Source of the DNA: Lethocerus indicus
Lineage: Eukaryota > Arthropoda > Insecta > Hemiptera > Belostomatidae
DNA length: 64,000 nt
NCBI GenBank assembly: GCA_019843655.1
Contig: JACDQD010000011.1
Coordinates: forward strand, 12,132,604 to 12,196,603
Direction: 5' to 3'
The position numbers were made by a program, and so were the translations under genes. Within the stretch, counting starts at the first letter, position 1. The number at the start of each line of letters is the position of its first letter. Of this stretch, positions 1 to 64,000 are shown in pieces. The notes below the pieces were generated by a model that saw nothing but the letters and a program-made list of their open reading frames with translations, did no database searches and was not told the DNA's origin.

Positions 1-1786
1 TAGATAGAGAGAGAGAGAGAGAAAAAATAAGAAAGTTGGAAATTCGAAGGGATATATGTCGCGCGCCGGATTCTTATATGGGAGAAGAATCCCTTTAATA
101 TTTATTGGTCTCCGGGACTCGGGACCTACTCGAGTTGTTTGCGAACTCCACCCGGCGGGACATAGGGACAAAGAAAAAAAGTCTAACTTCTAACTCGGAT
201 GCGAAGATGTAAACTCCTTTGTTTCTCCGATCGGGGTCGGGCTCCGCCGATGTATATAGCTCCCGCCCCGGGGCTATAGGCTATTTGAAATATTCTTTAT
301 ACAATATACAAGCATAAAAATAAAAATGTGCACTGGCTTACAGGTTTACAGGTGCCACACATTCAAGATAGGTTGGAGGGTTTATATTTCTAACTTGTCG
401 AGAATTATTTAATGACTAAATCTTGGCTAGCAAGTTGAGACTCTCCTCAATACTCCTGAAGTCACTTAAAACACACATTCTATAGGCTATCCGTTGTTCA
501 GTATTACAGTCGTAGTTCTGCGAAAAAAAAATATCTGTTCTTACGAATTTATATTGAAACGGTTTCAATGGGTTTTATTTACGAAATATTAATAATAGGC
601 GAAGGTAGTGTCAGCCAACTATATCCGGCACTCGCCGGCTGAATGAACGCTTCTTCAGTTCTAAAGGGCCCTACAGATCTTCGACATTACTGTCAGGCTT
701 AACGATGACAATATACATTCGCCGCTGAAATGTTTCGCCAGTACACGCGGGTCCTATTCAAGTCCCCTAGCAAGTCATTCCCTTCCAGTATTATACCAGT
801 AGCGAAGTAGCAAAAAACAATAAGTCCACATGAAATGTTTATTTTCGTATTTGACGTCGAAAATCCGATATGGCTACCGAATTATATTTCCCGAAACTGC
901 TGGAATTCACCGAATCCACTTGATCTGTAATCTTTCTATTACCAGGAAGGTTTAGTTAATTTTTTTTCTATAGACAATTAAATTGCAGTCGGTTTGTTCT
1001 AATGATATTAATTATTTTATTAATTATTATTGACCCAAAAATACTTTCCGAAAATCTCTGGAAATAAACGAAATAGTCAATTCTAAACGCGTTCTGTATA
1101 TACTAGTTTTGTGGCCTTTCGGTCAACTCTATACAGGAAGGGGTGCCGCCCCTTACCTTCAAGAATGTATATATTCGGAGCCAGATACACACAAAAACAC
1201 AAACAAAGATATACAGAGATGCAATTGTAGGAGTCGATTCGGATTGTGGGTTCTGCAGTTGCCTGAGCTCCCAACCGAGGTTTCAATTCCGTCCACCGTG
1301 GGGTATTTGCCTACCCGACTCTGCAAATAAACCCTGGCTCGAAATTAATAGCCTTCAATGTACAGCCGATCGAAAATGTTTGCGCCATCCGTTTAATTAA
1401 ATATATACATTTAATTCCGCCGGTGTTTGTCCAAAGGTTTTAGCAAATAGAATTTCACGGACGACCCCTCAGAATGAAAAAAGTGGCGTGCGCATAAATA
1501 ATTTTGAATGGCCATTAAGCTCAATTGGATATGATAATGTAGGCGCGGCGACTTAATTTAAATGCAATTTCGTCTCCCTCACAATTTACAAAGCCATATT
1601 GAAACCGACGTGGACACTATAAGTTACCAACAAGATAGGTAATAAAATCCCGGTTCCTAAAGTTTCATTCCCTTCTCACTCGTCATCCTAATTCACTCAT
1701 TAAATTTCTCTCCTCTGTTACCAATCCATTATACCTATAACGATAAAGGTTTTTACAATAAATAAAAGAAAATAATCAACCGAGAA
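1..1786. other. No gene seen
   Basis: AT-rich unique-looking sequence after the edge microsatellite. Overlapping open frames of 67-85 codons at 1083-1400 on both strands have no recognisable content. A short GC-rich patch at 225-275 shows no clear element. Confidence 0.5.
6..22. repeat. (GA)n microsatellite
   Basis: About eight GA units at the window edge. Confidence 0.8.
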
Positions 1787-1814
1787 GCCGGTCTTGACTT
1801 TTCTCCATCGTCAG
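1787..1814 (-). mobile_element. Decayed hammerhead-element relic
   Basis: The minus strand reads CTGACGA, TGGAGAAAAGTC, AAGA, CCGGC. It aligns with the 53.3-kb ribozyme over its full core but has AAGA in place of GAAA and a broken stem II. Confidence 0.3.
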
Positions 1815-3619
1815 TTGTATTCCGTTAGAGAGTCTTGATATAACCTTTCTGTATTAGGACTTAGAGATGCTGGAATTGGTTTAGCCTTTAGAATCAAACA
1901 AGCGGAACGAGTGATAAACTCACTCTATCTGCCGAGCCATGTCCGACCTCTATCTCTGGCGACTTCCCTTCAATCACTCCTTGGCTTTTCCCCGGTGGTG
2001 GAACCAATCACAAATTACGACTAACTAAACGGCTAGGGCGTGCTAAATCCTGTATACTCTCTGGATTTGAAAATTGTTTTAAATCATTTAACTATAATCA
2101 AGTTAAACAGGCGGGCGAATCAGTTTACAGGCTTTAAAGCAAAGATCTTAGAAGTAATCATATAGATCAGGGAGAGATAGTTCTGAATAACAAATATCGG
2201 GACAGCCATTAGTGAAGTGAAACTATTGTTATGGGGGCTTGCATCTGGAGGGCTCTGGGAGTCGTTAGCGGAGTCCAATAAAAGTTAAGCAATGCAAATA
2301 AGGGACATTTGTTCCAAGTGTTGATCTCAACTTGAATTAAGAATTCCTTGATCCTGACGAACGACTGAACAAACTAAATCTATTTTTTGCATTATAGTAT
2401 TGTAGAGCAGTTAACCGTCCCCAAAGATTATATTTATTCTAAATATCCTACAACAAGTATCAGAAATGTATTAATTTATGTACTGATCCTGTTTTATTAC
2501 TATTATTTTCTTAATCAGGTAAATTTAGAAGATTTGATAGAATTTATCGGAAAACCTTTTTTTATTAAATAATAAAACAAAATAAAAATTATGAAAGCAA
2601 CCACAAATTCGTATATTTCAAAAACGTTGTATGTAGCTTAAATTAGGGTTTAGTAAAGAGAATTTGTTATAATTAGTAATTAACACTGCTTGTATTTGAA
2701 TAAAAGAACTTAGTATTATGTAGTTATATACATAATGTACAACGCTGAAAGCTAAGTGCTAATTTCTCACTGAAGAGATATTTTGCTGTTACGGAAAGTT
2801 AGAATCTACGAAAAGTTATTCTGATTAACTGCATAATAAATTTAAATTAGCGCATGGCGGCAATGCACGATTAGCGCTATAAAAAATAAAGTTCAAAAAT
2901 TATTAAAATTGAATTGTAAACTGTAATATACTGAATTGAGGAAAATGTTATCATGTTCCCCAGTTGGATTCCATTCGTTTATTGGCCCAATTGACTTTAC
3001 GACCGATCGTCAGATTCCAGTGGGCGTCGATGAATGAAAACTCGGTGATATTTCAGAGCGTAGTGAATTCGTACGATTTTGTCCAATAATTAAGAGGGCG
3101 GTGGCCTCTGGCGTACCGACTGCGCAGGCACATACTCCCACTTTCGACAGCCAACATCTGTTTTGTCACTGAACCGCTTTCATCCGTATTCTCTCGAAAC
3201 GGGGCCGCATAATAAGGATGCAACTTCAAGATGTGTTTTGTGTTAAAAAATCTCACACTCTACTGCATTTCCCCACAGCGTGCCGAATAATTGTTTAATT
3301 AGATAAATTCACCTTTTAGTTGTTTGAAAGATCCACACCGTACGACGGAGCCTTGTTACAACTCGGATGACGCATTATAATGTGAAAATCATTCGTATAG
3401 ATGAAGAAAAGCCAAGGTGTAAAATATTGAAAGCCACAAGAAACGATTAACACGCAGGGTTGTTGGTCAAAGATCAGACCGACTGGATTTGAAATATTAT
3501 TACCAGTTTCGGCCCTTGTGACGGGGTAACGACAGGGCTACGCAGACAATATACCTGTCCTACTTCCATGTGCCCTTGATTGATGGATCGTCTTTTCACA
3601 GTCCGCGTCAGAACTGTTA
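1815..3619. other. No gene seen
   Basis: AT-rich sequence. The frame at 2387-2572 is short and AT-driven. Nothing repeated or structured stands out. Confidence 0.5.
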
Positions 3620-4066
3620 TTGCATTACAGTTCCGCCGCAACGCGGACAAACACTGAGACCCTACTAATCGACGATAAAAACAAATCATTACAAGTGGGA
3701 TACGACAGAAAGTTTCAAATTAACCGTCGATTTACTGATGACAGCAAAAAAATTGCGGGGATTAAAACCGATATCTATCTGGGGCGGGACACGTTGACGC
3801 TTCTGGACAGGTTTTACGGCGCTAGACGATCCGATATCATTTTACCGACTGTATGTCCCGTAATGGAAAATAAAGTGGGGGATTGGCCTACTTTCGTTAA
3901 GCCTGCCAGATTTACAGGTACGCCTCTATGTAGTGATTTACTCCGATCTCCGCTCACAGCTGGGCGCTTGATCATTTTCCAGCGTTCCACCCGAACGTCT
4001 GGCGGGGATCCCGTCATGCCTAAGGACATCCGGTTATCAGTGTGCACGCCGCTGACTAATCTCTGA
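3620..4066 (+). other. 148-codon open frame, unrecognised
   Basis: The longest open frame in the window. The translation is of normal composition with no low-complexity run, no membrane segment and no signal peptide, and I recognise no domain or family in it. The ATG context is not informative and I see no clear splice sites. It lies in a 1.1-kb patch (about 3.45-4.55 kb) of more even base composition than its neighbours, in which several minus-strand frames also stay open. It could be a remnant of a decayed coding sequence or chance. I favour non-coding. Confidence 0.12.
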
Positions 4067-6699
4067 AATAACTGGCAAAAGAGAGACCAATCATAGTGTT
4101 GAGAGGTAGAATGGTTCCGATCGCTCTGTCCCTGAACACCACGCTCAGTCCTTAGGCCTCCAACTCTTGTCCGGGTAATGTAAAAGTTCCCATTTTTTCC
4201 GGCCCATAGATATTAGACAGAGGAATAGATCTGAATTAAACACAAATAATTTAGTCAATACCTTGAGCATTTCGCTCCCCAGACAGGTATATGAGAGAGG
4301 AATTAATTTATCTCCAGCTTGGTGCCTCTCCGCTTTGCCATACCTTTCATAATGGTTTGCAAAGTGAACGCTAACACAGTGCGGTTGTTGTATAACGCCT
4401 CCCCAGTCTGAGACCACCTCGTTATCCTAACAGTCTTAAGCCCTTCCTGAAATCCCCAACCCGCCCGAACATATCTGACCCCGGGCATTCGGATTCGATA
4501 TTCCAACACATTCTCGCCCGTCTGCCTGCGAATAATTAGAGGAAAGGGACTCTCCGCAATCGTCTATCCCGCGTTAAATAATTAGGAATTAGTTGGAACC
4601 GGTTTGTCATCTACAATTTGCCTACCGACATTTATTATATAGGACCTCGAAATATACGACTGAGTATACTCTAGTGCTAAATTATTATTTATTCAGGGGC
4701 AATAATTACAAACTGAATCCCGACATTGGTTATGTTTTACCATATTTTTTTATGTAAAACCTGAACTGTGAACATTGAAAAACGCACCTACAAAAGAATA
4801 CCACATTGACAAAAAACCATTTCAATAAATGTATATTATCAGTTACTCTCATTAAATTAAGTTATTTAATTAGAAGGGTACCTAGAAAGAGAATAGAAAG
4901 AAGGTTTGTTTAAAATTCCTTTTCATTATATAAGACGTTAATTTTATTAATAAAATAAATTTTGTATGTTATAAATTGCTCTTAATCACCTCTGAGCAAG
5001 TGAAATTAATTCCTGGCCGCTCATCAGGTTTTTGACCTTTTATATTACAGCCAAATTAGACTGAATATTACATTGCTGAGCCTCTTGAGTAGCTGTACGT
5101 TGTCTTAATCTTAAATAGATCTGAATTTATTATTCAGATTATTTACAAGCCGAATGGAGAATCTCTTAACAGGGTGTTATGTAATTTATTTCGCAGATGT
5201 GCGGACGTAACGTGGAAATATTCTCGAGTGTTTTCGGAGTGTGGAGTGGAAAATTCACGGTCGAGCGACGAGACCGGCCGGGGACAAATCCAAAACAATC
5301 GAGAAGGGTCTCTCGAGTTTTCAGAACCATCCCAAGAACTTGGCTCGTTATAATGGCGAATTGTAAGCAAGTATTAATACCGGCGGTTTTCAATATACCG
5401 AACTCCCCCTTCATTTGGACTTCGTTACCGAGGCCACTAATAAGGGAAGTTTATTAGGAGCCAGACTAGCAGGGCGCTTTGCCCCTGAAGGAAATTCTGC
5501 TTCCGATCCCCAGCCTAATTATTCCATTAGGCTGATTTTCAGTGATATTGTGGAGCATGATAATTTTAATTTCATACAGGACTCCCGGTCCGGGTGTCCG
5601 TGTATATTCTAACTTACAAAGAAATTCAACCACTGTTTCGTAAAATACGTAATATAATATTAAAGATTAATTATATACATAAGTAAATATTGGATTGGCA
5701 ACTAAGTCATTGCGGATTTCTACGCCATAGCTGGTGTTCATTCATAAAGTATTTGCTTCAACATTTCTCCAACTTGAAGTATTTCTAAGTATACTATGAT
5801 AGACATTTTGTTAATAGGTTAATGTGTTCGAAGATAGTAGTGTGCCGAATTTCGGCGTTCTATCTAATTATGTAATTAAATGACCAGACAGTTGTAGCGT
5901 TCGGTTTCATATTTGAACGGGTGCGACATTAGCATAGTTTCTACATGTCGCTATAAACACTAATTCAGACGTAGAAGAAACATAATAATCATTATTGGCA
6001 AAGCATGGGCCATTGTTAAGAGGTATTCGCATATGATCCCTCCTTCTGTTAAGCTCACTGTCACTGACTGTCTCCTCCCTTGGCTTTATAGGCTTGCCTA
6101 AGCCTAGTCTTCTGATAATGCTTCAATATATAATCTTATAATTATCCACATGAAACAATGATACAAAATGATAAATATAATATGTTTTATAATAAATTAC
6201 TTAGCGTTAAAATTATCTAATTAATTTATTTTTTAAGCGCTGATATTGAGCAAATAAAAACTAAACGTTTGAGCAATTCTAAGGAACTATTTTCATTTCA
6301 TAAGTTAAAAGTTGAGTATTCCACATTCGATCTTGCTCCACGTTAGTTTATGGCTCGGAGAGTACGTCTTTTCATCGCAGCCACTGAAGCATTCGGCGAA
6401 GTTTCCAAACTCAGTTTCGGCACCGAACCGGCAGTATCATTCCGCCCGGCGAGCACTAACCGGACCGTAACCGGAAACCTGGAGAATTACCGTTGCCCGT
6501 AAATCTTGTAATTTACGACAGTAATTCATTTTGCGCAGTCTTGAATAGGTGCAGCCTAAGAACCATGACCCGGTTACTGGACAAATTTACATGCGTTTGG
6601 TAAAAAAGAAGTGCCAACAAACGCTGGGTAGCAGCGCAGACCACAATTTTATGCCTCACTAATCGACTGACTTTTTCTTTTTAATTCATTTTCTTCTCG
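4067..6699. other. No gene seen
   Basis: 4.1-4.55 kb continues the evenly composed patch of the 148-codon frame, with minus-strand frames of 68-90 codons. 5143-5612 holds overlapping short frames on both strands. None is recognisable, and the rest is AT-rich. Confidence 0.5.
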
Positions 6700-6832
6700 T
6701 CGGTATGTGGAAAAGTTTTTCTTTCAATACTACTTGACGATATGTACTACCTTCTGAACAAATTTATTTCTCTTCATCGTGTGCTCATTGTTGCCCTTGA
6801 ATCTTCGTTAGGAACACTTTTCCTCGTTTCAA
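6700..6832. repeat. Diverged dispersed repeat, copy 1
   Basis: It aligns with 17111-17274. Shared blocks in the same order include GGTATGTG, AAGTTTT, CTTTNAATAC, TGAACNAATTT, GCTCAT, TTGCC and TTCCTCG. Divergence is substantial, with indels, so it is an old interspersed repeat or duplicated element of unknown class. Confidence 0.45.
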
Positions 6833-9079
6833 GCAAACAAGCGTTGTCTATTGACTGTGGGAGAAATTATTGTTACAAAGAGTAGAATTAGACATCCAGG
6901 ATCTAATATAGCTAAACGAATGAATATTACATTTTCTAAATAAAAACAATATAACAATAGATTTTGAATTATTATTGATTCTTAAGCTTAAGCTTTTCAA
7001 TAAATTATTCGACTGTAAAAATTCGCTTCAATAAATTAAATGTGGCATTCTAATTCTGTAGCGACTTCTCAAAGTGGGGAATTTGGTTCTTAATGGTTCT
7101 TAATACTAATGTCATAAATTGCAGATTGTTGTTAACTTTTCTTATTGACTTTTATTCCTATATGATAAAATGTGCACAACCGGTGCTGTACTATTGTTTT
7201 TAAATTATATTAAACTAGGAACCGAGGACACCAATGATTTTCATTAGTGGGTATCAACAAATTCGCTGAAATTTTATCCATGAATAATTAAAATTCCGGC
7301 TGAACTCAGTTGCAGTTTGAATATATCATGGGTAACTGCTTATTTTCATGCGATGAACTCCTTTCGGAGTATCAGGTATTAATGGGACCGCTTTTCATTA
7401 ACCCCCTCCCCGGTATAAAGTTTTCCACAGTTTTCCCAGTGTAACTCTCGGCGCCTGAAGTGCGCGGCCCCTGCGTAGGGTGGTAATGAATAGGGGTCCC
7501 CCATCCCTCCCGCCCTTAAACCTGGTCACGATCCTAATCTCCGGCCGCAATATAAATTTCTGAAGAAAATACTTTTAAAAGCCCCCATTGTCGGCAGTTT
7601 CCTTTTGTTGACGGAATTAAGTTTTCAATTTACCCCCCACCCTCCACCTATCCGCCCTCTTTGAAGGACGTTGAAAAAGTTATGTATTAAAGATGGTTCC
7701 CCGAAGGGAGCGTTCAGACTGGCGAGGATTCAATCTCATTGTTCCTCGGCTTTAATACGCTGCATGATTCATGAAATCTTAAAGCGATTGTTCAATTCAA
7801 GTTTAAGCCAGGCTAAGAAAACCGTACTATAGTAGCATCCATTCCTTTAGTACATAAAACTAACCTGTATGAATCAACTAATTGTATGCAGGAAGGTTTA
7901 CCGCGATAACCTTGCATTGATATTAGACTTTGCATTAAAAATCCGAAGTGTTTTCTTAATATCTCATTGTGTCCTGTTTTGAACTATCAGGGCAACACAC
8001 ATCTATGGATCGATAATTGATAAAAAATGTTTTTTAGATTTGGTTGTAGAGCCGACACATTATAGTATGCAATAAACGACCCACTGCATTCATCCATAAT
8101 TGAAACATTGAGATTATAATTAAAAACAAGGATTAATCTCGAAATGAATTTGACGGCTGGTTCTATTTTTTCGGCAATAGACATCCATTGTTTCGTACTG
8201 TAAGTGATCCTCCATCGAGGCGAAAGCCCTTCTTACGTCGACGAGTCACCTCCACTCTCCTACTTGAATTTTCTCTGGAAGGTTCACACTCCTAAGACTC
8301 TTGGCCTAGTTACATTCGTTCATCCGTCCCGTGTGTCCTTCGCAAACCTCAACCCACGACGGCAGTATCTCTTAGCCCAACTCCCCCCAAGCGAAGTTTC
8401 ATTTCTTACGATGCTCTCCAACTCCGGAGTTACAATTTATATGTTTTATATGTTTTTATATCAATGTGTCCACTCAGTGTATAAAACTGGAGAAATTTTA
8501 TCCCACGATATTCTAACTAGTCGGTGAAAACTTTTCCGTGTAAGATATTTATTATAAATATTTTAATTCAGATACGACTATGTAGAAACGTTTTGGTAAT
8601 TTCGTTAATTCGGTGGAACCAACAACAACTATCACTAGACAGACTAGAACAACTATTTCAGCATTCGGTGTAATATAAACTAATTATAGCTGAATCTAAA
8701 GATTCAGCTTTCTGGGCGTGGGGGTACTAACATACTATTGTTTTAGAAGATAGCAAAAAACTATAGTATTCCAAGCCTTGTAGGACTTCCAAACAGGTAT
8801 TTCAAACTATTTATAAGATAAGTTCTGACAAGATGCATGCGGTTTATTTCAATGCGAAATGCTATATAACACATATTATAACATGGGCTATATTCTACGA
8901 CAGTTTCACACCAGAGTTTTCATTATTAATATTGTATCCGGTTAGCCTACATATGTTTGTATTTTATGGTGATTTCGTGAGATATTGATTCTGAACTAGA
9001 ATGTCTAGCTTTTAAGACATGGCGGCTGGAGGGAGTACAGTGCGGTATTCAATTTTAGACCTACAGAAATGAAGTTAAA
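6833..9079. other. No gene seen
   Basis: AT-rich. A GC-rich, pyrimidine-rich patch at 7380-7680 (CCCCTCCCC and CCCCCACCC motifs) may be regulatory. A 107-codon frame (8204-8527) is unrecognised. A small tandem duplication of GGTTCTTAAT lies at 7086-7105. Confidence 0.45.
8688..8709. repeat. Short hairpin
   Basis: AGCTGAATCT and AGATTCAGCT form a perfect 10-bp stem with a 2-nt spacer, so it is better seen as a cruciform than as an RNA hairpin. Confidence 0.6.
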
Positions 9080-9720
9080 CGGAATCTGGACCTACTCCGG
9101 ACGTTTAAACGGCAATTCGGGTCCGAGGCCCCGGCGCTAATTGGTTCAAGTGGAGGTTTTGTATTCGGACCGGGACTCCCGCCATGGTGCCCTGTTCAAA
9201 CACAACTCCTTTAACCACCCCCTCCCCCACCGCTACTTTTTTCCAACTCGTTTTCTCCTAATGACTCCTTCAAATTGAAGTGTTTGTACTGCCTTTTTAG
9301 CCCTTTTTCGGTTTTAAATCCGTAAAAAAAAGAAGAAAAGGGAAGGGAAATAATGGGCCGGTGGGAGGAGGATTTACAAGAGAATTTTCTCGACTTTCGG
9401 GACTCGAGCTAGAAGCGTTACTCTAATTAATCCCGCGGACCGATTCCCTTTCCCTCTAGGGCCCCCTATCGCTTTAATTGCGGCCGGCGCCGCTGTTTCA
9501 CGCAATTTTTATTATTTAACGTTGCCGAGCCGGCAGAAAAATTTTCCCTTCCGGGTTTGCTGGCAGTAAATTCTTTTTTGTAATGGCTTAATTGGCCGGA
9601 AACCGTTAACGGCTGGAAATTATTTGTTATTACACCGACCACGGGGAAAATGTAGAATTAACTTTCAGAGAGGGCCTTACTGACTTTTGTTTTTAGCGGC
9701 CCGCATCTCCGATACAAGGA
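9080..9720. promoter_or_regulatory. GC-rich islets with homeodomain-type cores
   Basis: Several GC-rich blocks (CGGCCGGCGCCGCTG near 9481, GGCCGGAAACCG near 9595) alternate with TAAT/ATTA cores (CTAATTGG, CTAATTAATC, TTTAATTG, CTTAATTGG). No open frame crosses it. This texture is common in long-range enhancers of developmental genes. That reading is an inference from composition only. Confidence 0.25.
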
Positions 9721-9867
9721 CTAGGGTAAAATAAAATTAAATAAATTTCCATATATAATTTTCTCAAATCAAAATTCGTTAATAACGGCAGTTAGGTTTT
9801 TCATATTTTCTAGCTTCATTAAGGATGTACTACCACTATATAATGACCGTATGTCAACATACTGCAG

Positions 9868-9928
9868 TTTCTTGATCTTGTTTCTCCTCTAGCGGGTTTG
9901 GTCTTTTAGTAAATCGGTTTTTTGAGCC
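9868..9928 (-). mobile_element. Degenerate copy of the hammerhead-element 3' region
   Basis: It aligns with plus-strand 53248-53310: TTTCTCCTCT, GGGTTTGGTCTTTT and TCGGTTT occur in the same order and spacing. The ribozyme core itself is not preserved. Confidence 0.35.
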
Positions 9929-12684
9929 AAAACCTGTCTAGCAGACAATATTGTAATATTTCAAATCGAGTACCTTCTAGTATTATATTCTATATATTGT
10001 TACGGTCGATAATCCTCAAGTTCAGTATGAATCTTTTTTGGGACATAACTTTCATTTCAAGCAGGTTCCCATTATAAATTTCCGGACGGTGGTTCGTTAA
10101 ATGTTTACGGTCAATTCGTCGCCGGTAATAGAGCGGCCCTGGGCACGCATCCCCCACATCCAGCCGGGTATCCCAATATATTCGGATGGTATAGTCGGGT
10201 ATCCATTTGAATGCATTCCGCCTTAAACGCCCCCCAATTTAATTCCCTCTCCAAGAGGAAATTTAAACGAAATACCCAAACCAGTTTATTTTACCGACCT
10301 GTGCCATTCGATCAGTATCTTGGATACATTAAAGGTTATTAATTTTTCTAGTTTGTATTTTTAAAATCGCGGATCTACCTTTTTTGACAAAAATTAATAA
10401 TTCATTAATAAAGCTACTTGAGTTATAAGCAGAAAAATCACAAAACGGAGCGAGAAAATATATAATAATCCTTCTTTTAAAGATACTATAAAGAAGTAAT
10501 ACCGGCGAGTTGTGTGATTTTCTGTTCCATCTCTCTTGAGGAATGGATCATTCAGTAACATGAAGCTATAACTTTTCGTTTGAATTGTTTTTAAATAGCA
10601 TCTTCCCTTTCGAGATTTTCTACTTTTCTTTTCGTTTTCGGTCCTATGCTTCTCCTTTTCGCTATCGTCAGTAACATTCCGTTAGAAACATAACAAGTTC
10701 AGTTTCAGTATGTTTCAATATATTTAATTATTATCTTCAGTCTTTACAGTTTAATACCCATGGTCTTACTTCCGTATTACTTCTATTCGATACTATAAAA
10801 TACCATATTTATGTCGATATTTATCCGATCGTAAGTATTGCCCAAGTAAAGGAGTTTGAGCTGTACTCTATAGCGCATTTATGATTGTGCCGTTATGCGC
10901 ATCAAAAATGCAGTTTATAGTATAACGTTTAGTGAGTGCCGAGCTTTCAGTCGGGTATTTGGACCCGATACCTCTGTAATTAATTAACACTAGTGGATGG
11001 GGCCCTCTTTCCAGGAGCGCACCTGAGCTCAGCCCCAGAATTCCTCTTCGAAAAGGACAGTAAAAACGCAGTAAAGAGGATCGTGAGGAAGATGAAGAAC
11101 CGAGAGGAAAGCAAGGGCGATAAGCAACTTCTGTGGGGCTTTCGATGAGGGCCACTTAGGTTTAAGGGTGGCGACACCAACCCCTTCCCACCTGCATTAA
11201 TCATTAAGCTCGGCGACCGCTTAAGCAACTTTTCCATTAGCCTCATAAAACAAGTAGGGACATAAAATGAAACCAATATAATCCCGATAGCACATGGGTT
11301 ATGAACCCACTAGCAACACTTGTGAAATATTATCTATCGTAAAATGGATAAGTGGTTGGTGTTTATAATGCATACAAGGTACACGTTGTTTACTACTCAA
11401 CGCCGGCGCGGTTGTGTTTAGTATTATGTTAATTATTAGAAAAAATAAAAGTAAACGTGTGTGGAAGATGTTCGTTATGGGATTGATTACAAATTTATAT
11501 CGATCAAAGAACCTATCATAACCACCGCATTACACGCATCTAAATTATCCTGACTCAAGAAGATTTATGGGTAACTCAATAGACCACGCCGCACTAATTT
11601 AGTTATTTGAAGCAGCTCGTCCATCCCCGTGAAAACTACCTGCGTGCCATATTCTTAGAATTGGACTAAAATTGAATTTACAGTATATGATGAAAAATAC
11701 GACGGTTAGAAGTAGTTATCTGTTAGCCATCTGAAAAATTAGGCCATTTGAAAATTGGTTATTGACTTTAGAAATAGTTTGTGTACTATTCAATAAGGCA
11801 CGAAGGTAAATAATGTATTGTAGGAGTAATAACGAGAATTTAAAATAATCCACTATCCCCCCCCGTAATAAATTGGAAACTGAAATTGTGACGGACGGTT
11901 GAAAATATCTGCCGCACGGAAGTGGGGGTACAGGGCGTGGTCGGAGTTAGCTAAGCCTGGAATTGGGGACCTTGAGGTGGACGCTGTTCAATGTTTTCAG
12001 TCCGTCCTTATTGTAACGATACCGGCGATCTTATGTCGTCATGTTTAGGACCTAATTACCTAATTATTATGTTATCTAGTCTTCAATAGCACGCCCTATC
12101 ACCGAATCAATTCCAATATTCGGCAGGTCCCAAGTTGTGAGTTATAGGAACGCACTCGGCATAACATTTCTCTTGCCTGGAAAGTCGAACTTAATAAGTT
12201 GGCAATGGTTAATTGTCCATTGCGACCCACACTATAACGTTTAAGTAACCAGAATAGCTTTGCTGGTCAGTACATTTATTAGAAATTATTGCCTTCCGAA
12301 TTATTACAAATCTTCCATTGTGGGTGAATGAGAATTTTTCTTGAAATTTTGAAGAAACTTCTCTAGAGGAATGAAGATTATGTAAGCAACCAATATACTA
12401 TTTGATATCTATCCTTATAATTTAGGTTATAAGCCTTCTAAATATTGCCGGATAAGTCCGATTTGAGTGACATGTCTGAAGAAATGCCAGCAATATTTAA
12501 AGTAATGATCGGTTTTATCTAAAAACACCATTTCGACAGTTTTTTTTGCGTATTCTGCCTGCGTACATTCCCTGCCTTCAATTCATAAATAAAACAATAA
12601 TTTTGTTCAACAGAAAACTCTGTATAGGATAATTGACTCGCATCGTAAATAAAGTTCACTGAATTATATCCTGTATTAAATAGA
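9929..12684. other. No gene seen
   Basis: A possible further hammerhead relic lies at 10620-10671 on the minus strand (CTGACGA, then GAAA after an oversized loop), too weak to call. Overlapping minus-strand frames of 95 and 98 codons at 10868-11276 are unrecognised. The remainder is AT-rich with a few GC-rich blocks near 10140 and 11900. Confidence 0.45.
12202..12223. repeat. Short hairpin
   Basis: GCAATGG and CCATTGC form a 7-bp stem around 8 nt. Confidence 0.4.
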
Positions 12685-12701
12685 GGGGGGGGGGGAGGGG
12701 G
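12685..12701 (+). repeat. Poly-G tract
   Basis: 11 G, one A, then 5 G. A similar 11-G run lies at 13862-13872. Both could form quadruplexes. Confidence 0.8.
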
Positions 12702-12872
12702 ACAAGATATAGTGAGGTTTGTGGCGTGAACATTGGAAGGGGGAGGAAGCGTTGGCTCAGTTCCCCCGTACTGGTTACGTGTTACGAATAAGTGCGCCGA
12801 CCACCCGCACGAGGCTCCAAAATAAAACTAGGGATTGTATCCCGTAAATCAATCCATTAGAGGGCTTTATAC

Positions 12873-14749
12873 GATGGCAAGTGTTCCGGCCCCTGCGCTC
12901 CCCCACCTCCCATACCAGCCAGATATTTTATTTATGGACGGGATTTATTTTCTTCTATTTTTATTTTTTTTCAGCTTTTGGGATTTCTCCGACACATTAG
13001 GTCCACTTTAATCGCCCCGACACGGTGTACAGTAGCGAATAAATGTCGCTCATAAAAGGGCGTGTGAGATGATTAACATGGTTCTTTCAACAAAACCGTT
13101 TATTTTTTTTATTTTATTATTAAATACCACCAGAGTTTTCGTTTGAATAATTCCGTATAGTTCAGCAAGAATTTTACTGCACATGACGACTGTAACAATA
13201 TAATCAAATGTTCCAATCTTGAGCTTTTAATATAGGAACTTGTTTCCTACAGGACTACATTAACGAAGTCAACAAAAAATGAGCAAATCTATATTACTGC
13301 AAACATCGGCGAGACGTCTCTAATAAGCCCCCTCGAGTGGTACGGAAGTTTGAACTCACCTGGTACTTGAAGCGTTCCAAAACGGTCCCCGTCCGGAAAT
13401 GGGACTTGAACTGAGGAAAGGGAAAGTCGGTTACCCCGTTCCTAATTGCTAACCCAACTCAGAACCGTTCGTCCGAAATGGCAATACGTTTATAACATTT
13501 ATTTTGAATTATCTGCCTAATCACATATAGCCTTCGTCATAAAGCGATAAAACTTTATTAGGAACACCCTAAACTGGATGATGTTTCCTGGTTTCAGTTC
13601 CTACCCTTTGTCAGAAACAGCAGGATTTGATGCTGAACGGAAACTTCCTCTCGCAATAAGCGTTCCGGTCGTCCTTTGATAATAGCAAGAGTTCACAGAA
13701 ATTCGAGCATTATCCGGAAATAATATCGGGGACCGGTAGACAAGATAGGCGGGCGGTCCTGAGTGGCAGGAAAACGGAAGACGGCGAGAGAGTAAGAGAG
13801 AGAGGGGGATCCCTAACGACCAGCAATTAAACCCGAGTTAAGGTGGTTTATAATCAAATGTGGGGGGGGGGGTAATTAAGGAAACCCCTGCTAGACGGAA
13901 GATAAATTTAGGATTATTATCCGTCAGTTGAGTAATCCGTGTATTAGAAGAGAACTGAGATTAATCCTTCTTGTATGGGATTCAGATAATCCTGGCGCTG
14001 GTCGGTGGCTGTAAGCTAGGCGCGGGCAAATACGAGGGTGAGCCCTATTACCAGAGTCCGCTCCGCATTGGCCGGCCGTATTCTCTCAAGCGTTGTTTAA
14101 CAGGATGTACTCCGTAGTTCACCTATACTTAGTTCCCTTTTACTATACTGTAAACTGTAGATTGAGAACTATTCTTTGAATGATTTTATATCATGACTGT
14201 CCTACTTCAGATCGTCCTAGGGGAATATCATCCGCGGTCTTTCTTTTCTTTTCAAGATTATTAACACTTTGTATTAAGCTAATTAACGCCAAAAACATTA
14301 ATAAAAAAATTAATTGCCCATCACGCGTACGCGTACAATTTGTGAAAAAATGATAACTTCACAGACCTAATACATTCTACCCAATTACTCACTTATATGA
14401 TCAATTATTCATTTATTGACGGGAAGTAAAATTCATGTCATTGTTAGGAAGCAACGGGAAATTGTTAACTGTAGGGTGTTACTATTCTATTGCGGTAGGA
14501 TACAGTAACCCCTAGAGCACAAATGCGCTCAACAAATGTTTATTTAATTAATTTCATTTTCGCACCTTGATTAAATGTAGAAAATCTTATGAGCAAGCGA
14601 GTGAATTATTGTAATTTAACTGTGATACTGCTGGAATATAGTGGGACTAAAAAATGTATTGTGAAATTAAGTTTAAATCGATGGTAATTGCGACTATGTT
14701 ACGATATTCTGTCAGCGTTCTGAATTATTCTGCGGGTTACGAAATAAAT
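12873..14749. other. No gene seen
   Basis: It contains an 11-G run (13862), a GA-rich stretch (13783-13806) and a GTTCAAGTCCC box-B-like site at about 13392-13403 (minus strand) without a tRNA fold. No frames of note. Confidence 0.45.
14323..14334. repeat. ACGCGTACGCGT palindrome
   Basis: A perfect 12-bp palindrome made of two MluI-type half units in AT-rich surroundings. Confidence 0.5.
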
Positions 14750-15020
14750 TCATTGACCAGCGGGGCATTCGTTTATCCACTCCATTGCATTACCGCACGC
14801 GAGGGTTCCGACCCATGTCGATGTGCGGGAGTGTCCAGGCCGTGAGGCAAATGAAGAAGCCCTCAAATTTCCTGGCAGCGGTCGGCGCCGCCCGGATTGC
14901 GGGACAGACAACGGTGCCCGGCCGGCGTCCCATTTCCCAGCCCAGGAAATGGAGATTTTAATTGAAACCAGATAATACCGCCGGCGTCCACTACAACCGC
15001 GCCGCACCAATAGATGGCCG
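14750..15020. other. GC-rich islet
   Basis: A CpG-rich patch with several CCGGC, GCCGGC and GGCGCC blocks and a short inverted pair (CATTTCC and GGAAATG, around 14930-14953). A minus-strand frame of 117 codons (14750-15103) crosses it without recognisable content. It may be regulatory. Confidence 0.2.
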
Positions 15021-16380
15021 AAAATAGAAACTAATCTGGAACAAGCCGCCGTGTATTTTGTAATTGAACGAGAAATTATTCCCTTGTTTTTGCAGTAATC
15101 CAACGTGCGTTATTGCAAATCGCGTTTACGCCACGCTTACTTTGCGCAAATAAACAACTTCCTACACGTTATTAAGTAAATTTTCTGTTTGTTTATCGAG
15201 ATAAACAGAAACATATAAATACTTAAAATATAAATGGTTTCAATCGTTTTATCCAAGACTCCCATCTTTTTGCAATGGTACGGTAATCTTTTTTATTTTC
15301 TGACTGTTTATCACTGGCACTAATAGATATGCATTTTATTGTTATATAACATAATGGGGACTGAATCAGTTCCGCAACATGTTTTAAACGGCATACTGGC
15401 AAACGGCAGCACGCGATGCAATGTACGGTTAATGCAAATATGTGCTCTACTGTGACCGCATTATTACACCGCTCTCACTCACTCTTTCTCTCTCTAGTTT
15501 GACCATGGGAGAAAGCCTAGGGCACGCCAAAGAGAATTTTCTCTCTCTCTCTCTCTCTCACTACCTAGGTTCGTCTAAAGGCCATTTCACACACAATTAA
15601 CAATCACAGTGTCGTTTTCCAAATAAGAAAATAAACATTGGAAACGGTCCTCAGTTCTACTATCGGTACACGGGAAATGACAGTTTACAATAAATTAATT
15701 TTTCCTGGCTATCCCTAAGGCCATTGCCGATTCGTTCTCATACAAAAAAAATTACGGGAATTCAAAATGAAATTTTCCCCGCCGTCCAGTGGCTTGAAAG
15801 TTGGAAATTAATATCTTCCCGCAACGTAAATATGATGATGGCCGGTAGCGATGAGGGCGTAGGTGAATTTTAATCATTATTGTTGGTAAACTGTCGGCGG
15901 ATGGAAGCTAATATCCGGGCTAGATCGCGCCTCAACTTGGCCCATTAACTTCGCATTGTATATGTTCATCCCCTATTGGTACCTTGTTTAGTAACTGCGA
16001 GGATCGGATATAAGCCATAGGCATTTATAAGCTTTTTTTCAACTTCGTATAACTTATATGAATTATAATTTATACATATTTCAGAGTAGAGTTGACAATT
16101 ATAAAAAAAAGATAGATATTGTTAGAGATTTTTATTAGAATGTCCAGTAGAACACTTCTAGTATTTTCAATGTATTCAATTCGATCTACCTTTACTCCGC
16201 TTTATTTCTTTCCGAACATCAAGGATCAGTAATTAATTGTTCACTGTGAACATATCTTTCTGTCAATATTTTTTAGCTAAAATATCATCGTGAAATAATT
16301 GGCCGATATAATTAAAATAAATATGGACCGAAAGTCCCCTAATGTTTACTTACAGTATGGGAAAAAGACCCACTGAATAA
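15021..16380. other. No gene seen
   Basis: AT-rich, with an imperfect hairpin at 15182-15209 (TTCTGTT...AACAGAA around TATC-GA-GATA) and the (CT)n tract. No coding signal. Confidence 0.45.
15540..15559. repeat. (CT)n microsatellite
   Basis: About ten TC units. A looser CT-rich tract lies 50 bp upstream. Confidence 0.85.
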
Positions 16381-16418
16381 CAATTGACCAATTGCTATTC
16401 AAGCAATTAGGTCAATTG
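16381..16418. repeat. 15-bp stem hairpin
   Basis: CAATTGACCAATTGC and its complement form a 15-bp stem with a 7-nt loop and a single bulged A (16409). It is too short for a typical miRNA precursor and its function is unknown. Confidence 0.7.
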
Positions 16419-17110
16419 TGTTTTCAATACACCTTCCGAGGAAAAGTATTGATCTCTTAGGTAGTCCCTTGTACGATAGATTCTAAGCAATCAATTTCTT
16501 TTCCCAAAGTTGTATTGTAATATCAATTATTTCTTTTTGTTTCAGGTGAGAAACATTCAGTTTGCTCCAGGAAGGGATATACTCGAAAGTGAGTAACTTA
16601 TTATTGTCTTAATTTAACGGCGACAATAATGGTCACCGCAGATTAAACATCTATATGCATTTGTTCCTTAGATAAATCATGGACAACGAAATACTTCATA
16701 AATTCCATGGGTATTCCCCAAAATTCAAGGAGACCATTATTTAAATTATTAGTAATTTTTAAATGTTGTTACCTAATCTTAAAAAAATAGTATAAAAACG
16801 CTCATAATTTGCAAGTATGTAATCGCGCTATATAAATAATACATTAAAAAATGCCGCTCTTTACCTTTTCCCGGGTGTGGCTAATCTCGCCGACGACGTT
16901 GAGGGGACCGCAAACAGGGGGCAAAAAACTTCAGTGTCTAGCACAAAAAGAGGACTTTTAACGTCCGCTGAAATGGAGTTATTTGAACGTTGGGCCGGTT
17001 TATAAAGAGGTTGACGTTTAGCCGTGAGTCAGCCCCCTTCGTCCACAGCACAAATTCAATGGGTAATACGGAACAAAAATCATCAAGTTTTTTCTCTGTC
17101 GGATCATTCC

Positions 17111-17274
17111 CTCGTCTCGGTGGTATGTGAAAGTTTTACTTTAAATACATTCCGCGTTTAGATCATTGACATCAATGTATGAACTAATTTGTTCCCGTTG
17201 ATTTTGGGCTCATCCTTGCCGTTGGATCGTCCTCACGAATATACTTCAGGCATTCATTTCCTCGCTTCTCAGTA
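17111..17274. repeat. Diverged dispersed repeat, copy 2
   Basis: Partner of 6700-6832 in the same orientation, with about 30 additional bases in total. It encodes nothing recognisable. Confidence 0.45.
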
Positions 17275-17377
17275 ATTTACCCTATCGGAGTCACACTTTT
17301 ACTCCGCGTCATACATTTAACACGCTCAATTTCGTAGCAGGTATACGAACACCACTAATGATTTACGAATGTCTAAC

Positions 17378-17397
17378 GCATTGTCCATGGACAATGC
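17378..17397. repeat. Perfect 20-bp palindrome
   Basis: GCATTGTCCATGGACAATGC is a perfect palindrome. Outside it, ACGAAT (17365-17370) and ATTCGT (17399-17404) extend the symmetry after a short asymmetric gap, giving a 40-bp cruciform-capable structure. Confidence 0.75.
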
Positions 17398-17404
17398 TAT
17401 TCGT

Positions 17405-18899
17405 TGATTTTTCGTTCGCAAATGTTTAGTAAAAACTTTATTATTCTTCAGTATTACAACGATTGCACAAAATGCCCCATCCGTTTTGCTTAATTCACTA
17501 ACCTATCAAACTTGAGATGTCAATCCGCTGAAATTATATTTTATTCTTAGCAAATTTTGGTCTTAAAACTCTTTGTCGTTTCGCTGTTATTTGTTTGGTT
17601 TCGTGACCAGAAAATTAGGGGAAATTCATCAATCAAATATTGCGGATAATCGGAAAAATCGACCCTATCCATTCGATAAGGGCTTAATGTGATATCGATC
17701 ATTGCTCCCTCTATACAAACTTCGCTATCGTTTTATATTCAAATCACAATATTTGCATGTGAAATATAATTAGCGATTCGGATTCGCTAATCTGATTAAG
17801 AATTGTTTATTATCAATTTCACTATTTCCTTGTAAATAGTTCGCTCCCAGATACTTTTATTATTATCGTTACTTTAGCATTCCATATTGCTGGTAATGAA
17901 TCTGTTGATATTTAGTAGCTTTTCAGATTTAAATATTGATATATTGATTCCTAATATATATATAATCGTCACCAAAATCGAATTTACTTTTCCTATGATT
18001 TTGGGTTCGAGCTGTAATCAAGTAGAATGCCGTTAATAACAGAGTGAAGACATACGCTACCTTTTATCATATATACACTTAATGTATTCATTACTTTTGT
18101 TACTATCATACAAAGGGGCCTAAAATTAATTAGGCGTGAAATAATCCAGGGATAAATGGACATTCGAAATGAAAAGCTTTTATATTATAATGAATGGTTT
18201 CATTGTCTCGAAAAACCCGTCTGGTCTTTTTTGCCTTTATTCTTGGGTACAGGGCCCACTTTGAATTTTTAGCTCGGTGAAAAAGTTTTTGCGGTGGAGG
18301 CTCAGCAATAAAAGTTGATGATGCCGGCCTGTCATTTACAAAACACAGGCGACAATTTCTTTTCCGCTGAGGGAAGACATTGTTTTTAATGTTAGTTACA
18401 TATATTGTCATGTATTTCTAAAACAGAGCATTTCTGAGTGTTATCGCGCTAACTTATTTCCTAACTTTACTACGAATTACGAAGTAAAGCCCAAATTGAC
18501 CAATCCATTTAATTAATGGTATTAATCAGGAAAGTACATTAATTTTATAATAAAAGTTTTTAAACAAAATACAATTTCTTTTCTGTAATTGTCTTTGCAC
18601 TATGTACCTATAACAAATTGATCTACTTTAAATATTGTAAGATATAATTTTCTAATGGTAGGATGGGATTACCCGAAAAAACCTTATAGTTCCAAGGGTT
18701 TTAGATTAATTTTAAATTTAAACCGCAATAGATTAATGCTGATTACTGCTGGAGACACCTACTGACGAAAATTATTATGGAAATATCCAATTTATTCGAA
18801 AACGGAATGTTAATTAGTTAAATGGATTCAGGGTGTATTTTTACTACAGCACATTTTTCAGTGCGTATTCAAACGAGTTATTTATCTTTTTATAGCCTG
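17405..18899. other. No gene seen
   Basis: Strongly AT-rich. A 93-codon minus-strand frame (18130-18411) is basic and unrecognised. Confidence 0.45.
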
Positions 18900-19265
18900 T
18901 ATTATATGTCGGCCGTCCGATCGATATTGTAATGGAATTTCAGCGGGCGGCCGTATACAGGGACTGTGGCTGATGTTAGCTAGTTTTCCTACTGGCGATA
19001 ACCGCAGTACGGGGTGGGACTAACTGACTGGCGGTCTCCCATTCCAGAATGTTAAATGCAATATTCAATTTCCTGTCGGAGAGGAGGCTCCCCGCTGAAA
19101 CGCCTGAATAATATCTGAGCCCGGCAATGATTAATGCCCCGCCCCCGGACGACTCTACCGCTAATTGACCAAAGCTCCTCGCGGCGTTTCCGAACGTTTG
19201 GCCCGAAAATGAAATTGGCAACTGTATCATAGTAACGAGTATGCGAGTCAATCGGACTGATTGAC
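18900..19265. other. GC-rich islet
   Basis: A CpG-rich patch with GGCCGTCCGATCG, GCGGGCGGCCG and CCCCGCCCCCGG. A minus-strand frame of 98 codons (18976-19272) crosses it and matches no family I know. Possible regulatory element. Confidence 0.2.
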
Positions 19266-22200
19266 TTTTCATTATTTTTTTTAAATAAGTAAGGGCCCAG
19301 ATGCGAAAGTATTAGAACGAAGATGAGAGGGTTTCGCGGGGCTTCACCCCCGGGCGCACACCTAATGAGGTTCCGATTTAACTATTTATTAATCATGTGT
19401 TATTAGCTATCCGTCTTGTTTAGTCTGCCTAGGCAGCAATGGAAATTGTTTATAGGTGTAATAACACTGAACGGCTTTCGGATAATTCATCTTGTCTACG
19501 TCTCGGTTAGCAGTATTACTGGTCCGGTATGTTATATCCAGTGTGATGTACTGCCCACATTCGGATCGGATTGTGAACGGGTCTTGTAGATTAAATCAGT
19601 AACTGGAAATTGGCTCGTGGGATGGAACATTAAATGACAAGTTTGTGTAACCTTACATTTTCTCGTAGTGTTCCCAAGTTCGAAAAAAATATTTTTACAC
19701 GCTTCTCAATTCTAAATGAAACTAAACGATTGGTCTGGCTTAGTATTACACCTATAATATTATGACTATTCATGTCTATGTAAAAAGGTCTGAGTAAAAA
19801 GGTTATTTCTACACTAAAAATGAACGCTGAAGGTCCAATAGATGGCACTCTATGTCAAATTTATTATGGAAACCCGTAATATGCACCTCGTAAATGCGGT
19901 TGACAGCGTAATAATTGAGAAAACTAATTTGGCTAATTGAGATTCTATTCACTTGTGGAAAGTACCAAACGACAAGTTAACAAATGAATCAGTAAATCGG
20001 CCTCGATGATTCACAATTAATATATTTAGAATAGTGAATCTCACAGGCGGCCCCTCACCCATAGTATAGAAAGGGCTGAATTCGTCCAAAAAATCATGAA
20101 TTGGATGGTTAAGCGTTTTCACTTTTTACGGCCTTCGCTTGGTAATTAATCTGACAATGCCTAGGCCCGGAAATTGAGTTTTCCCTCTCATCGCGAAAAA
20201 CCAATCAGCAATATCCGATTTGAAACTGCGTCGATTCCATTGCCAATATGGGACCTCGCTAGTAGGTCGACTAATTTATTCTCCTCATTAATTTATTATT
20301 TATGGAATTTCTAATGTTTCGTCCCTTCGTTATTTACTCTGTCATATTATGTAACTTATTAGGAATGCAGACGGATGTTTAGATGTGTTTCTTATACCTA
20401 CAAATATCCCCAGTTGAGCTTCTAGTGAACTTCAGAACAAAAACTGAATTTAGGGAAGATCTATGAGTGGTGAGACAGAGCGATGACTTTTCTAAGTAAT
20501 AAAACTTTTATATAAAGCTAAGTTACACTGGGGCAGTTTTCTCGTTAACCGGTTCTTACGAAGGGTGTTAAGGGAACCGTTCCTAGAAATAGAAACAGTC
20601 GGCGCGATTCTAATCTAAGATGGCCTCCATAAATTGCGTCCACCTTATCGGCCCCCTCCCTCCTACAGGCTTCCCCGGTTTTTTTTTCTCTACGTACTTC
20701 CCCGTTCTCTGAAACGGTCCCAATGGCTTCTCCTTTAATTAAACAAATGTTTGGATTAGAAGGGGAAAGTCGCGAACGTGCCGTTTCACGATTTCGGCCG
20801 AGGAGGCCCTTTTTAGGATTACACCAGTTATTACACATTTAAAATTTATAGGTGCACATTTTAGTTGTCACAGCGAAGAAAGGAACGGATTTTTCCCAAA
20901 CATCCTAAAGCATTCCGCTACTAAAAAGGCACACAGAAGCCAGAATGCTACACAGCCAAAAGCAGAGCGAGCGCCTTTACAGCGGCAGGGTGCTGGAGCT
21001 CAGTGTCCCCCAATGTCCCTGACTTATAAAAATAATATTTTATTTAAACATATGTATATGTTATTGTGAATGGGTCAATGGGAATATAAACTAATGGCAA
21101 GACCAATTAATTTAGATGAATTGTGATCGTTAACTTTGGTTTTTTGCAGTAAATGGTGAAACCATACAACTGCCATACAACTATTGTCCACTACACATTT
21201 TTACAGTGCAATACAATATTTACAGACTTTCTAAGTAAATATTTCAAAGTAAAATAATTGAAATATCTTCATCACGAGCGATAAAATACTTTCTCACCAC
21301 AGTTTAATACTGTTTATTCGACAGCATTAAAACAACACGACAATGGAACAGAATTTATAATTTCGGTATCCCGTATGCGAATGCACGTATGGAGTTAGGC
21401 TTAGCCGCAAAAGGCTCGGGCAAGGTAAGCCTCTAATAAATAGGTATTTGGAAAAAGGGGGTTATCTCTGTTTATATTGGGGTGGGTGCTCCCCCAAAAC
21501 TCGGCTACCCCAATTAAGGGGCGTTTTCCCAGGTCGGCGCCTTTGGAGGGGGCCACTCGGTCGACCCCCGGCCTACCTCAGCGGCTACTTGTAAGTCGCA
21601 TGTTCCAACTTTGATTTCGGCCTCACGCAAGCCCTCTGCCGCAGTCACTTTGGCGCAGTAACCCGCACACACACACCGGTCGGTGTAATTCACTTCCGTA
21701 TTTAATTCTCCTTCCTGTTTACATCGCGGGGGTCATTCCCCACTTAAAATTCCATTATCCACAGTCGCCGTTAACATTAAATAACCTGTTCAAAATCAAA
21801 TCACTCCCAGTATATTTGCGCCTTTAACAGCCCTCTGTAACTCATCAGAAATTCATAAATATTGCCAACGAGAATTTCCTAATTTCTGTCCCTTTCTGGT
21901 AATGCAGTCTGGACATGGAATTTATTTAATAATTGGAGGCTATTAAAGTTTTAGCCGGTCAATTACTGTAGAAATAACAGTGCGCGGAGTGGAGCCCGGG
22001 CTCATCTTTTTAATTGTATTAAAAATAAAAGGTAGTACCATAAACGTATGATATAGCCGCAGGCAGAAGTTTCACAAAAGGACAGAGGTGCGTGTCCAAC
22101 CGACATTAGGTCCTAAATTTATAGCCCGAAAAAATTTTCCGTGCCCCCATCTTACTTTATATTTCTTCAGCGTGAGCTACTGCAGAGAAATTGGACAAAT

Positions 22201-23178
22201 AATTTTAATAATATTAAGAGAAGTCATCATAATCATTGAATCTTAATCTAAATTATAATATTTTGGGCGGTAAATTACTGTGGAGCAAATAGTTCTTATA
22301 ATTTTAAATTGTTTTAATTAAATCTAGCAGAAAATTGTAACTTATTTTGTACCTCTGAATGTTCTATATCGTGAATGATTATTTTTTCAAATGTCAAGTA
22401 TAAAGAATTCATAATAATGTGAAATATGTTGCAATCTACCACGAAAATCTGTTATACGAAATGAGGTAAATTGATATAAAGACATGCTCTGAGTTTATTG
22501 ACTCCTCCCATATTGCAGGCTAAATTCGTATGATAATGAAGACGGGTAATAAGGCTGATAATTAGGAATTTGTTTATTGCTGGTTTGAGAATTTTTTATA
22601 TAACTCCTACAGTTAGGAAGTTCAGAAGGCAGAGTAAATATTTGATTCGATTACGGTAAGAATCAATTTCAATAAAACCTAATTCACGGGGTATAAACAT
22701 GTCTAATTGTGATGTACAAGATCTGCTTCGGAAATCCAAAATATTCATTCCATCGTGCTCTATTATGTCGTGAAACGTTCGCTGTTTGCATCAGATATCT
22801 GTAATGGAAAGTTGTTTATATTGGAAATGGCCGGTGGCCTTTTGGCCCTGAGGGAGGACCCTTGGCCCCCGTCTTCTTCCTAAATCAGGCTGGCCAACGC
22901 CATCTTCATTTATTTCCTTAATGTTTTCCCTACTGGCCTGCGCTAGGGACACGGGGGAATTACTGACTGAGTAATTTTCAACCCTCTTCCGTATAATTTT
23001 CCCATCCTTATTCCCACGAAATTCATCAGAAAATAAATAGGGGAGATCGTAATTCTTAAAAACTGTAATTTGCAAATGTACAAGTGAAAGGAAAATTGAA
23101 TGAGGTTTGGTCATTAGTGCGGGAAGTTCTGGTGAGTGACGAGTGTTTATCGGTAGACATTACATTAATTAAATACCA
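19266..23178. other. No gene seen
   Basis: GC-richer patches lie at 20620-20800, 21480-21600 and 22830-22960, with minus-strand frames of 97 and 107 codons (20545-20838, 22791-23114) that I cannot assign. Elsewhere it is AT-rich. Confidence 0.45.
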
Positions 23179-23209
23179 CTGAAGACCACGAGGTCAAAAA
23201 CGGTCTAGC
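23179..23209 (+). mobile_element. Decayed hammerhead-element relic
   Basis: CTGAAGA followed by CCACGAGGTC, AAAA, ACGGTC and TAGC. The GAAA turn has become AAAA, stem II has lost two bases and helix I does not form. The order of motifs matches the better copies at 47.7 and 53.3 kb. Confidence 0.35.
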
Positions 23210-26200
23210 AGAGTCATATAAGCGGGAATACTATTCCAAAACCAGGCGTACCCCTTTGCCTTCACAAATACAATTACTAATGAATTTAAAGCTTGATGAT
23301 AAATGAAGAATTAAAATCGATCGTGTGCCACACGGATTAATCAATCGTGCCAATTCGATATCTCTAATCATATTGTACTAATCTGAAGATTGGTTGCCTA
23401 AAGGGCTAAAAGTTGATTTGGAAGGGCTCGGTAAAGGCGTTAGAAGGGGGACAATGGGCGGGCCTATCTCCGCTCCTTTTCACCCAATCGTTAGAGCCGG
23501 AGACTTTTCCGCCGGGGCTATTTTCTAGCTCGGTGGACTTTGGAGGAAACCGATTCCTTTCGGATGTGAACCGGCCGGAAGCCTCTTTCCGCGTCAACGC
23601 TTACCACCGTAAACCTATCCGAAGCCATTTTTATCCGCTGTAAAGTTATACGGGGAAAGAAGCGCCTGTTGGAATTAGGTCAACAATTTCAGTAGGATCG
23701 CCCGCGGTTACTTGAAAGACCGGGAGATTGCCAACAACCGGAAGAAAATATGGGATAATGAAAAACGTTACGTGGCGTTTAACTATTACATGGCGCAGAT
23801 TAATAAATATCTAAAAATGAATATTCCTTCCAAAGTCAAAACAATATTTGACTTTTATTTACTAGATTTAATATACCAGGTTTAGTCATATAACTTGCCA
23901 ATAATAAAATATTGTTCATGAAGTATGTAAGGATCACTAGTGAATATCTAGTAATCGTTTGCTGTTTGTGGGATTTATTATTCTTTACAACCTAAAAATC
24001 ACTCTCAATTAAATTTCTGAGTATTTTACTATCGCTGACATTCAGTACGATAACGAGAGCTGAAACGAATAAATAATAAACAGATCGCAGATATTGAATC
24101 AGAATCAATAAAGCATTGTGTGCCCAGATTTGAATTGGAGCTCAGCCGTGGGACGTCTCCTGGCTGCACAGTGCTTATATAATTAATTAATTAATTAGCG
24201 GGTATAGGTCAGCCGGGAGTGGATACTACGAATACAGTATGCATGAGGAGGCAACTCGAACTCGCTCGCGGAGTTGTTTATTCCTCGGATAATTGAAATT
24301 GGAAATGGTCGGCCCAGTGCACCTCCTCGCCACCCCCCCCCCTTGTGACCGCCCCGCCGTCAATAATAAATGTGACCGGATTAATTCGAAAACCGAGCGA
24401 AATTTTCGTTTTATAAATTCAATTCCCGGACCATATTTAGCCCCCGTCCGCTAATTGTATAGCAAGGTTGGTCTATCAATTCCCAAGGTGGCTTTTTCCC
24501 CAATGAATGAGCAAGAAACTAAAATTTTCAGTCGTCCTAATGTGACGGAAATTTAAATTTTACATGGTACAAATTTATCCGCGTTTTAATTCGTACAGTT
24601 GAGCGTTTATTATGCATTTATAATTTTTAAATCCACTACCCTTAGTTATTGGTAATTTTAACACTTATCTTTTATTGATTTTTATATGTACCTCTCTTTC
24701 GTCGATAAGCACAATATAGTACGAGAGGAACTCAGTCATTACACCGACTAGTACTGGTAACGGCTCAATCTAGGTATCTCTTCGAAACTCGGAGAGTGGT
24801 CGCGGTGAAGAACGCTCTTTGAGCGGGAGACAGTCAATACGCCGCAACGTTTCTTTTCCCAGCAATCCCCCAACTCCGGACAAGTGGATTAAGGTTTTCC
24901 CCCCTGCTACGTTTTTCCTACCGTAAGTAGAGAACGCGAGCGCCTCCATCTGGCGGTAGACGGAAAGGGTTGTTGTTCAAAAACGTGGAAATGAATCCTT
25001 GATGAAGAATCTCGTGGAGGAACCGACGGCAAGAACTAGCCCACGATGAAGAGAGAGTAAATTAGTTCAGACCTTAAAGAAGTAGGCTATAGAATACAAG
25101 GCTGTATGGAAGCAAAACACTAGTTTTTATTTTCCTCGGGTAAATTGCCTCTGAAGTTGCCTGTTTTTATGCGAACAAATATTAATTCATTATGTCTCCG
25201 CGATTTTACGTCACGATGCGGCACAAAGGAAAAGAGACGGAGAAGAACGGACGTGGGAATGAAAGACCGGTAAAGGAGGCAAGAGGGAATGACAGACAAG
25301 CGGCGTCGCTGCAGTAATTTTCAATGGGACAGAACCAATATTTCAGCTCATCGCTCTTTCCAAGAGGAGTCGAGACCTTGCCGCGGCGCCCAGAGAGAAT
25401 TTAATAATATTTTCCAAGCCGAGGGACCCGTGATGAATCGTTTTGTCACATCGACAAAAGGCCGCGGGGGCCCGCGTTATTTGAGTTTTCTACCTCATCG
25501 CCTGGTGGAGTTTCTTCGAAACCGAGCCCATGTATAGTCATTACCGGTCGAACGATATTTCCAGACAGGACCAGATCCGGCCTGAATAATAATCGTCGGT
25601 TTGATTTTTTTTAGATTTAACATCTAGCGTCGTTAGTGTTGGTCTTACGGAGACGCCAATTCCCTTTCTGATGGATAAGGCGAGAAATGAAGCTGACATT
25701 CAGCGTTAATAGTAGGCCGTTGTCTCCAAAAAAAAAACGTCCGATTTGCTGTACCGACTGCGAAATTAATAATATAAGAATAACAAAAGCAAGTCGCTTA
25801 AAATTTGGATTTCAAATATTAGTTCATCTTATCTTCACATTAACTGGTTGCTGTATCTATGCTAGTATTGCTTTTTATACGATTCTGATAACCCTGGAGC
25901 CATCTCTAAAATGTAGTATCATCATCTGGTTAATTTTTATACTTTATTTGCATCTAAATATAGACTATATGCCGTTTCATTTCCATGATTCCAGTGGATT
26001 ATTCGTAATTAATCTAATTAATTAGTTTAATAGTACAAATTCATTGAGCACCAATGAGGTCAACACAACTGTTTATCTGTTAATTGTTAACCGGTTGACC
26101 GATATATTTGTATCTGAAATCGTATATAACAATCTGGGGACTTGTGTGTTGTATTGTTTCGTGCGCGGCCGCGTATTGTGACGCGATATAAATCTGGGAT

Positions 26201-26554
26201 GATAAAATATTACAGTATCTGACTGGGACATGAACGATAGGGTGAGTGAAACTATTAAAATTCCAATCGTATTTATCAAAACTGCTGAGTTACGTGCGAC
26301 TGGGGTGAGAAATTCTGAGTTAATTAATTCAGTGGGTGGGGGGGGGAGAAGGGTTTAAGCACGGTAAAAGTACATTGTACCCTACAGCATATCTTCATCG
26401 ATCTTACTATCCAGACAATGGGGTGAAACCAATGGGCCTTTAATCCCTCACATATGCACACAAATATTTTTAAATTTTATAATATACTATTTTCATAATA
26501 TATTAGTTTTCAATTGTTTATATAATATTTGGATAATATATTTGTACCGAATTG
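23210..26554. other. No gene seen
   Basis: It holds a short GC-rich patch with frames on both strands (23406-23643), a TTAA tandem (24181-24196), a poly-C run (24333-24342), and unassigned frames at 25289-25537 and 25687-26025. The last is hydrophobic in its second half but AT-driven. Confidence 0.45.
26334..26353 (+). other. G-rich tract, weak quadruplex candidate
   Basis: GGG-T-(9 G)-AGAA-GGG. The long central run would have to be split to give four tracts. It lies 200 bp before the tRNA repeat array. Confidence 0.35.
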
Positions 26555-27186
26555 AGAGCTTTCCGGTCATATTTGGACGCTGATGCTAGACCGGCAAAAC
26601 TTCAGGACTATAATCTATATATATATAATCTCACAGGAATATAAGCTGTCAGTGTAAAGCAGTTCCCATTGGAATTCAATTACTGGACTACATTCTGTAA
26701 GGTGATTAAATTAGTGATGATAGTTTTCAGAGAAACCGAGGTAATGATTACTTCAGAATGAACCGGCAGTTTCATGAGAGGATGACGCTATTAAAATCTA
26801 AAGTAATATTGGCAACTCACATTAACACTACGGACGTTTCTATGCGCTAATTAGACGCCTATTGTAGAGATGGGTATACCACGTAGAGAATTTCAAAGTT
26901 ACAAACCTTTAGAAAAAATAAACTTTGATATATAAACAGTTTTTGTAATTTTACTACTGAAATTCGAAATCGTCATTTTGATGCGTCCCGAAATCCTATT
27001 GTTAAACGCTTGCCGGGTTTATTGACCTCATTTACTGTAATTAATTTAAATAGTTGAGCATTTATAGTGAATAGATAACTGGCGAGTTTACTACAGTGCA
27101 TTGTATGGTTTAACGCCTATAAAGCGGCCTGCATTGTGTATCTTAATTCATTCGGTTTCTAATGTCACAACTTTATATTTTATTGA

Positions 27187-27192
27187 CTAAAA
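27187..27192 (-). terminator. Pol III T4 terminator of tRNA-Tyr copy A
   Basis: Four T on the minus strand (27189-27192), 5 nt past the discriminator base. They lie between TTGA and TCAA half sites that are conserved in copy B. Confidence 0.7.
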
Positions 27193-27197
27193 TCAAC

Positions 27198-27300
27198 TCC
27201 TCCGGGCCGGATTTGAACCAGCGACCTATGGATGCCTGATTTGATATTAATTAATCGAGCCAACTACAGTCCACCGCTCTACCAACTGAGCTACCAGAGG
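27198..27300 (-). tRNA. tRNA-Tyr (GUA), intron-containing, copy A
   Basis: Cytoplasmic tyrosine tRNA gene. On the minus strand the exons (27264-27300 and 27198-27233) fold into a complete 73-nt cloverleaf. The 7-bp acceptor stem is CCTCTGG with CCGGAGG, including one U-G pair, and the discriminator is A. The D arm starts TAGCTCAGTTGG, the anticodon stem is GTGGA/TCCAT with anticodon GTA, and the T arm is GCTGG-TTCAAAT-CCGGC. A 30-nt intron (27234-27263) lies one base 3' of the anticodon, the canonical site, as usual for eukaryotic tRNA-Tyr. Box A is at 27282-27293 and box B at 27209-27219. A Pol III stop of four T (27189-27192) lies 5 nt downstream. It sits in a tandem unit repeated at 28067-28169, with identical exons. 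I see no defect, so it is probably functional. Confidence 0.97.
27234..27263 (-). other. tRNA-Tyr intron, copy A
   Basis: A 30-nt intron between tRNA positions 37 and 38, removed by the tRNA splicing endonuclease and ligase. It is AT-rich in its centre. Two bases differ from the copy B intron, whereas the exons are identical. Confidence 0.9.
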
Positions 27301-27345
27301 ATATAGGGCATTTATACGGCCGGCAGCTTTCACTTGGACGGTGCT
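27301..27345 (-). promoter_or_regulatory. Upstream flank of tRNA-Tyr copy A with TATA-like box
   Basis: The 45 bp 5' of the tRNA are well conserved with the copy B flank, although more distant flanks have drifted. On the minus strand this holds a TATA-like element, TATAAATG (27309-27316), whose near edge is 9 nt from the tRNA start, then a GC-rich block. Insect tRNA genes (Bombyx is the well-known case) often need such an upstream TATA-like element besides boxes A and B. The role is inferred from conservation and position. Confidence 0.55.
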
Positions 27346-28055
27346 CGCTTTTTCTTTAGATAAATCTGTTCTACCAGTTTTGAGTTCTCAGTTAGTAATT
27401 CAAGGAAAACCACCCCAATTTCTTCATTATTTATTTACACATTCATAAGAAGTTTCTTAGAGTAATCGGTTATATTATTTAATGAACCGCGCCGTATAAA
27501 ACATAAGTTTTTATTAAAAGACCATTCACCATTTCAACTACTACTATAATTTTCCGATCACATGATTCGGGCGCTGATACTAAACAGGCAATACGTCATT
27601 AGGACTATAAATTGTCCACTGTTAGTGTCATTAATGAAGATAGTTTTCAGGCGAGCCGAGGTAACGATCATTAGTTCAGAATGATCTTGTATTTTCATTG
27701 GAAGATTACGCTATTAGTATCTAACAATTATTGGTACCTTACAACATTTAAAGCACGTCCGGGTTATTTGCCTCATTCATTTAAATTAATTATACTATTA
27801 ATTTATTCAGCCAAGAAAATAAAATCCCAGTCCCATCGGCTGAAGGTATTATCGAAATTTATATATGCTTCATTATTTTGTATTCAAAATCTAAAATACC
27901 GTGTCGTATTTAATTAACTTGGGCTGAATTATCTGAATCTATGGTAGAATATTGGCGGTTACTACGTATTATATAGTTTGACCTCTACAAAGCGGCCTAC
28001 GTTGTGTTTGATACAATCAAAAGGCTTTTAGTGTTACAACTTTAATATTTATTGA

Positions 28056-28061
28056 CTAAAA
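28056..28061 (-). terminator. Pol III T4 terminator of tRNA-Tyr copy B
   Basis: Four T on the minus strand (28058-28061), in the same context and at the same distance as in copy A. Confidence 0.7.
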
Positions 28062-28066
28062 TCAAC

Positions 28067-28169
28067 TCCTCCGGGCCGGATTTGAACCAGCGACCTATGG
28101 ATGCCTGTTTTGATATTCATTAATCGAGCCAACTACAGTCCACCGCTCTACCAACTGAGCTACCAGAGG
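28067..28169 (-). tRNA. tRNA-Tyr (GUA), intron-containing, copy B
   Basis: Second tyrosine tRNA gene, 869 bp from copy A in the same orientation. Both exons (28133-28169 and 28067-28102) are identical to copy A, so the whole cloverleaf, anticodon GTA and boxes A (28151-28162) and B (28078-28088) are intact. The 30-nt intron (28103-28132) differs from copy A at two positions. A T4 terminator lies at 28058-28061. The flanks of the two units have diverged with many indels while the 73 exon bases have not changed. That suggests selection or gene conversion keeping both copies working. Confidence 0.97.
28103..28132 (-). other. tRNA-Tyr intron, copy B
   Basis: A 30-nt intron at the canonical position, the same length as in copy A with two substitutions. 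Confidence 0.9.
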
Positions 28170-28215
28170 ATATGGGGCACTTATACGGCCGGCAGCTTTC
28201 ACTTGGGCGGTGGCC
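28170..28215 (-). promoter_or_regulatory. Upstream flank of tRNA-Tyr copy B with TATA-like box
   Basis: Counterpart of the copy A flank. TATAAGTG on the minus strand (28178-28185) sits the same 9 nt from the tRNA start, followed by the same GC-rich block with a few substitutions. Confidence 0.5.
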
Positions 28216-28512
28216 GCGTTTTTACGGGATAAATCTGCCCTACCACTTCTCAGATCCTAATAAAAGGGAAAAATTCATTATTTATTTGCATATTAATAGA
28301 AGGTTTCTTAGATTAATCAGTTATACTACTGGATGAAAGAATATTCTAGACGATTAATCAATCCTCTATGTTTAAATGCATTTTGCCTAACAAGTCGGCC
28401 ATAAAACGAGTTTAGATAAGTATTTATTAACATTCTTGTTTCTATAGTATGGTATAAAATCGATTTTGTACTTTCGGCAGAGGAATTCTGTTAGGTAGTA
28501 AATCAAAATAAA

Positions 28513-29165
28513 TAATTTTCCGGTGAGATAGTTCGGGCGCTAATACTAGACCGGCAATGCGTCTATGAACCTAGGGTTTTCCACCATTCAATGTATTGTG
28601 GGTTAGTATTAGACAGTCATTACGGAGCTAAGGGCACTATAATAATTTCTTTAATGCATGTGTATTTAGGAGTTATAAAGATTACAATAATTATATATAT
28701 TTACGACAGCACACCGTTCGTCTGTAAATACATTGAGTCAAATTCCTAACACCTATCTGTACTCACATGATATTTATACTGTAATACTTTAATTTTGACT
28801 GTAAAAAAGGTACTTTTTTAAACCTTCAAACACGCCCTTCTGAATAATACAACACAAATTTATAGATTCAAACTGAATTTAGAGAACTATTGACTTCCAG
28901 ATACTATTAGTTTTTTAATATTTCGTAAATTGTAGGAATAATCTAGGTATCTATAATCTTAGAATTAATGTACAACAGGTTATTATTAGAAACTTATTAC
29001 GGGGATGGATTCCGTCTAATTATTTCATGCATGAATCCGGGTTTAGGAATTAATTTAATACCTCAATGTGTATATACAACATTCGTTTCTAAATACATTC
29101 AGTAATGAATTGAGACGAGCGATTATCCAGGATTAGTTAAAGTAGCCTACTTTATTCCGAACTTG
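28513..29165. repeat. Decayed third unit of the tRNA-Tyr array, without tRNA
   Basis: It begins with the same block as units A and B (TTCGGGCGCTAATACTAGAC at 28530) but carries no tRNA. Two internally related segments follow (28600-28750 and 28975-29110), each with a GTTAGTATTAGA- or TTATTATTAGA-like start and a TTCGTCTGTAAATACATT- or TTCGTTTCTAAATACATT-like end. This suggests a shorter sub-repeat. Confidence 0.5.
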
Positions 29166-29919
29166 TTATCATATACCCGAATAAGCATTGCCTGCGCATA
29201 ACGGCCCGGCGTGCACATGGTTTGTTCACCGTATTTTTTATTAGTGCTATTTTATTACCGTTATTTTACGCAGTAAACTCTTGCTGCGAAAAGGAAAATC
29301 AATTCAATTTGTTACTTCGGAATCCGATAAGCCGTCCGTAAAATTCTAGCGGCGGGGGAAGTTCTAGGAGTTTGTCAACGTCAATTGATTTGAGGGAGTT
29401 CGATAGTGGGAGCCGAGCGGGGCGGCTCCCAGAGGTTGGTTGGTGGTGGCTAATGGGCCACCAATCCAACTCGCCAATCGCCGAATCAATCTCAGGAACT
29501 GCCTTTACCGACTTTCCCACTCAATAATTCCACGCCGTACGGTTTATCGGTCCTTGAACCATGCCTAGAAATTTTAGGATTTTAAAATTAATCGCTTATT
29601 CCTAAATGACCGTCCTCGTTAACAGATAATAAAGGTGGCATCCTTAACGCAGGAATGTTAAACTACGGTATTTTAGTGAAATGAGTTTTCAATTTATCAA
29701 TTTCTATGTACCACAGTATCACAATAACAATTATTATTCTCAAAACCGAGTGTACAATTTTATTAATTATTTATTTTTGCAACTTAAGAACTATCTTATA
29801 TTCGGAGACTTTATTCACAGTGCAACTAATAGGGAAGTATTATCATCATTGTTCATGAGATTAGGATCCTAGTCGGGAGTGTTGGTAATGGAAAGGGGAG
29901 CTGGTAGTGGACGCTATCG

Positions 29920-30105
29920 CGACCATAGCTTACTCTCTCACTCTCACCCTCCACACTACTCTCACCATCACAACTCTCCACTCTCCAATCTCAATTCTCA
30001 CTTCGCCCCTCCAATCCTGTCCAACATCCTCACTCCCATCCTCTCCCTCTACTCTCCTTTCGCCATCACTCTCATCTCTCCACCACTCTACTCTCTCCGA
30101 GTGAA
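29920..30105. repeat. Degenerate CTCTC/CACTCTC pyrimidine tract
   Basis: Nearly 190 bp of imperfect repeats of ACTCTC, CCACTCTC and CATCCTC. Overlapping open frames of 104 and 65 codons result from this simple sequence and are not genes. Confidence 0.75.
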
Positions 30106-30160
30106 CACTGAGGCCAGGGGTGCGTTCAGCATAATTAGCATAGATTTATCTCGCGTTCGC

Positions 30161-30181
30161 GCGTGTGTGTGTGTGTGTGTA
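30161..30181. repeat. (GT)n microsatellite
   Basis: About ten GT units directly after the pyrimidine tract and a GCGCG motif. Confidence 0.85.
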
Positions 30182-31631
30182 GGTGCGCAATAGAGGCCAC
30201 ACCCCCACAATGGATATTCTCCCATTAGTTCAAGTCTTAGCCCGCCCACACCCGTACTAATACCCGGCCGCTACTAATTCTCTCAGCGACCTCCTCCTAG
30301 ACATCTCCAACGATCTAGGCTTTCAACAAATAAAGTTGTTTTATTTAATTTCTGATTATATTACTGCAATTTTGTGTCTCGTTACACACAGAAATATATA
30401 ATCACACAAATAATTGTATTTCATTTATCTAATCTACTAATACTTTCAACTGAAATAGACATAATTAATTAGTAAAAAGAAACGAAATTGGGAAATATCG
30501 ATAAGATTACGTCTCTAATTATTTATCTACATATAAGATGGCTTATATCTGCATATCATTATTTTCATCATTTTTTCCGCAATACCTCCCCCATTATTTA
30601 TACAGGTAAGTCCTTGGCCGACGTAGATGGCCATTTATCTGCGTCGGATACCCTCGCGAGACACCCTACATCACTAACTCACCCCTACCAGGTTTGTTAA
30701 TTTTTTATCACATCCGCCTCCCCCCCCCAAACAGGCTGTTTAATAACCCATCTTATGTGCCCTTTGATCAACTGGCCCGCTCGAACTGATGGAATTGACC
30801 TACGGCAGAGAAAAATTGCGGCACCATTGTCCATTCATTTCTATGTTATTAAAAAAACAATGTCGCGGTGAAACCCTTACCTTGAAAATAAGAACACATT
30901 AGACTGAAAAAAAAATTGTTACCGGCTGCATAAACGCCTTGATATGCCTCAATAAGGTGGCACATTAATACTCAACGCCCCAAAACTATAAATTTCTTCG
31001 ATTTTGAAGAAAATATATATTGAGTGTTGTACTATAAACGAGGGCTGATATTTGTCCCGGCACTTATTTCTGTTCTATGACTTGCAACTTAAAAACAACT
31101 CGATACAAGAGCGCCTAGAACACCTAGAAAATTGTTCGTTGAGAGGGGGGACACTGTCCTAGGTGGAACTCAAACGCCGGGCCGTTATTTTTTCGTCCAG
31201 TCTACACCTCGCAGACATTATGTAAAATAGCATTCTAAAATATGTGACAGGTGTATTATGCAAAAACCTGAATATACGGCGGCTTCGGCTCGGTTTATGT
31301 TCTTGGGAGTTGAAATTCATGGCCGGTGCTCAAGCCCCGGTAGTTTATTTCGTACCGCGACACCTCACCTCCCCACACACACACGCAACTGATCCTCCTC
31401 TTACAGTCGCCTTTCTGTTTGAGGTTTTCGAAAACGGTCCATTTGCATAACTTGTCCGCGATTCACACCCCAGTAACGCTGGGCATATAGTAGAATACTG
31501 TCGTTTCCTAAGATTTATTAGAAGTGTTGAAAACAAATATCTCCAAGCCAATTTCCAGGAAAGTCGTTCTTATTTACTTTTAATCCGTATATTGTTGGGA
31601 ATGGTCAGAAGAATATTTTCCTTAGCGAAAG

Positions 31632-31650
31632 ATCCCAAGTCGCTTGGGAT
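31632..31650. repeat. Short hairpin
   Basis: ATCCCAAG and CTTGGGAT form an 8-bp stem with a TCG loop. Confidence 0.5.
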
Positions 31651-33227
31651 GAAAGGATATTAACTGATTAGAGGCAACTTCATTGATGACAAGTAAACAG
31701 TTCGAAAAGGTCGTTAAATATTTTGGTAATCAGAACAGAATAGAAAATTTAAAATTGCGGTACTCTTTCACAAAGAAATTTCTAAAAAGATTACTATAGT
31801 ATATCTCCGATATTAAAATATCTACAGGAACCGCTTAAAGCCGGCGTTCTTAATCTGCGCATCTTCGGGATAAATATTAATTAAAACTCTGTTTCATAAC
31901 GAACAGTAGCTGGCTCCCTCCTTTATTTTTCTTTTTGTAATTGCTGCTTTTTACCCTCCGGAGCGTGGCATTATTAGAAGTTTATAGTGCACCACAATTC
32001 CGAGCGCAATGCAAAGTCTGATGTTATGTTTTAAAGTTAACATATAAAATTTCTCCACACCATAATTTGGAGCTTTTGTAAAACCCAGAATTTACAGGGC
32101 CCCGGAAAAGACAGCTACTGAGACAAGATATTTCCGTTGTGCTATTGTGATAAAAAATGATTATAACACACTGTCGGGTTAAAAGAGAAGATACGTATGT
32201 TGCAGAACCGTATATTTCGTCTATAATCCTAGAATGATAAATAACATAAATCTCCTTTAACATTAATTTAAGACATATAGAGTTAACATTTTAACTTAAT
32301 TTCGGTTAATTATGAATAAAGATTGTATCGTAAACAAACATTCGAAGTTCGTTACCGTCATCTGACCCGTTTTATGATTGAAACGACCCCACTATTTGGA
32401 CTCCTCTTCACCGCTAGTGGGCAGTCATGACCAGATAATAGATTGACAATCTGTAGGTGCGTTGATTGAGTGGTCGGGCGGGAGCAGGGGCGGTTGAGGG
32501 AGTGAATTCTCTCCCCCGGGCATATTGATTATATTCCGAGGACTGGGGAAGGAGGGGGGGTGTGCCACAGCCCTCCTCAAACACAGCCACTGACAATGCC
32601 CAAGCTGGCACCATCACTGACCGCGTTATCTACATGCATCATCAATCGTTACTACAATCGGGCTGTTGAAATTGTTATAGGGGAGTTTTGTTTTTTAGTT
32701 TCTCATCTGGCCTTTTTAGAAAAAGATTCGCAACATTCCCTACTGTTAATAATATTGAAATTTTAAATTTCTACGGTTAATTATATATCGTACGGCTGAT
32801 AGAATTATGAGGAGATTCGAGGAAAGATTCATGAGGGGGCACTTTCAAAATAATACCAAAAAGAACTGGTTAAGGAAGATATTCTCTTTATGTCTCGACT
32901 CTCTTTATTCCCGTGAATTTTTTCGGCAACTGCATACCTCAACCTCTTAATATTTTTTCAGAATTGCGCCCAAGGTGCAAAGTGTTAGGCAGGAGAAAAA
33001 ACGGCGTGAACCCTGGACCTATATTTTGCTTCCGCGCGTTGGGTTTATTTTCCCAAGTAAACTAGCAAACTGTCGACATTTTCGGACAACGCCGCGTTAC
33101 TCTGACGGGAAAAACCTGGTTGAGGCTCAGACCGGACAAAATAAGGAGGGAAGTGTTTTTGGTCGGCCCCGAAAACTGATTTCAATGAAGGGCGGGAAAG
33201 CGTTAATAGGGTTATACACTGTATTGA

Positions 33228-33249
33228 GGGGTGAGGGAGGGGTAGGGGG
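33228..33249 (+). other. G-quadruplex candidate
   Basis: GGGG-TGA-GGG-A-GGGG-TA-GGGGG: four runs with loops of 3, 1 and 2 nt, a strong quadruplex pattern. It is followed by a GC-rich stretch with GCAGCGGCAGCGG. Confidence 0.6.
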
Positions 33250-33638
33250 AAGCAGCGGCAGCGGCCACCGGTTAGGCTGCCGCCGTGTTAAACCACCGAT
33301 CGGGGGCCTGAAATAATAATGCCTTCGGCGCACATACACTAGTGCACGTACCCAAACCCCCCCCCTTATCCCGTAAACCCTACATCGAGAACACGCGAGC
33401 CTGTCGGAGTTGATGTTTGGCCCTGCTAATACCCGCGCTTGGCAATGTCAACCTCATTAGACTCTGTTCATCTTTCACCGAAACCTATAGATCGCTATCA
33501 ATTATGTTTCATCCGTCTCCAATTACCACTGGATTGTACGAACATTAATATAGTTACTACACAATATAGGCTTTTCAGATTTCTTATCAGCATAACTGTT
33601 CCAAATTTACATTAATGGAAGCACCTAATTTTTCCCTA

Positions 33639-33710
33639 GTTTTTGTGACATATATACATAAATATAAGGAGAACGAGATACTACACAAAAGTAAAATTTT
33701 CCACATAAAA
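33639..33710. repeat. Direct repeat pair, copy 1
   Basis: It matches 34024-34104: GTTTTTGTGACAT, ATACATAAAT, GGAGAACGAGATACTA and AAAAGTAAAATTTT occur in the same order. The copies are 385 bp apart. The class of element is unknown. Confidence 0.6.
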
Positions 33711-34023
33711 AATATTATGATTTTCTAAATTTGTTTATAGGACAAACCGCAGAGCAATTCATAGCCGATAGCTTAGTCACTAACTCTTTTACGACGCAAA
33801 AAACAGCATTGTATAATCATTTGTTTTGTAAGCATTGTGGTCGGACTAATGCCCACGCATTTTAATATAAATGATCTTTCTTTCGTATTATAATGAATTT
33901 TTTCCTGAATAGAACCCGCACGTATATTTAATAGTTATTACACACAATTATATTACACCGTAAACTATTATTCCAATTTGGAGTTCCGCGTTTGCATTCG
34001 AGGAAGTAACTAAGCTATATCAA

Positions 34024-34104
34024 GTTTTTGTGACATGTATACATAAATTCTACGTATATATGGAGAACGAGATACTATAGAAAAGTAAAATTTTTCACAT
34101 AAAA
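34024..34104. repeat. Direct repeat pair, copy 2
   Basis: Partner of 33639-33710 with a 9-bp insertion in the middle. The 16-bp core GGAGAACGAGATACTA is unchanged. Confidence 0.6.
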
Positions 34105-34914
34105 TTGTGCAGAATGTTTATTTCAAATATTTCATAAGTACAATACTTGAAGATAATATGGTATTGTTGCTTCAATCATGCAAACGCCAAGGACAGTGCT
34201 TTTGAAGCCAGGACATTCTTTTAGCTGGCCAACTCTTACCGTTTAGCATGAGAACATCCACCAGATCTAGGGCCCGTTGAATTTTCTTTTGTTCCCTGAT
34301 GTAAAAAATCGCGATGAAGTGAACGCGCGGAGGTTATTTATTGACGCAATAATAAATATGAAACATAAAAACCACTATATTACGTCCGCCTTTGGTGATA
34401 CCGGGAATCCCATTTCATTTACATTGTGAGTTTCTGGAATAAACTTTATATAGCTTACTGGGTTATTGTATCCCCTGAAAATATTCTATTTCTGTTTTGT
34501 CCACTCATAATAGCTGACCTTTCATGCGTGAGCAGCTCTTGGCAACGCTCATGACGTCGCCAGATACAGCGACACGAGATTACACTTCCTTTTTTAAATA
34601 CTTTATTTGCTTAATATCGGACTGCTAGTATGTCTTACGTATAGTGATTTTGTACCCATGAGATGATCATTCAGTTTCGAAATTGTTTACACATTTAAGT
34701 TTTAGAAAATTAAACTAGTAGTCGTAACTGCCACAAGTAACGACACATATAATAGTTCCATAATTCATGATCAGAAAAAATTATCAATAATTTTGTTTTT
34801 TAAATATGGCGTTAGCTATCTATTTTTTTATATATGTACTTATACGAACTGGTTCTTATCTTTGTGAAGTATAATTCTAGCAACTCTGTTCAATGGATAA
34901 TACATTTTCATTTT

Positions 34915-35165
34915 TCAAAATAACACGTGATCTCCGGGCGTATGATACTAAACCAGTTATACGCCTAGAACTGCGGGTTAGTATTAGAAAGGAGTTCTAA
35001 TGTACATGTACAAGTTCTTGTTATGCGTATACATAACTAATAGCAGGGACAGGGACATCTTATTCGTTTATAAATACGTGAGTAATGGATTACTACATGC
35101 GGCGCGGGACGCCGCAAATTCTTGTGGGCTATTAACGTAACCTACTCATTATATCGTACTAATCG
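34915..35165. repeat. Detached relic of the tRNA-array repeat
   Basis: About 6 kb beyond the array, the blocks TCCGGGCGTATGATACTAAA (34932), GGTTAGTATTAGA (34976) and TTCGTTTATAAATACGTGAGT (35060) recur in the order seen at 28530-29110. No tRNA is present. Confidence 0.45.
35098..35116. repeat. GC hairpin inside the array relic
   Basis: TGCGGCG and CGCCGCA form a 7-bp stem with a CGGGA loop, in otherwise AT-rich repeat sequence. Confidence 0.5.
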
Positions 35166-36487
35166 AGCTACAGTAATTTTATGCTTTAAATTCGGTGGTA
35201 GTGATTGCCTATACTCGTAATATGTAATAAAATAATCGTATATATGATGAGTTATATGGAAAGCGTACCTACTTCATTTGCAAACGGGTTACAAGCCTAT
35301 TTTATAAACGCATAGTAAACGGGGTGCTAAATTAAGTTACAAATAAACAAATTTATTGAAATCTAAATAAAATGGGGACTAAAAAATGTATAAAAAAACA
35401 GCAGTTACACTGCATAATATCATAATTTTTGTCTAAAATTGGGAACGGAAGTAATTTCCACGTGACCTCTTATCATCTAAGGTTGTTTATGCGGTCATGG
35501 TGAAATTTCAATGGGTGAAAATAAAAAGATTTAATTTCTGATATAAGTAATTCTTTGTTCGGACGGCTGTAAATTGCGACGCTTTTTTTTTGGAAGTGAA
35601 AGTTAGACTTGTTCTCGGTTATTTGTACCTTTATGGGATATCTTTTGTAATTTTTTTGATTATTTTAAATATGATTGCAATATAAAATATGTACATACGT
35701 GTATATAGTTATTTGACTTTGGTGAAATACACGAAATTATCGGAATGACCCAGTAAACAATATTAGAATTTTCCCTAACGTCCTCGAGATGAATATTGAA
35801 ATATAGATAATCCTATAACGAAAATCGACGTTTATAAAAGTAGTGGCGACCATTAAAAAATTGTGGCGCAGTTTTAAAATGTGATTCGCTTTACGAAATA
35901 CTGGAAGTAATATAATACGTCAACAGTTTAGTAAGTTAAGTTAATCCAAGTTTAAAAAATGTTCTCCCCACAGTAACCGCAGATGCCTCATTTCCCCTTT
36001 CCCGCTTGAAGCGGGAGCCTTATCGTAATCGTTATTAATTACATTTATATTGCTGGAAGGCCCCAATATAAAACTGGAAAAAGTATGGGCGAGTGAAAAA
36101 TGCTGTTCAGATTAATCGGCAGTTGCCGTCCGGTCTAAATGATTTATGACTGCGGTTTAACCGAATTTCAGCTTTCGCCCTAATCACGCCAACTCCTCGA
36201 AACCCAAACCACTACTGGGCTTCCGAAACAAATCGATTAAATGTATTGATATTTACCGCAAATGATTTAAAGAGCGTTGAAATTCTTGAAATTGAATCTT
36301 AAATTATTATACTGCATTTGTCTGTTGCCGAATATTTATCGTCGGATTTGATGATTTTGGAAGCTTGTTAACTTAAAAAGTATTTTCTCAGGAACAATAC
36401 CTTGTAGTACTTATTTAACGATAACGAATATCAAGTACAATAGTTGGGAGAGTTTTCAAACCTTTGATAATTTAATTACCAATACTA
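35166..36487. other. No gene seen
   Basis: AT-rich with a GC-richer segment at 35980-36220. No frames above 60 codons. Confidence 0.5.
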
Positions 36488-36514
36488 CTCCTTATCACTG
36501 TTATCGATAAGGAG
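36488..36514. repeat. Hairpin with GATA motifs
   Basis: CTCCTTATC and GATAAGGAG form a perfect 9-bp stem around a 9-nt loop. The arms and loop together hold several GATA/TATC sites. Confidence 0.5.
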
Positions 36515-36526
36515 ATAATGCGTTCA

Positions 36527-36561
36527 GGGGGTAGGGGGGGGGTCCCCTTGCGGGAGGAGGG
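36527..36561 (+). other. G-quadruplex candidate
   Basis: Four G runs (5, 9, 3 and 3 bases) with loops of 2, 9 and 4 nt. It lies between the GATA hairpin and X-box 1. Confidence 0.45.
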
Positions 36562-36639
36562 CCAACTAAACAGAGGCGAAGAACCAATCGATGCTTTGTG
36601 AATGAGAGGAGGGCGAGGAGGGAGCTTGGGCTGAGTCCT

Positions 36640-36653
36640 GTCCCCATGGCAAC
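36640..36653. promoter_or_regulatory. RFX X-box match 1
   Basis: GTCCCCATGGCAAC fits the RFX X-box consensus RYYNYYATRRNRAC at all 14 positions. RFX factors use such sites in promoters of ciliary genes. Just upstream are GATA motifs in a hairpin (36488-36514) and a G-rich tract (36527-36561). No ciliary gene is visible nearby, so the target is unknown. Confidence 0.45.
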
Positions 36654-37800
36654 AGACCAACCCGCCCACCCCTTCAGACACCATACCAGACCCAGGGATA
36701 TTTTTAGAACAAATATCAACCCTTACTATCCAATATATTCCAGCTGTTCGCATGTGTATAAATATATATGATTCGTCTTTGCGAGCGTGTTTGTTTTATA
36801 AATATCCTTCGGAGGGAACAAAATTAGTTTGCAAAAAGTATGATTGCTCTTCTTATCCCCGAAACAATGATCCCACGTATGATACTCAGCAAGAGAAAAT
36901 TATTTTAGATTGCAAAATCCAGATTGGACAGAAAAACACGAGAGTGATGATTCAGTAATTGAAAAAAACTTGATTTATCGCTCCGGGACGGTTTTAACCC
37001 GTGTAGCTACAATGAAAAAAATAATAATAAGCATTCAACATATAAAGTATACTTGAACCAGGTCAATACTTAAGCCGGACTGTACTCAGATACACTAAGT
37101 ACACAGCGGAATAGTGTCCCCGAAACTTTCACTGTGTACCCTATTCACCGTGTCACCGTGCATATAAAAAGATGACTACGCCATCTAAATCGGTTTTTTT
37201 TTATTGTTTCATTACTGAAAATGATCCGCATAATGGACAAATTGATTGGGGACAGTGCTAATGGAAATGCCAATTATCGGAGTAATTTCAGTTTAACTAT
37301 CGTACAGTACCATACGGGCACACATTAAGTTTTAATGCCTCTGAGCGTTTCCCATTGCCCAATACGAATAGCGATAATGAAAGCTAGTAAATATATGTGT
37401 AATATTCATTTACCTCACCATAATTTTTAAATTTTTTGGTAATCGATGAGCTGAAGAAGGATTGACAAAACTTGAGTTAGATAATTCGTAGGAATTGAAC
37501 CTTCATTACAATAATGGTCGCGCGGAAATGAGAGGTGGGAACTGATTTTTACATTTAATTGAAAAATAAACCGTTTTCATGTTACACAATAATACCAACA
37601 GTAGCATTTAATAATAAGCACCCAATTAGAATTTTATTATGGATCTATACATCGTAATGGAATCCTGTTTTCACAAATGAGCAACTTTAAAATCGATGGT
37701 TATTCATACTTGTTTTTTCTAGGTATTAACGTGGTGTAGAGATGTTAGGTGTACTGATAAGATAGGAGTATGACTGGCTTATCGGGGGGCGGGGCAGGCA

Positions 37801-37814
37801 GTCGCCATGGCGAC
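37801..37814. promoter_or_regulatory. RFX X-box match 2 (perfect palindrome)
   Basis: GTCGCCATGGCGAC is a perfect 14-bp palindrome that meets every position of the X-box consensus. It follows GATAAGATA (37755-37763), CTTATC and a G-rich run (37784-37796), the same neighbours in the same order as at 36640. Confidence 0.5.
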
Positions 37815-40800
37815 AGGGCTCATTCATAGGCAGCGTCATTCACAAACGGTTTCCCGTATCGATTTATCCGGGACTCCTCCGGGATTCTCGCAACCCGCCG
37901 CTGATAAAAACATCGCTAACGGAACAAGCTAAAACTGAATATTTAATTATTTTACATAAATGTACTGTTGCTGATTTCATTCGCCCAGAAAGGGAGGGCC
38001 ATATTATCTTTCACAAATAATTATCCACAGACGAGTATCGATTAGCCAAGGCCGTAAATGTGTAGACACAATCATATACTTGGAAGAGCCTCGCCTATTT
38101 GTCATAACCACAAGTAACGTATATCAAATAATATCGTTTATCTTTGTCTCTATGTCGACAACGAATTTGAAACAAGAGAGAGCAAATTAAGCAGGCCTAT
38201 AAGCAGCTATATAATATATAGAACAAAGTACCCCTACGGAATAGAGTTCAGAGGCTCCACCAATAAATCAATACAAATACAATCATAAATATTACAGACA
38301 ACGATTTAGTTCTCCTTCCTTCAGATCTTTGTATCACTAGTTATAGTATAGAAATTGCAGCATAAAATTTACTCTCCAATTAAATACTTTGATCAAAAGT
38401 TAGATCTCCTATATGTTCCCCCAAAATGGTGGCTTCTGGGTCCTGTGCCAAAAGCACGGTCAAAACGGCGTTATAAAAAAGGGTACAGAAACGAACATTT
38501 TTGTGTCATAGTATATACGTTTTGGGGCATCGCACGGAACATTTTTATCAAATAAGTTTATTTTTTTTCGAGGTTCAATCGAACGCCAAATTTTAAGCGG
38601 CGTTTATTTTGGCACACATTGAATTAGTCTTCCGAAGACATTTGGGAGTAATTTCCGAATTAGTACACTCAGTTTGAATTCTGATTCCCCCCGTATGTTT
38701 TTTACAGTTTTTGCCGCAGGGAATATTTCCGCTTTCAAATCTCCACGTTTCTCCCATTCTCCCGCTTGACATTCGCGTCTCCCTCGCCGCCAAACTGGGT
38801 CAACCTCCCGTAGTGCTGATCCAATTAAACCCGAAAAGGAGGATGGACGACACCCGTTTTAATTTCGTCCCGAAAAATTATACAAGGGCCGTCAACCTAA
38901 CCAGGTTATAATAATTCCCTCCTCCCCTCCAAAAAAAAACTTCTATGAACAACGATTAATTTCGCCAATTGTATACGAAGTCCTTTTGGAATTACATTTT
39001 GCAAAATGAGAAAACTTTCAGTGGGCCTGAATTAGTGGGGAATAAGATTTCTAAACGGCGGGAGTATTTTCTCCAATTGTGATGATTCAAAAATAGAATT
39101 TGAAAAATTCCATTACCATAATATGATTAAATGAATATGACAATATCAATGATCAACTATATTAAGATATTGCAATCTTCGATTTCCACTCGCCTATATG
39201 GGATTTTCTTGAACCACAAAAGGATATAATATTTTTGGAATAATTATAAAACGGGAAAAGTGTAAAAAACGACGCGATACCAAATTAAAACTATTTAATT
39301 AATCCTTTTAAGTAGTTTTTATATCTAACCTCTTTAATGAAGATATATCAATGTGTTAGTTTTTGTAGGAGTTGATATCTCTGAAAGTGACCCCTTATAT
39401 ACGTTTATGATTTAAAACTAATTAAAGAAACAAGAATAGTTGCAATACAGAATGGTGGACTTTTCGCTACCTTACTTAGCGCACACATTCCAATTACGAG
39501 TGGGCGACATAGGACTGACTTGTTTAGTGTCTTAGTTATAAAATGTTAATCTTCACTGGGGAAAACGAATCCATTCAGGGTGAGATGGGTGGAGACCGTT
39601 TATTTCCAAGGCCCGGGAGAGGGAGTCTCAGCTCTCCAGGCGACAGTACACATATACACAAGGGCGTCTTTCCCCACTTAGCTCTACTTTACTACTTACT
39701 ATATCTACTTAACTTTCCCCCCTCCTCTCCCCCCTCTATCTCTCTATCTCTCGCTACGCCGCTGCTATTTTCTCTCCTCCTCTATCTTGTTCTTGTTTTG
39801 CCCCTCCTTCTTTTAAACAGAACTAACGGCGAGTTTCCGCCCAGTCCTATACTGTCGGTTTTCTCGTTAACCGTAAGGCTGAATTATTACCTCGGGTCGC
39901 CGAATAGCGAATGAAGTCCCAGAGGGGGATCGAAATTACGGTTGGTTTTAAGGTGCACATGAAACAACGAAGTAGCCTTCTTCGTAGGAATCTCGGTGCA
40001 CTGGCTAGAAGGTGTCGGCGAAATTGTTCATTCCAATAAATAGATGTTATGTAGGGGAAATATCGTTAAGCATCCACGTTTCAATATTTCCACACAAACC
40101 TGTTCAAAGACAGGGCAGCGTTTTGAGGATATAAACTGGGAATTTTTAATGACTAAATAATATTGTTTACCGTCGCTTTCAACAGAATAATTAATATTTA
40201 CTTCATGTACTTTTTAATTTTCAAATGTAACTTACAGTAAAAGTTAAATGTAAAGCCCAATCTAATAATTTCAGATTGACCCTTTCAACGAATGATTATT
40301 TCCATTTGTACGAATAGTCCTTTTCCCCGTTTGAACAGCTCTGAGCCGAAGGGTCCTTTTCTGATAGAATCTACCCCAGGGGATGCCTTAAGGATTGTGG
40401 CAGTGAGGTAGGGGAGGGGGTTGATTATTTAGTGCTCGACATAAGGGCCCCTCTAGTAGGGCGGGTGGATGAAGGGTCGCTCGCCGCCCATCCCCCTCCC
40501 CCTTCCAATATAGAACTTGAGGTTGCGTGTCCTGAATAATAAAACCGTGGGCGAGCCCTGGAAAATGGAAATCTTCCAAGATGATATCCCTCCGGAGAAT
40601 GGGGGTGAAACTCCACTAATTAGAGTTTCAACGCAATCCCGAACCTACTCCAATCAACCCTTTGTTGTGATGTACCTTTCCTAGAATATTCAGTGAAGGA
40701 AAAATTCCGCATGATTAATATGTTACGACCTTTACGACGTAGTAATCGTCAATCAAATACAACGCATCATATTTAGTTACGTAAATATTACGTAAGAATA

Positions 40801-40999
40801 AGTGAAATAAAAAGTAAAAGCCGGTTCGGGTTACGAATGGAACATGGATACAACAAAAGGATTGCGGCCATTTTGATAAACTAAGTGACTAAGAATATAT
40901 TATAGATTAAGGACTATTCGTTGAAAAGTTTCTTTCTTCAAGTTGACACTATGCCATCGGGACCTGGTTATACTTGGCGCCCCTTGGTATTAAGGGGGT
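37815..40999. other. No gene seen
   Basis: It includes an acceptor-like TTTTTACAG followed by an open stretch (38711-38911, 66 codons) of normal composition that I cannot assign, the pyrimidine tract, and GC-rich frames near 40388-40616. Otherwise AT-rich. Confidence 0.45.
39705..39810. repeat. Pyrimidine-rich tract
   Basis: A TCTCCTCC/CTCTATC-rich low-complexity stretch. It creates the hydrophobic middle of a 123-codon frame (39543-39914) that I do not regard as a gene. Confidence 0.6.
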
Positions 41000-41440
41000 A
41001 CTCCCTTCCCGAGTAATTAGTGTCGTGATTAATGACCGTCGCGGCGGGCTTGAATGAGGTCGGAGGCGGCAACATGAATCGGCCCGTCGTATTACAGGAT
41101 GGAAGCCTAATAACAAAGAGTGTGTGTGCAGGGTAGCTCTGCCGGGGAGTGAATGAAGTCTGAAGTGTTTCAAGACCCTTCAGCCGGGCCGAAGCTATTC
41201 AAGGCCCACTCCTCCGTTCCCGGGGCGCATCGTCCGCCCGGTGTTTACCCCCATTCAATATCTCCGCCCGACCTCATTATACCTTCATACAATCCTCCCC
41301 GAAACCCTCACCCGCCGCGCTAATAAGCGCTCCGCAATTAACCCGGACTAATGAAACTTTGGGAGAAAAAAAAGGGTTGGGAAACTCGCCTCGAGGACAT
41401 TTATTGGCGGCGAAATGAACTACGAAATTGGGTGACGTAG
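41000..41440. promoter_or_regulatory. GC-rich islet left of the MITE
   Basis: CpG-rich, with CTCCGCAATTAACCCGGACTAATG (41330-41353) and other TAAT cores among GC-rich blocks. There is no frame of note. It resembles the 9.1-9.7 kb region, so possibly a conserved regulatory element. This is untested. Confidence 0.2.
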
Positions 41441-41642
41441 TCAAAAGTTATACAAAAAATGTGAAACAAAAAATACCCACGAACGGGTTGGTTCAGCCCC
41501 CATATTCGAACTTTGCCTTCTGTACTCGAACTGATCATATTATATTTATAATAGCCACGCCTCCGCTAATTTACTTCGCGCTGATGCTCCTCGAAGATGA
41601 CGTTTCATCTTTCCTTGATTACGAAACGGACTACGCAATTAA

Positions 41643-41654
41643 CCCTTTCGCTAC
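41643..41654 (+). repeat. Left terminal inverted repeat of the MITE
   Basis: CCCTTTCGCTAC directly after TTAA, a perfect inverse match to 42146-42157. It is followed by GGCGGTCTCCGCC, a small hairpin. Confidence 0.85.
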
Positions 41655-42066
41655 GGCGGTCTCCGCCGCGGAGTGGCTTGCGTGGAACGGAGCACCGTGC
41701 CGAAAGTGCGAACATTAAGCGCGCACAGTCTTTAACATTCGGAGCCAAGACTTTTGTCTCAAAAACGGCTTTGTAACATTATAATTTTACTTTGTAATTT
41801 AAAATGATATTACCACAATTTACAATATTTATATAAATTTAATGCAGTTTTATCACGTATAGGTTTCGTTCCTATCTTCTGACGCATTCAAATTACGACT
41901 AACTATTATTATACATTCGAGTGCCAGAGGCCAATGACAAAGCACTGCCGAAAGAAATAAACATTGCAATAGCGCTTGCAATTGTTTGCGAAATGAAAAA
42001 ATCGAGTTTGTAGCACCTGCCTTGATGTTTGGCTCCATTTCTGTAAGAAATGCGTTCGTGTATAAG

Positions 42067-42145
42067 CGGCGTTTTCTGGCGGGTGACTATAGTCACCCGT
42101 CGCCTCCATGCGGCGTTTTGTGGCGGGTGACTGTAGTCACCCGTA
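42067..42145. repeat. Duplicated palindromic module in the MITE right end
   Basis: Two copies, 44 bp apart, of GCGGCGTTTT-C/G-TGG followed by CGGGTGACT-A/G-TAGTCACCCG. The first palindrome (42080-42099) is perfect over 20 bp. The second (42124-42143) has one central mismatch. In position they resemble subterminal transposase-binding repeats of other piggyBac elements. Binding is inferred. Confidence 0.75.
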
Positions 42146-42157
42146 GTAGCGAAAGGG
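42146..42157 (-). repeat. Right terminal inverted repeat of the MITE
   Basis: GTAGCGAAAGGG directly before TTAA, a perfect inverse of the left end. Confidence 0.85.
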
Positions 42158-43006
42158 TTAAGAAAAAATGTATCTAATTGTTCTCCAAGATAGCTCCCAG
42201 CCAGTAAGAGTGAAGATTTGGGCAGTGATTCCATATTTTACCGTAAGGCAGTCACCCAAGATAGACGCGTTTCATATGTTTTAACAAGAATTAAAACCTA
42301 CTGCTGAGTAGTATTGCCGGTCAGTTTTGCTGAAACGCTTTCCGACTTTCGGAGAAAATTAGCCTATCTCCGGCCGGGTTTCCCGGAATCATCGTATCTC
42401 CATTGCGATTGGACGTGCGCGATTGTTGTCGGACGGTGTAACTGATGAGTTGCCGAGTTTGGTGGGGATTGAACGACTCTCCCTGCCGCCTCTTCCATCA
42501 CAACGGCCCTATTCCGATGATTGAGTCCGCCCGTTTTCCACGTTGGAAACATCCCTGTTTGCAATCGAAATGCCGTTCGCTGGCGGGGAACATCGCCTGG
42601 CTTTCACGTTAGCCAGAAAATTAATTACCAATTAACGGAAAATAAATATATATTATAGCTAGCCTCTATTTTATACAATATATTACATACACATACATAA
42701 ATATATATACAAGTTAGAAGGGCTCTATAAGGAATGTTTCCCCATCTTAGTCTTTGATAAATTATATATATAATCCATTAAAATCAAATTAATTGCTAAT
42801 AGGTTGTAATTCATATTTAAATTACTGATATTTCACGGTGATTACCGCCACAGTTCATGGGTTAATAATAAAACACGTAACTTTTATTTTAAAGAATCAT
42901 TGTAGATGGAAATAATGATAATAATTTTCTATTCAGTCTTCAAACCCGTGGGCGGTGGTAAAATTTACGGTTTAATGAAGCCCCATCTGATGTTAATATC
43001 GGAGCG

Positions 43007-43028
43007 CGGTGTATTTTACGATACACCG
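43007..43028. repeat. Short hairpin
   Basis: CGGTGTAT and ATACACCG form an 8-bp stem with a 6-nt loop. Confidence 0.5.
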
Positions 43029-43366
43029 GGGATTCAATTTAGACGCGCGTAAATGTCCGGATAATTACTTCTTTTTTTTCTTTTTTCCCTTCCTTTTTTT
43101 TATGAAGAAAGTTATGAAAAACTCTAATATTGTTTAGAACAGATGAAAAACTCGGGCTATGTATATTTTCCCTCATCGGTTCGTAATGGACAATTAAATT
43201 CTCAGTGCTGCTAGCATTCCTCTAAGTGTGTGATTATTATCACTCTAATATTTGATAACTGACGCATAATGTTTGCAATGCAAATGACCAATTCATTTGG
43301 ACCGGTAGTGCCAACAGGTTGGTTTAACGAGCATGCATACATCACTATATTTCTGGGGCAATGGTA

Positions 43367-43398
43367 CTGTTATTGAGAGATCCCAAAACCGGTCTAGT
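43367..43398 (+). mobile_element. Decayed hammerhead-element relic
   Basis: CTG followed by GAGAGATCCC, AAAA, CCGGTC and TAG. The 3' half (CCAAAACCGGTCTAG) matches the other copies well, while the CUGANGA box is broken. Confidence 0.25.
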
Positions 43399-43629
43399 AT
43401 TGGAAAAGTAGACGGAAAGGGGAATTCCGGAAACGGCGTAAATCTGAGCTATCGACTATATATAAGTAGAAATATTATTTGAGTCTATTTCATTAATATC
43501 CTATTATTTATATTAATGTCAAGTATTTTAGAATAATTATGGATGACTGTTTCTCTTCCTGGAAGTCTAGTTCGGGCTTTATTTTTTAATAGTATGTTGA
43601 AAGGCGTACCTGAAGTGCTATTTCTTGTA

Positions 43630-43670
43630 GCACGTATATTTACGTGCATTATATAGCACGTGTATTTACG
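43630..43670. repeat. Palindromic motif with direct repeat
   Basis: GCACGTATATTTACGTGC (43630-43647) is an inverted repeat with 7-bp arms. Its left part recurs 26 bp on as GCACGTGTATTTACG (43656-43670), which includes a CACGTG E-box. Confidence 0.5.
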
Positions 43671-46600
43671 ATTAGCGATCGATCACGAAAATGTGTAATC
43701 TAGTTAAAACGAATTCTATAGCTGTGTAACTAATTCACAGAAAATGATTTATAAACAATTAAGTGAAAGTTGTGCGATGTAATTTGGAATGTCCATTTCG
43801 TTTCATGCTTTTCATCTAGATTTTAAGAAAGTATATTTTTTGCAATTGTTAAATCTCAGTTTCATATTTGTTCAATCATTACAACCTAGCTAGAAATGTG
43901 GAGCCAGAGCTTTTACGCTGGAATCGGGGTCATCCATTTTCAGTTTTTATTCAGCCTCAGAAGGAACCAATAGCACGAAAATTGGGTAAAACCGGGTTTT
44001 TAAAAACTCCGCTCAACGAAAACGGGCAGAATGGTCGGAATCCGAACTATTTTCTGAGTTGAGATGAAAAAAAATTCCCACCGCTAATATTGAAAGGTTG
44101 AAAATAGTGCCCGGACTTGAAAAGGCCGGGGGACCCGTTTCAATAGGCTTTGGTGGGATGAAATTCGGCCTCATTTCCATTCGGGCCCTGGGAGAAAAAC
44201 GGTACGGGTTTTACTGTAATATACAGCGCGATACTCTCCTGAGGCTTCGGCAAAACTGGAACTCCGGGGAGAACGGGGTTTGGAGGGGGGGGCTAGAGTG
44301 AAAAATACGGGTTGAAAATCTCCCTGAAACCAAAACTTTCTACAGGTAAAACCACCGTTGCTGGTCACCGCGGAATTGTCATTACTAATATTGTACAAAT
44401 ATTAATATGTATTATATTATAATCACCGCCTGCGATTGTGTTCCGACACTGGCTTTTTGTTGCGAAATGAATTTTTTTCAGTTGCAAATTTCAGTTGTTC
44501 CAACTATGGAAAAATGCCTACTAAGTGGAATTTCTTTCATTAACCCCTACGTTTACAATATAAACAGGAATATGTTTACAGTATTTTCATTCTGCTGAAT
44601 CGACGCCCGGTATTTTATACCCAAATTAATTGGAATTAGGTCGGGGCCCAAATACTGATCAATTTATTCGGGCGGAATATTGCAAAGTTGAAACCGGTTT
44701 CGGATTGGAAGTTTTGCCGACATGCAACCTCGTGTGGCCCCGAGCCCCCGGTCCCGAAGCCCCCAGCGGAGTAACCTCCTCCCTCGCCTATAGCCCCCAA
44801 TGAATTATTCAGGAGTAACTCCCATACCGATTAATCGAGTTGAGATTATTCGGAATTACATGGAATAAATAAATCAAACTTATTTATTGCTAGCAATAAT
44901 AATGTAGCGGATCAAGACATTAGAAAGGAGGACAGCGAGTACATTTCTAGTGTACCGTAAATAATAGAAATATTTAACCGCTTAATCCTTAAATCGGCTG
45001 TACTATTTTTTAAGGTGGGGAGAATTTAAGACCCTCTGCGGCGAGATCACTATTTGTTCCTTGCTTCATTTTTGAGTAACTCAAGAAAGCATCTTTCCAA
45101 AAAAGAATCCCTCTTGATCAAAAATGAATGAAAAAAAACATTTCCCAATTCCAATTAATCCTAATCCCCTACCCACTGGGATAAGCAATAAAAATACGGT
45201 TCCAAGTAGTAACAAACGCAATTATAAAATAGCCCAAGTGGGGGTTCATTATGCGGGGGCACGATATAACAAAAGACTCCGGAGCCCAATAACGAAAAAG
45301 CGAATAACGAAAGGCGGGTCTTTTATTTACTTTTATTGAGAGAAAATTCACCCTCCCCTCCCAGAAAGCCTCTTCTTTTGTAGATTTAGTGCCGTTGACC
45401 CGGAATTTTCGCTTGTTTTTGTGTTCTGGAGAATGCCCTTGTATAATAAACAGGGCCTATAGACGAAACAAAAAGGTAAATGTGCTTCCTTTATCGAGCA
45501 GAATATTGGCTTTTTCTTATTCTTTCTACACGATCTTGGTGAATTGTTTGAAACTTGTGCTGGCATTCTCAGTTTCAAGTGCAGGAGAGACAAAAAAATC
45601 ATAGATCCCCTTTTGGTATAATACCATTGTTTGGACATAATTTTAATGACCCAGTGGGTTTCATTTAGGTAGCGTCTCAACCAATTTGGAGCACCCTTTT
45701 TCCCTGCTGCCATTTTATGACACCTTCAAAAATACTATCCGTAAATTCCACTTCGTTTATTGCCAGGGGCTGCCTAAAAATATGAGTAAGGGAGCACTAA
45801 TCCTGGAAGGCCACGACTCGGTTATTCCATTAACGCTTCGCTCACAGAAAAACCGCACACTCCCTGAACAGTGTCGAAAAAGGCTGTTTGCAAAATAAAA
45901 ATACAGTTTCCTTTTTTTATACATAATCCTTCATATTTTTCGTTGGTTCGGGCGGGGAGGTGGGGTTCTAATGCCTCTTGTGAAAAGCTTTCCATTTGCA
46001 AAGAGCGTATAATAAACACCTTTACTATTCACCAGTTTCGAATACCTGGAGGATTTACGAGGTATTATTTTTTTTCATTCCATTGAACCAGACTGAACTT
46101 GCTCTGTGAAAAGTATACTGCGCAAATGATACGCTTAACGGATTACCAACGACGTTTACATTTTGAAAGGAAGTCAAACCTGAGCTTGAACATTTTCAAA
46201 CTCCGCGAGTGAGTTTTTTATATTACCAAATATACGCGAGCCATATATATTGAAATATTTCGATGGAAAAATCACAGTTGTATTGAATTCTTTGAAGGTA
46301 TGTATTTGAAATAAGTATTTGTGAGTAATAGAAGCATATGCCGTCGGTTGGCATCCTACCCACGTATTTGTGGTGAACGTGTCAAGAATAAGATGGTAAA
46401 AGTACCCTTACGTTAAGGGGAAGGCTGTTCATTCGATCACTTCAGCCTCACTTGCACGTTTGCATTATAATTACAGTACAGAAGTTTACTTGGATAAAAT
46501 TAGAAAATTAAACTGACTGATAGGTTTTGACCTGAAATGCTGATAGAGAAAGTTTTAATCAGGATAAACTGAGGGAAAACCCGTCATAAAGGCTTTTAGT

Positions 46601-47722
46601 TAATCTTTTAATCAATTGATGTCCACGTTAAATTGTATTGTCACGTGTCAAGCTCTGTGCCTGGTCAAGGTAAAGTAGTTGCTTGTAGTAATGAAAAGAG
46701 TAAGTTCCAAAATATTCAAGTGCATTTACAGCAGCTGCGAAGTTAATTGCTTAACAGTTAGCAATCTGAAAACGATTAGAGATTTACGCAGTCGTCTTCG
46801 GGCGCGCCCCGACCTCAGAAAACTTTTCCTTTAAATAAAAAAATGTCCGGGATTTAGGAAGTGTAACATTGCCACTTTAATTTGTCTTTATTTCGGGGAA
46901 TTTGAGACATGCAACGTTCTGTAGGTCAGGGCCAATCGGTATCCTATACCAGTGAGTATAGTTTCTGCACAACTCAACTCTTTTTCACATCATTTGAACC
47001 TAGTCAAAGATTTCATTAAATTTGAATATAAACATTTCACTCCCGCATGATTATTATTGTATTTATTATTGTCTTCCTCGTGACAAGATGTATAATATAT
47101 TGTAGCATTTTAAAAATTGTTTTTAGAAAAAAATAGACAGCCACAATAATCCACAAAGGAAATATAACTGACAGAGCAATTAACTTGTCAGCGTACAGCG
47201 ATATGAATATTCGTTGGTGTTGACTATTACTTCATCGTCAATGCTCGTTTTAAACCGCTCATTTTTTAAACCAAATAAAATAGAAAAGCATAATTAAATG
47301 GAAAGAGGAAACGAATTATTTGCGTTCAGCCGTGGGCAAAGGGACAGCTCGAGTGTTTGCGTCCGTCCCAGAAGTAGTTGGAACAACAATGGCGTCAAAC
47401 AATGGCCAGTATGGTAAATTGGACCTTGTAATTATCTTCTCGCTCCTCTTCTAACCTGTATTGTTGTCCCCATTATTAAATATTTAATTAAGCTATTCCT
47501 ATTTTGTAGTCCAACAATAGTAAAACAAGTTTATTTTTCACTCCTCGAATGGATCGATTGAACATTACCTCGAACTTTTAGTTTTAAGGAAGATACTACA
47601 TTTTATAAACCAGACATTAATAGACTGAGTGATTATTACAATATCACGATAACATAACCACTGTCTGATTTTTAAACGAGAAAGCCTGCATCACCGAAAG
47701 ACTGTATGCGTTAAAACGACGA

Positions 47723-47755
47723 CTGAAGACGGTGTCAGATCGAAACCGGTCTAGC
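47723..47755 (+). ncRNA. Second hammerhead-like motif (degenerate helix I)
   Basis: CTGAAGA, a 12-nt stem-loop II (CGGTGTCAGATC), GAAA, CCGGTC and TAGC occur in the order and spacing of 53293-53329. Helix II is GGT/ATC, which keeps pairing through one G-U and one U-A change relative to GGC/GCC. Helix I is poor: the base pair next to the core and the third pair can form, but the second and fourth are mismatched. Probably an aged copy of the same element. Ribozyme activity is doubtful. Confidence 0.4.
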
Positions 47756-50700
47756 TTATCAAACACTTTGTTTTTCGTTCGTAAACAACTGATTTTCATG
47801 CAAGTCGGAAATTGAGAGATATGCGAACTCGGCGGAGTATCGCGTGACAGAGGGTTCGTCCAATTTCATCACGGATGACGAGCGCGGTACCAATAATCGT
47901 TGGAATTTCGCTGGGCAATAAAAACAATTTAATTTTCGAATTTTCATCCATCGACGAACCTCGAATTAGTGTCATGCCATTCACCGGGCGGCTGTAATAT
48001 ATTTACCGGATGGGAACGCCTATCGGTTATTAACCAGGACTTTTATTACTTATTATAAAAACTATTCCACCACATTCTAAAAATCACTAATTTTTCTTCA
48101 CGTGATAAAACAATGGCCCAATACTGTGTTCTTTCTATAATTGCTACTTTTTCAGTACCATTATAAAATTATATTTCTATTTTGTCCTGCCAAAATCTGT
48201 TTACTTATTTCTTTTAACTGGGCGTCCGGAGGCCATTAATGCTGATTGATGGGAGAGAAGGGATTGTGTCGCGGAAGGGGACAGAAGTGGAGCGCAAAAA
48301 TAATTAAATGCCGCTTCTGGGTCAATCCCAACAAACAAATCCATTCCGGCTCAAATTTACTTCGACAATACCCTTAAGCGGTTTACAATAAAGAACGGCT
48401 TAGCCCCGATTTGAACTTAGCATTAATCACGAAATTTCCTTGAGCGGAGGGAAGGTCCTTAAACTGACAAATAGCAATGTCGATCATCTGTGAAAATCAA
48501 ATTAATTCGTTTTTGTATTTTCAGACTGATAAAGAATTTGGCCGTTAACAGGTTTCGATTCTCTGAGCTGTACGGCAACTCGGTTGCTATTCCGTCCCAT
48601 CCATCAGCGCCTTTTCCTCTGAACCTACCCCTCATTGCATTAGTTTATTTCCCAACTTTGGAAGCGGCGCCATTATATCTCACATATATTCATATTCAGA
48701 AGCGAAATTTGAATTTGAATGAGCATAGAGGGATCTCTTAATATCCAAAGCCTCAATAAAAGTTCCAGTTCCGTAGTTCCCTTCCATAATTGCTTCCTAA
48801 ATATGAGCTGCAGAAATAGGTGCCGCCTCTCTCAGAATGGCGAAATTCGCAGCAAAAGAGAACAGGTAGGGAGGAAAATGTGAAGATAGTGAATCGCGTC
48901 ATGGGTGGGAATCGATCTCGTGTAGCTCCTATGTAATTCCCGGTTTAGAATATCCGAGTGAAACGGGCTCCCCCCTCGAGTACTCTTCTTCGGTGAGATT
49001 TTTTGTATTACTATAAATTTAAAACTGAATATAACAGAGGACCTCTTAAAACTCCAGACCCTCATTGAAAATTAAACTTTTTCTTTATTGCTTTGGATTT
49101 TTTAACAGGTTTTTTGTTCGATACATAATAATCTTAGATTCAGTAAACTGTATTGGGATAATAATCTGTAGTTGTAAGAACCGACATTACTAACGGACGA
49201 TATTGACCACCCTCAATTACCCTTATAATAATGCAGATACCCCCTTCTATAATTTGTTGAATATCGAGTGTACTTATAATTTTGTCATTTCTAGTCTAGT
49301 GCAGATCGGAGCTAATATAAAGAAACGGGTGTCACGTTCAGGATGATTTTGGTTTAAATTCACTCTAACATGTTCTTACAGTTAGGTTAATTAATATTGA
49401 AAGAACAATTTATCTCGGAGTAGTTGAGGCATTGGTTTAATCCATATTTTATACATACTACGCCGTTCTACCAATTTTTCATTCTTTTATTAGATAATGC
49501 AGAATTTAAAAAAACATCAATTCACTGAACCTCTTATCCGTTTGAACCAAGAAATTGTTCGAACATAAGTTATGTTGAAATAACATTCAAAAAGTTCAAA
49601 AAATAATGAAATTAAAATTACTTTATTCTTCTGCTTTCTAAAACTAAACTAATATTCAGGTTTACACTCTGTAGTTACGAAAATGTAATGCGTTTCAAAC
49701 TAAAGCGAACAAATTCTTCCTGTTGTGTTGAAAACAATAGTGACAATTTAATTCACAGTGACAATTTTTATTTGTGTAGGTGTATTTAAGTGATAATACA
49801 ATAGGCGCTCACTAGAAGGAAAATCACTAGCTGGCATTTTTGAGCTACTTGTTATGGTGAAAAACCGAATTGTATTTAGTACCCTGGCAAACGAGCACGA
49901 ATGCTGTGGCAGCTTGACAAGTGGGGAAATTGCATGAACTTCAAATTTATTGTTCAAGTTCTTGTTAGTTTATAAACAAAGTTAGAACGAATCCTGAGTA
50001 CATTGTTATAGGTTTCACAGGAAACTTTACTATGCAACTTTTATTTAATAACTTAATATTGTCATAATTTTCCACTCGCCTAGTTTATCTTAAGTTCTTG
50101 CCATAATCGTTGGTATTTTGATATTAATACAATGATGTCCTGAAAAGTTTCGTTACTGAAAAGTGATGGTACTGAAAACTTGAGGCAGAAACCGGTGTAC
50201 ATTCATGCCACAGTATGCGAGTGTGAAGAAAGAACAAATCATTTATTTACTTATTAAGTAACATTAATCATAGGCTGTTAAAAAGTTTCTGCTATACTGC
50301 TATAAGGTATAAATAACTCAATATAATATGCATAATTCCTAGTAGAAAAAAAATGTTGATGTTAAGGCCAACAAGCAGCCCAGACCGATTCCCTGTCAAT
50401 AAAATAAGTTTATAGTCGTTTTATAAACTGTGCCTCTCATTTATAGTCTAATGATAATCGTAAAGACTAACCAGAAAACCTATTTCTATGAAATTTATGA
50501 GAAATTCCACAATTTACCAAATATTTAGCATAAATAACACACATTACTGTATTACACATACGAGAACTTCTATATTATTTAGTACGATGTCTTACTACTG
50601 TATTTTTTAATTGCTCTCCCAATGTGAAAAATGTAATTACTGGAATCGAAAAATAGGACATATCCGGGCGCCCGTATTTAATCAGAAGTCTCCAGTCCCA

Positions 50701-52689
50701 CCCTCTGAAGTGTCCCTCGTAACAAGTTGAAAAGCCCACGGCCCAGATCTAATCTGGAAAGAATTTTAATGAAAGTGTGAATCCAGGCGTGCAATCTCAT
50801 ATCTCCTGTTCTGGGTTCTCTGTAGAAAACGCCGCCCCTCTATGGACAGGAATGCTTTTATTATAGGTCGAAATGTTGGCTTTAAGTCCGGAAGATAACG
50901 AAATATCTCATCCCTTTCGGTAGTATACCCTGGCCTACTATTACTTAAGCGATTTTAGGGTATTAATTATTCGAACTATAAGCAAAAAAAAATTATTAGG
51001 TATAATATTCTTTACGGTTAGAGAACCCATTATATTCCTAGTTAGTTTAATGCTGGACATGGGTATGTATTAATTTCAATAAATATGTCTGTTTTGTTTG
51101 GCCTTTTAACTAAACTGTTACAGTGGGTTTGCACTACTACACGTTCGAAAGAAGAAGAAAATAATAAAATTGACTGTATAAATACAATTCTTACCTTTGA
51201 CGTCTCTTCGGCTGGATGAGCTGATCCGTGGCCCTACCTAAAACCAAAAGTTTGCAATTAATATATTTCATTACAAAAGCACACAACAGTAATAATAAGA
51301 AGATCTAATTTGAAATGAAATTATACGGTCGACTGAAATGTTATCGGTTTGCCAGATATATCTATACTTGGTAAAACCGCTATCGGCATAATATCTACCA
51401 AGTAGATAAAACATTGACATACAAGCAGCGATGAGAGAATTTTTCTAATGTTCTGATGTAGATGATCCAAGTTAAGTGACTCGGTGACTTGACTAAAAAA
51501 AGAAATCCTTTCCCCAAAGTGAAGTTGACCCGAATCCACCGCCTGGAAAAAGGAAAATAATAGCGGAAGTCTTTAAAAAACGTTTTCGCGTTGGGAAATT
51601 GCGGGTTAACGTTCTCCCATCGCCGCTCGAAACCAGAGCATTGTTCCAGTTTGAGGGCGATGAGGAGGCTTATCGGTCCCCCAAACAGTCGACTTAACTC
51701 CGAGCCCAGTCGATAAATCGATACGCCTACAGACAAATAGCAACGATTTATTGGGCGTTGAAAACTGCTGAAGCATTGCTTGCCAGCATTTTACGACTAG
51801 ATACATATTTTTTACAAGAAGTGGAATTAACAAATATTTACCAACTTAAAAGAGGTCTGAATCTATGCGGGCCTTCGAAAGGTTATTGCTCGTATTAGCT
51901 ACTGTTTTTCACCCCCTATGAAATCAGTACACCTTATAAATGTAATGAGTTCGCAGGACGGATTCATTCAAGAAAGTTATAGCCAACGAATCAGAAGTGC
52001 TTTATTGACGTCAATGAAATTTGACTATATGTTGGGACTTGTATTTTTCTGTACGCCATATTATTGAATGTGCATACTAAAACGGTTTCAACAATATATT
52101 TAAAGTGGAATACTGAATTACTAAGTCATAACTGAGGTTCTGTTTCCTTCTGTTGTGACTTCTAAAGGGAAATGCGACTTGCTGTGACCACCGTTAGTTA
52201 ATAAATCGATCGACAACTTGACTGGGTATCTCTTCCAGTGTTAATGGGGGTAAACCTGAGCGTTTAACGAGGGTAATTTTGGTCCTCACCCCCAGGTACC
52301 GATCACGGCCGATTATATATTTCTCCCTGTCGGCGGTTCGGCTCCAACCTATTAAACGCACGTCACGTCCGGTCAAAACTGAAATGGCACTGCAAACATC
52401 GCACCACCCTACGGGTCCCGGATCGCATTAACTGCAACCTACATACAGAACAATTACATCCAGTCATGTAACACTGAACAGCACCCCTCATAAGTACACA
52501 CCTCAGAATCCCTGTCTTACATATATATACTCAGTATTAGTGTTTCCCCAGAGAGTTTTCCATAGTAAATAACCGTTATCTTCAATTAATCGGGATATGT
52601 AAAATACGAATTTAACAATTCCAGAAATAATTAAGTTTGTGGCCGTTTCGTGAAACAATGTCCTGTTCCAATTCCAAGAATGAGGAGTT
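47756..52689. other. No gene seen
   Basis: A GC-richer patch lies at 50660-50940. Frames at 48490-48741 (opening after an acceptor-like TTTTCAG) and 51395-51736 are unassigned. Otherwise AT-rich sequence. Confidence 0.45.
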
Positions 52690-53030
52690 CATTAGGGGCG
52701 GGGTGAATATTTGCGCGGCGATAAATCGAACTTTAGAACTAAATTTAGCGCGGAATAGGTCACCGAGGATATAAATAACTCAGGGCCGGGGGAGCGGGGG
52801 CGGGGGTCCTCTTATCTCCGAGGGACTTCGACCCGAGCTCGGCCGCTAGATAATATGCGACGATACGGGCGTCATATTTAACGGTCTTCGTTTATATGCG
52901 GACGGGCCGCCAGTGTTGTGCGTGAGTGTGCAGCGTGCAGTTGCGTGAGCGAGTGCGGAAATCGGCAGAAAGGAGAGACTTTTTCCCCCTTATTAACGCG
53001 GCACTGTGGGAAATGGCAGAGTTGACGCAA
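52690..53030 (+). promoter_or_regulatory. GC-rich promoter-like islet
   Basis: This 340-bp CpG-rich patch in AT-rich surroundings holds a consensus TATA box (TATAAATA, 52770-52777), a G-quadruplex candidate (52783-52806), and a second TATA-like site (52893) upstream of CAGT at 52911. A GTGCGTGAGTG and GCAGTTGCGTGAGCGAG stretch (52918-52954) resembles arthropod 5' leader sequence. An ATG at 53013 in fair context opens only 15 codons. A transcription start here is plausible but no downstream exon is identifiable. Confidence 0.3.
52783..52806 (+). other. G-quadruplex candidate in promoter-like islet
   Basis: GGG-CC-GGGGG-AGC-GGGGG-C-GGGGG, with very short loops. It begins 6 bp after a TATA-box match (52770-52777). 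Confidence 0.6.
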
Positions 53031-53247
53031 TTACCATTGAATTTAGAGCCTTCCCCAAGCTAAGAATACAGCTTGATAGTAGGAGAGTTACCTAGTTTCT
53101 TGCGCCATTCGAGCCTCCACTAGTTGATTTAATCAGAGGGGCACTGCACAGTTATAGTTACAGGCGTTGGGTGTCTTACAGAGACAGTGACAAAAGAAAA
53201 GCTTCGTTATATATCCGAATTTCATTGTTATAATTCTACATAAAATT

Positions 53248-53292
53248 GTAGGTTCGTGATGTTTCTGTCTCCTCTCGCTGGTTTGGTCTTTT
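53248..53292 (-). mobile_element. Conserved 3' flank of the hammerhead repeat
   Basis: Sequence directly 3' of the ribozyme on the minus strand. A 30-bp stretch (53248-53277) matches 59669-59698 in the opposite orientation with one mismatch. The stretch up to the ribozyme also aligns with 9868-9928, where TCTCCTCT and GGTTTGGTCTTTT are shared. Conservation beyond the ribozyme shows that the hammerhead belongs to a larger mobile element, probably Penelope-like or retrozyme-like. No reverse transcriptase is visible. Confidence 0.5.
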
Positions 53293-53329
53293 GCTAGACC
53301 GGTTTCGGCTGCTCGCCATCTTCAGTAGC
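53293..53329 (-). ncRNA. Candidate type I hammerhead ribozyme
   Basis: Read on the minus strand, the 37 nt are GCTA, CTGAAGA, a 12-nt stem-loop II (TGGC-GAGCA-GCC), GAAA, CCGGTC, TAGC. All conserved core bases are present: CUGANGA, the GAAA turn and a GUC cleavage triplet. Helix I is a perfect 4-bp pairing of GCTA with TAGC that flanks the core exactly as in type I hammerheads. Helix II has three G-C pairs, with one unpaired U before it. Helix III is the minimal ACC/GGT with no loop. Very short helix III is known in hammerheads of Penelope-like elements and animal retrozymes, which are thought to act best as dimers. The 36 bases downstream (minus strand) recur elsewhere in the window, so this is part of a dispersed repeat. 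Activity is inferred. Confidence 0.62.
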
Positions 53330-53367
53330 GGTGTTAGTCACTGTATATATAATATAGTATAAATATA

Positions 53368-53402
<35 letters not shown>
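53368..53402. repeat. (TA)n microsatellite
   Basis: About 17 TA units just upstream (minus strand) of the hammerhead candidate. Short ATAGTATA variants precede it. Confidence 0.9.
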
Positions 53403-53405
<3 letters not shown>

Positions 53406-55311
53406 TAAAATTGTTTAAAGTAGTAATTGTGTAGGCGAAACAAATTTAATATTATAAAAGACAGAAAGTTGAAAGGCTGGAGTTATCAAGATGTCATTTT
53501 GAATTAGCCCGGGTCTGTACACACGGGACCTAATGGAGAGTAAGGTCGAGATGGATATTTCTTTTTCAAAATTTGTCTAAACCCGGGGCCCCGAAAGTAA
53601 TTATAAGGGACACCTGACGAGGCGCGTACCGACACTATGCCTCTAGGGGGGAGGCCGCCATTAATCAGTCTTCCCGGGGCATCCCACCGTCCCGGACTCC
53701 TCCTTACTTCGTTCGCCTTAATTCAGACTAATGGGTCGTCTCCTGGGACAAACCCTCCCCCCAAAAAAGACAAATCGGCTCCAACTATAAGGGAGACAAA
53801 ATTAAAATAAATATTAAGCTGGACTACCTGAAGTTACTTTGCCTGTGTATAGAATGGACAGGCTACCCACCCTATAAATCTTAAATTATGCCAATTTGAT
53901 CTACGAATAGCTGTGATTGCACGCTTACATAAAGCATCCAGACATTTTTTTATAATTTATTTTGACTCTTTGTAAGTACATCAAACAGAGATATGGAATT
54001 GTAAAATAGATAGTAATAAAGGAATAAATATAATTAGAATCCAAATCCTATAATCCATGAATTACGAAACTAATAAAATATACAACCTACTGCCTTTCTA
54101 ATGTTTGAGATTCACTCTGTTCGTTCATTTTCTAATCTTTCTTTGAACCTTTTTTTCATTGCACAATCAACATCAACGTGGGAGCAAGTGATCTTATGTA
54201 CTATTCTGATGTGATTCACATGGTGAATTAAAAAAAACAAATGGCGGCGATACTGGCGAAAATAGTATTCAGCGTCTGATTTCATTATATTGCTCTTGTG
54301 TCTATGTGTGTGTATTCATATAAAGTTACAGTTGTGTGGATTTGGGCCAAAATTGAGAGTGTGGGCAACAGGTCGGTCAAGATATTTTGGCAAGTGGCAC
54401 AACATAAGCTCGTAGCGGAGCTGGGAAGGGAAGCGAAACTGAAATATATAGCTTACAAAATTGAATAAGTAGTTTGTCAGCAATTGGACCAAATATATTT
54501 CCTGACTTTTTTTCAAGGGACTGGCGGAACGAACCAATGAATCGTTAAGACAAAGCTCCTCCCTCAGTTTTGGGGTTAGGTAAATTGTAAATTAAATTAA
54601 ATTTTATTTCCGAGTTCTTGCCAGAGAAAAAACTCAAATAAAATATGCGATTTTAATTTTCCTATTTTTATCGGAGGGTATCTGCAGATTTCTATTGTTA
54701 TTTTTGCACCACTCCTTGAAATTTATACCTGGTACTACCCCCAAACTGGAATATGTACTTGGGTGTAAAAATCATCATCATATAATATGGGCATTATTAA
54801 ATTCATTAATACATTAAGCGAATTTTTCCCTTCCTCAAATAAAAGCGATTAAAATCAATGCCACAAACTGTAATTAAAAAAAAATCTTCCACTTAAAAAA
54901 GTACCTGCAATTAATGAAAAAAAGAGAAATATTATTCGTGGAATAAAAAGTAATAATTTCAACGAAGCAAATAATCAAGTCTCTGGCCTCTGACTGAGCT
55001 TCTCTAGAAAAAAATAAAACTGTCCACTTTACTTAAATTATAATAATAATGAAAGTCTTGAAACCGTCCTTTCCATTTTTTCTTCATTTAAGTGATAGGA
55101 AGGAAAAAAAGGGGCTGGGAGCTTCTCGATGCCTCCTGCGGAGCTCAGGAAAAATAATGAATAAACAGAGCCCGGGGCTCTCCTTTGGGTTCTTATCCTC
55201 GAATTCAGGATTGGAATTTTCCGACGTGGCTTTAATATTTTTTTTTATTTTCCCCCTCTCCCTCTCTCACTCTTTCACTCCCTCCCTCGCTCTTTCTCTA
55301 TCTCACTTTCT

Positions 55312-55320
<9 letters not shown>

Positions 55321-55364
<44 letters not shown>
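55321..55364. repeat. (CT)n microsatellite
   Basis: 22 CT units, preceded by about 80 bp of degenerate CTCTCACT/CCCTC sequence (from 55250). The 144-codon frame across it (55049-55483) is a simple-sequence artefact. Confidence 0.9.
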
Positions 55365-55366
<2 letters not shown>

Positions 55367-56637
55367 CAATCACTCTCTCCCGTATTTTTTCATGAAACTC
55401 TCACTAATGAAATGTTCACTATCATGAGCCTGTTATACTGGTCAATAGAACAAGACGGATCGCAGTATTTCAATCCTTCCTAACTGTGACTAATGGGATG
55501 CCAGTAATTACGCTAACCGTTGTGGACGGTTTACAGACTACAGAATTTCGGTAAATCCGAATATAGAATCACTGTTAAAAGAAATATCTGAGCCTGAAAT
55601 AGTTTAATATCTGTAATCTTGTCACGGACAGGAACGATGAATTAGAATTCACTATTCTATAGATTTCAACCATAAAACTCTTTCATGAAATTACATTCTC
55701 ATACATTCCCCTGAAGTCATTATTGTGATCTTTTGCCTAGGCGGAAAATTAAAAAGATATCCCGGGCATTAAATAGACAGTTGTATTTGCCGAGAGTTTC
55801 TTTCTTAATGGCCCAGCTACTGAGGCCTAATTTACGAGCTTTCCAGGGATTGGCAGTGGGTCCAACCCAATTGTACCAATAGAGGAGAACCGCCCCAGTG
55901 CCAAATTTCAAAACATTGATTTTCTGTTTAAAATCAAACTGATAAACTCCACCACTACATATTGTGTGACCCAGAAAGATGGATGTATCGCCACATTAGA
56001 TAGACATTCATGACAAAAAAATTACTATAAAAGATATGTCTGCTTTCACCTCAACCTAATTTTTTGGTTTTGTCCTAAACCAAATGTTTTTGCCAAACCT
56101 TTTGTCAGAATTTTTCTTTATTTGAATACCAGATTTCTCAAAAATTGTTGGTAGGGCAATCATCATCAAATAATTACTATATGGTCCATACAGTACGGGT
56201 ATTAATCTGTCACTATGTAAAAATCCTAAAACGTATAACCGTCAACAAAACAAATTACAATAAATGGCTTAAATTAAAAAAGTAATATAATAAAACATCT
56301 TTTATTATACTATTTTTATAGTGAGCGGAATCTCCGCACGAATTAGAGATGCACATGGAAATTCGAATTAACAACAAAAGGACTTCGTTTAATTACAGAA
56401 CCCTCCACATATTTCTTGTTTTATAACATTCTTTTTTATTCAGAGCTGAAATCCCTGCGGCACTGCAGTTGGGTCATTTGCAAAACTAAACCTGAACTTA
56501 TTGTTCTCGCCGGGAAATTGAGGAAGTAAAAACCGAACAGAATTAGCCGGTTAGGAGAGAGAGGAAATATGGAACGTGAATATGGGGGCGGACCGCTGTG
56601 GCACATATCCGCTCTTTGTTCGCACCTGCCGGCCTCG

Positions 56638-56641
<4 letters not shown>

Positions 56642-56680
<39 letters not shown>
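56642..56680. repeat. (TA)n microsatellite
   Basis: About 19 TA units. It accounts for the Ile-Tyr runs in frames on both strands. Confidence 0.9.
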
Positions 56681-56682
<2 letters not shown>

Positions 56683-57903
56683 GAATACCATTTGGAGAAA
56701 TTTACATTCCATTCCGTATTCAGCCAGCTGGCTAACCGTAAAAACAGATTTTTACAGTAGTGACGAAAACAAAAATTCTGTATATAAAAATAACGATTGA
56801 CCCAAAGGTCCACGGATATGCATTGGGAATATTGCAGGGGCGAGGGTGCCCATATATTTTGGCGACACACCAGGTGCGATAGGTTTATAAATTACTGCTC
56901 GAAAATAGAGAAAACTGACCGGGCTATAAATTTTATTGTATAAACCGATATTCAGGAACAGTGCATTCCGGTCGAAAATTAACCTGAACCGCCGGACAAT
57001 ATTTTCGTAAATTAATGACTGGGAACGTTCTCAGTGAAGCGTTAAGTTAAAGCTGCAACATAATTCAGGTAAGTTAGGTGTACCTTTCACTTTTTTTCTA
57101 GCTTGGATGCTGTTGACGGGCGAAAAGTCCAGAGTGTCTTTCAGATTAACGAAAGACACCACCGTTAGTCAATACCGAGAATAGGAAAAACATGTATGAC
57201 ATTTATAGTTTAGGAACGAATAATAGAACAAACTGAAATCCATGCTGATGTGAGTAATTAAAACGTGAGTTATTCGAGATTATTTACATGAGTAATTTAC
57301 AGGTTAGTCAGTGTGAAAAGTAAGTTAGTGTGCTGTGTTGATTGTATCATTCGAAAAGGTACTTTCGATAAAATTATTTCTATTAGCGCTGCGAAGCGTT
57401 TTATAAAACGTCTCATTTTTGCTCGCCAAAGGTTTTTTTTTCGTATAATCTTGAACAGTCTTATCGGTGGTTGTTGCGGTTAGCCTGCAATTACAGTGGA
57501 CCGGGGCCGAAGGCGTGGCCGCCGCCCCCTCCCCTGCACGTTTTTCGCATGTCTTTTCAACTTTTTGCCCGCCCTCAGGGTGGACAGACGCCCTAAATAT
57601 TCTAATCGCTTTTGAAGTTCCCTCTTGCAAAAATGTTTTAAATTCTTTGCAAGTGTTCGACCGCAGTCCGCCATTCATGGCCCATTTGCTTAATGCCCTC
57701 CCCTTGGGTTTCACTTTAACATTGAGATTTACACGAGAGATATTCAGAAAAATATGGATTTTGAGAAATAAGAGGAATGTTTGGATATAAACTGAGTATT
57801 TCGAAAACAGTATTCTGAATAATGTAGGTAAAAGTATAGTATATATATGTTGTGCAACCGTTTTCTGGGATAGGCAATAATTACATTCATGTTACATATA
57901 CAT

Positions 57904-57906
<3 letters not shown>

Positions 57907-57966
<60 letters not shown>
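57907..57966. repeat. (AT)n microsatellite
   Basis: 30 uninterrupted AT units, the longest AT array in the window. Confidence 0.95.
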
Positions 57967-57970
<4 letters not shown>

Positions 57971-59073
57971 GTCCTGGTTAAAGAGTTTCATCGCGATTGT
58001 ATTGTTATTACGCTCTAGGCCTTGAATTTGAATTGATACCAAAATTGTGCAATCATTTAAGCGCAAGGTGAACAACAGACGGCGATTTGTTATTTACTAG
58101 CGATGGGTGACTGTGGCGCAACATGTGGCACAATGCCAAATATTTATTCAAATTATTTTCAGATTTAAATAAGCCAATTTGACTGCCCGCATTGGATTAC
58201 ATGCATAAAAATGGTAATAGGAGTTATCAGAATCGTTTTGATTGGTCTCCGCGATGCGATACGCTGGGTGATAAATGCTCAAATTACGTGCTGCAAACGG
58301 AGCGAAGGAGGAAATGAAACGTTAATACAGCGGCCATTATGTATTTGGGACTGATGGGATTAAAAAAACATTGACGTCATTCCCCGTTTAGGGTAGTGGG
58401 TGGGGGGGAGGCGGTATCCAGAACCAAAACAAATATTTAGTCCATATTAGAATGTATAAGATCTCCACATAAAAACACGTTTATTCCGCATCTCTTTTGA
58501 AAGATCCATAACTTGTGTTTCTATACTGCAAATGGGCGGGCGGAAACATAAAGTCGCACGAGTAAAATAAGTAAGTTCAACACGCGTAGCGTAAATTTTT
58601 TTAATAAACGTTTTTAATAGGGTTAACAATAATTAACTTTATAATTTGATCGCCTTTTTCAAATAGATAGTCTAAATTATGTTTTCTGTGCGGCCCGAAT
58701 AGGTCACGCTCTGTAGGTGCTGCTACTACCCGCTCTTAGTAGATAAACGAACCTTCGTTTTTCAATAATATATATTGACTTTATTAGTGAACTAGGTAAG
58801 TGAAAATATTATCGGATATCGAATATCACCAGAATTCGACAGCTTAAATACTCCTACGTCATTTTGATAAACAGACATTACGCCTTCACTGTTTGGAATA
58901 TCGATCCCGCTTACAATTCACGTTTTTTTTCACACTCCCGACTTTCGTGACCGTCGGCAGTATCGCAGGAGCGTTCCCAAAACTACCGGGACCGTGAAAT
59001 CTGAAAATTTGTACTCGCATGTGTGTAAGCGCCCCATTTAATTGATGCAATCCTCGGTCATTTCGCGGAGGCC

Positions 59074-59091
59074 CATCATCATCATCATCAT
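59074..59091. repeat. (CAT)n microsatellite
   Basis: Six CAT units. Confidence 0.8.
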
Positions 59092-59168
59092 TCCCTGCGA
59101 TGAATATTAAAGCGACGATCTCACTCGAACCCCCCCACTTCCACCCCACTTCATGTATTTAACGGACG

Positions 59169-59188
59169 ACGCTGTCGCGCGATAGCGT
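59169..59188. repeat. CpG-rich near-palindrome
   Basis: ACGCTGTCGCGCGATAGCGT is symmetric except for one pair. Its core is TCGCGCGA. Confidence 0.6.
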
Positions 59189-59262
59189 GCTCGCGTGACG
59201 GGACCGGACGAACAAAATTGCTCGGACTGTGGCCAGATATAAAAAGAGACAGAGAAAGGAAG

Positions 59263-59270
<8 letters not shown>

Positions 59271-59329
<59 letters not shown>
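59271..59329. repeat. (TG)n microsatellite
   Basis: About 29 TG units, preceded and followed by short GA-rich flanks. It has Z-DNA-forming potential. Confidence 0.95.
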
Positions 59330-59338
<9 letters not shown>

Positions 59339-59668
59339 GCAGAAACAAAAACTAAGGGCTAATTTTTACCCAACATTATTTATTTATAATGCAGAATCAA
59401 CGGGTGACATTTTAACTCTTTATGAATGTTCTTAATTAAACTTAATTGAATCCTGGCGCAATAATGTATTCAAATGGTACATTAACGGTAATAATATGTA
59501 AAACACGTAGCTTTTGTATTGCTTATCGGACAATATAATTAAAATACACAGGTTTTCCTAAAATGCATGCCGTAGAATGTTTGGATAAGGTTAGACTAAT
59601 TGTTACCAATGGGTGATTTGTCAAAACAATTGTCGCAATTGTCAAGTCGACAGTGTAACATTACGTAC

Positions 59669-59698
59669 CGAGAGGAGACAGAAACATCACGAATCTAC
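59669..59698 (+). mobile_element. Inverted partner of the hammerhead-element flank
   Basis: A 30-bp sequence starting CGAGAGGAGACAGAAACATC matches the reverse complement of 53248-53277 with one mismatch (24 bp perfect). No hammerhead core lies upstream, so this is a truncated copy or a shared terminal module. Confidence 0.5.
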
Positions 59699-60330
59699 AG
59701 TATACACTCAACACTTCTACACATAATTATGTTATAATTGATTGTACAAATAAAAACAAAAAATGGCCAATAAGGTCAATTATACTGAAAGGGGCTAAAA
59801 GATTATTAATAAACCGTTCGATTTTCTGTCTGTTCCAGCGACTGTTCGATAAGCACGAGAGTAGAGAGGATGGCCTCTTCGCAAGGGGACGTTAGCAGCC
59901 GGCCCCTCTGACAAAGGGAGGAGACTGTCGACAGTCACCTGTCGCAGTCCAGCGATCTATAGCATCAAACGAACAACAGCGGCAATAGCAGCAGCAAAAA
60001 CAGTTCACCTTCAATTAATAACAGAATAACACTACAAGGAATTGCTTATTTAATATTGTTCCATATCCTGTGGTCGGGCGGCCGCCGGTGGCCGTCCCGC
60101 CCGTCGCCGCCACTCCAAATATTGGACGCTCGGGTCGCGGCCCAATTTGGTTTTTTCGTCTAAGACTTGCGATTTGTCAATTACTTTTTTTGGAAAACGA
60201 AAGGGAAACAAATAATAATAAATTCGCATAACGAGGTCGCCGCCGAACGCTGGAAAGTTGCGGGCAGCCTCGGGGACGCGTGAGTGACGAACTCGAGACT
60301 CACAGACCACACGACCGCGATACATACCAA

Positions 60331-63300
60331 CTTGACCGTTTCATCGCCTACAGTTCATACACACAAATACACAGACAGCTATGAGGCTGACGTACGGGAC
60401 AATATGGCTGGAATCAGATAAGAAATTTGGTAAAGTCTTGAACTGTACGCGACTGTACTGACCGGGAGAAAAAACAGCATTTTTTTAGATTCTAATCGTG
60501 TGATTCTCCGGTCACCGTTTTTGCTTCCATTTCGATACAACGTAACGAAAAAATTCATACTCTCCGACCCAATATCAATTAGGTTAAGTGCTAAGTTGTT
60601 GAGACACCATGTACTGAACTGTGAAGATTAACTCCGGTGAATGGACATATTGCTACAATTATTAGTCCCCTCCCCTTTGTTTTGCGGTCTATTCAACTTC
60701 ACTGTTGGCAAACTTTCAATTTACGACCGGCTGTAATTCCACCGACCGTTTCCCACTAAATGATGTTTTCGGGTGTTTAATTAATTTCAATTTCCATCGG
60801 GTAGCTTTTAGAGTAATTCGGAGCGCGCTACTGTCGATAGAACCAACAGAGGATAGTGAACTACCGAAATTGGAAATGCTTATATCAATTTCAAAAAGTC
60901 GATCAATTCACAGACTATCCCACAGTTATATTATTTGTTGATGAAAAGAAGGAAGACAGTTGAAATGGATCCAAAGTCAATAAAACTGACAGCAAACACG
61001 AAATAATCATTTCGATGGCGTAGCTACTTAATTTTTCGTCTGTAGAGGAATATATTTGTGTTCGAAAATAATTTTCATATAATATTTATTTAAGAATCTT
61101 GCAATAAATTATTCCATAACTGTACTCTAAAGTTCAGAATACTAGTCCTGTGAGTTTATGACTACCGTCATAAACTAGCGTTGAACTGAAAATATTACTT
61201 TCCTTTTTACGTAAGTTCATTTCAAAATATGAAAACGGTTCATATTAATTAATATTACGGTTCGTAAGAAAGATATTACCACATTAACGAAGAATTCCCG
61301 CTGGTTGATTAAGCTATCGTGGGTTAGTTTCAGAACCTAATCGACAGTAACTTGATAACATGTCTAAATTAGAAAAAAGTCTCCTTCTCTGTAAAACACT
61401 TCGCATTAGCCGCGTTCTTAAAGCACGCATGTGAGGATGCGAGAGGGAGAGGTTATTTGCCTTTTTAATTATTCATACTAATTCACTATATTTAGAAGGT
61501 TCCGTATACACTTTTGTGTCTCGAAATAATAAGGGGATTATTATTCCAACCAAATCAAGTCAAAAACGAACTATCAGAATCAGAACTAATTATGAGAATA
61601 ATAAATAGAAACAGAAACAAGAGATGGGTTACCCAATGTTTTAATTTTTTAAAATTTCTATTTGAGGTAAGGACAGCTCACTAGATCGCATAACACTGAT
61701 CTTTCATCGTCCAAATAATTCACACCAGATAAAAATCTCCATTCAGATTTGCTTATTAAATTGTTAAAGGTAAACAAGTGTTATTAGACAAAGAAAAAGA
61801 AAATTACCATTAATTACAAATATCATTGAGATTAGAACCTCCGTTCTTTCGATAAAATCATTCACATGCTATAAAAGTCAGTAAATGTCATGTTTAATAA
61901 AAATAATTTAAATATTTAGCTCGGGAAAATTTGTCATGCCTTTGCTCGTGCTCAAAACTGTAAACACATTTTACACGGTATGAATACATGCTTTTAGATT
62001 CATTATTCTTACATTTTCTGATAAATGAAACAAGTGGCCTTCAATAAGTTCAGGCATTGAAAAGTTATAGGCGCATAAACCAGTGGATATTATAAATTTT
62101 AATTATGATTGTTTTAAATTTATGGGCTTAACATATATAATTTCAACTCTGAAGTGAATCTTGAGTGGAAAAAGTTAATTTCGTCCGAGGATATTTCTTC
62201 TGTCCGCGTTTGCCGAGAGTTAAGAACTAGGCGATTTATGCAGCTTCTTCTTTCCTGGGTTGAAGTATTGCACCTTCTCAGCGAGGTCATAATTTCTAAT
62301 TTCAGCACCCTTTTCATTTTATAGTTTGAACGAAAAAATAAAGTAGTCGGTGGTACATCACCCCCGCTAAACGCCTATAAACCGGTCGTTGCTCAGCGCA
62401 TTTTTTCTGTTTCCTGCTGCTTGTATGGAAATGTCTCATTGAAAGCTTTCTAATTTCTAATGTAGCAGCTAACTCATCAAGCCACCCTTGTTCGCCCTTG
62501 TTCAGCATTCATAGCACTGATCATAGACATTTAATAAATGGACAATTAAGATTGATAGATTTTCTCGACTTCTTTAGATTTCATTATTTTACAGAGGGGG
62601 CCCTGGCAAACCATGCGAACTGACACTTGTGGCTGATTGTTCTGCGGTGTAATAGGGCTGTTCCTATCTCACTCTGACACTATTTTCCCCCAAATGGCTC
62701 CGACTCTGAACCTCTCCCCCTCTCTGTCTGCGGCCCACCACTTTGGCCCCTGTCCAGGACGACGTACGCATTACGAGGGGTGTGCGGACACTCACAAAAA
62801 CGACCACCACTCACGAGGGGTAATGTTGCAATTAAACACGCGAATCACGACGCGCGCGCGCACCTACACGCATGGATGGTTCTCTAAAAAAAATCTAGAT
62901 TCCACACCAAGCTTAGACTGTGTTAGTTTGGACTCGGTTTAAACCATTGGCTGCCATTCACCTCTGATAAGTTAGAGAAGCATTGTAGAATTAATTTGAA
63001 AATATTTAGTACTCCATTAGGTACATTGCGTCATACTTCCAAATTTTGCTGTTCAATTCAATTTATGAAAACTCAAAAAATTAAAGCCTTCGTATCATCA
63101 TATTTGCTTTTGATTCAGAAACATATAATGGTGTACAGGCATCGAAAACTGATCCATGTCTGTCATACAATCATCCCTACTAGAAAGCTTTCTTTCCGAA
63201 TTTGAAAAATAAAGACATCACAAAAAATAACATATAATGTTTCTAGAATAAGCCAGAACTGTTTCACTCTTTAACAAATTTTTAATAATTCCCTCTTTCA

Positions 63301-64000
63301 AAAACTAAAAATGCCTTTTATAATATTTCAACACAATCCCATCGCCGAAATAATGTCAATTTGATAACAGCTGTTATACAATCGAAAATTTATAAGGATG
63401 TGTTATTAATCGATAGAATGCTAGTTGAACACTCAATACTGTTGATATATCATTTTGAACTGCATTTGAACACATCACAGAAAATCATGCTTTCGTCAGG
63501 CATTCATACTTGATCCAAGAGGATGGCAGTCAAAGGTTCTGGGTTTTCTGACACCTATTTTTCGACACAACCTGAACAGCATTTCGTGTGATTTTCAGTT
63601 TGTAAGAATGTTTTCCACCTCGGGAAGGACGAAAAACTAAAAAGGACTGAAAAGAAATCCTTGTAAAATAAATTGCCCGTTACTTAGATAAGACACACTT
63701 TTCAGGATTAAGTTAATGAAAAGTCATATATAATTACCAAAAACCATTGACATAAATTGGAGGGTTACTCTTGAATCTTCTGGTTCTAAACCAGATTTCA
63801 TATGATGCGACAAGAAATTGTCGTTTCGACTCTTTTAAATAAATGATTTACATTTAAACAAGAAATATTTTTATTACTGGCTTCAACAATTAAAATTACA
63901 ATGAGGCAGTACAACTTTGTCTTCCACTAACAGTCATCCGGGAATATAACTAATAGCTGGTAGCTAATTTGTTGCATTAAATTCTCTAGTTACGGAATTA
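60331..64000. other. No gene seen
   Basis: AT-rich sequence with one short hairpin (61153). A GC-richer patch at 62640-62870 has a 101-codon frame (62637-62942) and a CGCGCGCGCG run. Nothing is assignable to a gene. Confidence 0.45.
61153..61176. repeat. Short hairpin
   Basis: AGTTTATGAC and GTCATAAACT form a perfect 10-bp stem with a 4-nt loop. Confidence 0.6.

Follow-up and report, generated by a model that had tools for sequence, protein, structure and literature searches.

The motif occupies positions 53293–53329 on the minus strand of the window, by which we mean the whole 64-kb stretch of Lethocerus indicus DNA that was analysed. It is a minimal type I hammerhead motif, the core bases and pairing of which were read from the sequence, and both its location and its 37 bases, GCTA-CTGAAGA-T-GGC-GAGCA-GCC-GAAA-CCGG-TC-TAGC, were as the initial annotation had given them. 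The outer stem, helix I, has 4 bp, GCTA/TAGC (53326–53329/53293–53296), and is followed by CUGAAGA (53319–53325) and an extra U (53318). Helix II has 3 bp, GGC/GCC (53315–53317/53307–53309), around the loop GAGCA (53310–53314); then come GAAA (53303–53306), CCGG (53299–53302), U16.1 (53298) and C17 (53297), and cleavage is predicted between 53297 and 53296. The invariant core described earlier was found in all its parts (CUGANGA, GAAA and the GUC triplet), as were helices I and II, and by its core CUGANGA...GAAA...NUH with these two helices the motif belongs among the hammerheads.

The same annotation had called the hammerhead complete and credited it with a minimal helix III, which proved too generous. 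The helix III region consists of A15.1–U16.1 and one C–G pair closing a 2-nt loop, a loop that the ViennaRNA model disallows; a stable helix III is absent from the monomer, helix I has only 4 bp, and a competing hairpin, GGTCT-AGCAAA-AGACC (53285–53300, minus strand), spans the cleavage site together with one of the helix I strands. In place of a stable helix III stands ACCGGU, a self-complementary palindrome that can pair one copy of the hammerhead with another. Hammerheads of Penelope-like elements (PLEs) that also lack a stable helix III are already on record in the parts of two reports drawn on here (PMC6155905, PMC7761336).

The hammerhead lies in a 97-bp retroelement-derived segment (53248–53344, minus strand) made up of the end of a pseudo-LTR (pLTR), the ribozyme motif and the first part of an ORF, and ending ...CACGAACCTAC. 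In a BLAST comparison, 53247–53344 (98 bp) was 100% identical to a genomic copy, L016. A TA-rich stretch (53345–53404, minus strand) forms the 5' junction, at the point where the pseudo-LTR of longer copies continues. A candidate target-site duplication, AATTTTAT, is present on the minus strand at 53240–53247 (3' copy, 10 identical bases with the preceding AC) and at 53405–53412 (5' copy). This duplication is just 8–10 bp long and encloses the TA repeat, and it is suggestive when taken alone, because repeats of at least 10 bp occurred at the expected distance at 0.9% of 3,384 window positions (0.4% in shuffles) and anywhere in the range tried at 9.8% of window positions (4.6% in shuffles). In the longer copy L009, 160 bp lie between perfect 12-bp duplications. 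The window copy is a 5'-truncated insertion in AT-rich DNA and is dead as an element. Two sub-threshold matches were seen in its neighbourhood: the C/D snoRNA snoR27 overlaps the element end (53178–53268, plus strand; 27 bits against a cut-off of 41, E 0.09), and, with stops read through, Pfam TMEM251 matched 52359–52505 on the minus strand (E 0.0017; 18.9 bits, cut-off 27).

We searched the 64 kb for other remnants by BLAST and with a profile built from the motif plus tail. A second remnant consists of tail only (59669–59703, plus strand, 34 of 35 bases identical). The third, 79% identical, has the tail and the 3' end of the ribozyme (9859–9920, minus strand) and stands head-to-head with an inverted ribozyme end at 9925–9943 on the plus strand. 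A fourth remnant (47722–47755, plus strand) is a core-complete hammerhead with an extra C, a helix II of GGT/ATC and a broken helix I; in helix II one pair is changed on both sides (C–G to T–A) and another to a wobble. The fifth contains distal tail (8758–8806, plus strand, 75.5% identical, E 3e-4), and there were two weak, possible further ones on the plus strand at 23178–23210 (E 0.17) and 43383–43399 (E 0.28). The best three remnants scored 52.7, 45.5 and 30.1 bits, whereas neither shuffling the window 100 times nor shuffling the query 100 times produced more than 29.2 bits; on the reversed window the profile had no match at E up to 1. Elsewhere in the window we noticed two Rfam tRNA matches of 103 nt and 58 bits each (27198–27300 and 28067–28169, minus strand), probably intron-containing, which form a direct duplication with a spacing of 869 bp and 89% identity over 234 nt; ARAGORN with bacterial settings reported neither.

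The host assembly (426.8 Mb, 209 contigs) was searched with the 191 bases of 53150–53340, minus strand. The 42 matches listed, from 40 scored of 504 candidates, comprised the window itself, two 49-bp pieces and 39 others, and all of these 39 began at query base 1 or 2 and stopped at 95–116 of 191, with 93–100% identity. Eight fetched copies, the window copy included, all end ...CACGAACCTAC, followed by AATT. This short 3' end lies 72 nt past the ATG of the ORF, and a second 3' end lies about 114–118 nt past it; when a longer copy served as query (171 bases), 30 of the 41 matches listed (40 of 850 candidates scored) ended at 134–137, which corresponds to 115–118 nt past the ATG. Three pairs of the fetched loci, L007/L008, L009/L010 and L011/L012, proved 100% identical across about 3.1 kb, and each pair entered the later counts once. 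The contigs that hold these identical pairs, C9/C100 and C3/C133, are probably duplicate haplotypes in the assembly. After L008, L010 and L012 had been dropped as duplicates, along with pattern hits lacking the CTAC end, there were 65 distinct copies in which this end was recognisable. The longer tail follows in 28 of them; the other 37 were assigned to the short end, and at least one of these (L011, plus strand) is a long tail with a deletion. In raw counts, the bases after the short end were AATT, AAAA, AATA or AACA in 20 of the 37 and AGTA, the first bases of the tail, in 12.

Direct repeats of at least 8 bp were present at the expected place in 18 of the 37 short-ended copies, compared with 6.3% of 729 shifted control positions. 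These target-site duplications are most often 12 bp long (exactly so in 10 of the 18), and two of the 18, one in L014 and one in L035, resemble internal repeats. Copies inverted head-to-head were found in L007, L016, L020 and L026. To gather copies independently of the ribozyme, we used a non-ribozyme anchor, which gave 82 copies; the core was present in 56, and 47 of these had the 4-bp helix I, the 3-bp helix II and the one-base insert, fractions that are not genome averages because the loci were picked by similarity. In the 26 anchored copies without an intact core, the cause was decay, truncation or the limit of the 70-nt view. In six regions of 9.9 kb each (59.4 kb), placed arbitrarily, the profile had 19 matches with an E of at most 0.01, confined to three of the regions, and it had none on the reversed sequences. 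Twelve of the 19 fell in one region, L048, a dense cluster of family ends; the window has four matches at the same threshold. Very roughly, these densities suggest tens of thousands of family matches across the genome.

The unpaired U after CUGANGA had been regarded as the one irregularity of the motif. A single unpaired U is indeed there, yet it is no oddity, since one base separates the core from helix II in 62 of the 63 distinct contexts with a matched core and paired helix II (window and L006–L047); the sole context without an insert, in L041, looks like a chance match, and in none of the 82 anchored copies does a 3-bp helix II follow A9 without an intervening base. In the window copy A9-U-G is the start codon (53319–53317) of an ORF that begins within the ribozyme and runs for 27 codons to a TAG (53236–53319, minus strand), its first 24 codons lying inside the element, and the predicted cut site is 23 nt past the ATG. 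The N-terminus of the ORF is common to other genomic copies, with a shared peptide of about 38 aa, for which searches of protein databases found nothing. The base that seemed irregular is the second letter of the start codon and belongs to the normal layout of the family, because the layout of the copies matches that of Penelope-like elements, in which the ATG lies at stem II. In a few related copies the extra base is C or A, so it is the position and not the identity of the base that is kept.

Very likely, in our view, the motif belongs to a family of Penelope-like retroelements and represents the hammerhead located where their pseudo-LTR meets the ORF; the window holds a short, 5'-truncated copy of this family in AT-rich DNA. 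The assignment was made because the terminal repeat, the hammerhead, the ORF start and the optional tail together reproduce the published layout of PLEs: the hammerhead sits at the pLTR/ORF junction with the start codon at stem II, by layout and with the ORF known as the shared N-terminus; there are two fixed 3' ends within the ORF start, corresponding to the optional tail; target-site duplications are present; and the head-to-head pairs show the inverted pLTR arrangement. A Penelope-type hammerhead, one of the two origins proposed in the initial annotation, is thus well supported, and many genomic copies keep its core and pairing. The element is of an already-known kind, represented here by a family with many nearly identical copies.

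The closest parallel, compared by description, is PAc of Anolis carolinensis, a Poseidon-type PLE. There, too, the hammerhead lies over the start of the ORF, which begins at stem II, with C3 and G8 preceding the ATG (PMC11167929). PAc is cut 26 bp past the ATG (PMC11167929), compared with 23 nt here, and its reverse transcription starts within an AC-rich stem-loop, at 111–118 bp of the ORF (PMC11167929), which resembles our long end at about 114–118 nt. An optional tail, of 30–40 bp in PAc (PMC11167929), is common to PAc and the L. indicus family. PAc inserts at AT-rich targets (PMC11167929), and the window copy too lies in AT-rich DNA. Unlike in PAc, no coding copy was found here, and the duplications are mostly 12 bp. 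In Penelope of the rotifer Adineta vaga, as far as the excerpted part of that report goes, the pLTR holds the first 12 aa, or 22 aa with a 31-bp tail, compared with 24 aa at our short end; inverted pLTRs, palindromes at the inverted junctions and short target-site duplications (8–10 bp in A. vaga) are shared, whereas the A. vaga families are low-copy with ORFs of 838–842 aa and the L. indicus family has very many short copies (PMC3846280).

No reverse transcriptase or GIY-YIG endonuclease was found by Pfam within about 5 kb of the motif on its strand. Reading through stops, we covered 14900–64000 on the plus strand and 33500–58300 (bar 12 bases inside the motif) and 59600–64000 on the minus strand, and in these regions, about 61% of the two strands of the window, Pfam likewise matched neither domain. 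A six-frame Pfam search of the cluster L048 showed no reverse transcriptase domain or GIY-YIG endonuclease either. These results bear on the best-surviving alternative, that the family is not a truncated coding PLE but a high-copy, SINE-like non-autonomous element that borrowed a PLE terminal repeat and hammerhead and spreads in trans. In its favour, the longest ORF from the ATG in L006–L047 is 109 aa, GIY-YIG had no match in the whole genome (three candidates scored; the control was positive in 12 of 14 genomes), and 19 profile matches occurred in the 59.4 kb of arbitrary regions. However, the shared N-terminal peptide and the two 3' ends suit the ordinary truncation of a PLE, the Pfam model may miss PLE endonucleases, and the fetching of loci by similarity to the terminal repeat favours short copies. 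Reverse transcriptase matches do exist in the genome: 150 of 611 RVT_1 candidates were scored as matches, seen without their surrounding loci, and none was linked to the family. We therefore regard a borrowed, trans-mobilised element as possible but clearly less probable than truncated copies of an ordinary PLE.

From the anatomy of the family and the PLE literature, we infer how a parent Penelope-like element might work. Its ribozyme would span the start codon of a protein-coding ORF, and reverse transcription would start at either of two sites in the beginning of that ORF, 72 or about 114–118 nt past the ATG. We propose that new copies end alike because reverse transcription begins at one of these two fixed sites, and many of them would be truncated toward the 5' end. 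The ribozyme appears too small to be active alone, and cleavage after the GUC might take place in dimers, with two copies pairing via the ACCGGU palindrome; alternatively, the protein of the element might refold the RNA and so enable cleavage at this place.

Predicted folding energies bear on this step. The monomer hammerhead without helix III has −5.1 kcal/mol and the best fold −9.1 kcal/mol, while for the dimer the values are −20.1 and −23.0 kcal/mol; with 19 downstream bases the dimer hammerhead has −23.5 against −29.8 for the best fold, and with 13 further upstream bases −23.1 against −35.6. In the bare 37-mer the pair probability of helix I is about 0.8 (0.26 for the innermost pair); it is 0.09 with 10 nt of flank and at most 0.0033 with 20, 40, 80 or 150 nt. 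Given these monomer and dimer energies, and given that the PAc ribozyme cleaved only when its protein was added (PMC11167929), dimer- or protein-assisted cleavage is probably the way in which the ribozyme would work, if it cleaves at all. Dimeric cleavage is reported for small PLE hammerheads (Lunse et al. 2017; Cervera and de la Pena 2014), which by description are also minimal type I motifs without helix III. In the excerpt consulted on the type I hammerheads of newt and axolotl, which are more active as dimers, HHR_Amex1 has a single-pair helix III with a palindromic tetraloop, as here, although these ribozymes differ in having contacts between loop 1 and loop 2 and in forming tandem repeats of 330–350 bp (PMC7229834).

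The GGTCT/AGACC hairpin is present in the minimum-energy folds with 10, 20 and 40 nt of flank and in the flanked dimers, as would be expected if the hairpin were the working structure and the ribozyme fold a relic, with the stretch kept only as start codon, N-terminal codons and start of reverse transcription. Likewise, hammerhead mutants of PAc still inserted in vitro, and RNA-seq ends were not seen at the cut site (PMC11167929). Against a relic speak the retention of the core and both stems in the 47 of 82 anchored copies and the divergent copy at 47722, which keeps its core while the helix II pair was changed on both sides from C–G to T–A, and we judge this reading to be rather unlikely. 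A more far-reaching interpretation would see the family as a short PLE derivative of very high copy number, possibly non-autonomous and mobilised in trans, GIY-YIG being undetected in the genome. An RNA of about 40 nt would in that case be at once the start-codon region, a dimer-dependent ribozyme and the neighbour of the launch sites of reverse transcription, switched by the competing hairpin; we put this forward tentatively, as an improbable reading.

The other origin proposed in the initial annotation, an animal retrozyme, that is, a non-LTR tandem repeat of 150–450 bp producing circular RNA, agrees with a type I hammerhead in low-GC DNA, but no tandem array of this size surrounds the motif, helix I has just 4 bp, and the copies lie scattered as separate insertions, often flanked by target-site duplications and in some cases inverted head-to-head; the lack of such repeats led us to reject it as very improbable.

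A chance resemblance was at first favoured by the bulged U and by the silence of Rfam. The Rfam search that had been suggested found no hammerhead anywhere in the window when the gathering cut-off was applied, and relaxing the threshold to E 10 brought out none either, whether in the 701 bases surrounding the motif or in the 301 bases surrounding the copy at 47722. The same was seen at the gathering cut-off in the 138,614 bases of L014–L027, where our pattern lists 26 hammerhead-like matches. We also scanned the viral_contigs and genome_contigs collections for relatives outside the host with patterns, some of which followed the look of PLE hammerheads, and obtained L001–L005. L001–L004 were rejected as PLE relatives; by eye they are prokaryote or phage sequence with no visible PLE context (ORFs were listed for L002), and Rfam scans of L002 and L004 at the gathering cut-off were empty. 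L005 is a separate hammerhead in a phage-like contig (IMGVR_UViG_3300030329_001222, 9862–9916, plus strand), located by the pattern and used as a control. It has a 6-bp helix I, GUUAUU/AAUAAC, CUGAUGA, an extra U, a 4-bp helix II, GAAA, a closed helix III and GUC, and it folds as expected (z −3.3, one of 200 shuffles equally good), yet no hammerhead is reported in it by cmscan with Rfam 15, even with matches up to E 10 allowed. It sits 25 nt upstream of a small ORF (9942–10205), and another ORF of the contig (6433–8013) is GroEL-like by eye. Rfam likely misses these hammerheads because its models score the one-base insert badly; inserts of one or two bases beside CUGAnGA are recorded in the consulted part of PMC10085705.

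The descriptor, which allowed 0 or 1 inserted base, matched once in the window, compared with a mean of 0.0025 per window in 400 dinucleotide shuffles. Single-strand Markov sequence totalling 480 Mb contained three matches with the insert and three without (0.0008 each per window), none of which carried the ATG or the palindrome. The initial annotation had named three things jointly as what would speak against a hammerhead: no covariance-model hit, no cleavage even as a dimer, and genomic copies that do not keep core or pairing. Many of the copies retain both, despite the silence of Rfam. Chance is therefore extremely improbable in spite of the shortness of the motif, the silent models and the context-free matches L001–L004: the PAc report, an expectation of 0.0016–0.0025 motifs per window and, as the strongest argument, a genomic family whose copies retain the motif contradict it.

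These results suggest that the Rfam hammerhead models overlook hammerheads in which a single additional base separates CUGANGA from helix II, and annotation pipelines that depend on these models would miss such ribozymes. The hammerheads of PLEs are conserved, and their activity in vivo and their role are, in the part of a report used here, 'still a mystery' (PMC7761336). With its nearly identical copies, its defined ends, and intact ribozymes beside decayed ones, the L. indicus family is good material for asking whether selection keeps the ribozyme.
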